A DNA stretch of 37,233 nucleotides from a virus. This document shows positions 1 through 37,233 of the stretch, piece after piece. The position numbers were made by a program, and so were the translations under genes. The stretch is taken from positions 1 through 37,233 of IMG/VR virus record IMGVR_UViG_3300025000_000253; one strand, written 5' to 3'. Below the pieces are notes generated by a model. That model was given only the letters and a program-made list of their open reading frames with translations, was not told the origin of the DNA and searched no databases. Each line of letters starts with the position of its first letter. The first letter of the stretch is position 1.

Positions 1-71
1 GTACATGAACGCCATGGCCGGTTTGACACTCTCCTTGTAGGACAGCACGTTCATCGGTTGCATGCCGAGCT
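1..71 (-). CDS. Probable host gene fragment flanking the prophage (partial)
   Basis: Read on the minus strand from about position 72 to 1, one frame is open throughout and gives a normal-looking peptide (KLGMQPMNVLSYKESV, then KPAMAFMY). It has no start or stop and is cut by the left phage end and by the window edge. I do not recognise the protein. It lies outside the first transposase-site-like repeat, so I infer it is bacterial DNA next to the insertion. It is very short, so it could also be open by chance. Confidence 0.35.
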
Positions 72-200
72 TGATGTTAAATCCAGTTCTATATGACAGT
101 GGTTTGTCCAATAAACTATGACAGGATTTCGCAATAATGGATAAACCTGAAGTAAAATCATAGGAAACCCGTTTACCGGATGGAAATGTTTAAAATCCAG
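72..200. repeat. Left phage end with transposase-site-like repeats
   Basis: The sequence TGATGTTAAATCCA at 72-85 is the counterpart of TGGTGTACAATCCA read inward from the right end (37224-37211): 11 of 14 bases match and both begin TG, as Mu-family ends do. Further copies of the core follow: TGTCCA at 105-110 (25 bp from the first TCCA) and AAAATCCA at 192-199. TATGACAG occurs at 92-99 and 117-124, also 25 bp apart, and its complement ACTGTCA lies between two of the right-end repeats. In Mu, three transposase sites sit at each end. The exact outer base is uncertain because no target duplication is visible. Confidence 0.6.
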
Positions 201-208
201 TAAACGGG
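168..208. repeat. 9-bp perfect inverted repeat near the left end
   Basis: CCCGTTTAC at 168-176 and GTAAACGGG at 200-208 are perfect inverted copies separated by 23 bases. Both arms contain the GTTTA/TAAAC box found in other intergenic regions of this phage. The loop carries the third end-like motif, AAAATCCA. There is no T-run after either arm, so a simple terminator is unlikely; a protein-binding site is more plausible. Confidence 0.5.
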
Positions 209-216
209 AAATAAAC
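201..216 (-). repeat. Tandem GTTTA box pair, 11-bp spacing (left end, copy 1)
   Basis: TAAAC occurs at 201-205 and 212-216, exactly 11 bp apart, so on the minus strand this is GTTTA-N6-GTTTA. Five more pairs with the same spacing occur in this phage outside genes. Function unknown; one helical turn between half-sites fits a protein binding one DNA face. Confidence 0.5.
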
Positions 217-242
217 GCCTTGAGGGCATGTTTTGACCAATT

Positions 243-258
243 GTTTAACACCTGTTTA
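243..258 (+). repeat. Tandem GTTTA box pair, 11-bp spacing (left end, copy 2)
   Basis: GTTTA at 243-247 and 254-258, exactly 11 bp apart, within TTGTTTAACACCTGTTTAAA. It lies downstream of the last minus-strand late gene and inside the left phage end. Confidence 0.5.
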
Positions 259-267
259 AACCAGACG

Positions 268-306
268 TTTCGCAATTTCGCTATTTCATAAAACAGGATT
301 GCGAAA
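268..306. repeat. TTTCGCAAT inverted repeat at the late operon's end
   Basis: TTTCGCAAT at 268-276 and ATTGCGAAA at 298-306 form a perfect 9-bp inverted repeat with a 21-base loop. A third copy, TTTCGCAAT, lies at 127-135. The right arm is inside the last codons of the 89-residue membrane protein gene. A stem-loop here could end the minus-strand late transcript, but no T-run follows it. A phage-end protein site is the alternative. Confidence 0.4.
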
Positions 307-555
307 TAGAAGACGACTTACCATCATTATCCCCCAGCACACCAAGGCGAATCCGATGCCAGCCAGATCAGCCGCGATATCAGTCCAATCGAAGCCAGTC
401 TTCCCGATGTCGTGGACCTCCTTGCCGATGCCGAAAAGCGCAGCCAACGAAGCCGCAACCATGGCCCACCAAAGTCTCCATTGCGCGGCCGCCAGAAAAA
501 TCACGAAAATAGCGAAGCTGACGATCGCATGAATGATATGGTCGCCTCTAATCAT
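286..555 (-). CDS. Small membrane protein with a YfiM/DUF2279-like motif
   Basis: 89 residues with two or three hydrophobic segments (about 8-24, 28-42 and 62-82). Between them is a conserved-looking pattern: an N-terminal HxxxS, then GxxKExxD, FDW and DxxAD, ending in a Gly-containing membrane segment. That pattern is the hallmark of the YfiM/DUF2279-type small membrane proteins often found in phages. Its role is not known; a holin-like or lysis-accessory job is possible because it is a small late membrane protein. The start ATG overlaps the previous gene's stop (ATGA), so the two are translationally coupled. It is the last gene of the minus-strand late operon, and its 3' end carries one arm of an inverted repeat. 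Confidence 0.7.
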   Translation of the reverse strand: MIRGDHIIHAIVSFAIFVIFLAAAQWRLWWAMVAASLAALFGIGKEVHDIGKTGFDWTDIAADLAGIGFALVCWGIMMVSRLLFRNPVL

Positions 556-977
556 AGTTTTCCGCCAGCAACTTCTGCAGCCTTTCTATTTCTCTCCATC
601 TCACCCGGGTACAGCTCCTCCAGTTTTGCCTGAACTTCAGGTAGTTCCCGAACAGCCTTAAGCGTCCGGTAATCAGTGCTCCGAAGATACTGACTTGCCT
701 CCTCTTGCTGTTTGAGCTTTTGATGAAAGTTCCTGTCGACAATCAGATCCGTCAGAATTGATTGGAAGTTGTCCTGAACGAAGGCCTCGGCTTCCTCGAG
801 CGAGCTGACCGGAAGCTTGTCTGTATGAAAAACTTCCACTTCGTGTTCGAGGCGTTCCGTTCCATCATCTTCGAATCGTGAAACAGCGACCGGATTTCCA
901 AAAATGGTGACTGTGTAGACGCCTTCGGCGAGCTTGTTGATCTCAAAGGGCCGATAAGTTTGCATGGTGATTTTCAT
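552..977 (-). CDS. Unrecognised late protein downstream of the DGR RT
   Basis: 141 residues, acidic, no signal peptide or membrane segment. The N-terminal half looks like a small beta domain; the C-terminal half is helical and charged, with an LRSTDYRTLKAVREL stretch. Such STDY-containing tails are familiar to me from small proteins encoded near phage tail fibres, which is my best guess at its context. The start has a strong AAGGAG five bases upstream and lies inside the last codons of the reverse transcriptase (35-base overlap). It occupies a place where some DGRs carry accessory genes, but it does not resemble the small helical Avd family: it is not all-helical and not strongly basic. Function unknown. 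Confidence 0.65.
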   Translation of the reverse strand: MKITMQTYRPFEINKLAEGVYTVTIFGNPVAVSRFEDDGTERLEHEVEVFHTDKLPVSSLEEAEAFVQDNFQSILTDLIVDRNFHQKLKQQEEASQYLRSTDYRTLKAVRELPEVQAKLEELYPGEMERNRKAAEVAGGKL

Positions 978-2067
978 TCGCGATCTCCTTTATGTTGTAT
1001 CTTCTAATATCTGTTAAAATTCTCGAATATAGCCTGCCGCAGTTCGAGTGCTGAACAAGCCCTTTCCTACTTAAGACACTTCTAGCCTGGCGTCGGCTAG
1101 GTCTTCCCTTGGTCTCGATCCTGCCGAGTTGTCTTATAATCGAAAGGTAAATGCCGCCCCGCAATTCCTGGAAGCCGGACCGATAGGTCTTGTATCCCAA
1201 CATGTCGATCGGAGCATCTTTCCACCTCCATACCCGCAGAGCTCCGGATCCGTCATGCTTTATGGTCAGCCCGTGCAATGCGCATTGCTCCTTTAACTCC
1301 AAAGCGAACTTTTCGGCTTTCCGCTTCGAAGCGAAGAACGCCACCCCATCGTCCATATATTGTAGGTGATGTGACGTCTTCGGATTCTCGGTAATCCAAT
1401 GGCCGATCGGCCCGAATATCATATTGGCCGCCCATTGAGAAAGTGGGGAGCCTATCACTAGCCCAACTCGCCTGCGGTAGAGAAATACCCACCAAAGTTG
1501 GATTACCCTCTTGTCCTTTATCCTACGCTTCAGCCACCTGATGAAGGCGATGATATCGACAGAATCGTAGTACTTTTTAAGATCCCACTTCACCACGTAT
1601 TTTACCGAACTACCACCAATTCTTGCCCAGTGTTTCAGGCATTTCCTGCCGAATTCTATCCCGCGCTTTTCAATCGATGCGATGGTGTGTCTGATCAAAT
1701 ATCCATCATGGTGGATAACCTTCGCATTCTCTCCAGTACCAACTGTTTCGTAAAAACCAATCATATAAGGCTTCATCGAAACGATGAGCATGTGCATGAT
1801 CAATTTGTCGCGTACGGATGGAACATTTATATTACGGCTCTTACCGGAATACTTGTCGACATGGACAAAAGTCCTCACGCCCTGGTGTTCCAAATCTCCC
1901 GAACGCAGGCTGTCTGCCAGGGCAAATAGATTCACGTCATCCTTATAGAACTCCTTACCTCTGCTACTCCTCTGGTTCTTGAAACAGACATGCCTCGCAG
2001 CCAAAGCAGTTTCATGACTGCAAACATCATCGATCGTCACATTCCAAAGTTTCGTGTTGCTACCCAT
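943..2067 (-). CDS. DGR reverse transcriptase
   Basis: 374-residue reverse transcriptase of the diversity-generating retroelement type; it copies the template-repeat RNA into cDNA while misincorporating at adenines. Visible RT motifs: KWDLKKYYDSVD with the first catalytic Asp at about 162, IGSPLSQ at about 205-211, and QYMDD with the catalytic Asp pair at about 239-240. IGSPLSQ is the form of RT domain 4 usual for DGR enzymes, where group II intron RTs have QGxxxSP. There is no maturase or HNH domain, against a group II intron origin. The ATG at 2067 is preceded by AAGGA six to seven bases upstream. The template repeat lies about 110 bases upstream on the same strand and the target gene just before it, the standard DGR order. 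No avd gene is next to it. Confidence 0.95.
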   Translation of the reverse strand: MGSNTKLWNVTIDDVCSHETALAARHVCFKNQRSSRGKEFYKDDVNLFALADSLRSGDLEHQGVRTFVHVDKYSGKSRNINVPSVRDKLIMHMLIVSMKPYMIGFYETVGTGENAKVIHHDGYLIRHTIASIEKRGIEFGRKCLKHWARIGGSSVKYVVKWDLKKYYDSVDIIAFIRWLKRRIKDKRVIQLWWVFLYRRRVGLVIGSPLSQWAANMIFGPIGHWITENPKTSHHLQYMDDGVAFFASKRKAEKFALELKEQCALHGLTIKHDGSGALRVWRWKDAPIDMLGYKTYRSGFQELRGGIYLSIIRQLGRIETKGRPSRRQARSVLSRKGLVQHSNCGRLYSRILTDIRRYNIKEIANENHHANLSAL

Positions 2068-2082
2068 AAAGCATCCTTATGC

Positions 2083-2120
2083 ACTCGCCAGCTATTTTCG
2101 GCACGATGCCTACTCGCCAG
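2083..2120 (-). repeat. 9-base direct repeats in the DGR spacer RNA
   Basis: ACTCGCCAG on the plus strand occurs at 2083-2091 and 2112-2120, 29 bp apart. A perfect GGCA-TCG-TGCC hairpin (2100-2110) lies between them. They sit between the template repeat and the RT start codon, in the part of DGR RNAs that in BPP-1 is needed for priming. Confidence 0.5.
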
Positions 2121-2136
2121 ACTATGGTATGCTATT

Positions 2137-2150
2137 CCGCCTTTCGGCAG
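2137..2150 (-). other. GAAA-tetraloop hairpin next to the template-closing helix
   Basis: On the minus strand CTGCC-GAAA-GGCGG forms a five-pair stem (one G-U) capped by a GNRA tetraloop. Its first base is also the last base of the 11-base arm that pairs across the template, so the two helices could stack end to end. Confidence 0.5.
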
Positions 2151-2306
2151 GGATATGCAGATTTTTATCGTAAGGATGTCGCGGTCGCCCCTGTTGATGT
2201 TCGCGTTGGACGGACTGTTGTTCCAGTTCTCGTAGAACGGACCGTTATTCGAGCCGTTGTTCCAGTTACCACCACGGAAACAACGAAGCAACCACCTGCA
2301 TATCCC
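2150..2306. repeat. 11-bp perfect inverted repeat enclosing the DGR template
   Basis: GGGATATGCAG at 2150-2160 and CTGCATATCCC at 2296-2306 are exact inverted copies. They lie 14 and 12 bases outside the two edges of the 109-bp template repeat. The variable repeat has no such flanks, so the arms belong to the template locus only. Confidence 0.65.
2175..2283 (-). repeat. DGR template repeat (TR)
   Basis: 109 bp, aligned without gaps to the variable repeat at 2409-2517. There are 15 mismatches. On the coding (minus) strand each is an A in this copy: eight A to G, six A to T, one A to C. No mismatch falls on a template C, G or T. If translated, the template would read as a C-type-lectin-like stretch rich in Asn (for example RGGNWNNGSNNGPFYENW), the usual DGR design in which AAC/AAT codons mark the variable residues. 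The GC-rich common 3' end (CAGGGGCGACCGCG) is the likely counterpart of the IMH* element. Confidence 0.95.
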
Positions 2307-2320
2307 AATTTTCCAATTTT

Positions 2321-2342
2321 TAAAAATCCTGCTCCGCAGGAA
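2321..2342 (-). terminator. Rho-independent terminator after the DGR target gene
   Basis: On the minus strand CCTGC-GGA-GCAGG (2340-2328, with one more flanking T-A pair) is followed by ATTTTTA. It lies 37 bases past the target gene's stop and before the template repeat. It could therefore separate tail-gene transcription from the template RNA, which would then need its own promoter or read-through. Confidence 0.65.
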
Positions 2343-2378
2343 GCAGAGGGCTTGCGCAGCCCCCTGCACCCCTGCGAC

Positions 2379-4331
2379 CTAAGCCGCCTGCAATACAGGC
2401 TCCAATATGATGCCGCGGTCGCCCCTGTAGAAGTGCGCGTAGGACGGACTGCTGCTCCAGACCTCGCAGAACGGACCGCCATTCGAGCCGTAGTACCAGC
2501 TACCACCACGGAAACAAACGTACGTCCCAGTTCTTGCATCGTCAGCGTAGTAGATGACATCGCCAATCGAGTTGCCGCCGACAGCGCTCACCAGCTGCAT
2601 CTGTCTGAGACCGAGCGTGACGATCTTAAAGTCCGATATCCATCCATAAGTCGCCGCACCGGTACTGAATTCACCGCAGTCTACATATCCGGCAACTTCA
2701 GGATCTGAGACGCCTGCCGATGTAAGCGGGTTGAAGTTGACGAAGAAGTGCTTGGCCTTCCGCATCTTTCCCCGCTCGACCTCGAAGACGTTCGCGTACG
2801 GATCCACCAATCCGTAAACGTAGACATGGGACCTTGCCTCAGCTCCCCATTGCGATATCCATCCGCATCCGGTGCCGATCTGTAGGAGATTGTCGATTGA
2901 ATCCGATTGTCCCCAAGTGACGATCCATCCTCCGACAGGAGCGCTGAAGGCTGCTCCATCCACAGTGATGATCATGGATCCCGGAACGCTTGCCGTGTCT
3001 ATCTCCACTATCTTTCGGTTCGCCGCGTATGTGTTGTTCGAATACGAGCTGCCGATCTGTACATCCATTCCCACCTGGAAAGGCTGCCCGCTACTCGCGA
3101 TCGTCACCGAGTTTCCCCCTGTCGTCGCTGCAGTCAACTGGTATGATGCCGAGGATGAATAAGGCATCGACGAACTGATACCCTGGCCAACCGCCGCCTG
3201 TATATCGAAGGATCCGAACTCTATGATGAGCAAAATTCTCCATACGTCGGTCGTAGTGAAATGCCCGCCAATCCATCCGGTATCGACATCTAGTGAGGCG
3301 TAGTGTGTGTCGAATGCGAGTGTCGAGGTGACAGTCAATGGAACCGTGTCGGGTTTCGAACACACCTTGCCATCCTTGTCCATTCCGGTCTTATACGAGA
3401 GGATCACGATATAGGGCCGGATGGTTCCGTCTTCCCTCTGGAAGGCCGGAGCGATATTGTATCCAGGGAGCTTCACCGCCGAGACGTCCCATTCCTTGAA
3501 CGCGAATCCCTCGCCGTCTGTGCCGCTCCATATCCTCATATAAAAAGGAAAGAACATCGACCCGACATTGTACTTGGAGGATCCGTCAGGATTCTTCTCG
3601 ATCGCCATGGCTGAGAAATTATCGTCGCCCTGTATTGCCAACACATTCTTCACCTTGTCCACCAGGCAAAGGCGGATATCCGACCATGGCCGTACTTTCA
3701 GGAAATCGCTGACCGTAGGATTGAACGACCCGTTGCTCCGCGCCGAAGTCATCGTCGCAGCCGCCCCAGTCCTGGACAATACTCCATCGCTCCGACGACG
3801 CAAGCCGTAGTACGAAGATATCTGTACACTTGCAGCTGCCGCCTCTGCAGCAGTCTGGGCAAACTCAGCTGCTTCCCGATGAGTTTCCGCCAAAGCCGCA
3901 GCCGCTTCCGCTTCGGCCTTGATGGATGTATAACTGGCGAGATATTGGTCGAGAACGGTAGGAGTGAAGTCCAGAGTCGCAGGATTCAAAGTCTGTTCGA
4001 TATAGATAGAGACTGGCACGGATTGCCAGACGACTTCTCCTATGAGTGCCCTTACCTGGATGTACATCCTGCCACTACGACTGGTGGCAGCGCCCTTTGG
4101 TGTCCAGTCAATAAATAGCTGGTCTCCATCCGCAGTTACGGTCAGGATATCAATATCTCCAGTACCATCGGAGAGTTCATACCTGCACTGCCATGTCGCC
4201 GCACTCAAGTTAAACCCATTGTAAACAGCAGGCAGGTGGAACCTGATGGTATCGCAAGCATCTCCCACCACCATGAGCTTTTTTATACCCGCTGTATCGA
4301 TTGTCTTTTCAGTGATTTCAACTGTTTTCAT
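2379..4331 (-). CDS. DGR variable protein: tail/receptor-binding protein with C-type-lectin end
   Basis: 650 residues from an ATG placed six bases after GGAGG; an ATG two codons earlier is too close to that site. The first 120 or so residues look like the BppU-type N-terminal domain of baseplate proteins. An Ala/Glu-rich helical stretch (about 140-170) follows, then a long beta-rich middle. The C-terminus carries the CFRGGSWYYGSNGGPF and SPSYAHFYRGDRG elements typical of DGR C-type-lectin-fold variable domains. The variable repeat covers about residues 605-641. Compared with the template, 13 codons differ, mostly Asn turned into Ser, Tyr, Gly, Val or His. It probably sits at the tail tip and contacts the host surface; the exact receptor cannot be told. 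Confidence 0.9.
   Translation of the reverse strand: MKTVEITEKTIDTAGIKKLMVVGDACDTIRFHLPAVYNGFNLSAATWQCRYELSDGTGDIDILTVTADGDQLFIDWTPKGAATSRSGRMYIQVRALIGEVVWQSVPVSIYIEQTLNPATLDFTPTVLDQYLASYTSIKAEAEAAAALAETHREAAEFAQTAAEAAAASVQISSYYGLRRRSDGVLSRTGAAATMTSARSNGSFNPTVSDFLKVRPWSDIRLCLVDKVKNVLAIQGDDNFSAMAIEKNPDGSSKYNVGSMFFPFYMRIWSGTDGEGFAFKEWDVSAVKLPGYNIAPAFQREDGTIRPYIVILSYKTGMDKDGKVCSKPDTVPLTVTSTLAFDTHYASLDVDTGWIGGHFTTTDVWRILLIIEFGSFDIQAAVGQGISSSMPYSSSASYQLTAATTGGNSVTIASSGQPFQVGMDVQIGSSYSNNTYAANRKIVEIDTASVPGSMIITVDGAAFSAPVGGWIVTWGQSDSIDNLLQIGTGCGWISQWGAEARSHVYVYGLVDPYANVFEVERGKMRKAKHFFVNFNPLTSAGVSDPEVAGYVDCGEFSTGAATYGWISDFKIVTLGLRQMQLVSAVGGNSIGDVIYYADDARTGTYVCFRGGSWYYGSNGGPFCEVWSSSPSYAHFYRGDRGIILEPVLQAA
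2386..2400 (-). other. Hairpin just downstream of the variable repeat
   Basis: On the minus strand GCCTG-TATTG-CAGGC is a perfect five-pair stem with a five-base loop, starting eight bases after the variable repeat and lying in the last codons of the target gene. In BPP-1 a hairpin or cruciform in this place promotes target recognition, so this is a good candidate for the same element. Confidence 0.55.
2409..2517 (-). repeat. DGR variable repeat (VR)
   Basis: 109-bp target copy inside the 3' end of the tail-protein gene; equal in length to the template at 2175-2283. All 15 differences map to template adenines. The conserved GC-rich end (2409-2430) fits the IMH element that marks where mutagenic homing starts. 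Confidence 0.95.
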
Positions 4332-4872
4332 AATCATCCTCCAAATCCCAAATTCTTCCTATCCGAAGATCAGTCAGCAAATCATTTAATTCCTCGATCG
4401 TCTTACCCTCGCATTGTTGCGGCAGATTCCTGAGCCAATTACGGCGATTGACAAATGGTGTGATATCGGCACCATCGGCCATGGCATTTTGGAGATCGAT
4501 ATCATTCTCAGCGAACCAGTGTTCTCTCCAACTCCTAATCCATTTTTGAGCAATCACCACTGCCTTGATTTGGTTTATCTGTGGCGTAAAACTTCTTCTA
4601 CTCATTCCTGCATGTCCTTCTTTCTCGCTAATATCCGCAAAACTAGAGGAAGCAGAGCCATACCCATCTGGATCGCCAAAGGATGCCGGAACTTCCCATG
4701 CTTCACTGAAAGTCATGTCTTGCGGTATGGTCGAATCTTCCACGAGCCAGAAAGGTAGTCCTTTAGGAGTGATTCTTGTTGCTACCGAAAACTCGCCATA
4801 GACATCCACAAACTGGCGGGCTGGAAAAGTCATCACGATACTGTCGTCCGGATTCTTATAAATGATCATCAT
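4318..4872 (-). CDS. Unrecognised tail-fibre-region protein
   Basis: 184 residues from ATG 4872, chosen because AAGG lies five bases upstream; a GTG two codons earlier and an ATG one codon later are alternatives. No signal peptide or membrane segment. The N-terminal half contains YKNPDDSIVMTFPA, which looks like a short beta-rich binding domain. The C-terminal half is helical, with a Trp-rich AQKWIRSWREHWF stretch. It lies between the gpJ-like tip protein and the DGR target and overlaps both at their ends, so it probably joins, folds or caps the variable fibre. It is not a known DGR accessory protein. Function not recognised. Confidence 0.7.
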   Translation of the reverse strand: MMIIYKNPDDSIVMTFPARQFVDVYGEFSVATRITPKGLPFWLVEDSTIPQDMTFSEAWEVPASFGDPDGYGSASSSFADISEKEGHAGMSRRSFTPQINQIKAVVIAQKWIRSWREHWFAENDIDLQNAMADGADITPFVNRRNWLRNLPQQCEGKTIEELNDLLTDLRIGRIWDLEDDYENS

Positions 4873-4874
4873 AT

Positions 4875-7800
4875 TCACCTTATTACCAAGACATTCACTT
4901 CTGAGCTGTCGTAGTAGCCATTGACCGAAACCGTGATGTCCACATAATCGACCGTCTTGGTATCATCAAACCTATATGCAACAGAGACGTTGTTATCGTT
5001 TGTGTTCACATCCCGAGCAATAGCAGCAAGAGCGTAATTCGTATCTGGCATAGGAGGGGAAAAGTGTATCCTGTAGACACCTGTGTAGATCCTGGTTATA
5101 GCAGAAACTCCTGCACCTGCCCGTATCGATCCGTTGTTGAAGTTCACCCACGCCCTGCAGGCAAATCCTTCCATACCGCCTACGTGCAAAGACTCCATAT
5201 ACATGTTGGTCACGTATTCCGAACGGATGGGATGGTCGGGTTCACCGATATCAATCGAACCGTTCTTTGGCACGAGGTTTCCTATCAAAACCGCCTCGGT
5301 CTCGACCAATACGAATTGTGCCTCGGCGATATACCAACCCACGAATGAGGTCCCATCGACCGAAGAGCCAGCGATGAATGAATCGAAAGAGTTGTCGGAA
5401 TAATAGACACGGGCACCGGCTCCATCATTCATCACCGCGTGGATTGCTTCATCGACTTTCAGCCCATAGGATATCCTGCTGACTGGCAATCCATAATCAG
5501 GACTCCCAGCATCAGTGACGATCGAATAGTCGACAGGGATCAACACCCCTTCCGGCAATGCGGAGATCACATCTATGAAAGTGTTGGCGAGTGCGTACTC
5601 CAGATGGTCGTCGGAGTCGAAACTGGAAGGCGATGTAAGGACGAAATGCGCCTCTGTCAGATAGTCCGTATTGGGTACGACATCCCAGTCCAGTGTGTCG
5701 TTGTACAGCAGGATGGTATTCTGCAATGCCCGCCAATTGATCGTAAGGGTTGCCGATCCCCCGATTGTCCCGTATTGGTATTTCTCATACCTGTCGATCT
5801 GCACATGGATGGAGGACCCTTTCTGCACGTCGTATATCACGTTGTATGTATAGGCAGAGCTGTTCGCTGTCTTGTCGTACTTGAGTATCCCGTCGATATA
5901 AACCCTGATCCTCACCGGGGATATCGCCGAGTGCTGTACCCATTGCCCCTCCCAATATCCTGGATTCAAGGGATCGTAAGGAACAGTCGGAACCCAAACC
6001 TGCTCGAATGTCGTCCATGTGTAATATTCGGGAGAGAGCGTTCCGTTGAACCGCATCTTACCCTGTGCGGGAGAGGTGTGGTAGATATTGTTCGTCGCCT
6101 GGCTAGTTGAATTGTATGTGGTCGCCACCTGCAGGTTGGTCTCGTAGTCAGAGGCAATAATCTTCTTCGCAGACAGATAACTGGTTCCTCCAACGGACAA
6201 CGCGATCGGTTGGAAGGTAGGGGTATTTTCCGTGATGTTCAGGGCACTGAAAAAGAGGGCCCTGTTCCATTTGGACATTTGTGCAAAGATTGTCGGACCG
6301 CCTATCTGGACAGTATTGCGGGTTTCGAGAGCAGGATGGATAAGGTTTCCGTGCACAGTCACATCAACGAGTACCCCTCCATGTGCCCTGAGGCGTCCTT
6401 TTCGCCCTGTGCCAACGACAGGGTTGTCGAGTTTGTAGCCACTGATTGGTTTTCCCGACTCATCGACAGCAAAGTCCTCTGACCCTATCTCACCATCCTT
6501 GGACATAACGATCCGGTTGGCCCCAAGGGTCTGCGTATAGACCGATGCGGCAAAAAATGTCGGTTCGTCCTCAGCGATCTTCAACGCATCGTGGAGACCT
6601 TCCGATGTGACATGCGCATCGGTTTCATCTATCCAGGATCCAGATGCCAGTTCATAATAATGGCCCCTAAGATACCCTGGGATACCACCATCCTGACCTA
6701 CATAGAGAAAGAAATCTCCGTCGATCAAGGGCTCTCCATTGTATTCGGTCGGCAATTCCACCAGCGACCCCAGATATTTCGGGGCGGGTAGTCCATCCTT
6801 TACAACAACAATCCCCGCGGAATCCTTGTAGACTGAGTCCTCGAATTCAACCGAGCAATCGATACGCACTGATTCGAGTCCCGCCTGAAGGGATCCGACA
6901 TTCACGATCTTGCTGAACGGATCCCCGCTTGAAGGGTTCTCGAGGGTTACAGCCCCGGCAGGAACGACTTCCCAAGTCAACCCTGTCTCAGGCAAAGGAA
7001 GGTGCTGCATGAGTGCCGAGACTACGATGTTTCCGCTCCTGATCACGCCCCTGCTGGACTTGGTGATCGTTGTGGATGTCGAGCTCAATAAGATGGTCTT
7101 CGCATCCTCACCTGTCAATCCGGGTCTGCCCGGAGGCGGGAGGATCCCCACAGGTTGGCGTACGCCGGTACCGGGAGATACCAGACCTTCGCGGTACCGG
7201 GAAACTCCGGAATTGTATGGCGGAATGATTCCCTCTGCAGAGTATATCTCTTCGGCATAATCGACGGCACTGATCTTGCAATGCCTCAGTCCGTCAGGTT
7301 GTATCTTCTCGATCAGAACCTTGTGTGTCACCGTATCCAGGAGACCGAAGGCTGCAAGGGCACCCTCTTCGAGTGGATGATCGAGAGACTCGGTCAGTGT
7401 CAGCCATTTTGTGGTCTTTCCCGTGTTGTTTACCTGGCATTTAACAATGCCCACAGATGTCCTGATTTCCAATCCATAAGTCTGTCCGACCTCCATGGTC
7501 ACAGGAGTATCGAGCTTTACCCTTGTGGTCAAACCTGCGACATCGCGGGAGATGGTTGTGATCCTGCCTTCGCCCAATCCGAAGAATACTCCGTCGTTTG
7601 CGATCAATACCACATCCCCGGGAACGCATAGCAAGCCTTCGATATCGGCATTCCAGGAATAGCTGCGGACCCTGGCATGCAGTGCCATCAAGACATACGC
7701 CGCAAGCTTTGAGACTTGGGTCGCGTCGGTGACCAGCGGAATCGATATCTCTTCAGTCGGTCCATCTTGAGGCGTGTCGTATACGATGGATCCTTCCGAA

Positions 7801-9353
7801 GTGAAAGAGATCGTCCGCTCGACCTCCACGTAATCCAGATCCTTATTGATGAACTTGACTACCAGGTTGGATGGCTTTGTGCTGTAGTCGCGATCCATGG
7901 AGAATCCCCAGGAGTTGCGGGGAGTGAACATCTGGGCTACATAAACATTGGACTGGTCGATCCGGATCCCGAACAGTCCTCCGTGCTGGCGCTTCTCGGC
8001 ACGTCCTGTCGCCAATATCTGGTCGGCGATCGAATCGATTGTGATATCTCCCGAGACCAATGCCCCGATCGTATAGCCTTGCGCCTCGCAGAAGGCATGC
8101 CATGCCTCGAAATCTTCCCATACGATATCCCCGTCTTCCATCGGTCGGGGGTTCACTTTCGGGTCTGTCAGGATATATAGGAGCGCACTTGCGGGATTCT
8201 CCGTTTCGGCAACCACCCAGGAATCGGGTCCGGTTCCGACTCCAGAGTAATCGCGATATCTCGCATGGGCGATCGCGTTCACCCGCTCCAGGACTCCATT
8301 GATCTGGTTGGTTGCCTGAACCTTGATCGCACTCAGGCGGTACCGGGAGGCATTAACGATCGGCAATGTGGATCCGCTGACGGGATCCTCGGTGAAGCTG
8401 TCCATCATATCCAGATACAGAGTATCCACGTCGGAAGCGCTGGAGCCTTCGTCTGTCGATCGCCATACCTTCAGATCGTATGACTTGTCCGCAGATCCGG
8501 AGACCATGACCTGGACCATTTCCCGGTATTCGTCGGTATTGAGTGATCTGGAGATTATGGTGATATCCGACCATACGCCTCCTGCCGGTCTCCACTGGTA
8601 CGAAATGGAGAATTGGCTGGCCACCCGATCGTTGTCGTCATCGTATTTATAGATCCCGTTGGGAGCCATGATGCCGAACCGCAACGATACTGTTCCGCTG
8701 GGGGTCGAACGCTCCACATACACCGGATCCTCGCCACTCTTTTTCACCAGCTTGATGCCGATATAGGTCTCTATACACCGGGAAGGGTAGATGGATCCTA
8801 CCGTGTCCTCGATGCTGACTCCGGAGAGCTTGCTCAACAACGTGTCGCCGACCTTTATGTCGGCATTCGCTATGACGGTATTGTCGTAACCCCAGCAGAA
8901 TAGCTGGTGCAGGAATTGCTGGTTTCCCGAATACGAGCTGTACGGCAGAGAAGCCACATCCGCGAAAATCCTATGGGTGCCCAGAAGTATCGGCACCTTT
9001 TGTCCAGGTCTTGCCTGGTTGCTTCCACCACGCAGGGAGCTGGCAGTCTGCACCTTCGAATAGTCGGGGATGTTTTCCCGCATCAGATGCGAGACGAGCG
9101 CCCCGACAGCCGCGCCTACCACTGCTGCGATCACAATATATGCGACAATCGACCATCCGCTTGGAGCTATCTGGATGACAACAGGCCCCTTGAGCCTATG
9201 CTTCAGGCCTACGGGCTTGCCGTCGTCGAATACCTGGCAGGTGCACGGCTCGATGCCGAGGCTCTTAAGCAACTTCAAGGAGGTGATGCCCTTTACGGCT
9301 TTGGTGTCTGTGTAATCTCCGGAAAACGGATTCTTGAGGATGCGCACTCTCAT
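4875..9353 (-). CDS. gpJ-like tail tip / central fibre protein
   Basis: 1492 residues, the second largest tail gene, in the position of lambda gpJ after the NlpC/P60 tail peptidase. The first 60 residues resemble the small beta-grasp domain found in gpI-like tail proteins. A strongly hydrophobic Gly/Ala segment follows (about 66-90), as in tail-tip proteins with a fused gpI-type part. Then comes the Arg/Pro-rich GQKVPILLGTHRIFAD region typical of the start of gpJ. The middle has fibronectin-like beta stretches; the C-terminal third is beta-rich and probably exposed. It should form the tail tip that holds the adsorption fibres and starts host-envelope penetration. The ribosome site is weak (AGG close to the ATG). 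It overlaps the next gene by a few bases. Confidence 0.85.
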   Translation of the reverse strand: MRVRILKNPFSGDYTDTKAVKGITSLKLLKSLGIEPCTCQVFDDGKPVGLKHRLKGPVVIQIAPSGWSIVAYIVIAAVVGAAVGALVSHLMRENIPDYSKVQTASSLRGGSNQARPGQKVPILLGTHRIFADVASLPYSSYSGNQQFLHQLFCWGYDNTVIANADIKVGDTLLSKLSGVSIEDTVGSIYPSRCIETYIGIKLVKKSGEDPVYVERSTPSGTVSLRFGIMAPNGIYKYDDDNDRVASQFSISYQWRPAGGVWSDITIISRSLNTDEYREMVQVMVSGSADKSYDLKVWRSTDEGSSASDVDTLYLDMMDSFTEDPVSGSTLPIVNASRYRLSAIKVQATNQINGVLERVNAIAHARYRDYSGVGTGPDSWVVAETENPASALLYILTDPKVNPRPMEDGDIVWEDFEAWHAFCEAQGYTIGALVSGDITIDSIADQILATGRAEKRQHGGLFGIRIDQSNVYVAQMFTPRNSWGFSMDRDYSTKPSNLVVKFINKDLDYVEVERTISFTSEGSIVYDTPQDGPTEEISIPLVTDATQVSKLAAYVLMALHARVRSYSWNADIEGLLCVPGDVVLIANDGVFFGLGEGRITTISRDVAGLTTRVKLDTPVTMEVGQTYGLEIRTSVGIVKCQVNNTGKTTKWLTLTESLDHPLEEGALAAFGLLDTVTHKVLIEKIQPDGLRHCKISAVDYAEEIYSAEGIIPPYNSGVSRYREGLVSPGTGVRQPVGILPPPGRPGLTGEDAKTILLSSTSTTITKSSRGVIRSGNIVVSALMQHLPLPETGLTWEVVPAGAVTLENPSSGDPFSKIVNVGSLQAGLESVRIDCSVEFEDSVYKDSAGIVVVKDGLPAPKYLGSLVELPTEYNGEPLIDGDFFLYVGQDGGIPGYLRGHYYELASGSWIDETDAHVTSEGLHDALKIAEDEPTFFAASVYTQTLGANRIVMSKDGEIGSEDFAVDESGKPISGYKLDNPVVGTGRKGRLRAHGGVLVDVTVHGNLIHPALETRNTVQIGGPTIFAQMSKWNRALFFSALNITENTPTFQPIALSVGGTSYLSAKKIIASDYETNLQVATTYNSTSQATNNIYHTSPAQGKMRFNGTLSPEYYTWTTFEQVWVPTVPYDPLNPGYWEGQWVQHSAISPVRIRVYIDGILKYDKTANSSAYTYNVIYDVQKGSSIHVQIDRYEKYQYGTIGGSATLTINWRALQNTILLYNDTLDWDVVPNTDYLTEAHFVLTSPSSFDSDDHLEYALANTFIDVISALPEGVLIPVDYSIVTDAGSPDYGLPVSRISYGLKVDEAIHAVMNDGAGARVYYSDNSFDSFIAGSSVDGTSFVGWYIAEAQFVLVETEAVLIGNLVPKNGSIDIGEPDHPIRSEYVTNMYMESLHVGGMEGFACRAWVNFNNGSIRAGAGVSAITRIYTGVYRIHFSPPMPDTNYALAAIARDVNTNDNNVSVAYRFDDTKTVDYVDITVSVNGYYDSSEVNVLVIR

Positions 9354-9379
9354 ACCTAGATGGTACGGGAAACATGCGG

Positions 9380-9742
9380 TCAGGAATCAAAGGCTTTGTA
9401 CCGATACCATTTGGCGGTTTTCCATCCAGGGAGTCTTCCGGGTGCTTCGTAGACCGCTCCGTTGTAGCCGATATGCAGTACGCCGGGGCCAATCATGACC
9501 CCAATATGCAGGTGGTATGGTTTGCGTGTGATCAGGAATATGTCGTACTCGGCTGGATCTTCGACTGCAGAGAACTGTCGCATGAGTTCCTCCGGTACGA
9601 AATCGACAAGTCCCGGATCCGGAAGCTCGATGTCCAACTCATGTTTAAACACCAGGTAAACAAGGCCCCAACAATCGGAACCATCGAAACTCCGTCCGCC
9701 TTCGATGTAGGGCATCCGCATATACCTGGTCAGGTCGATCAT
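9380..9742 (-). CDS. NlpC/P60-type tail peptidase (gpK-like)
   Basis: 120-residue cysteine peptidase fold. The catalytic Cys is in SDCWGLVYLVF (Cys at about 24) and the His is in HLHIGVMIGPGVLH (about 79). In tail operons such proteins sit next to the tip protein, where they cut cell-wall peptide or process tail parts during DNA entry. The gene order tape measure, two small minor tail proteins, NlpC, gpJ matches lambda-like tails. Its start overlaps the preceding stop (TGATG). No lysis endolysin is recognisable in this phage, so a double role in lysis cannot be excluded, but the position argues for a tail role. Confidence 0.85.
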   Translation of the reverse strand: MIDLTRYMRMPYIEGGRSFDGSDCWGLVYLVFKHELDIELPDPGLVDFVPEELMRQFSAVEDPAEYDIFLITRKPYHLHIGVMIGPGVLHIGYNGAVYEAPGRLPGWKTAKWYRYKAFDS

Positions 9743-10212
9743 CCGTACAGCCCCGGAAACAGGTTCGCCGAATAGGCATCAGTACCCAGGTTATAATCGA
9801 ATCGTCCGATCCGTTTCAGCTGTAGTTCCACTTGACCGGAATTTGGATTGAAATGGACTTCCCCGACTTCGTACGGGAAAGGACCGTCGATCGGTTCATC
9901 CGGATCGTCTATCCTTATATAAGTAAGGTATACCGATGGCGCCGGACCGGACAGGTTCTGCAGTGCCCAGGTAATAGCCCTGTCGACATCGTCCATCGTC
10001 AAGGATCCGGTGGCGTCCTTCGCGTTTACATCGCCAGGGGAAACGTCGAAAGCCCTGGGAGAATAATAGGCGCCATCACTGACCACACCGATCTGGGCAT
10101 CGATGAACCTGAGGGGTGTTGGCCAAGCATCGTGGCGGATCTCCACAAGGTTGGCGAACAGCTTGCTGGTTTGCGGGGCGAGCAGTTCCCTTTTTGTTGC
10201 TTCGGTAATCAT
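9739..10212 (-). CDS. Minor tail protein, DUF1833-like (gpL position)
   Basis: 157 residues. The start MITEATKRELLAPQTSK, the early LVEIRHDAWPTPLRF stretch and the central acidic DDVDRAITWAL match the DUF1833 family of tail proteins that occupy the lambda gpL place. It probably belongs to the hub between tail tube and tip. It overlaps the genes on both sides by four bases, indicating one translational unit. There are no cysteines, so the Fe-S cluster known for lambda gpL is not supported here. Confidence 0.75.
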   Translation of the reverse strand: MITEATKRELLAPQTSKLFANLVEIRHDAWPTPLRFIDAQIGVVSDGAYYSPRAFDVSPGDVNAKDATGSLTMDDVDRAITWALQNLSGPAPSVYLTYIRIDDPDEPIDGPFPYEVGEVHFNPNSGQVELQLKRIGRFDYNLGTDAYSANLFPGLYG

Positions 10213-10580
10213 GATGGCAATACCTCGATCGTTATCTCCATTTGCCAGGTCGTCTCGCCCTGACGCTCCGGATTGTACCCGTTCTCTGGAACGACTAGAC
10301 GTGCCAATCTTTCATCGGCTTCATGGAAGTCGTCGAATATAAAGGTTAGGACTCCCCCGTCGAGGTCGTTGTCGAACCAATAGAAGAAGTCGTCGAGCTG
10401 TTGCCCGCTTAGCTGAAGTATGCCGGTATAGATCCTTGGCTCAACCTTGCTGAAGGCCCGGACCTTGGCCGGTCCGCGGTCCATCGCAGTCCGGAGGATC
10501 TTTGTCGTCCTACGGTATTGTTGTCCCTCCAGTTGCAAAAACGGTACATCCTGTGGCCATCTTGGCGTAATGCTACCCAC
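10209..10580 (-). CDS. Minor tail protein (gpM-like position)
   Basis: 123 residues, starting at a GTG at 10580 that overlaps the end of the tape-measure gene and has a strong AGGAGG upstream. Beta-rich with a RIYTGILQLSGQQLDDFFYWFDND stretch followed by DGGVLTFIF. Size and place (directly after the tape measure) fit the small gpM-like protein that caps the tape measure at the tail tip. Recognition is mainly by context. Confidence 0.65.
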   Translation of the reverse strand: MGSITPRWPQDVPFLQLEGQQYRRTTKILRTAMDRGPAKVRAFSKVEPRIYTGILQLSGQQLDDFFYWFDNDLDGGVLTFIFDDFHEADERLARLVVPENGYNPERQGETTWQMEITIEVLPS

Positions 10581-13500
10581 GTCGCCCCCTCCTTGTCACA
10601 CCATAGCGGTCATTCATCGAGGAATCGAACCGTCCGGAGCGCACCTGCTTGTCGGTCACCTCCCCGATGATCACCTCCAATTGCCTGGTTCCATCGGGAT
10701 CGGTCCATTCGCGCTTGGTGGCAGCCTCTCCGGTATTGTTGATGATGGTGACATTCATATCGCCGCCACTGCCCGCTCCGGGTCCCGATATAACGGCATC
10801 GCCCTTGCGGACCGACTCAGCCATCGGTGCTGGCAATATAGTCTCGCCCTCATGGATCATGGCCTCCATATCCCTGGGAACATCCCAGACTCCTACATCG
10901 AAGCTTGGAAGCGGAGTGCTCTTGATCGCAGCGATCTGTGCCCCTCCCTCGACTCCGGCCAGAGCCGACAGGCCCAGACCCGCCCAGCCTCCGGGGTTTG
11001 CCATGAAGCCGATTATCGCGCTCGCCATGTTGATCAATGCGGAGTACACCTTCATTTCCCTATCACGCTCGGCTTGGCGACGTTGCAACTCCTTGGCCTT
11101 CTCATCGTATTCGGCCTCGATCTCCGCCTTGGCGATGGCCTTGTCCTTCTCCGATGCGATCGATGCTGCCTTCTCCGCATCGCCAACGCGCACCGCCTCA
11201 TCGTATTCACGCTGCAAGCGCTGGATCTCAGTCTCTTCCAACAATCCCGCATTCTCAAGGGCCGCTTGCTTTTGCCGTTCCAGCTCGCCAAGCTGCTTCT
11301 CGGTGATGTTGGAATAGATCTGCCCGATCGAGGACGACAGGTTTTTCGCAAACGAGAATATCCGGTCCATGGCATTCCGCCAGTCGTCCACCTGCTTCTT
11401 CAGCGAATCTTCGGCAGCCTTCGCAATGTTCGTCTGCTTCTCCTGTTCGAGCTTCTCCTGCTCGATGCCGTAGTAGGTGCGGATCGCCAAAAGTTCGGCT
11501 TCAGTAGCCTCCTGGGCGTCCACCTTCTCTTGCATCTCCAGGAGCTCGGTTTGCATCTGGGCGTCCAGCACCTGCGACCGCAACTGGTATGCCCGCTCGA
11601 AGTCTCCGGCCGCCTCAAGCTCCATCGCGGTAGCTTGCATGCCGCTTTGCATCTGCTGGTCCAACCTCAGTTGGATCTGGCGGGAATTCTCGATCCGCTT
11701 CAAGGCCAGGGTTTCCCACGCCTTCCCTTGTTCCTCGGCCTCCTCAAGGGTGAGTTTGGTGACTTCCTTGTCGATCGAGCTTTTTTCGTTCTTGTAATAT
11801 TGTTCGAGTGCGAGCAGTTCCGCTTTCGTTTCCCCTTCCTTGAGGAGTCGAAGGATGAGCGTCTCTATCGGTATCTGGTCGAGCTGTTCTCCCTTCTCGA
11901 TGACCTTGGCCTTCTCAGCCATAGCCCGGATGTCCAAGTCGCGCTCCTGGTCGAGCAGTTGTTTGCGCAGCGTCGCCGCCTTCGTTAGGTTTCCGGCATC
12001 CTCCGCAAGGGCCGCCTCCTGCTCGAGCAACTCCGTTCGCCATTCGCTGGAGGCTTTTGCAAGATTGTCCGTTGCTGTAGCAGCTGCCTGGGTTTCGCTT
12101 TCCTGCTTCTTAAGAACCTCGGCGACGGTAATGATTTCGTTGTAAAGGTCCGGGAGTATCTCTTTGTAATTCTCCAAGGAGACAGTACCGTCGTTGTATG
12201 CCCTGGCGATCAGATCGATGGCTAGTGTTTGTTGGAGTCTTTGTTCGTTGAGCTCTCCTGATTTTTCCGCGATCTCGGTGCTTAGCTTCAGGATGGCCGA
12301 GTCAAGATTGGCGATCTCCAACATTGCCTGGGCATCTTCGCGTCCCGAGTTCGCAAGCTGCTTCCTTCGGCTTATGGTTCGATCCATGAAGATGTTGAGC
12401 GTCTCCAGACCATTCTCGTATTCAGAGATCTTATCGATATTGGCTTGATACCCTTTTGCCACATCGGACAGGGATTTCAGCACATCTGCCCGTACCGCAG
12501 CTTTCCTTATCTCAAGTAGGTCCCTTTCGCGATCGGTCAGCTCTCCGGCCTTGATTTCGATATCAGAAAGAATGTTTTTATATTCCCGGCTACTCTTGGT
12601 CAGGCTTTTGGTAGCGTTCGCCATCTCGTCTTCCCGCTTTTTCAGCGCAGAAACTCCAATGACGGCTGCTCCCAATAGTCCGACAATTATACCCAAAGGA
12701 CCAGCCATCATCACTTTTGCCGCGGTAAAGGCAATTGCAGCGGTTGTTGCAACTTTCAGACCTTCGCCCAGCCCATTAAACCCCTGGATAAGATCCAGAA
12801 GAACAGTACCAACGCTGGTTGCAACTGGCATGAGTGCATCGCCCAGTTCCGCCTTCAGGTCCACCATTCGCTGCTGGACTCCTTGTGCGGTATTTGCGAA
12901 GCTATCGGATGTAGCGGCGGCATCTCCGAGGGCATAATCGTACTCTTTCCATACCGAGACGTTTTGATGCAGAGCGTTCGCGCTTTGCTGTACGATTCCG
13001 GAGAGGACAGCCTCCTGCTTCTCGAGGTTGTCCATCTGCTCCCAGGTCTTGCCGATGGAAAGGGCGTAATCCTGCTGGTTGATGATCGCCACATTGAGGC
13101 CGATCCCCAATCTCCGCAATGCCTCGAATTGATACGACAAGCCGCTTTGCATGGCCTGCATCGCCTCTGCGATCGGGACGTTGGAGAAAGAGGCGAGGTC
13201 GTTGGTGATACCGACCACAGCCTGGGAGAACTTCGCCGCCTCGGCGACAGTGTCCCCGTATCCTGTCCGGATATCCTGTTGGGTGGCCAGGAACTCCTGG
13301 GTCGCGATGATACCGCGGTTGGTGGCATCGGCATAGGTGCGGATCCAGCTTTCCGTCTCGGACTCGACTCCCTTGAACACCGTGTTGAATTTGTTGCTCA
13401 GCTCGGTCGCACGGCTTGATGCATCGATGAGGCTTTTTACGAGATATCCCGTGATGACCCTCGTGGCGAAGGTACGCACCTGGGATCCCATGGTCTCGAG

Positions 13501-13608
13501 CTGCTTGCCTGTCTTCTCCATCTTTGCCCGCGAACTGTCGAGGGCCGCGTTGAGGGCTGAGGAGTCTCCCGTGATCTGATAAACCAGCGTCCCTATGATA
13601 TTCGTCAT
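10573..13608 (-). CDS. Tail tape measure protein
   Basis: 1011 residues. It sets tail length and is later released into the cell. The N-terminal third has TMP-type features (DSSALNAALDSSRAKMEKTG, ITGYLVKSLIDASSRATELSNKF, ALRRLGIGL). Two hydrophobic segments follow at about 285-325 (AFTAAKVMMAGPLGIIVGLLGAAV). A very long charged coiled coil comes next (about 330-870), then a short hydrophobic Gly-rich stretch (ALINMASAIIGFMANPGG). No peptidase or transglycosylase domain is visible. It follows the frameshifted tail-assembly chaperone, with stop and start overlapping, as in nearly all siphoviruses. By the usual rule of about 1.5 angstrom per residue the tail would be about 150 nm. Confidence 0.93.
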   Translation of the reverse strand: MTNIIGTLVYQITGDSSALNAALDSSRAKMEKTGKQLETMGSQVRTFATRVITGYLVKSLIDASSRATELSNKFNTVFKGVESETESWIRTYADATNRGIIATQEFLATQQDIRTGYGDTVAEAAKFSQAVVGITNDLASFSNVPIAEAMQAMQSGLSYQFEALRRLGIGLNVAIINQQDYALSIGKTWEQMDNLEKQEAVLSGIVQQSANALHQNVSVWKEYDYALGDAAATSDSFANTAQGVQQRMVDLKAELGDALMPVATSVGTVLLDLIQGFNGLGEGLKVATTAAIAFTAAKVMMAGPLGIIVGLLGAAVIGVSALKKREDEMANATKSLTKSSREYKNILSDIEIKAGELTDRERDLLEIRKAAVRADVLKSLSDVAKGYQANIDKISEYENGLETLNIFMDRTISRRKQLANSGREDAQAMLEIANLDSAILKLSTEIAEKSGELNEQRLQQTLAIDLIARAYNDGTVSLENYKEILPDLYNEIITVAEVLKKQESETQAAATATDNLAKASSEWRTELLEQEAALAEDAGNLTKAATLRKQLLDQERDLDIRAMAEKAKVIEKGEQLDQIPIETLILRLLKEGETKAELLALEQYYKNEKSSIDKEVTKLTLEEAEEQGKAWETLALKRIENSRQIQLRLDQQMQSGMQATAMELEAAGDFERAYQLRSQVLDAQMQTELLEMQEKVDAQEATEAELLAIRTYYGIEQEKLEQEKQTNIAKAAEDSLKKQVDDWRNAMDRIFSFAKNLSSSIGQIYSNITEKQLGELERQKQAALENAGLLEETEIQRLQREYDEAVRVGDAEKAASIASEKDKAIAKAEIEAEYDEKAKELQRRQAERDREMKVYSALINMASAIIGFMANPGGWAGLGLSALAGVEGGAQIAAIKSTPLPSFDVGVWDVPRDMEAMIHEGETILPAPMAESVRKGDAVISGPGAGSGGDMNVTIINNTGEAATKREWTDPDGTRQLEVIIGEVTDKQVRSGRFDSSMNDRYGVTRRGRRG

Positions 13609-14224
13609 CTTCTTCTGATCACTCCATCGGCAACGGCCTTGTCCAAGCTCTTCTTGTTCGTCCTTCTTCCGATCCAGCAGGCATCGTATTCCCCAGGATC
13701 GACAAACGGTATCAGCTTCGCAGCATCGAACAGATCCATTTCCTCATAAAAAAATTGCGGCGTGACATACGGCCAGGATTTACCCAGCAAGGCACAAAGC
13801 CGATCGTAATCAAGCCGCAATCCGTTGGTCACTTTTTTTTTACGTCGGCATCCTTCGAAAGGCAGGCTTCGATAAAACTGTTCACATCCATCTCGTCGGT
13901 CGAGTCCTGCCACCACTGCTTGTCGAACTCTATCTGGTTCGCCTTCAGCAGCAACTCGAGGATGTCATCCAGGATCCGCTCCTTGCGTTCGGCGAACTGG
14001 GCGACCTGGCTTTGCATCGCTTCCAGGGCAGGCAGTTGTTCGGGGTCGGCGGCATCGATGCCCGCCAATTTCTGCAGCAACTGTCCACGTTCGACCAATA
14101 AGTTGCTGTACAACACGCGGGCTCCTGTCACAACCCGCGATATCTTGAATGTCTTGTCGGCCAGCTCGATGTTTGCCGTGACGCAATTGTCACGGCTGTT
14201 GAGATCGTATAGTCGTTCCTTCAT
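13605..14224 (-). CDS. Tail assembly chaperone, frameshifted long form (gpGT-like)
   Basis: The 131-residue short form (13829-14224) ends in a run of nine A's (13841-13833, minus strand) read as GTA AAA AAA AAG TGA. A slip of one base backwards in the run reads GTA AAA AAA AAA GTG and enters the next frame. That frame continues for about 75 residues (VTNGLRLDYDRLCALLGKSW onwards) to a stop that overlaps the tape-measure start. The fusion would be 206 residues. This is the standard -1 arrangement of tail assembly chaperones, which bind the tape measure during assembly. The second frame has no well-placed start of its own before the slip. Confidence 0.8.
13829..14224 (-). CDS. Tail assembly chaperone, short form (gpG-like)
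   Basis: 131-residue product made without frameshifting. Mostly helical and acidic (for example RERGQLL-type helices, then ERKERILDDILELLLKAN), ending in KKK encoded by the A9 slip site. In known phages this form is made in excess over the frameshifted form and coats the tape measure before tube assembly. The start ATG overlaps the stop of the major tail gene (TGATG). Confidence 0.8.
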   Translation of the reverse strand: MKERLYDLNSRDNCVTANIELADKTFKISRVVTGARVLYSNLLVERGQLLQKLAGIDAADPEQLPALEAMQSQVAQFAERKERILDDILELLLKANQIEFDKQWWQDSTDEMDVNSFIEACLSKDADVKKK

Positions 14225-15018
14225 CAGGCCACTCCCAGTTCGTCGATGATATCGAGCAACTGGTCTCCATCCGCCCTGCTGGTATCCAGCTGGCCTTCGA
14301 TGGTGATCGGCAGCCTCGCCGGATTCTCCGCATCGGCACCGGCAAAGGTGAAGCGGATCCCGTTGGTCATCGTGGCACTCCACAAGGTGACCTGGAAAAG
14401 CTTACCCTCGACAGTCTTCTTGAACCTGATGACCTTCGGGGTGATGGTCACGCCAGAAGATCCCATCTTCGCATGGACGGATGCGGCCGGAGTATACGCA
14501 TAGGTGACTTCCAGTGCGGTGCCTTGCGGCGCGTTCGCATTGTCGATCATCACGATACCCCAATTCCCCGCAGCGTCGGCCGCAACGACATAGTCGATTC
14601 CTACTGCCAACACGGTCGCCCCGCTCTTGACTGTCGCGATCGTTTGTGGCGATCCGTCGTAGTTTTGATGGCCGAGGATGATCAGCCGGTTGAGATCCCA
14701 ATCCGCAGCGATCGTCTCGACGTATGCCGGGACCGCATCGCCAGCCACATTCTCGATGGTCATTACACCACCGGCAAGCTTGTTGATGATGTCCAGATTG
14801 AACTGGTAAAGCTCGGTGTTCGCGGTGGCAATCATGTTGCGGACCCTGCGGACAACCTGCTCCCTCTTGGATCCCTGCACCTTCGAGATCTCGTAGGTGA
14901 CTTCCAGCATGCTCTCCGTGTCCATCGGAATCACCCCGACATCCTGCAATGTCGCGATGCTGCTTCCGACCTCCACCGAACACCCCGCTGGCAAATGGAT
15001 TCCTGTGTACGTGTTCAT
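14224..15018 (-). CDS. Major tail (tube) protein
   Basis: 264 residues, strong GGAGG before the ATG. The beta-rich sequence begins MNTYTGIHLPAGCSVEVGSS and has an N-terminal tube part and a middle part (VKSGATVLAVGIDYVVAADAAGNWG) like a small Ig-like or decoration domain found in phage tail tubes. The final third returns to tube-type beta strands (FKKTVEGKLFQVTLWSATMT). It lies between the tail terminator and the tail chaperone, the fixed place of the tube gene in siphoviruses. Context makes the call firm; individual fold assignments are inference. Confidence 0.8.
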   Translation of the reverse strand: MNTYTGIHLPAGCSVEVGSSIATLQDVGVIPMDTESMLEVTYEISKVQGSKREQVVRRVRNMIATANTELYQFNLDIINKLAGGVMTIENVAGDAVPAYVETIAADWDLNRLIILGHQNYDGSPQTIATVKSGATVLAVGIDYVVAADAAGNWGIVMIDNANAPQGTALEVTYAYTPAASVHAKMGSSGVTITPKVIRFKKTVEGKLFQVTLWSATMTNGIRFTFAGADAENPARLPITIEGQLDTSRADGDQLLDIIDELGVA

Positions 15019-15027
15019 AGTTACCTC

Positions 15028-15399
15028 CTAACGGTAAGAAAATCTTGTATCTATCGGAACCTTCCAGGTCCCGTCCTCAACCTTTATGGGGCGCCTTCGC
15101 TCAGTCGTGATCGACTGGATATACTGCCCGTCCATCGCATAGGAAACACCGAAAAGGCTTGCGGTTATGGTCTCGGCCATTTCCGTTGCCGCGAATCTGT
15201 CTGCGGCGAAACAGTCGATCTGCATCCACGGCTTCTGCGTCTCGACCTCCCTGGCTCCACCAGCCGCGATGGAATGCAACACGATATAAGGTGGCGGCAG
15301 GTTTTGGGGAGCTTCCTCGAAGAATATGGAATCCCCCACAGCCTCTTGGATCACAACCCGTGTCCTGATGAATGCAAGGAACGCATTCTCAAACGTCAT
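15028..15399 (-). CDS. Tail terminator (gpU-like)
   Basis: 123 residues from ATG 15399, chosen because GAGGAGG lies six bases upstream; an earlier start would lie deeper in the previous gene. The pattern FENAFLAFIRTRVV, IVLHSIAAGG and QIDCFAADRFAATEMAETI fits the small alpha/beta proteins that close the tail tube at the head-proximal end. Position between the HK97 gp10-like protein and the tube gene supports this. It overlaps the end of the upstream gene by 11 bases. Confidence 0.72.
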   Translation of the reverse strand: MTFENAFLAFIRTRVVIQEAVGDSIFFEEAPQNLPPPYIVLHSIAAGGAREVETQKPWMQIDCFAADRFAATEMAETITASLFGVSYAMDGQYIQSITTERRRPIKVEDGTWKVPIDTRFSYR

Positions 15400-15814
15400 G
15401 CACGACCTCCTCGGCCTTTCCAAGGTCGATCTTCAGATCCTGGCCAAGCTGCCGCTTGAAGATAGTTTGCACGTCGACGATGGAGGCTTGTATCCCTGGA
15501 CGCATGAACGGCTGGGGTCTTTGGAACTTGGTGCCGAACTCGACATGCGGGGCATATTCCACGTTCGTGCCTATGGCGGCATCCCCTTTGGGGACACTTC
15601 CCTGCACGGCCTCATCCGATCCGCTCTTCCGCAGTCCACCCTCGGTCCCGACCTTGTAGCCGATGCTCCCGCGGAGCCGTCCGGTATCGACTGGAACCCT
15701 TGAGACCATATTGCCCTCGATCAGGATCGCCGATTCGGTCAGTGCCACATCGCGTTGTCGCCCGATGGCCTTGAGCGCCTGCTTCTCGGCAAGGCGCATG
15801 ATCAGCTTGCTCAT
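15389..15814 (-). CDS. HK97 gp10-like tail completion protein
   Basis: 141 residues. Typical of the HK97 gp10 family: an N-terminal helix with AILIEGNMVSRVPVDTGRLRGSI, then YAPHVEFGT and a C-terminal helical end. The PVDTGRLRGSI and YAPHVEFGT elements are the family signature. These proteins join the head connector and tail tube. The start overlaps the upstream gene's stop. Confidence 0.9.
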   Translation of the reverse strand: MSKLIMRLAEKQALKAIGRQRDVALTESAILIEGNMVSRVPVDTGRLRGSIGYKVGTEGGLRKSGSDEAVQGSVPKGDAAIGTNVEYAPHVEFGTKFQRPQPFMRPGIQASIVDVQTIFKRQLGQDLKIDLGKAEEVVHDV

Positions 15815-16134
15815 ACGGCCTCCTTGACATCGATCTCCAGATGGTGGCCGATGCCACCCGCCGCATCGTTGATGTAGACGATGTCGAACACCCTGGTACC
15901 GATCATCAGCCGGTCTCGCTCCTTCAGGTCCGATGCGGGCATCTCCATGTACACCCGGTGGGTCGCCTCGGCCCGGACCATGCTTTCACGGTCGACCTCG
16001 CGTCCACCGGACGATACCAGGCGGCAACGCAGCGTTTGGCCTTGTGTGAAGGAGTCGGTTGAACCCCAGGATCCAGTCGCTGCCTGGAAGACCATGATGA
16101 CAGCCGACTTGTTGAGCATGGAGCGGAAACTCAT
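15811..16134 (-). CDS. Head-tail joining / head closure protein
   Basis: 107 residues, beta-rich, with TQGQTLRCRLVSSGGREVDRES and LKERDRLMIGTRVFDIVYIND. The latter pattern is common in the small head-closure (stopper) proteins of siphoviruses. It lies between the gp6-like connector and gp10-like protein, the usual place for a stopper. Overlaps both neighbours by a few bases. Confidence 0.75.
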   Translation of the reverse strand: MSFRSMLNKSAVIMVFQAATGSWGSTDSFTQGQTLRCRLVSSGGREVDRESMVRAEATHRVYMEMPASDLKERDRLMIGTRVFDIVYINDAAGGIGHHLEIDVKEAV

Positions 16135-16469
16135 CGCGCCCTCCCATACCGCTTGATCCTTGACACGGTCCCTTTCGGATACCCCTGCACCAGATCGACG
16201 GTCAGGGAGATCGAATATCCTCCGATCGCCTCCCAGGTCGCACCCACCTTGCCTTCCAGTGTGGCCAGCTTGTAGCTGACCATTTCGGTGGCGGTCATCA
16301 GGGATCCGGCCGGGTATACCGTCTGGCCGTCGACATCCGTGTCGAACGGCTTGTTGCGGATCGCCAGGTAATCTTCCTCGACCACCGGGATCAACGCAGC
16401 GATCTGCGTATCCAAAACAGGATCCTGGATGCCGGTGATAGCCTTGAATTGGTCGACAGTAATTATCAT
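16131..16469 (-). CDS. Head-tail connector adaptor (gp6-like)
   Basis: 112 residues, mainly helical. It begins MIITVDQFKAITGI, has IAALIPVVEEDYLAIRNKPFD in the middle, then a second helix pair. This is the pattern of the HK97 gp6 / SPP1 gp15-type adaptor that docks under the portal. It overlaps the neighbouring genes by four bases on each side. Confidence 0.8.
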   Translation of the reverse strand: MIITVDQFKAITGIQDPVLDTQIAALIPVVEEDYLAIRNKPFDTDVDGQTVYPAGSLMTATEMVSYKLATLEGKVGATWEAIGGYSISLTVDLVQGYPKGTVSRIKRYGRAR

Positions 16470-16954
16470 GTTGTCACGGTACCACTTTGGCTTCCCATGG
16501 AATCAAAGCCTTTGCCCGCCTTCGTCTTCCGGCGCAGCTCCCTTGCCCGATCGCGCTCTTCGTGTTCCTGGCAGGACAGGTCGATGTCGGCCTTGATGGC
16601 GTGTTTAACTGTCCTGTAGACGCACTCGAAGTATCTGGCGAACAGCTCTTCGGTCTCCCTGGGTATGGACACGCACCGGCTCGAATCCATTAGCCACTGG
16701 AGGCGACAGACCAGATGGATGCACTCGTGGGCGATTACCGCAGTGTCATATTCGTCGTGCACGAACAGTATGTAGAGGAGTATGTTTGTACTCTTGTCAT
16801 TCGAGAGCATCCCGACCTCACCTATGGTTCCATCCTTGAGTTCGAACTTGTCCGCCCCGGACTTCCTGAAAGCCTCGACTATCTCGCTGCGTGTCCCGGC
16901 GACCACACGGACACTCCTATCGACCACCGGGATCGTAACCTTCTTGTCTACCAT
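16466..16954 (-). CDS. Small HExxH metallopeptidase-like head-region protein
   Basis: 162 residues. HECIH at about 76-80, preceded by a hydrophobic TAVIA strand and followed by a helix with RETEELFARYFE (possible third zinc ligand at about 100-103), is the pattern of small zinc metallopeptidases. Similar single-domain HExxH proteins occur in head-completion regions of many phages; what they cut is not established. The N-terminus is a short beta region. It starts a new transcription unit: a strong terminator and a tandem GTTTA pair lie just upstream. The ATG is preceded by GGAGA. Confidence 0.65.
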   Translation of the reverse strand: MVDKKVTIPVVDRSVRVVAGTRSEIVEAFRKSGADKFELKDGTIGEVGMLSNDKSTNILLYILFVHDEYDTAVIAHECIHLVCRLQWLMDSSRCVSIPRETEELFARYFECVYRTVKHAIKADIDLSCQEHEERDRARELRRKTKAGKGFDSMGSQSGTVTT

Positions 16955-16965
16955 GCCAATTCTCC

Positions 16966-16981
16966 GTTTATCGGGTGTTTA
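16966..16981 (+). repeat. Tandem GTTTA box pair, 11-bp spacing (after capsid cement gene)
   Basis: GTTTA at 16966-16970 and 16977-16981, exactly 11 bp apart, in CCGTTTATCGGGTGTTTACA. It lies between the terminator stem and the start of the next gene. Confidence 0.5.
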
Positions 16982-17011
16982 CAAAGACGGCGGCATCGAG
17001 TGCCGCCGTCT
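16979..17011 (-). terminator. Rho-independent terminator splitting head genes
   Basis: AGACGGCGGCA (16985-16995) and TGCCGCCGTCT (17001-17011) form a perfect 11-bp GC-rich stem with a five-base loop. On the minus strand it is followed by TTTGTAAA. It sits 20 bases after the 131-residue gene and should reduce transcription into the connector and tail genes, a common way to make more capsid than tail protein. Confidence 0.75.
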
Positions 17012-17030
17012 AGACCAGTTGCTTGGATTG

Positions 17031-17426
17031 TTACCGGGGAACGTGCACCGGATATGCATCGATGCTTCCGGCTGCCGCCACGTCGTCGCTCTCCATGACC
17101 ACGGCGGTATACGCCTTCGCGGTCGAGGGCAATACCAGGGTCAACAGCCGTGTCTTGGCCGCCACGGTCCCAGCCGGTACGACTACCTCGGCGATCTTGG
17201 TGGAGACAGCATCGGAGGAATCCCCGTGGTAGACCCCGATCGTCAGTTGTGTCGCTTCCGTGATGGTCAATGCCTCGTTTACTACGATCCTGAGCTCGAT
17301 GGAGGCATTCATCGCTCCGGATTCAGTCTTCAGCGCCACGCTGGACTTGCTTGCATTCTGCGGGACCGCTTCCTTGTCGAAATACATTTCGCCAGCGATC
17401 CGCAGGTCGTCATTCATCTTTTTCAA
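17031..17426 (-). CDS. Capsid cement / decoration protein
   Basis: 131 residues from a TTG start at 17426 with AAGGAG six bases upstream; an ATG three codons later is poorly spaced. After a short N-terminal segment the sequence is beta-rich (SVALKTESGAMNASIELRIVV, LTIGVYHGDSSD, VVVPAGTVAAKTRLLTLVLP), as in the Bbp16-type proteins that follow major capsid genes and decorate the shell. It lies directly downstream of the major capsid gene and is followed by a strong terminator. Confidence 0.7.
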   Translation of the reverse strand: MKKMNDDLRIAGEMYFDKEAVPQNASKSSVALKTESGAMNASIELRIVVNEALTITEATQLTIGVYHGDSSDAVSTKIAEVVVPAGTVAAKTRLLTLVLPSTAKAYTAVVMESDDVAAAGSIDAYPVHVPR

Positions 17427-17441
17427 ACCGAACTCCTTCCC

Positions 17442-18344
17442 TTATTCGAAGGGCACGGCCGCTTCGTCGCCGTCCTTGAAGTTATACGAACCGACGATGG
17501 GAATCATGTTCCATGATCCGATCTGGCGGTTGTAGTCCGTATCGCCCCTGCCCATCTGGAGACTAGTCCCCTTGAACTCGTTCAACAGGTTGATCGTCTT
17601 AGGGTGTCCATAGATGAACGTCTGTCCCGCATCCCCTGCCCGCGCATCGGAAAGCGCGTCGTCGATCATCATCGCCGTGGGGACGTGTGTCGCATCGACG
17701 TTCACGATCGCGGAGATGCACTGCGGGTTCGCAAGGAGGAAGCCGAGATAGCTTTTGAAGTCCGCGCCATACACCGTCTTGCCATCCTTGTTCTTGTACG
17801 GCTCTCCGCCGGACAGGAACATGGTCTCGAGCATCGCGCCCTGGCCGAACCCGTTGGGATCGTACAGACCGCTCATATCCCCCTCGGACCATCTTGCGAT
17901 GATGAATGACCGCCCGGTACCGCCAGCATTGACGGCCTTCCCCTGTACGATCGCATAGGCGAGCAACAGGTCGTAGATCAGACTGGTCTCGGTGTCCATC
18001 GATGTCTTCTGGATGATCTTGTTGACACGCATGGCCAGGTAGTCGGCGAAATCCCCACCCTTGGTGATCTGGTTGACGATATCCACGCCAGCCTCGATGG
18101 TGAATCCAAGGATCCCCAGGTTGAGCCAGTTCAACTTCGTGGTCATACCGGCTGCCGGAAGAGCCCCGTCGATATCGACAAATCCACCCCCGACCACATC
18201 TGTCAGCTGCTGGTAAGCATGTTGCAAACCATGGGTCGACGGTTGCCAATCGATGCTGGCGATGATCGGACTGTTGTTTGTCAGGTAGTCGACCTGGTGC
18301 GGTTGCACCGTCGCGTGCGCCGCAGAGAGTTCAGTTAACAACAT
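17442..18344 (-). CDS. Major capsid protein
   Basis: 300 residues. The position (scaffold, this gene, cement protein, terminator) and sequence fit a HK97-fold capsid protein. There is an N-terminal arm, a long helix region (AGVDIVNQITKGGDFADYLAMRV), then alternating strands and loops. The end is IGSWNMIPIVGSYNFKDGDEAAV, typical of shell proteins. The late FIYGHPKTINLLNEF element resembles the P-loop/A-domain part of many capsid proteins. No delta domain or protease is seen; a separate scaffold gene is adjacent. The protein starts two bases from the scaffold stop. Confidence 0.85.
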   Translation of the reverse strand: MLLTELSAAHATVQPHQVDYLTNNSPIIASIDWQPSTHGLQHAYQQLTDVVGGGFVDIDGALPAAGMTTKLNWLNLGILGFTIEAGVDIVNQITKGGDFADYLAMRVNKIIQKTSMDTETSLIYDLLLAYAIVQGKAVNAGGTGRSFIIARWSEGDMSGLYDPNGFGQGAMLETMFLSGGEPYKNKDGKTVYGADFKSYLGFLLANPQCISAIVNVDATHVPTAMMIDDALSDARAGDAGQTFIYGHPKTINLLNEFKGTSLQMGRGDTDYNRQIGSWNMIPIVGSYNFKDGDEAAVPFE

Positions 18345-18345
18345 C

Positions 18346-18915
18346 TCACTTCGCTCCTTTCTTCTTGTTCAGAAGAGCGCGGAAGTAATTTGAGGGGTTT
18401 ACTTCCTTCTTGTCATCGTCGCCAGCCGTCCCTCCCGGGGTCGTGGTCTTCGCGACTTCCTTCTTCACTTTTGCCTCGGTGTCCGCGGCGACAGTCTTGA
18501 TCAAGGCTTCGAGCAACTCGCCAGCCTTCTTGATATCTTCTGCCGAAGATCCGGAAAGCAGCGGCGTGTAGTCCTCGGAAAGGCCCAGGGCCTTCAGCTG
18601 CAGCGCCCTGTGCTCGGACAGCAACGAGTTCTTAGTCTCGTCGATCTCCGCCTTCTGGCGCTCCTCGTCGGTAAGCTTCGCCTTCTCGGCATCGGCCAAC
18701 TTCTTCTCCGCAGCCTTGCGGGCCGTCTCCTCGGCCTTGAGCTTCTTCTTGAGCTCGGCGGATTCATCCTTTCCCTTGCCGTCATCACCAGGGGGATCGG
18801 TTGCTTTCGGCGGGTCGACCGGATCCTTGGGTGGATCGGCCGGAGTTCCCCCACCGCCACCGCCCGGATCAGCGGCCATGAGAAGCAGGAACAATGGATT
18901 CCATAATTTGCGCAT
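18346..18915 (-). CDS. Capsid scaffolding protein (DUF4355-like)
   Basis: 189 residues from ATG 18915, which has AGGAGG five bases upstream. After a short hydrophobic start comes a Gly/Pro/Asp-rich low-complexity linker (about 17-50). A long charged coiled coil follows (ELKKKLKAEETARKAAEKK, then LADAEKAKLTDEERQ), with a C-terminal helical part ending in NYFRALLNKKKG, the likely coat-binding end. This is the pattern of DUF4355-type scaffolds encoded before the major capsid gene. It guides procapsid assembly and is then lost or cleaved. Confidence 0.82.
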   Translation of the reverse strand: MRKLWNPLFLLLMAADPGGGGGGTPADPPKDPVDPPKATDPPGDDGKGKDESAELKKKLKAEETARKAAEKKLADAEKAKLTDEERQKAEIDETKNSLLSEHRALQLKALGLSEDYTPLLSGSSAEDIKKAGELLEALIKTVAADTEAKVKKEVAKTTTPGGTAGDDDKKEVNPSNYFRALLNKKKGAK

Positions 18916-19158
18916 ATACGCCTCCTTGTAAATCGATTCTCCCAAAGCCTAGCAAACGGGAGCCGGATAAAATCAAAAGGTTTTCAATGACGGTTTCCGC
19001 CATATTTCCGGAAATCACCTTCGTTTTCACAATCGGGAAGCCTCCAGTGGCGTCCGATTGTTCCCAGAGGCGTTTAACGGCGTTGATAAACGGGGGTTTC
19101 GGCAAAAGCCGTCCCATTCGAGGTCTGCTTCGGGCAAAGCCCGTCAGCGAGCTGTTTT
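18916..19158. promoter_or_regulatory. 243-bp gap upstream of the scaffold gene (regulatory)
   Basis: No convincing gene. It holds GTTTA at 19072-19076 and an inverted TAAAC at 19087-19091 (CGTTGATAAACG), a perfect 12-bp palindrome ATTTCCGGAAAT at 19004-19015, and a short CGGGC-AAA-GCCCG hairpin near 19132-19146. The distance from the F-like gene suggests a separate promoter for scaffold and capsid, but I see no good -35/-10 pair. An open frame of 82 codons at 18869-19117 (minus) covers part of it and runs into the scaffold start; I do not call it. Confidence 0.35.
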
Positions 19159-20136
19159 TCAGCCTCCCAAGGTCCGGGCCTCAAGCGCTGCTTTCCACTG
19201 GTCGTAGGTCTGGTACGGGCGGATCCCGTCGCCGCGGACATACCGCTCCTTCGGCGGAAGTCCCTTGACCTGGGCGCGGATCCGGCACCGGCAATTGATA
19301 TCGAACGATGCCACACCCGAATGCAGCGGGGCGCTCACCCATCCTATCGACGGCACGTACCAGCCCTGCTCCTGCTTTGCCACCCCATCCAGGGCGCCAT
19401 GCTCCGGGCGTGTCCTGCCATCAAGTGTGGCATCCCATATCTCCTCGATGGTGCATCCCATATCTTGTGCCTTCCCATAAGCTGCGGCCTGTCCATCGAC
19501 CATGACACGCTGACCCTCGGTTCTCGCCACGGTCATGGACCGGTATGCCGCTCCCTTGTCGATGAATTGTGCCCGCTTGCCATCCGCAGCTATCCTGACC
19601 CCCAGCGCATCGCTGATCTTCTTGGACAACTTGTCGTAGCTGTCTCCCCTGATGATGGCCAAGCCGATCTCGTTTCTCACCGCATCGACCGATTTGATCC
19701 GGGCCAAAGCCAACGCCCTGCTGTCGGCAAACTTGGACAGAGGAGAATTGACGATCGCCTCCACCGCCCCCTTCGGAACCACACCCCAGTTGAGCGCCAT
19801 GCCACCCACCTGGTCTATGGTATAGGCATGCCGGTAGAAGGCCGCCTTGTATTGCTCCCCGGCAAGCCGGTGCGACAGGTCGTCCACCTCGACTAGCTTC
19901 TCTTTGAGTATGCTGGCGATATTGTCCTGGAGATGGACCAGCCTCTGGTACTTGCTCATCTCGGCATTCGTCAGTACCCCGTCCTTCCCATACTTGTTGT
20001 AGATCGAACGCAACGTGTTGCGGATATCGTACAGGGCGGTGCCATAGAGCCTGATGATCTGCCGCTCCTCATTCTCCAGTATCCGGGCAAGGGCGACCTG
20101 TGCCTCCCTGTAAAGCCGGTCATACAGTTTGGCCAT
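19159..20136 (-). CDS. Minor head protein, Mu gpF-like
   Basis: 325 residues from ATG 20136, which follows GGAG; an ATG three codons upstream lies within the portal gene and has no better site. Long helical N-terminal part (LARILENEERQIIRLYGTALYD). The C-terminal Mu-F domain is clear: MTVARTEGQRVMVDGQ, then EEIWDATLDGRTRPEHGALDG, and SFDINCRCRIR. The last two elements are the family hallmark (PF04233). Such proteins bind the portal and help head assembly or DNA entry. It overlaps the portal 3' end by 17 bases. Confidence 0.92.
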   Translation of the reverse strand: MAKLYDRLYREAQVALARILENEERQIIRLYGTALYDIRNTLRSIYNKYGKDGVLTNAEMSKYQRLVHLQDNIASILKEKLVEVDDLSHRLAGEQYKAAFYRHAYTIDQVGGMALNWGVVPKGAVEAIVNSPLSKFADSRALALARIKSVDAVRNEIGLAIIRGDSYDKLSKKISDALGVRIAADGKRAQFIDKGAAYRSMTVARTEGQRVMVDGQAAAYGKAQDMGCTIEEIWDATLDGRTRPEHGALDGVAKQEQGWYVPSIGWVSAPLHSGVASFDINCRCRIRAQVKGLPPKERYVRGDGIRPYQTYDQWKAALEARTLGG

Positions 20137-21454
20137 AGGCTCCACCGGTCAGATTCACGTTGGTCATATCCTGGCTCCTGCGCTCCCGATCCTCTTCCAG
20201 CCTTTTTTCCTCGTCATCCACATCGACGACGATACCAGCCTTCTGCAGCTGTTCGAGTGCGGTCTTTCGGCTTATGATCGCCTCGGCCTTCACCACATTG
20301 TCCACCAATGTCGTGCTCTCGTTGGGGAGATTGCGTTTCCAGTTGACCACCATTCCATCCAGGTTTCCGGAGCTCTGGCCCATCCAGGTGAGAAAATTGT
20401 TGACCAGTCGCATGCGCCTCATTAAACCGTTGGTAAACTCGCTCTGCTTGTCCCCGGCGACCATAACCTCGAAGGTCGCATACAGGTACTTCAGCGCCTC
20501 GCCGGACTGTTGGGCCATGGCATCCTTGTCATCCAGGTTAGGAACCCCGCTCATGGCGTAGATCAAACCCTCGATTACCTTGCGCAGGACTTCCCGTCCT
20601 TCGTAGGCACCTTCCTTCGTCAAGTACTCGGCAACAGCGTCCGCATCCAGTCCATCGATTACCCTCAGACGGATCAGCTTGTCCAGCGCTTCGTCATCCA
20701 GGGAGAAGTTCTTCAGGATCAGCAGGGCGTCGGCATACTTGCCATCCTCATCCAATCCGTTGGCCAGGATCTCGTCGTGGGCATCGATGAGCGACAGGAT
20801 CGACTCGATGTCTCCCATACCCTCTTCGTTGTTCCGGAACTCGATCACCGGCACTTCGCCGAATTGGTGGGCGACCACGCCCTTGGATACGACCTTCTCG
20901 CGGCTGTAGTGGAACATCTCGATGCGATCCGTATAATACACCTCGACCACGTCCCCATCCCCGCTGGGATAGAAGTTGATCGCGGCGATCATCCTCGGCT
21001 TCACCGTACGGCTATAGATAGGGACCACCTGCGACGCCTTTACCCGCGAGAACTCCGGCCGCCCTTCGTCGTTGTCCACGAACAGGATCTCGAATGCGCT
21101 GCCATATTTCGCCTGGTCGCGACCGAGCTTCACATTCTCGGTCTGTTCGTCCTCATGGTCGTAGATCGCGGTGATCAGGTTGGTCAGATCGACATCGCTC
21201 CCATCGGGCCACGCATAGGTGATCGCGCCCTCCTTGAACATGAAGCCGGTGACCATCTTGATGAGCTTGCGGCCGAACGGCACGGGAATCTTGTGCTCAT
21301 GGCTGCTCTCGATTATGGTCGGGTTCTGCCCCTTGTAATACTTGTCGATATTGGCGATGTCGAGGTTGTGCAGCTGCTTCCATTGCATTGCCGCCCTCAC
21401 CTGCTCCTCGGTCAATCTTCCGTTGGTCAAATCCGTCTGGTAAATCGGTATCAT
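20120..21454 (-). CDS. Portal protein (SPP1 gp6-like)
   Basis: 444 residues; the ATG at 21454 overlaps the terminase stop (ATGA) and has GAGG upstream. The order of elements fits the SPP1/gp6-type portal family: an N-terminal helical wing (EEQVRAAMQWKQLHNLDIANIDKYYKG), the NPTIIESSHEHKIPVPFGRKLI strand region, the GFMF and LGRDQAKYGSAFEILF segments, and a long stem and crown region with YAMSGVPNLDDKDAM. It forms the dodecameric DNA channel of the capsid. Mu itself has a DUF935-type portal, so this part is a different lineage from the Mu packaging genes beside it. Confidence 0.88.
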   Translation of the reverse strand: MIPIYQTDLTNGRLTEEQVRAAMQWKQLHNLDIANIDKYYKGQNPTIIESSHEHKIPVPFGRKLIKMVTGFMFKEGAITYAWPDGSDVDLTNLITAIYDHEDEQTENVKLGRDQAKYGSAFEILFVDNDEGRPEFSRVKASQVVPIYSRTVKPRMIAAINFYPSGDGDVVEVYYTDRIEMFHYSREKVVSKGVVAHQFGEVPVIEFRNNEEGMGDIESILSLIDAHDEILANGLDEDGKYADALLILKNFSLDDEALDKLIRLRVIDGLDADAVAEYLTKEGAYEGREVLRKVIEGLIYAMSGVPNLDDKDAMAQQSGEALKYLYATFEVMVAGDKQSEFTNGLMRRMRLVNNFLTWMGQSSGNLDGMVVNWKRNLPNESTTLVDNVVKAEAIISRKTALEQLQKAGIVVDVDDEEKRLEEDRERRSQDMTNVNLTGGAYGQTV

Positions 21455-23028
21455 ATCCTCGCCTCTCTTCTCCAGAGCCTTTCCCTGCCCTTCCTGGCCG
21501 ATCGGACAGCACCATCGCCACCCCCATGGGTCTCGCCGACCTTGATCGCATACCACAGGGCGTCGCACAAGTCGTCGTATCCGGCGGCAGGGAATCCCAC
21601 CAGCTGGTCGATCAGATCCTCGTTTCCGGGACCGAACTGCAACAGACCGTTCTCCACCAACGGGCTGATGCCGATCATCCTGGCTTCCTTGCTGGCACGT
21701 CCCGGCTTCATTCCCCTGATCGGAAGATGCAGCCCTTCCTTGGCAGCCTCGGCGGCTATCTCCTTCTTGTATATCTCCTGGAATGCGACATTCTCCATGC
21801 CCGCACGCCGGTACCTGAATAGCCGGTACCGGTCTATGACCCGACGCTTGAAGGTCTCGGTCGACTGCTTCTTTCCGTTGCTGCTGATCACGTATATGCT
21901 TCCGGAGCCCTTCTCCCGGCCGATCAGCACCACCGCGCTCTGGTCGTGGGCCCCGGTCGCCGGGTCTATCCCCTCGTATAGCGCCAGCTTCTCCGGAAGT
22001 TGCGACCGCTTCACCCGCCTGATCCAAGCCGCCTTGAATATCCTGTCCTCATCGCTCAGTGGTCGGGACAGGAATTCGATGGCATAGGCGATCGATCCGA
22101 TCTCCTCCTGGATACGCTTCAGATCCTCCCACGTATAGCGCTCGGGCCAAAGCGGGGTGTCGCTCTTGCCACCCTTCTTCGACGGGACCTCGGCGGCAAA
22201 GCGCAGTCCGATCCAGCCGGGCTTCTTCCCGGCCTTGATATCCTTCAGGATCCTTGACGGCAGATCATCCTCGTTGGTGATCGTATTGACGATGACGATC
22301 ATGGCCTCGGTACCCAGGGGCAGGATTGTCCGGCTGAACCACCGGGCGACCTTCTCGCGCATCCGGCTGCTGTCCGACTCCTCATCCTTGAGCGTATCGT
22401 CGACGATGATCAGGTCGGGGCGGTATTGCTTGTTCCTCCGTCCCCTTAAGCTGCCACCCTTGCCCTTGGCCATGACGGCCGTGCCGTTTGTGAGGGTAAG
22501 GAAGCTCTTGTTCCAAGGAGTCGATGCCAGGGAGCCGAAGTCGTCGAGGATGCGGTCGTTGTTTTCGATCGCCTCGCGGATATTCGACATCTGCGCCTCC
22601 GCATCGTCCTTGCTGGCCCCGATGATGAGGATGAAGTTCGCCTTCTTGAACAGCATGCACCACAAGGGGTACGCGAAGGTCATCCGGGTCGACTTTCCGT
22701 GCTGGCGCGGCTCGACGTCTACGATACCCCGAAGGTTCTTCGCGGGCCGGAAGGTACCGCGGAAATCCTCGGGAACAAGCAGCTTGAGTTCGGTTGCCTG
22801 TTCCTCGGTCAGCTCCCTGGCTTGGATCACATCGTAGAGGATCCTCTGGTACCGTGCGGGAGGGGTGGTGAAGTATTCCGGCAAATAGTATTCGCAAAAG
22901 TATGGGAAGTTGCAGCGGGCCTTCGAGATGCGTTTGTCGCGGGATTCGCGTTGCTCCACCGACTCGGCGGCATGCGCAAGCTGGGGATTCCGGTCCGCCA
23001 GTTCCTGCAGCGCAGATTTCCTGCTCAT
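21451..23028 (-). CDS. Large terminase subunit (Mu gp28-like)
   Basis: 525 residues. ATPase domain: RQHGKS at about 108-113 in the Walker A place, DLIIVDD (acidic pair at about 210-211) as Walker B, then NTITNEDD as a coupling motif. Nuclease domain, RNase H-like: LYEGIDPATG with the first metal Asp at about 370, and GYDDLCDALWYAI near 495-507 with the last Asps. It packages DNA by the headful mode expected for transposable phages. The gene overlaps portal and DUF3486 genes by four bases each. Confidence 0.93.
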   Translation of the reverse strand: MSRKSALQELADRNPQLAHAAESVEQRESRDKRISKARCNFPYFCEYYLPEYFTTPPARYQRILYDVIQARELTEEQATELKLLVPEDFRGTFRPAKNLRGIVDVEPRQHGKSTRMTFAYPLWCMLFKKANFILIIGASKDDAEAQMSNIREAIENNDRILDDFGSLASTPWNKSFLTLTNGTAVMAKGKGGSLRGRRNKQYRPDLIIVDDTLKDEESDSSRMREKVARWFSRTILPLGTEAMIVIVNTITNEDDLPSRILKDIKAGKKPGWIGLRFAAEVPSKKGGKSDTPLWPERYTWEDLKRIQEEIGSIAYAIEFLSRPLSDEDRIFKAAWIRRVKRSQLPEKLALYEGIDPATGAHDQSAVVLIGREKGSGSIYVISSNGKKQSTETFKRRVIDRYRLFRYRRAGMENVAFQEIYKKEIAAEAAKEGLHLPIRGMKPGRASKEARMIGISPLVENGLLQFGPGNEDLIDQLVGFPAAGYDDLCDALWYAIKVGETHGGGDGAVRSARKGRERLWRREARI

Positions 23029-23546
23029 GCCCTGACCTCGATGCGAGCGATCGCTTCCTGCAGCTGTGCGAGCAATTCCGGACGGTCGTTCAATACGGTC
23101 GCGAGTTCATCATAGATGACGGCCTTGGCCTTGTCGGCCCCGCTCTGGAAGCTGAGGCGCAGCTTGGCGATCTCGCTCTTGCTCCGTGTCAGACTGTTAA
23201 TGAACTTGCCCAGGTCGGCCGGACTCTCGAAGGCGATCGACTCGATGCTCTTGGTGTACTCGAAAGCCTTTGCGGTAAGGAAGTCGACGATGACCTCCTG
23301 GGTGTCGGTGGCCGGGTTGTCCCGGAACACGTTCACCAATTCCACGGCCTCTTCCCTGGCCTTGTTCAGATCCAGGGCGATCTGCTTGTTGCTCTTTACT
23401 GTCCGGCGGATCGACTCCCTGGAGATGTCGTACCCGTCGCCACGCAACTTCTTCTCGATCTCCTCGAAGGTTAACTTGTCCGCATTATAGAGCCTGATGA
23501 TCTCCTGGACGATGCCGAGCATCTCGGCCTTCTGTCGCTTTCCCAT
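23025..23546 (-). CDS. DUF3486 packaging protein (Mu gp27-like)
   Basis: 173 residues from ATG 23546. Helical throughout. The first half is a helix-turn-helix-type region (EIIRLYNADKLTFEEIEKKL, then YDISRESIRRTVKSNK), as in DUF3486 proteins placed before the large terminase in Mu-like phages. That place suggests a small-terminase-like role in DNA recognition, which is not proven for the family. The start follows AAGGGA weakly. Confidence 0.82.
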   Translation of the reverse strand: MGKRQKAEMLGIVQEIIRLYNADKLTFEEIEKKLRGDGYDISRESIRRTVKSNKQIALDLNKAREEAVELVNVFRDNPATDTQEVIVDFLTAKAFEYTKSIESIAFESPADLGKFINSLTRSKSEIAKLRLSFQSGADKAKAVIYDELATVLNDRPELLAQLQEAIARIEVRA

Positions 23547-23547
23547 A

Positions 23548-23850
23548 TCATATGTCCCTTTCGTCGATGACGATAACACCGGCATCGGAAATCGAATGCT
23601 CGACAAGGTTGATCCCCTTGGGACTGATCTTGTAGAAATTGACCTTGTCTAAAGCCCGGTACGGATGCTGTCGCTCGATCTTCAAGGAGAGTCCGCTGTC
23701 GGCCAGATAGTTGAGCGCGTGCTCGATGGCCGCGGGGCGATGGTATTGGAAGTACGCGGCGATGATGCTGCTCTCCTTCGCCTCGGACGGATAGATGTTC
23801 TTCAGAAACTGCAGAAGGTCTCCCCGCAGCGTCTTTTCCTGCTCGTTCAT
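23548..23850 (-). CDS. Small winged-helix protein (Mu gp26 position)
   Basis: 100 residues from ATG 23850, overlapping the stop of the upstream gene (ATGA), with GGAGAG upstream. The helix pattern AAYFQYHRPAAIEHALNYLADSGL, followed by VNFYKISPKGINLVEHSI, is a winged-helix arrangement. It is in the place of Mu gp26 in the packaging operon. A DNA-binding role is inferred; target unknown. Confidence 0.7.
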   Translation of the reverse strand: MNEQEKTLRGDLLQFLKNIYPSEAKESSIIAAYFQYHRPAAIEHALNYLADSGLSLKIERQHPYRALDKVNFYKISPKGINLVEHSISDAGVIVIDERDI

Positions 23851-24218
23851 GTTTTTTCTCTCCTTGATATCTCCAGGATAAACTGGTCGAGCCGCTTTCC
23901 CAAATCCCTGATCTCCGACCGCCACCCCCCGAAGGACTCCTGGACATAGGCCTTGTCGGCGTAGTTCTGCTCGACGTAGGTGATGCGCCGGTTCAGCTTC
24001 TCTATGACCTCATCCTGCTTCTTGCTGCGCTCCTCGTTGCGGGAATCCGCAGCCTCCAGCTGTTCGCGTACCGCGTCCTTGACCGACCTGACCTCCTCGG
24101 CCAGCCGATCGATCTTCTCCTTGCTTCCCTTGAGCATCTGGATAAATACCACGACCAGCAGGATCAGGAGCGGTACGACTCCAAATTGGTTTATGAGTGA
24201 CATGAACTCCACGGCCAT
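23847..24218 (-). CDS. DUF2730-like membrane coiled-coil protein (Mu gp25-like)
   Basis: 123 residues: one N-terminal membrane segment (about 11-27, GVVPLLILLVVVFIQML) and then a long charged coiled coil. This is the shape of the DUF2730 (Mu gp25) proteins, and the place in the operon is right. Role not known. The ATG at 24218 is very close to its GGGGG; an ATG five codons inside is an alternative start. Confidence 0.75.
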   Translation of the reverse strand: MAVEFMSLINQFGVVPLLILLVVVFIQMLKGSKEKIDRLAEEVRSVKDAVREQLEAADSRNEERSKKQDEVIEKLNRRITYVEQNYADKAYVQESFGGWRSEIRDLGKRLDQFILEISRREKT

Positions 24219-24232
24219 TCCCCCTTGATGCA

Positions 24233-24248
24233 GTTTACCGGTTGTTTA
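24233..24248 (+). repeat. Tandem GTTTA box pair, 11-bp spacing (after spanins)
   Basis: GTTTA at 24233-24237 and 24244-24248, exactly 11 bp apart, in CAGTTTACCGGTTGTTTACT. It lies in the short gap between the lysis genes and the packaging operon. A perfect inverted pair CCGGTTG/CAACCGG (24238-24267) overlaps it. Confidence 0.5.
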
Positions 24249-24560
24249 CTGGCTGAAATCAACCGGTTTTCCTTGGACGATGTCGATGATCGTTTGATAG
24301 TAGAATTCGGCAAGATCGTAGAACCGTTCCCAGTCGCTTCCATATTTGGTCAGACGGCTCACATTGATAGTCTGGGCCTTCAGTGCCTCGGACGTATCGG
24401 CCGGAAGCCGCTCCAGGGTGGGTCTGGTCGGGATGGCAGTAGCCAGCGGAGGAACCTCGATGGGTTCAGTCCGCACTTGTGCCGTCTGGCAGGCGACCAG
24501 CATTCCAACCGTCAATAATATCGTTGCCAGCCTCAATGATTTCTTCATCCGTTTGCGCAT
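24246..24560 (-). CDS. Outer-membrane spanin (Rz1-like lipoprotein)
   Basis: 104 residues from ATG 24560, which has AGGAGG nine bases upstream. Clear lipoprotein signal: MRKRMKKSLRLATILLTVGM, then the lipobox LVAC with the Cys at about 24. A Pro-rich, mostly polar mature part follows. It starts inside the inner-spanin gene in another frame (95-base overlap), the classic Rz/Rz1 nesting. It would sit in the outer membrane and pair with the inner spanin to fuse the membranes at lysis, which implies a diderm host. Confidence 0.8.
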   Translation of the reverse strand: MRKRMKKSLRLATILLTVGMLVACQTAQVRTEPIEVPPLATAIPTRPTLERLPADTSEALKAQTINVSRLTKYGSDWERFYDLAEFYYQTIIDIVQGKPVDFSQ

Positions 24561-24798
24561 CCTGGATAGCCTCCTCTTCCTTCGCTTGTTCCTCTTCCGA
24601 AGCCGACTGTTGGGCATGTGCCTGTGCGGCAGTTTCGGATGCCGCTTCAAGGACATCGTTCTGTTTCGCATGGTGGACCAGCTGTTGCCGCTGCTGCTCG
24701 ATGACCTTGTCCTTCTTCTTGCCTTTACGTTTTTCCAGACCCAACAGGGCCAGGAGTGCCGCGAACAGCACTCCTGCAATGGCGATGATCGTTTCCAT
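24466..24798 (-). CDS. Inner-membrane spanin (Rz-like)
   Basis: 110 residues: N-terminal membrane anchor (ETIIAIAGVLFAALLALLGL), a basic stretch, then a Gln/Glu/Ala-rich coiled coil reaching the C-terminus. This is the shape of an inner spanin, and the lipoprotein gene nested in its 3' end strongly supports it. The start follows GAGG and nearly abuts the end of the holin-like gene. Confidence 0.78.
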   Translation of the reverse strand: METIIAIAGVLFAALLALLGLEKRKGKKKDKVIEQQRQQLVHHAKQNDVLEAASETAAQAHAQQSASEEEQAKEEEAIQDAQTDEEIIEAGNDIIDGWNAGRLPDGTSAD

Positions 24799-24803
24799 GA
24801 TAA

Positions 24804-25094
24804 TCAGGCCTCGAAGTTTTCGATGAGAAGTTTTAAACGTTTGATGATCGCATCCGCGAACAGGTGCTGGATGGCATACGCCATCAAACCGACTACGAAG
24901 ATCAGTGCCCACACGCCATGAAAGAGCGCGGCAAGATGGCATATGGCTGCCATTCCCAGGGCGGTGGCCATGGCGATCAGCGAATACCATTGCTTGAGTC
25001 TTTTCAATGGGTCGTGGAATTTGATCAACTCCATGATTACTTCGATGATCAGTGCGATGCCGACGATGATCCAGATGAGAAGATTTTGGTTCAT
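24804..25094 (-). CDS. Putative holin
   Basis: 96 residues with three hydrophobic segments (about 5-22, 36-54 and 58-80) and charged ends. The ATG at 25094 follows AGGAGG with good spacing. It is the first gene of the late unit and lies directly before the spanins, so a holin is the best guess; the sequence itself is not a family I can name. A recognisable endolysin gene is missing beside it. Confidence 0.6.
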   Translation of the reverse strand: MNQNLLIWIIVGIALIIEVIMELIKFHDPLKRLKQWYSLIAMATALGMAAICHLAALFHGVWALIFVVGLMAYAIQHLFADAIIKRLKLLIENFEA

Positions 25095-25140
25095 AAGAAG
25101 CCTCCTGGACAAATGGTATTCCATTCCAAGGAGGACAAAT

Positions 25141-25170
25141 CAAAAGACCCCAGGTGGTTGGCCTGGGGTC
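25141..25170 (-). terminator. Rho-independent terminator between cargo and lysis genes
   Basis: GACCCCAGG (25146-25154) and CCTGGGGTC (25162-25170) form a perfect 9-bp stem with a seven-base loop. On the minus strand it is followed by TTTTGATTTG. It stops transcription coming from the 355-residue cargo gene, so the late lysis genes need a promoter in the 50 bases that follow or an antiterminator. Confidence 0.75.
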
Positions 25171-25283
25171 CGGAGCACAAGAAACGCATGGAGGAGATGC
25201 ATGAAACTATCTACATTGTATCCTGCTCATGGAAAGAAGCAAAGGGCTGGCGATCATTTGGAATCCAAAACATTTATAAACGC

Positions 25284-26351
25284 CTATTCAGCTGGCTCGT
25301 CTGGCGGCCTGACCTCCTTGAGGATCACTGACAATGTCTTTTTCCCTTTGGTTGTGATGGTAAAATCCCAATGCAACGGCTTCCCCTCATTGATTAGTTC
25401 ATACGCCTCCGAAGTAAGCCACTCTTTTGAAACTGTCAGATCGTCATTCCTGTATGGGGTTCCATCTTCAAGGAGTCCGGAGATAGATATCTTGCGCACC
25501 TCACCTTCCGGATAATAGATCACATCGGTCTTGAAATCACCTTTGATGTGAGTCGTAAACTCATCCTTCTCCTGGCGTGGTTTGCGCTTCCCGATCTCTA
25601 CCATATCCTCTTGTGTAAAGTCCCTATCGTTGATCTCGAGAGACTGCACGTTCGGCATTTTTTGTATCTCTCTGGCGGTCTTTGCCTCCGATTCAGCTTT
25701 TGCATCCACAATGGATTCCAGCACTCGTATTGCCCTACCCTGATTCTCCAGATAGGCTACCTGCCTCTCAAGTTCATACCGGCGGTCTACTTCCAGGGCT
25801 TTCAGCTCGAGTTCTTTCCTGGCAATTTCCGCATCCCTTTCCGCCTTGAGCTTCTGGGCTTCGAGATCAGCCTTGTGCCTTTCAGTCTTGGCTTGTTCAC
25901 GGACCATGTATGCCTTTCCGAAGGCCCATGCTAAAGCGGGAGGAATTGTTAAAGCGAGAATCTGTCCTATGCTCATTTCTTGCGACACCTCCACCGTATT
26001 CGCCAAAGTTTCAAAAAGCTCTGAAACCCATATCAGCACTTCGTAAATGTTGCTTCCCTTCTTAATGTAGACCTTCAGCTCGATCTTCCGCTTTTCATCC
26101 TCGGTGAGTTTTCTGCCGATGGCTTTCTTGATGATATCATAGATCTCTTCCTGTAATCCGGTGAAGATCCTCATCCATTGATAGGTGATGAATACCTCTT
26201 CTTCGGTGCTTGGAACCTTGAAAACCAGTGCTTTGACAAGAGACTCGTCTACTTGCACCCTTCCCTCGAGGGCCTTTCCGATGTCACGGAATAACAACTC
26301 GGTGTACTCATTCAGCTGCTGTTCCGTGGCGATGATGATCCTATCAGGCAT
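25284..26351 (-). CDS. Unrecognised membrane coiled-coil protein (cargo gene)
   Basis: 355 residues from ATG 26351, chosen for its AGGAAGGGG ribosome site. N-terminal part helical and acidic with FVITYQWMRIFTGLQEEIYD-type helices. One likely membrane segment lies near 142-166 (IGQILALTIPPALAWAFGKAYMV). A long charged coiled coil follows (about 168-235), then a soluble C-terminal domain with strands (DFKTDVIYYPEGEVRKISISG, then FTITTKGKKTLSVILKEV). I know no family for it. It stands between two terminator-like elements, apart from phage structural genes, and looks poorer in G+C than they are by eye. These are signs of a cargo (moron) gene, perhaps for immunity to other phages; that is inference only. 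Confidence 0.75.
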   Translation of the reverse strand: MPDRIIIATEQQLNEYTELLFRDIGKALEGRVQVDESLVKALVFKVPSTEEEVFITYQWMRIFTGLQEEIYDIIKKAIGRKLTEDEKRKIELKVYIKKGSNIYEVLIWVSELFETLANTVEVSQEMSIGQILALTIPPALAWAFGKAYMVREQAKTERHKADLEAQKLKAERDAEIARKELELKALEVDRRYELERQVAYLENQGRAIRVLESIVDAKAESEAKTAREIQKMPNVQSLEINDRDFTQEDMVEIGKRKPRQEKDEFTTHIKGDFKTDVIYYPEGEVRKISISGLLEDGTPYRNDDLTVSKEWLTSEAYELINEGKPLHWDFTITTKGKKTLSVILKEVRPPDEPAE

Positions 26352-26408
26352 ATCCCCTTCCTTTATTAGATGCAGATCACTGAAGCACAGCCATTGATTA
26401 GTAACCAC

Positions 26409-26540
26409 TTCATGCGAAATGGTTTTGTTTCTAAAGATTCCTTATTGCGGTAAAAACATAGAAGAAAAGCACAAATTATGTTGGGCATCCACTGATGCCG
26501 AAGAATCAGAATAAACCGTTGATAAACGTTTATAAACGGT
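26409..26540. promoter_or_regulatory. Gap between cargo genes with a near-perfect 26-bp palindrome
   Basis: The 132-base gap holds a palindrome at 26515-26540 (outer arms ACCGTT and AACGGT, core ATAAACGTTTAT) that has one mismatched pair in 26 bases. It begins one base after the stop of the secreted cargo gene. The core contains the TAAAC/GTTTA boxes seen in other gaps. It could end the repressor-cargo transcript, or be an operator for the 355-residue gene, whose start is about 165 bases downstream. The rest of the gap is A+T-rich with no gene. Confidence 0.5.
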
Positions 26541-27170
26541 CTAACGCCCCCAGGTGTACTTGCCTTCCGATCTCATGTAGTCGAAGGACACGCCTACATG
26601 AACACTGGAATTGATGCTGGAAAAGTCTTCGACCCAATCTGAGCTGTCCCCGGAGCCTGTCATCACAATGGCGTGTTGCGCAAAGCTGTATACCGATTCA
26701 GCTCCAACCGCCACCGACATCGTCCTTGTGATCGGAACCAATACGCCGATAGCTACCCCGAGACCCACATCGATGGAGATCAGGCTGAGGTACTCATTGG
26801 GAGCAAAGGCGTTCATCATCCACGCAGCTCCAACTCCTGCATATAAGGTAGTGTTGTCTATCCTTGTGAATCGGGCAAGTCCAACCAAGCAGCTAACACT
26901 AGTTGCATAATCCCATTCGTCCAATTCGCTGCCATTGAACTCCACCTTGATCGGGAATTGAAGGTCTCCCATCACAAAGGAACCCCATGGGTCCCAGTTT
27001 GAAGAGGCTACTCCATAAGACAGTCCGAGGGTTTGCATTTGTATGGGATAGCCATCGGAGTTTTGCGTGTATAGCTCCCATTGGGGAGCAAATATCGCAG
27101 ATCCTGAGTATGCGGCCAGACTTGTCACGGCAAAAGCAACAACCAAAGCAGTCACAACGATTCTCTTCAT
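26541..27170 (-). CDS. Secreted beta-barrel-like protein, probable lysogenic conversion gene
   Basis: 209 residues with a clear signal peptide (MKRIVVTALVVAFAVTSLAA; cleavage near 19-24). The mature part is rich in alternating hydrophobic strands and Gly/Ser/Tyr (ATSVSCLVGLARFTRID, TLYAGVGAAWMM, ISIDVGLGVAIGVLVPI, VHVGVSFDYM), as in small outer-membrane beta barrels. The end, GKYTWGR, is only loosely like a barrel end. It begins 34 bases after the repressor stop, on the same strand, with no terminator between, so it is likely made in the lysogen. Known prophage genes in this place change the host surface or block superinfection. The family is not recognised. Confidence 0.72.
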   Translation of the reverse strand: MKRIVVTALVVAFAVTSLAAYSGSAIFAPQWELYTQNSDGYPIQMQTLGLSYGVASSNWDPWGSFVMGDLQFPIKVEFNGSELDEWDYATSVSCLVGLARFTRIDNTTLYAGVGAAWMMNAFAPNEYLSLISIDVGLGVAIGVLVPITRTMSVAVGAESVYSFAQHAIVMTGSGDSSDWVEDFSSINSSVHVGVSFDYMRSEGKYTWGR

Positions 27171-27204
27171 GTGATACCTTCTTACCTATCTATATTCACC
27201 CATA

Positions 27205-27909
27205 TCAATACGGATGGTGATGCAACCAGCCCACAACCTTGCCCAGGACATCCACGCGATCGGCGGGTACGACCTTCGGGGCGTAGCGATCGTTCTCGCT
27301 CCGTATGGTGAGCTGCTTGTCGAACGGATTGTACTCCACCCTCTTGACGAATACCTCGCCGTCCACGGAGATCACATACAGCCCATCGCCCTCGACGATG
27401 TTCTTCACGAAGATCACGATGTCGGCATCGAAAAGTTGGATTCCGGTCATGCTGTCGCCACGCACCTCGGCGGCGAAGATCTTCTCCTTCGGATACATCC
27501 GGACAAACCGCTCAAGCACAGGCAGCCGTTCGTCGATGATATCGGTTGGCAAGAACGACTGTCCGTCCCCGGCAGAGAGCTTCTGCACCAGGATCGGCAC
27601 CGACAGCACGTCGTCGGCAATGTTCACCGCATATGCCTTTCCCCTTGGGGTCATGAACGTCGGCTTCGGGGTCGACACGATGTCAGTGTTCCCACTGCCG
27701 TTCAGATACATGTCGCCGTTTCCGGTTATTAACCAATGCAAATTGATACCAATCGAAGCAAGCTCATTTTTCAGTTCGTCGGGAACACTTCTCTTATTAA
27801 GTTCATAGTTTGCATAAGTTGTTTGAGGTAAACCGAATCTTGAACTGAATTTGGCTTGAGACTCTTTCATCAATTCTCTTATTAAACGAAGCCTGTCGTT
27901 AATAGTCAT
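27205..27909 (-). CDS. CI/LexA-like phage repressor (HTH + S24 peptidase)
   Basis: 234 residues. N-terminal HTH of the XRE type (RLRLIRELMKESQAKFSSRF, then LPQTTYANYELNKRSVP). A linker follows, then an S24/LexA-type self-cleaving domain: an Ala-Gly bond at about 113-114 (LSAGDGQSF), the nucleophile Ser in RGDSMTGI (about 153) and the Lys in GEVFVKRVEY (about 189). It should keep the lysogen silent and be cleaved after DNA damage, so the prophage is SOS-inducible; Mu's own repressor is not of this type. The start follows GAGGAG. It is divergent from the early operon and the palindromes between them are likely operators. Confidence 0.92.
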   Translation of the reverse strand: MTINDRLRLIRELMKESQAKFSSRFGLPQTTYANYELNKRSVPDELKNELASIGINLHWLITGNGDMYLNGSGNTDIVSTPKPTFMTPRGKAYAVNIADDVLSVPILVQKLSAGDGQSFLPTDIIDERLPVLERFVRMYPKEKIFAAEVRGDSMTGIQLFDADIVIFVKNIVEGDGLYVISVDGEVFVKRVEYNPFDKQLTIRSENDRYAPKVVPADRVDVLGKVVGWLHHHPY

Positions 27910-27923
27910 ATTCTCCTCATTTT

Positions 27924-27986
27924 TCAGTTGACATGTAAGCCAATACGAGTTAAACTCAAATTGTGGTCAAAAGATTGACCAACTGA
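27924..27986 (+). promoter_or_regulatory. Early promoter with repressor operators
   Basis: TTGACA at 27928-27933 and TAAACT at 27951-27956 are 17 bp apart, a near-consensus plus-strand promoter for the early genes. Dyads: GAGTT-A-AACTC at 27947-27957, over the -10 box; TGGTCAA-AAGA-TTGACCA at 27964-27981, just past the expected start; and an outer pair TCAGTTG (27924-27930) / CAACTGA (27980-27986). All are perfect and lie between the repressor and the first early gene, so they are likely repressor sites. A repressor promoter in the other direction is less clear. Confidence 0.7.
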
Positions 27987-28024
27987 ACTATACAACACGC
28001 TGGTAGGAGGCGCAAGAAGAAATC

Positions 28025-28795
28025 ATGGCTGTAAAGAAAAATGAGTTAGTTAGAAGCACTAAACCTTGGTCATATGAGGATGCAGTAAGAACTGGTCAAG
28101 AATTGGTAAAGCTGGACAACAAAATTACCTTGGACCTAGCGAGAGAGATTTATGCAGCTCACGAAGTCTTGTCAAATCCAGGAGCAAGAACTGATTTAAC
28201 CTCGGTGCAAGTTGCACCGAGGTGTAATGATTCCAAAAATCTTGCCGAATGGAAAGATCTAAGTCCATGGGAGAAGTATTGCTCTGATATTGGCATAAGT
28301 CGATGGACGGCAAATCGGTATCTTAAGCTCTACGTCCCCAAAGAAGACAAGCTCCTCACGCCTGAAGAATTCAAAGCCCGAAAGATTTTGGAGTTCGAGT
28401 CCTGGATAAAGAAGCTCGATCCGAAGTTCCCCGACTGGCGTCCGGAAGGGTGGCCCCCCGGTTGTGAACAGTATTACCAGGGCAAGCTCAGGGAAAAGTT
28501 CCTGCTCGACCTGTCCCGTCGAGAGAAGTTCGAACAGCTCGAACTCTTCAACGCCGCGTACATGAAGAACCTTGCCGACTCGATCGTCACTTACACCACA
28601 GAGGACGTGATCCGCTTTTCGGAGGTGTCCAAGAAGATAGAACCGATCGCCTATCCGGGCGTCCCTGTTCGGGACCAGGCGAAGGCATTCATGGTCGTGG
28701 AGAAGGTGTTGGAACGCTTTGCGGCAGCCGATCGGAAGTCGGTCGCCAGGGCGATCGCCGAGATGACGGCGCTGTATGCGCAGGAGGAGGACTGA
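28025..28795 (+). CDS. First early protein, unrecognised, with central HTH-like region
   Basis: 256 residues. The first gene of the early operon, after AGGAGG (about 14 bases, long spacing). The segment WEKYCSDIGISRWTANRYLKLY (about 83-104) looks like a helix-turn-helix of the kind found in phage ParB/DUF3102-like early proteins. N- and C-terminal parts are helical and charged. Bases 28199-28223, within codons for DLTSVQVAPRC, form a perfect 25-bp palindrome. Likely a DNA-binding protein of early control or replication; no firm family. Confidence 0.75.
   Translation: MAVKKNELVRSTKPWSYEDAVRTGQELVKLDNKITLDLAREIYAAHEVLSNPGARTDLTSVQVAPRCNDSKNLAEWKDLSPWEKYCSDIGISRWTANRYLKLYVPKEDKLLTPEEFKARKILEFESWIKKLDPKFPDWRPEGWPPGCEQYYQGKLREKFLLDLSRREKFEQLELFNAAYMKNLADSIVTYTTEDVIRFSEVSKKIEPIAYPGVPVRDQAKAFMVVEKVLERFAAADRKSVARAIAEMTALYAQEED
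28199..28223. repeat. Perfect 25-bp palindrome inside an early gene
   Basis: Arms ACCTCGGTGCAA and TTGCACCGAGGT around a single central G at 28211. As RNA it would be a 10-11-pair hairpin in the early mRNA; as DNA it is a strong dimer-binding site. It lies in the reading frame and adds nothing obvious to the protein. Confidence 0.6.
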
Positions 28796-28796
28796 T

Positions 28797-29045
28797 ATGA
28801 AAAAGGCGATGACAGTGCAAGAAGCATTCAATGTTGTCTGTGATGGTTCGTATCTCGGTTTGACGCGGTACGAGAGAATAGTCCAGGATGCTGAATTCTA
28901 TAGACGTTCAGCGGTAGCCGTAGAGGTAATTGCCCTGAGGATATATCTGGAGATGAGAAAGGCTGGCAGCAAGAGTTGCTACCGTCCTACCCGTCAGGCT
29001 ATTCGTAGTATCTACCTGCAATATAAGAAAGCTCGGAAGCATTGA
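28797..29045 (+). CDS. Small early protein, unrecognised
   Basis: 82 residues from ATG 28797, one base after the previous stop, with GGAGGA upstream. Helical and basic toward its C-terminus (YRPTRQAIRSIYLQYKKARK). Contains TRYERIVQDAEFYRRSAVAVEVIALRIYLEM as a long helix pair. No family known. Its last 47 bases overlap the 3' end of the opposite-strand gene. Confidence 0.7.
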   Translation: MKKAMTVQEAFNVVCDGSYLGLTRYERIVQDAEFYRRSAVAVEVIALRIYLEMRKAGSKSCYRPTRQAIRSIYLQYKKARKH

Positions 29046-29451
29046 GGTAATCATGACTATACAGTGCCGCAATGCAAATAGCCGTCGCTTCGACACGCGT
29101 AAGCTTCGGATGAAGGCTCTCGATTGTCAGATTGTGAAATCTACGACCAACGGCCCTTCTGGCGTCTCTGATCCGATACCAGAGCGCCTGCTGGATATCG
29201 ATTGGAGCATCAATCACCAGTCCATAGGCCTTGCCTTCAGGGAAAGCAAAGATTGCCCTGGCGATGATCGAGTCGACGCTACTACGCTCTCTGTCGATGA
29301 TGACCTGAACCGCATAAGGATGTTTTTCAGCCTCCCGGCTTGCTTCCTCGATCGCGGAAGGTGGTCTTTGAGCCAGAGGACATCTCTCAATGGATGGGAA
29401 CATCTTTTCGATCAACCCATCAAAAATCTTCAAGATATCAATGCTACTCAT
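28999..29451 (-). CDS. Opposite-strand gene in the early operon, unrecognised
   Basis: 150 residues from ATG 29451. The protein reads well: SIDILKIFDGLIEKMF, YAVQVIIDRERSSVDSIIA, AIFAFPEGKAYGLVIDAPID, RIRDARRAVGRRFHNLTI, and a helical end. Its codons favour ATC, GTC and GAG as in the sure genes. The overlapping plus-strand frame at 29053-29514, though neatly placed, gives a poor Ser/Arg/Cys-rich product. No strong ribosome site is seen before the ATG. If real it runs against the early operon and would make antisense RNA to it. Function unknown. Confidence 0.58.
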   Translation of the reverse strand: MSSIDILKIFDGLIEKMFPSIERCPLAQRPPSAIEEASREAEKHPYAVQVIIDRERSSVDSIIARAIFAFPEGKAYGLVIDAPIDIQQALWYRIRDARRAVGRRFHNLTIESLHPKLTRVEATAICIAALYSHDYLNASELSYIAGRYYE

Positions 29452-29510
29452 AGCAGAAAGCTTACACCAGAAAGCCTCTGCACGCAACGAGAAGCAACGG
29501 AGGTACACAG

Positions 29511-29762
29511 ATGAAAAAGCGATGCACATGTCCCTTGGTGGAGAAGTTGGACACCCATGAGCTGTTCTACATCGAGTGTTCGGAACACAAGTCTGATGTG
29601 ATCCTGGCAGTTCTGCGTGAACATCTGCTCGAGAAAAACATGACAGCCATCGACCGGGTCACCGAGATCGCTGTCGACGACCTGCCTTGCATGACGGCTT
29701 ACATAATCCAAGGCACGGTAGAGGAATTCGCCGTCGACGACCAGCCCGGAATCAAGGAGTAA
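29511..29762 (+). CDS. Small acidic early protein, unrecognised
   Basis: 83 residues after GGAGG. Begins MKKRCTCPLVEKLDTHELFYIECSEHKSD; the spaced CxC, C and H residues could bind a metal, but the pattern is not a standard zinc finger. The rest is acidic with two helices and strands. It follows the opposite-strand gene, so early transcripts must pass through that region to reach it. No family recognised. Confidence 0.65.
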   Translation: MKKRCTCPLVEKLDTHELFYIECSEHKSDVILAVLREHLLEKNMTAIDRVTEIAVDDLPCMTAYIIQGTVEEFAVDDQPGIKE

Positions 29763-29769
29763 CCAATCT

Positions 29770-30039
29770 ATGAGTAAGAAGAAATCTCATATCCATACTT
29801 ATGCGATGTTGTTACTCGGAGACCTTAGGCTCAGTCAAACTAGATTGGCGGAACTATGCAGTTGTGATGTCTCCATGATTAACCGCATTTTGTTGGGCAC
29901 AAAGACCAGTCTGGCTATCGAGGCAAAGATCGCTACGACGCTCGGGTTCAAATCCTGGAAGGAACTTGAGAGAGCTGCCGAATATTTCCAAGAGATGTTT
30001 ATTTCGATGCATTCATCTAGGAAAAGGGAGGGGGCATGA
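29770..30039 (+). CDS. Small HTH regulator (Ner-like position)
   Basis: 89 residues. The helix-turn-helix QTRLAELCSCDVSMINRILLGTKTSLAIEAKIATTLGF (given in two parts: QTRLAELCSCDVSMINRIL and GTKTSLAIEAKI) is of the XRE/Cro kind. In Mu-like phages a small early regulator (Ner) lies just before the transposase and dampens early transcription; the place fits. AGGAG lies ten bases upstream. Confidence 0.75.
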   Translation: MSKKKSHIHTYAMLLLGDLRLSQTRLAELCSCDVSMINRILLGTKTSLAIEAKIATTLGFKSWKELERAAEYFQEMFISMHSSRKREGA

Positions 30040-30326
30040 GAGTAGTAGGAGCAACAAGGGACATGTGGCTCGAACCGAGAGCCATGGAGGCGAGGCCGGC
30101 ATACATCGACCTGCGCAAGCAGAAGATGACGGAAGGATGCAGGAAACTGCTCAATCGGATCCCGTTCTACCCCGATGAGGTTTCGGCACTGCAGCTGATC
30201 GATATCACAGGACTGTCCTCGGACCGCATCGAGTCCTATCTGAAGAACTTGGGCACCAGGGGCCTGGTCTGCGAGGACCAGAGGAGATACTGCCGGTTGA
30301 GGGAGGATTTGAGCAATGTGGACTGA
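30036..30326 (+). CDS. Small winged-helix protein before the transposase
   Basis: 96 residues. The ATG overlaps the preceding stop (ATGA) with GGGAGG upstream. Middle and end fit a winged helix: LIDITGLSSDRIESYLKNLG, then RGLVCEDQRRYCRLREDL as the wing. Overlaps the transposase start by 11 bases, so the two are translationally coupled. Likely a DNA-binding helper or regulator of transposition. Confidence 0.7.
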   Translation: MRVVGATRDMWLEPRAMEARPAYIDLRKQKMTEGCRKLLNRIPFYPDEVSALQLIDITGLSSDRIESYLKNLGTRGLVCEDQRRYCRLREDLSNVD

Positions 30327-32427
30327 TGTGAAAACCATTGTCGGAGCCACAGGCCTTTCCTCCAGGGCGGTTCAGATCCGCGTGAAGAAGGAATGCCAGT
30401 GGCGTATGAAGAACGGCAAGCAGATGGAGATATATGTCCCGTCTTTGCCGAAGGAATGGCAGGAGAAGGTGCTCTCTCCCGGAGCGCTCCTTCCTGCCGA
30501 TCGGCGGCTTCCCGAGGTCATATCGAGGGACGCTGCATTGGTTCGGAAGGTCGCCCCATCCGTGTTGGGGAAGAAGGCCACCGAGGCGCAGAAGAGGCGG
30601 AGCGAGATGCTAAGGCAACTCAAGAACCGTCCGGCCGGTACCAAGAAGAGCGAATGGATCCGCAGTGTATCTACGCTTTATGGAGTATCGGAGAGCACGT
30701 TGTACCGGCTTTCTGGTGCGGACCAGAAGTTCGGCGATATCGGCAAGGTCCGCGAGGTCGGCAAGTCGACCGCGTTCGATCCCGAGGCAATCGAGTATAT
30801 CCAGGGATTTTGGCTTCAGGCGATCCGGGAATCCGGGGAGTGCAGCAAGACAACCGCATGGAAGCAGCTGCAGGTGATGGCGAAGCGCAAGGGCTGGAAC
30901 ATCGGTTCCCGATCGAGCGCTTTCAACCTCCTGGGTGAAGTGGATCCCTTGATGGTCGCCTTCGCCCGTGGTGGGAATCGGGCATTGGACAACTACTTCT
31001 ATATCACCCGCGATTGCGATGCGCTCCAGCCCATGCAGATTGTCATCGGCGACCAGCATATTTTCGACTGGTGGGTGGCCGACTACAACCAGGGCATCAT
31101 CTCCCGTCCGGAGTGTTACCTCTGGCTCGACATGTGCACGAAGCTGGTCTATGGGATCGCCTTCGATCGCAAGTATTCGTCCGATACGGTCAAGGAATCC
31201 TTGCGTCTCGGATTGTACCGGTTCGGGGCATTCGATTGCACCTACAACGACAACGGATCGTCGGAATGTAGCCGGGCGATAAACAGCATTGTCGACGACC
31301 TGATACAGCTGCAGATGGACGCCCGTGACGTCTCCGATTTGTACAAGACACCCGAAGGCATCTACGTGGTCGTCAATGAGGAGGGAGAAGTCCTGGATAG
31401 CGCAAGGAGTCCGGAGGAATGGCGCCGAAAGCACCGAAGGATATTCGCCAATGTGAAGAACGCGAAGGCCAAGGACATCGAGCGCTTCTTCAGGACTTTG
31501 GAAGGCCGACTCTCCGCAAGGTTGCTTCCTGGCCGGGTTGCGACCCCTGGAGCCGTTGCAGCTGTCGATGAGGTTGAGCGCAAGCGACTGGAGGGCCAGA
31601 AGGCCCGTGGTGAGCTTCTGACGATCGAGCAGTTCATGTTGGTCGTCCTGGAAGAGTTGGATGCGTATGAGCAAGAATTCCATTCGACGTTGCAGATGAC
31701 ACCACGCGAGAAGATCCTGCAGAAGGTCGCCTCCGGATGGAAGCCGAAATACTACGAGCATGAGGTTGTGGATCTGGTGCTCTTCGACCGGGTCAAGCGC
31801 AAAGTCGAACGTGGTCGGGTCCTGATCGACAACACCTGGTTCATTGGAGAGGAATTGGCTTCCAGATCGGGACGGCTCTCCGATGCAGGACTATGGAAGC
31901 ATGACGGCTCGACCGTTGAAGTGAGGTACAACAGGCATGATTTGAGCCACGCCTACGCGATTGTTGATGGTGCCATCAAGCCACTGAAGGCGGTGACCTC
32001 GGTCACGATGCTGGATGATGAGGCGATGACCGAGGCGATCAGCGCGAAGAGACGCCAGATGGCGGCTGTAAGGGAAGCCTTCGGTCGTCTCACTGCTCCG
32101 ATCGAAGGCCTGACCATGAAGTCGGATATCGCCCCGAAGGTACGTGCGGCACAGAAGGCACAGAAGGCCTTGCCGGAAACCACGGACATCAATCTGCCGG
32201 AAGAGGTCGCAAGGCGGGTCGAGAGCGCGACAACAAGGAATATATTGCCATTCCATACATCGGACCACGACCGGTACCGGTGGTGCCAGGACATGATAAT
32301 CGCCGGAAGGATAGACGACCTTTCGGCAAGCGACAGGACTTTCATCCGACGCTACGAGGCATCGGACGATTACAAGGCTGCCGAGAACTATTGGGAGAAC
32401 TATAGGAAATTAGGAGGAAACGCATGA
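30316..32427 (+). CDS. A: Mu-type DDE transposase (MuA-like)
   Basis: 703 residues; MuA is 663. The N-terminal winged-helix domain (about 1-55, TDVKTIVGATGLSSRAVQIR) is the enhancer-binding type. End-binding HTH domains follow (about 110-210, WIRSVSTLYGVSESTLYRL). The catalytic domain has D246 in QIVIGDQHIFDWW, D312 in CTYNDNGSSE and E389 in AKAKDIERFFRTLEG, the DDE triad in MuA-like context. A basic beta-barrel and C-terminal region (about 480-700) would contact the ATPase. It cuts and joins phage ends for integration and replication. Coupled to the ATPase by a four-base overlap. Confidence 0.95.
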   Translation: MWTDVKTIVGATGLSSRAVQIRVKKECQWRMKNGKQMEIYVPSLPKEWQEKVLSPGALLPADRRLPEVISRDAALVRKVAPSVLGKKATEAQKRRSEMLRQLKNRPAGTKKSEWIRSVSTLYGVSESTLYRLSGADQKFGDIGKVREVGKSTAFDPEAIEYIQGFWLQAIRESGECSKTTAWKQLQVMAKRKGWNIGSRSSAFNLLGEVDPLMVAFARGGNRALDNYFYITRDCDALQPMQIVIGDQHIFDWWVADYNQGIISRPECYLWLDMCTKLVYGIAFDRKYSSDTVKESLRLGLYRFGAFDCTYNDNGSSECSRAINSIVDDLIQLQMDARDVSDLYKTPEGIYVVVNEEGEVLDSARSPEEWRRKHRRIFANVKNAKAKDIERFFRTLEGRLSARLLPGRVATPGAVAAVDEVERKRLEGQKARGELLTIEQFMLVVLEELDAYEQEFHSTLQMTPREKILQKVASGWKPKYYEHEVVDLVLFDRVKRKVERGRVLIDNTWFIGEELASRSGRLSDAGLWKHDGSTVEVRYNRHDLSHAYAIVDGAIKPLKAVTSVTMLDDEAMTEAISAKRRQMAAVREAFGRLTAPIEGLTMKSDIAPKVRAAQKAQKALPETTDINLPEEVARRVESATTRNILPFHTSDHDRYRWCQDMIIAGRIDDLSASDRTFIRRYEASDDYKAAENYWENYRKLGGNA

Positions 32428-33353
32428 TCACATTGACAGAAGCTTTGGACAAGACAGGCATGACCCTGCAAGCGGCAGGAGCCCTTGTCGGACTGGGGAA
32501 GTCCGCGGTATCGCGGATCAAGAGCCACGATTACCCGAACTGGACGAACTATGAGATCAGCATCATCCGCAAGATGGTCGACGGAGGGATGCTGGACAAG
32601 GAACACCTTGGAGCCGAGGGGGATATCGAACCGGGCAACCTGAAGCTCGATCCGACAACCTTTATCCCTACCATAAACGTCGTGGAGACCAATAATCTGG
32701 CCAACGGATTGCTCGATCCTACGACGACATTGAACAGCAGCATCGGTATGATCGTCGGCTCGGCTGGATACGGCAAGACGACAGCGATCAAGCACTTCGC
32801 TTCCGAAAGTCCGCAGGCAGCATACATCTTATATATGGAAGGCTACACGCTGACCATGCTGCTCAAGACGATTTCCATCGAATTAACAGGCACATGCCAG
32901 CGGTATTTTGACCAGAACCTGGCATTGATCAAGGAAGCCACCAGCACCTACCGCAAACTGGTCATCATCGATGAGGCCGACCGCATGCCGATCAGGCTGC
33001 TTGAGGCGCTACGCAACATCAATGAATTCTGTGGCGCCCCTTTGCTCCTGGTGGGGGAAAAAGCCCTCCAGGCTAAGTTGGAGGCCGTGCCAAGGCTCAA
33101 GAGTCGCATCCGTAAGCCGGAGATCGCCTTTGTGCCCATCAACGTCACCGATGTCGCCACCTTCTACCAGATGGCCGTCGGTATCGATATCAGCGAACAG
33201 AAGGAAGTCTGCAGACAGCTGTTGAGGTGGGCCGGAAACGACTTCCGCAACCTGGTGAACGATGCCCAGCACATCGTCTCGTCCATGAACACATCCGGTG
33301 TGTACATCCTTTCGGAGGAAGTGCTGAATGCCTACAAACCACTCAGATCGTAA
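32424..33353 (+). CDS. B: Transposition ATPase (MuB-like)
   Basis: 309 residues. N-terminal HTH (LDKTGMTLQAAGALVGLGKS, about 9-28). AAA+ domain with Walker A GSAGYGKTT at about 112-120 and Walker B LVIIDEADRM at about 179-188, then a sensor-1-like LLLVGEKAL stretch. This is the target-selecting ATPase that activates the transposase and marks DNA for insertion. The N-terminal HTH and gene order match MuB and its Mu-like relatives. Confidence 0.93.
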   Translation: MITLTEALDKTGMTLQAAGALVGLGKSAVSRIKSHDYPNWTNYEISIIRKMVDGGMLDKEHLGAEGDIEPGNLKLDPTTFIPTINVVETNNLANGLLDPTTTLNSSIGMIVGSAGYGKTTAIKHFASESPQAAYILYMEGYTLTMLLKTISIELTGTCQRYFDQNLALIKEATSTYRKLVIIDEADRMPIRLLEALRNINEFCGAPLLLVGEKALQAKLEAVPRLKSRIRKPEIAFVPINVTDVATFYQMAVGIDISEQKEVCRQLLRWAGNDFRNLVNDAQHIVSSMNTSGVYILSEEVLNAYKPLRS

Positions 33354-33825
33354 ACCCTTGTCGTCCCGCGAGCGCGCGATCCTGTTCAAGACACGTATCG
33401 TGGCCGTTCAGTTGCAGCGCTATATCGAGGCAAAGGGAAGGGTCACACTCAAGCAGCTTTCTGCGACCTTTCCTGATATCGGAGGGAGATCGATGTACGA
33501 CCGGGTAAAGAATCTGCAGGACCGAGGCATTGTATATCGGGATGGCGATGAGTTTTTGCCGACATTCGCCGTGGATCCTTGTGGTAGTAAAGCGGATGCC
33601 GCATGGAGGGCTGCCCGGCTATTGGCCGCCTCCTCCTTCACCCCGGACCAATTGGCCGCCCTGGCATCGATAGAGCGGGAGCACGCTGCCACCCTCTGCC
33701 GCAATTGGTGCAACCATGGGTTGCTGGTGAAGATTGGACAGATGAACAGGAGGGTTCCCCTCTACAAGATGATCAGCAAGGACGTTGTCCGGCCGATCAT
33801 CAAGCAGGAGCGTAAACATGGATAG
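33328..33825 (+). CDS. Early winged-helix-like protein, unrecognised
   Basis: 165 residues, overlapping the ATPase 3' end by 26 bases, with GGAGGAAG before the ATG. The middle VTLKQLSATFPDIGGRSMYDRVKNLQDRGIVYRDGDEF (in two parts: VTLKQLSATFPDIGG and SMYDRVKNLQDRGIVYR) is a winged helix. A second similar unit may follow (SIEREHAATLCRNWCNHGLL). Such proteins are common after MuB but have no settled role. Confidence 0.72.
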   Translation: MPTNHSDRKPLSSRERAILFKTRIVAVQLQRYIEAKGRVTLKQLSATFPDIGGRSMYDRVKNLQDRGIVYRDGDEFLPTFAVDPCGSKADAAWRAARLLAASSFTPDQLAALASIEREHAATLCRNWCNHGLLVKIGQMNRRVPLYKMISKDVVRPIIKQERKHG

Positions 33826-34303
33826 GCAATCGTTGATAGCGAAGATCCATATGGCAAAGGCGAAAGTAAAGAATTGCTCCAGGTGTGGTCGCTGGTTCTA
33901 CGAGGGCAACTGCCCGGACCATCCCGATATTGCAGGGGTTGCAATGCCGGAGATCGCTTACAGGGAGACTTTGAAGGCGATCGGAGGAACCGACAGCTGC
34001 GCCATGATGGACGTCGATGGGTTGGCCAAGGTTGCCGACCTCTTCGAACGAGCCGGGTACAGCAAAGCCTACCCCTACGTCTCGGTCAAGAGCGAGGCCC
34101 GTAGGCAGCGAAAATCTGTGATCGCCCAGATATACGCCAGGGCACCGATCGTGCTGGGTGAAAATTGGGAGATGCGGCTACAGGGTTTTGTCAAGACGAA
34201 GATCGGCAAGTCCCAACTTAACTGGTGCGATGCCGGTGACCTGAGACGTGTCATCGGATGGATAAATAGGACCGACAAATACAACAGGCAAAGGAGTTTT
34301 TAA
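33818..34303 (+). CDS. Mu gp16-like (DUF1018) early protein with Zn-knuckle insert
   Basis: 161 residues from ATG 33818, eight bases inside the preceding gene, after AGGAG. The start SLIAKIHMAKAKVK is typical of the DUF1018 (Mu gp16) family, and YRETLKAIGGTDSCAMMDVD is the family's second element. Between them is an insert with CSRCGRWFYEGNCPDHPD, where CxxC, C and H could bind zinc; ordinary members run straight from one to the other. The C-terminal helices are NWEMRLQGFVKTKIGKSQLN and a final helix. Role in Mu unknown. Confidence 0.78.
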   Translation: MDRQSLIAKIHMAKAKVKNCSRCGRWFYEGNCPDHPDIAGVAMPEIAYRETLKAIGGTDSCAMMDVDGLAKVADLFERAGYSKAYPYVSVKSEARRQRKSVIAQIYARAPIVLGENWEMRLQGFVKTKIGKSQLNWCDAGDLRRVIGWINRTDKYNRQRSF

Positions 34304-34923
34304 TGAAAGAACAGATGGTTAACGGAAAGCAGTATGTGGTGAACAGCAAGGGCGAATTGATTCCTGCAGAAGGTGTCAAACCTATCGATGCCCTTCGGGA
34401 TCAGACGGTCGAGAAGATATTCGACCGGTTGCAGGATCTTAGGAGAAGGATGGAGGACGCGAAATTCGAGGCGATGGCCGATATCAACGAATTCGTGGCG
34501 ATCGCCGGGAACGAATATGGCATCAAGGTAGGCAGCATCAAGGGAAACCTGACGCTGACCAGCTTCGATGGGAACAAGAGGATCATGCTGGCAGTCGGTG
34601 ATTCCATCGACTTCACCGAAGGAATCCATCTGGCCAAGCAATTGATCGACGAATATCTGACCGACATCACCAAGGATTCTGGAGCGGATCTGCGAGTCCT
34701 GGTCGGCAGGGCCTTCAGGGTCAAGCAGGGCAAGCTCGATGTCAAGCGGATCCTCGAACTTCGAAACTACGAGATCTCTGATCCGCGATGGAAGAAGGCC
34801 ATGGATGTGATCGGTGACTCGATCAAGATATCGAGTTCCAAACAGTACTTCAGGCTCCATACAAGGAGCTCGGCAGACAAGCCATTTTCCATGTTCGATC
34901 TCGATTTCTCCACCATCAACTAA
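34303..34923 (+). CDS. DUF3164 early protein
   Basis: 206 residues. The start ATG overlaps the preceding stop (TAATG). Features of DUF3164: VNSKGELIPAEGVKPID near the start, a helical region with DINEFVAIAGNEYG, the strand GSIKGNLTLTSFDGNKRIML, and KQGKLDVKRILELRNYEI then a C-terminal SSKQYFRLHTRS strand. The family is conserved in Mu-like early operons and sits near gp16. Its biochemical role is not known. Confidence 0.85.
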   Translation: MKEQMVNGKQYVVNSKGELIPAEGVKPIDALRDQTVEKIFDRLQDLRRRMEDAKFEAMADINEFVAIAGNEYGIKVGSIKGNLTLTSFDGNKRIMLAVGDSIDFTEGIHLAKQLIDEYLTDITKDSGADLRVLVGRAFRVKQGKLDVKRILELRNYEISDPRWKKAMDVIGDSIKISSSKQYFRLHTRSSADKPFSMFDLDFSTIN

Positions 34924-34935
34924 TAGGAGGTATTC

Positions 34936-35526
34936 ATGCAGCAGGAGATCTTCCCGAACTTCACATCAGTCAGCATCTGCCTGGAAGACCTCCTGCATCG
35001 TCGTGCTTCAGACGGGAAGCTATTCTATAAGACAAGGGAGGTGGCGCAGCTGCTGCACCTGTCCGGATACCAGATTTACTATGCCATTGTCCGCTATCGC
35101 CTGGACGCGCTGCAGGTCTGCGGTGTCTACCGAATCCCCTGGTTCTCCATCATCGATTGGATCCGGGATCACAAGAAGATCGAGCGCCAGTTCTGGGCAT
35201 TCCAAGCATATGTCGAGCAACCGGCAAAGAACATCCTGGTTACTACCGAACTCTCTGAACTTGAAGCGGATCCCCAGGACTTTTACCACCTGCAGGATTT
35301 GGATATTCCGGATCCGGTAAATGCCCTGGATCTCTCTCGCATATTGAGGGTTCCCTTTGAGAGCTTCTCGGCCCAGTACGGAGTGGAGATGTCCAGCGCC
35401 TTGTCCTGGCCGGATTGCTACGACTTGTTGATCGAATGTGAGGTTGTCAATCTTCCGATCTTCGCCGATCGAAAGCCGATACCAATCAAAGAGAGGTTGG
35501 AAGACCTCCAGCTGAGTCTTTTCTAG
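34936..35526 (+). CDS. Early protein with excisionase-like HTH
   Basis: 196 residues after a perfect AGGAGG. The part FYKTREVAQLLHLSGYQIYY (about 30-49) and YRIPWFSIIDWI (about 67-78) has the MerR/excisionase winged-helix pattern. The rest is acidic and unlike anything I recognise. Probably binds DNA; the target is unknown. Confidence 0.7.
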   Translation: MQQEIFPNFTSVSICLEDLLHRRASDGKLFYKTREVAQLLHLSGYQIYYAIVRYRLDALQVCGVYRIPWFSIIDWIRDHKKIERQFWAFQAYVEQPAKNILVTTELSELEADPQDFYHLQDLDIPDPVNALDLSRILRVPFESFSAQYGVEMSSALSWPDCYDLLIECEVVNLPIFADRKPIPIKERLEDLQLSLF

Positions 35527-35537
35527 GAGTGTGCCAA

Positions 35538-36272
35538 GTGTCGAAAAAGAAATCTGAAATGCGCTTGAAGGCAGATGCCGCAGGGTTAAACTACAATACC
35601 GTATACATGCGTGTTCGTGGTGGCATGTCGCTCGAAGAAGCCGTCTCCAAACCTGTGGTGAAATCCATATTGAACGAAGAAATCAGGAAATTCATCTATG
35701 GCCACTACAAAGGTGTAAGCACGGAAAAGCTTGTTAATCTCGTAAACTCGAAGTTTGGCACATCATATAGCTTTCAACAGATGCTCGCATACAAAAAGAA
35801 TCACAAACTAAACAGTGGCCTTACGGGCCGTTTTCTCAAAGGGCATGACTCACCAAATAAGGGTAAGAAAATGGAAGAGTTTTTATCTCCGGAAACGATC
35901 AAAGCTTTCAAGAAAAACTACTTCCCTAAAGGTAATATTCCTCACAACCACCTCCAGGTTGGTACCGAGATTACGCGCCCCGATGGCTATGTGTGGCGTA
36001 AGATCGGTGAACCAAACAGGTGGCTGCAAAAGCACCATATCCTGTACAAGCAATATCACGGGACAGAGATTCCAGAAGGCCAATGTGTCACATTCCTAGA
36101 TGGTGATCGGCAGAATTTTGAAAAGGATAATCTGGTCTTGATCTCGCTACAGGAAAACCAATATCTCAATAAAATGGGCCTTCGGTTCGAAGACCAGGAT
36201 TTGACTCAGTCTGGAATAGCAATCGCAAAACTCCAGATAACCATAATCAACAAAAACCGCAAGGAGGACTGA
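35538..36272 (+). CDS. HNH endonuclease
   Basis: 244 residues from GTG 35538, eight bases after AGGAG; a GTG three codons upstream is too close to that site. The N-terminal half holds an HTH-like region typical of homing-type phage HNH proteins (DAAGLNYNTVYMRVRGGMSL). The HNH core is clear: WLQKHHILYKQYHG, then VTFLDGDRQNFEKDNLVLIS. It looks clearly poorer in G+C than the flanking early genes by eye, a sign of recent arrival. It may cut competing phage DNA or act as a free-standing homing nuclease. Confidence 0.85.
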   Translation: MSKKKSEMRLKADAAGLNYNTVYMRVRGGMSLEEAVSKPVVKSILNEEIRKFIYGHYKGVSTEKLVNLVNSKFGTSYSFQQMLAYKKNHKLNSGLTGRFLKGHDSPNKGKKMEEFLSPETIKAFKKNYFPKGNIPHNHLQVGTEITRPDGYVWRKIGEPNRWLQKHHILYKQYHGTEIPEGQCVTFLDGDRQNFEKDNLVLISLQENQYLNKMGLRFEDQDLTQSGIAIAKLQITIINKNRKED

Positions 36273-36273
36273 T

Positions 36274-36552
36274 ATGGGTACGAAAAACACGCTTATGGAT
36301 TTAAACAACCATCTATTCGAGCAGATGGAGAGATTGAATGACGACGACCTTTCTCCGGAAGAGCTGCAGAAGGAAGTCAACAGGGCAAAGGCCATGACAG
36401 GGATCGCCAGTCAGATTATCGGATCTGCCGGGCTTGTTCTCAAGGCCGTGAAGGTCAATGCAGAGGTCGAGACAGAGGACAGGGTGCCACGACTACTTGT
36501 TGGAGACAAAAGGGAAGATGTCGTCTCGATAAAAGAAAGGAGCCTGGCATGA
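36274..36552 (+). CDS. Small helical early protein, phage family
   Basis: 92 residues after AGGAGG. The start KNTLMDLNNHLFEQMERLND and EVNRAKAMTGIASQIIGSAG match a small helical protein I have seen often in Mu-like and other phages (a DLN-HLF-RL pattern, then INRAKAI). It has no assigned function. Overlaps the next gene's start (ATGA). Confidence 0.75.
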   Translation: MGTKNTLMDLNNHLFEQMERLNDDDLSPEELQKEVNRAKAMTGIASQIIGSAGLVLKAVKVNAEVETEDRVPRLLVGDKREDVVSIKERSLA

Positions 36553-36623
36553 TCGTAGTCATTATCACCTGGATAATCTTTATCATCCTGGTGATCGCAT
36601 TCAATCGAGGAGGGAAAAGGTGA
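36549..36623 (+). CDS. Tiny membrane protein (24 residues)
   Basis: The ATG at 36549 overlaps the preceding stop. The product is one hydrophobic segment (MIVVIITWIIFIILVIAF) and a basic end (NRGGKR). Its stop overlaps the next gene's GTG start, and its last codons form that gene's ribosome site (GAGGAGG). The tight packing between two genes argues that it is made. Possible small membrane modulator. Confidence 0.55.
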   Translation: MIVVIITWIIFIILVIAFNRGGKR

Positions 36624-36904
36624 GCCATTTATACAAATGCCGTGATTGCGAGCGCTTTGATGAAATACACCGGGTATGTATTGAGACCGGGGAGCTGACC
36701 ATAGCTGTCGCACAAGCTTGTGAGCACTTCGAAGGTGGCTTCAAGACCTGCGGTTTCTGCCACCATTGGAACGACTACCACCGCACATGCACGATCACCT
36801 CCGATCGAAAGGAGCATGGAGCCGAGGCGTGCGACATGTACGACCTCGACACGGTGACAAAGGCTGAATATGAGAGGTTCCTTGATAAAAGGGAGGTTGA
36901 ATAG
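36620..36904 (+). CDS. Double Zn-ribbon-like small protein
   Basis: 94 residues from GTG 36620, after GAGGAGGG. Two similar units: CRDCERFDEIHRVC and CGFCHHWNDYHRTC, each CxxC plus a later Cys, followed by ACEHFEGG and ACDMYDLD. This points to a duplicated metal-binding knuckle. It may bind DNA, RNA or protein in the early phase. The tandem repeat is plain in the sequence; family name unknown. Confidence 0.72.
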   Translation: MSHLYKCRDCERFDEIHRVCIETGELTIAVAQACEHFEGGFKTCGFCHHWNDYHRTCTITSDRKEHGAEACDMYDLDTVTKAEYERFLDKREVE

Positions 36905-37033
36905 ATGAGGCGATTTATGATGAGTCTATTTTGGGTAATCGGAGTTATAGCGTGCCTGTCGATCGGGACATGGCTCATGGTTGTTTACTTCGTACTGACG
37001 GCCTGTCTGACACTCTATCCAGCACAAAGGTAG
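36905..37033 (+). CDS. Small membrane protein at the end of the early operon
   Basis: 42 residues; the ATG directly follows the previous stop and has AAAAGGGAGG about ten bases upstream. Two joined hydrophobic stretches (MMSLFWVIGVIACLSIGTWL, then MVVYFVLTACLTLY). It is the last gene before the early terminator. Function unknown. Confidence 0.55.
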   Translation: MRRFMMSLFWVIGVIACLSIGTWLMVVYFVLTACLTLYPAQR

Positions 37034-37036
37034 TCT

Positions 37037-37052
37037 GTTTACAAACTGTTTA
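37037..37052 (+). repeat. Tandem GTTTA box pair, 11-bp spacing (end of early operon)
   Basis: GTTTA at 37037-37041 and 37048-37052, exactly 11 bp apart, in CTGTTTACAAACTGTTTAAT, directly before the early terminator stem. Confidence 0.5.
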
Positions 37053-37080
37053 ATGGTCGCTTGTAGGAGCGGCCATTTTT
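37053..37080 (+). terminator. Rho-independent terminator of the early operon
   Basis: ATGGTCGCT (37053-37061) pairs with AGCGGCCAT (37068-37076) with one G-T pair and a six-base loop, followed by a run of T's to 37080. It ends plus-strand early transcription before the right phage end. Confidence 0.8.
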
Positions 37081-37118
37081 AATGCCCTACTGTGTTTTGC
37101 CCCTAAAAAGTGACACGA

Positions 37119-37134
37119 TAAACCACGGTTAAAC
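37119..37134 (-). repeat. Tandem GTTTA box pair, 11-bp spacing (right end)
   Basis: TAAAC at 37119-37123 and 37130-37134, exactly 11 bp apart. Next to it ACACGG/CCACGG occurs three times about 10 bp apart (37123-37148). Confidence 0.5.
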
Positions 37135-37166
37135 ACGGTAAGACACGGGAAAATTCTCATTTAGAG

Positions 37167-37224
37167 TTGGATTTTACTGTCAAAACGTTGGATTTTCTTG
37201 CAAAATTTTTTGGATTGTACACCA
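37167..37224. repeat. Right phage end with three transposase-site-like repeats
   Basis: TTGGATTTT at 37167-37175, TTGGATTTT at 37188-37196 and TTGGATTGT at 37210-37218 are direct repeats 21 and 22 bp apart, about the size of MuA sites. The outer one read inward gives TGGTGTACAATCCA, matching the left end. ACTGTCA at 37176-37182 pairs with the left-end TGACAG copies. The likely last phage base is 37224 (CA end). The bases after it (37225-37233) should be host DNA. Confidence 0.65.
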
Positions 37225-37233
37225 ATTCGGCTT

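What the first reader, a model, noticed from the sequence alone, without database searches (positions are those of the whole stretch)
2175..4331. Complete diversity-generating retroelement in a Mu-like siphophage
The 109-bp template and variable repeats align without gaps and differ at 15 positions, all at template adenines (eight to G, six to T, one to C), out of about 30 adenines by my count. An RT with IGSPLSQ and YMDD lies directly downstream and the target is a tail-tip-region protein with a C-type-lectin-like end. DGRs in transposable phages are known (the Bacteroides Hankyphage), but this gene set, with SPP1-like portal and gpJ-type tail, is a different setting.
Basis: partly seen in the sequence, partly recalled or inferred. 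Interest (0 to 1): 0.85.

Follow-up and report, generated by a model that had tools for sequence, protein, structure and literature searches.

The report
Mutation-making cassette in transposing phage
This phage carries an intact-looking diversity-generating retroelement, a cassette that rewrites the tip of its own tail protein at template adenines; this is a known kind of system in a known kind of phage, but its template RNA appears to be held in a conserved knot that also covers the start site of the reverse-transcriptase gene.

Summary
On the minus strand, VR 2409-2517 and TR 2175-2283 are 109 bp, ungapped, with 15 differences, all at template adenines (8 G, 6 T, 1 C; 30 adenines). The RT (943-2067) is DGR-type: its best PDB match is the BPP-1 DGR RT, and 66 of the 80 best-scoring viral loci found by RT similarity also carry an adenine-biased repeat pair. 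The target's predicted fold matches the DGR variable proteins TaqVP (Z 23.1) and BPP-1 Mtd (Z 11.9). The phage has MuA/MuB, an SPP1-type portal and a gpJ tail like RcapMu. DGRs in Mu-like phages are already described (Hankyphage, Mushu, Desulfovibrio piger and Thermus aquaticus prophages), so this is a new member of a known kind. No Avd or canonical GRNA-loop hairpin was detected.

Going further: two long-range RNA helices, one bracketing TR (11 bp), one joining the TR 3' junction to the RT's Shine-Dalgarno (8 bp), cross as a pseudoknot. Both are enriched across about 70 related loci (dereplicated, at least 8 bp: P1 14/35 against 3% control, P2 10/35 against 2%). Known spacer RNAs (Rfam RT-18, Phage_DGR) do not include these TR-spanning helices and do not match this window. 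Activity was not testable.

The parts
2409..2517 (-). Variable repeat (VR), 3' end of the target gene, target residues 607-643
2175..2283 (-). Template repeat (TR), 30 adenines, 15 substituted in VR
943..2067 (-). Reverse transcriptase, 374 aa; IGSPLSQ and YMDD motifs, DGR clade
2379..4337 (-). DGR target: tail protein, 652 aa; N-terminal beta domain, coiled coil, C-terminal fold like TaqVP and Mtd
2296..2306 (-). P1 5' arm GGGATATGCAG, 12 nt upstream of TR
   Evidence: predicted pairing
2150..2160 (-). P1 3' arm CTGCATATCCC, 14 nt after TR; 11 perfect pairs with 2296-2306
   Evidence: predicted pairing
2171..2178 (-). P2 5' arm CATCCTTA at the TR 3' junction
   Evidence: predicted pairing
2072..2079 (-). 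P2 3' arm TAAGGATG, containing the Shine-Dalgarno AAGGA of the RT gene (start codon at 2067)
   Evidence: predicted pairing
2386..2400 (-). 5-bp hairpin GCCTG-TATTG-CAGGC, 8 nt after VR; weak candidate for the post-VR DNA hairpin
2343..2367 (-). 10-bp stem (one G-T) with 5-nt loop between the target stop codon and TR; candidate cruciform, adjacent to terminator-like sites at 2327-2348
552..977 (-). Small ORF overlapping the RT 3' end; probably a tail gene, not an Avd
4875..9353 (-). gpJ-type tail-tip protein, related to those of transposable siphophages (RcapMu and others)
30316..32427 (+). MuA-type transposase
32424..33353 (+). MuB-type transposition ATPase

Best explanation
A diversity-generating retroelement carried by a transposable, probably siphoviral, phage. 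The RT copies the TR RNA into cDNA with misincorporation opposite adenines; the cDNA replaces VR at the end of a tail protein whose C-terminal C-type-lectin-like domain probably contacts the host, so the phage varies its receptor binding. Shown here: repeats, adenine bias, RT family, predicted target fold, phage type. Inferred: activity, direction of transfer and receptor role. Also inferred, with comparative support: the template RNA folds as a pseudoknot in which helix P1 clamps the two flanks of TR and helix P2 pairs the TR 3' junction with the spacer just before the RT start codon, presumably setting where cDNA synthesis starts (P2) and stops (P1).
For: 15/15 mismatches at TR adenines, P 1.5e-10. 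RT: PHROG 1423 RT family E 1e-46, best PDB match BPP-1 DGR RT 8ub7 E 1.5e-9 against group II intron RT 9e-5, motifs shared with other DGR RTs; 66 of 80 viral loci found with the RT profile have an adenine-biased TR/VR. Target: AlphaFold model from 26 window and locus sequences (mean pLDDT 71.9) matches TaqVP at Z 23.1 over 273 residues and Mtd at Z 11.9, well above unrelated rows. MuA/MuB, SPP1 portal, gpJ. RNA helices: P1 and P2 enriched against cross-locus control pairs, nearly flat in VR-flank and shifted controls.
Against: No Avd found, and Avd is essential in BPP-1 (PMC12875486); the clade relatives also lack a detectable Avd, so this is not decisive. No canonical post-VR hairpin. The only second copy, L002, has an identical VR, so no variation in a population was seen. 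The window RT is a long branch, and the window spacer does not match the covariance model of its relatives or any Rfam family.
Confidence: 0.95

Rival explanations
1. A decayed, inactive DGR: the repeats are a fossil of past activity and the cassette no longer works because Avd or the post-VR hairpin is missing.
For: No Avd-like ORF by an HMM of four Avds; no GRNA-loop hairpin; VR identical in L002.
Against: RT open and with all catalytic motifs; no TR/VR difference outside adenines, so no sign of neutral decay; the same Avd-less layout is common in related loci; related Avd-less DGR phages are described in Faecalibacterium (PMC5883640).
Confidence: 0.12
2. The RT belongs to another retroelement (group II intron, retron or DRT) and the repeats are an unrelated duplication.
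For: NCBIfam's best hit is the group II intron RT/maturase model, far below its cut-off (63.9 of 300 bits); PADLOC RT models match weakly.
Against: Adenine-only substitution, best PDB match to BPP-1 DGR RT, relatives carry DGR repeats, target fold is that of DGR variable proteins.
Confidence: 0.01
3. The P1/P2 helices are chance or trivial pairings and the template RNA has no such fold.
For: The window spacer fails the covariance model of its relatives; the stretch from the TR end to the RT start does not fold unusually well alone (z -0.63); Hankyphage shows no such helices; at 45% RT clustering only P1 remains significant.
Against: Cross-locus controls: P1 of at least 11 bp occurs in 0.1% of control pairs; P1 and P2 enrichment persists at 60% dereplication (p 1e-12 and 6e-9); negative controls are nearly flat; L021 and L026 keep P1 through double changes.
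Confidence: 0.2

Closest known systems
Bordetella phage BPP-1 DGR
   Same: TR/VR with adenine bias, RT family, tail target with C-type-lectin-like end, order target-TR-RT; an internal spacer adenine primes cDNA at the TR 3' junction (PMC12875486)
   Different: BPP-1 has avd between VR and TR, a tRNA-type attachment site, a GAAA-loop hairpin and no clear ribosome-binding site before brt; its spacer is Rfam Phage_DGR, which the window does not match
Hankyphage (Bacteroides transposable phage) DGR
   Same: MuA/MuB phage with DGR, 14 mismatches all at adenines
   Different: RT on another branch; spacer is Rfam RT-3; no P1/P2 by the test used
Faecalibacterium phage Mushu DGR
   Same: Mu-type transposition plus DGR
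   Different: Myovirus with tail sheath, Avd present, VR lies after the RT in a Hoc-like capsid gene
Thermus aquaticus prophage DGR (TaqVP)
   Same: Closest solved structure to the target (Z 23.1); prophage with many Mu-like genes (PMC4605624)
   Different: Has avd (PMC6328139)
Epona, Arawn, LBR48 and archaeal virus vir215 DGRs
   Same: Nearest named RT relatives by BLAST or profile; compact order target-TR-RT-small ORF, no Avd annotated; Epona has a 12-bp P1
   Different: No Mu-type transposase in the regions read; several clade members, including LBR48, carry the Rfam RT-18 spacer RNA, the window does not

Membership tests
Diversity-generating retroelement | TR/VR pair differing (almost) only at TR adenines | tested here: met
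Diversity-generating retroelement | RT of the DGR clade with intact catalytic YxDD and SQ motif | tested here: met
Diversity-generating retroelement | VR at the 3' end of a target gene with C-type-lectin (or Ig) fold | tested here: met
   predicted model
Diversity-generating retroelement | IMH at the VR 3' end (G+C-rich run, then TR/VR divergence) | tested here: inconclusive
   VR ends in a G+C-rich run (CAGGGGCGACCGCGGC) by eye; IMH function cannot be read from sequence
Diversity-generating retroelement | Post-VR DNA hairpin, 7-10 bp stem with 4-nt GRNA loop, 4-34 bp after VR (phage DGRs) | tested here: inconclusive
   only a 5-bp stem at 8 nt and a 10-bp stem with 5-nt loop at about 41 nt, neither with a GRNA loop; definition from PMC3240598
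Diversity-generating retroelement | Accessory protein Avd (frequent, not universal) | tested here: inconclusive
   no match by Pfam, PHROGs, NCBIfam for the ORFs next to the RT, or by a 4-sequence Avd HMM over all ORFs; the small HMM may miss divergent Avds
Diversity-generating retroelement | Mutagenic retrohoming activity | not testable with these tools
   no reads; sole second contig L002 is identical
Rfam DGR spacer RNAs (RT-18 RF03021, Phage_DGR RF03022, RT-3 RF03068) | Match to the covariance model | tested here: not met
   no match at E up to 1 on 1950-2450, while five, one and one of ten control loci match RT-18, Phage_DGR and RT-3
Transposable (Mu-like) phage | MuA-type transposase with MuB-type ATPase | tested here: met
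Transposable (Mu-like) phage | TG...CA terminal inverted ends with variable host DNA outside | tested here: inconclusive
   TGTTAAATCCA at 75 and TGGATTGTACA ending at 37221, read by eye; no second insertion site to confirm
Siphovirus morphology | Long tape measure and gpJ-type tip, no sheath or baseplate | tested here: inconclusive
   gpJ domains and SPP1 portal, gpJ related to transposable siphophages; not every ORF was searched for a sheath and no microscopy

The most novel reading that the evidence does not exclude
In this Avd-less DGR clade the cDNA-priming arm of the template RNA is the ribosome-binding site of the RT gene: when the TR 3' junction pairs with it (P2) RT translation is shut and priming is set up, and when ribosomes hold it RT is made, so RT synthesis and mutagenic reverse transcription exclude one another on one RNA.
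Probability: 0.25. Interest if true: 0.65.

Novelty: new member of a known kind. Interest (0 to 1): 0.42.

Why it matters
The cassette itself extends a known list: another transposable phage with a DGR, another TaqVP/Mtd-like target, with an RT far from characterised ones (best identity 33% in the tree set). The comparative RNA result matters more: in an Avd-less group of DGRs, long-range helices that span the template are conserved although their sequences change, and they place the RT start site next to or within the predicted priming helix. If right, it gives a simple, testable rule for where cDNA starts and stops in DGRs outside the Bordetella model, and a possible built-in limit on mutagenesis. 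The BPP-1 RNA structure paper, which may already describe equivalents, was not in the library, so novelty of the helices is claimed with caution.

Tried and rejected
(1) ORF 552-977, which overlaps the RT 3' end, as a new accessory protein: 64 of 75 loci have an ORF there (median start 31 nt before the RT stop), but members match Pfam Phage_tail_APC and tail-fibre-assembly PHROGs, so it is more likely an ordinary tail gene; the window ORF matches only one relative, weakly (L030, E 7.5e-5), and not a profile of the others. An earlier profile comparison was a self-match and is disregarded. (2) Population test of VR: only one other contig (L002, identical) was found in viral contigs by RT, by target, by gpJ and by a TR pattern with adenines masked. 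(3) DGR in the nearest transposase relatives: the target and RT were not found in the L003 contig and the RT was not found in the L004 genome, but the L003 contig is partial and there was no positive control. (4) Covariance model of the relatives' spacer (R1): 59 matches in 89 sources, including LBR48, Arawn and cr50_1, but not the window. (5) Rfam on the window: nothing. (6) A sigma-70 promoter before TR: none by consensus. (7) Host assignment: not reached. (8) Primary BPP-1 RNA papers were not held.

Full report
Observation. On the minus strand the 109-bp VR (2409-2517) and TR (2175-2283) align without gaps and differ at 15 positions, every one an adenine in TR (8 to G, 6 to T, 1 to C); TR has 30 adenines. 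The chance of all 15 falling on adenines if sites were random is 1.5e-10. The same detector finds the annotated BPP-1 repeats at their exact coordinates. All adenines are at codon positions 1 and 2, mostly in AAC codons, and none can yield a stop, the design described for DGRs (PMC6328139).

Reverse transcriptase. The 374-aa RT (943-2067) matches a PHROG RT family (E 1e-46); the best solved relative is the BPP-1 DGR RT. Catalytic and SQ motifs are shared with nine other DGR RTs. A profile of six RTs pulled 80 loci from viral contigs (the best 80 of at least 553); 66 have a TR/VR pair with at least 75% of mismatches at adenines. In a tree the window RT falls with such loci (nearest L027, 33% identity), but on a very long branch, so its exact place is unsure.

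Target. The 652-aa protein follows the gpJ-type gene and an ORF of unknown function. Relatives of it are targets in many of the fetched DGR loci. An AlphaFold model (26 sequences, mean pLDDT 71.9; ten-residue blocks from 601 to 650 at 73-88) matches TaqVP, a DGR variable protein, at Z 23.1 over 273 residues, and the four BPP-1 Mtd variants at Z 11.6-11.9; the next rows are at 9 or below and cover only a middle domain. BFVD matches are mostly tail (collar) fibre proteins, some with BppU-type N-termini.

Phage. MuA and MuB homologues, SPP1-type portal, gpJ domains and a tail-tip protein related to those of transposable siphophages such as RcapMu (that these are transposable siphophages is general knowledge). 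Terminal TG...CA inverted sequences at about 75 and 37221 (read by eye) suggest the record holds nearly the whole phage with short host remnants. DGRs in Mu-like phages are on record: Hankyphage (PMC6199706; activity PMC12135933), Mushu (PMC5883640), D. piger prophages (PMC12724379) and the T. aquaticus prophage (PMC4605624).

What is missing. No Avd by Pfam, PHROGs or NCBIfam for the neighbouring ORFs, or by a small Avd HMM over the whole window; none of the 66 viral relatives shows one by that HMM either. No canonical GRNA-loop hairpin follows VR (definition PMC3240598); two other hairpins do. The small ORF overlapping the RT is probably a tail-assembly gene.

Template RNA. A perfect 11-bp inverted repeat flanks TR (2296-2306 with 2150-2160; P1) and an 8-bp one joins the TR 3' junction (2171-2178) to 2072-2079 (P2), which contains the RT Shine-Dalgarno and ends four bases before the ATG at 2067. 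P1 and P2 cross, so together they would form a pseudoknot. To test this I measured the longest Watson-Crick helix in the same positions at 70 DGR loci and in mismatched pairs of loci. P1 of at least 8 bp within 60 nt: 43% against 4.5%; P2 of at least 8 bp: 29% against 2.9%. After dereplication at 60% RT identity: P1 14/35 against 3.1% (p 1e-12), P2 10/35 against 2.4% (p 6e-9); at 45% only 11 representatives remain and P2 is no longer significant. VR flanks, a spacer segment further downstream and an internal TR segment give little or no excess. In loci with P2 of at least 7 bp the P2 3' arm ends a median 8.5 nt before the RT start codon. These p values treat dereplicated loci as independent, which is approximate. 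Seven of ten control loci carry Rfam RT-18, Phage_DGR or RT-3; those matches begin after TR, so they do not include P1's upstream arm or the P2 5' arm. The window matches none of them, nor a model built here from 18 relatives, so its spacer is divergent beyond the P1/P2 geometry.

Mechanism. In BPP-1 an internal spacer adenine primes cDNA at the TR 3' junction and an upstream motif stops it (PMC12875486). P2 would position the spacer at the junction, and P1 would hold, and possibly stop synthesis at, the upstream side. That the P2 arm is also the RT ribosome-binding site is a direct sequence observation; that it makes translation and priming exclusive is a hypothesis.

Verdict. Real DGR, new member of a known kind. 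The RNA architecture is the part worth following, with its novelty unresolved because the BPP-1 RNA structure papers were not available.

Noticed in passing
L018-L097 (80 viral contigs): Conserved spacer RNA between TR and RT with strongly covarying hairpins (13 of 13 predicted pairs show double changes, on an alignment fitted to the model); the 3' part is Rfam RT-18 in several loci, but the P1 and P2 long-range helices spanning TR are outside that model.
   Followed up: partly
window 75-85 and 37211-37221: Inverted TG...CA ends (TGTTAAATCCA / TGGATTGTACA), suggesting the record is a near-complete transposable phage genome with short host flanks.
   Followed up: partly
window 26541-27170: ORF with a signal-peptide-like start, resembling an outer-membrane protein by eye, next to the repressor; possible lysogenic-conversion or exclusion gene and a hint of a host with an outer membrane. 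No convincing match in NCBIfam or PADLOC.
   Followed up: no
L003, L004: Transposition modules 52-64% identical to this phage in another viral contig and in a MAG labelled Clostridiales; no DGR found there.
   Followed up: partly
L002 (IMGVR_UViG_3300025009_002380): 7,931 bp identical to the window including VR, so the same VR variant was assembled in a second record.
   Followed up: yes
L008 (BPP-1), about 15-25 nt upstream of TR and the spacer after TR: By eye, BPP-1 has a near-complementary pair AAAGGGCAG / CTGGCCTTT flanking TR (8 of 9), a possible P1 counterpart that the perfect-match test missed.
   Followed up: no
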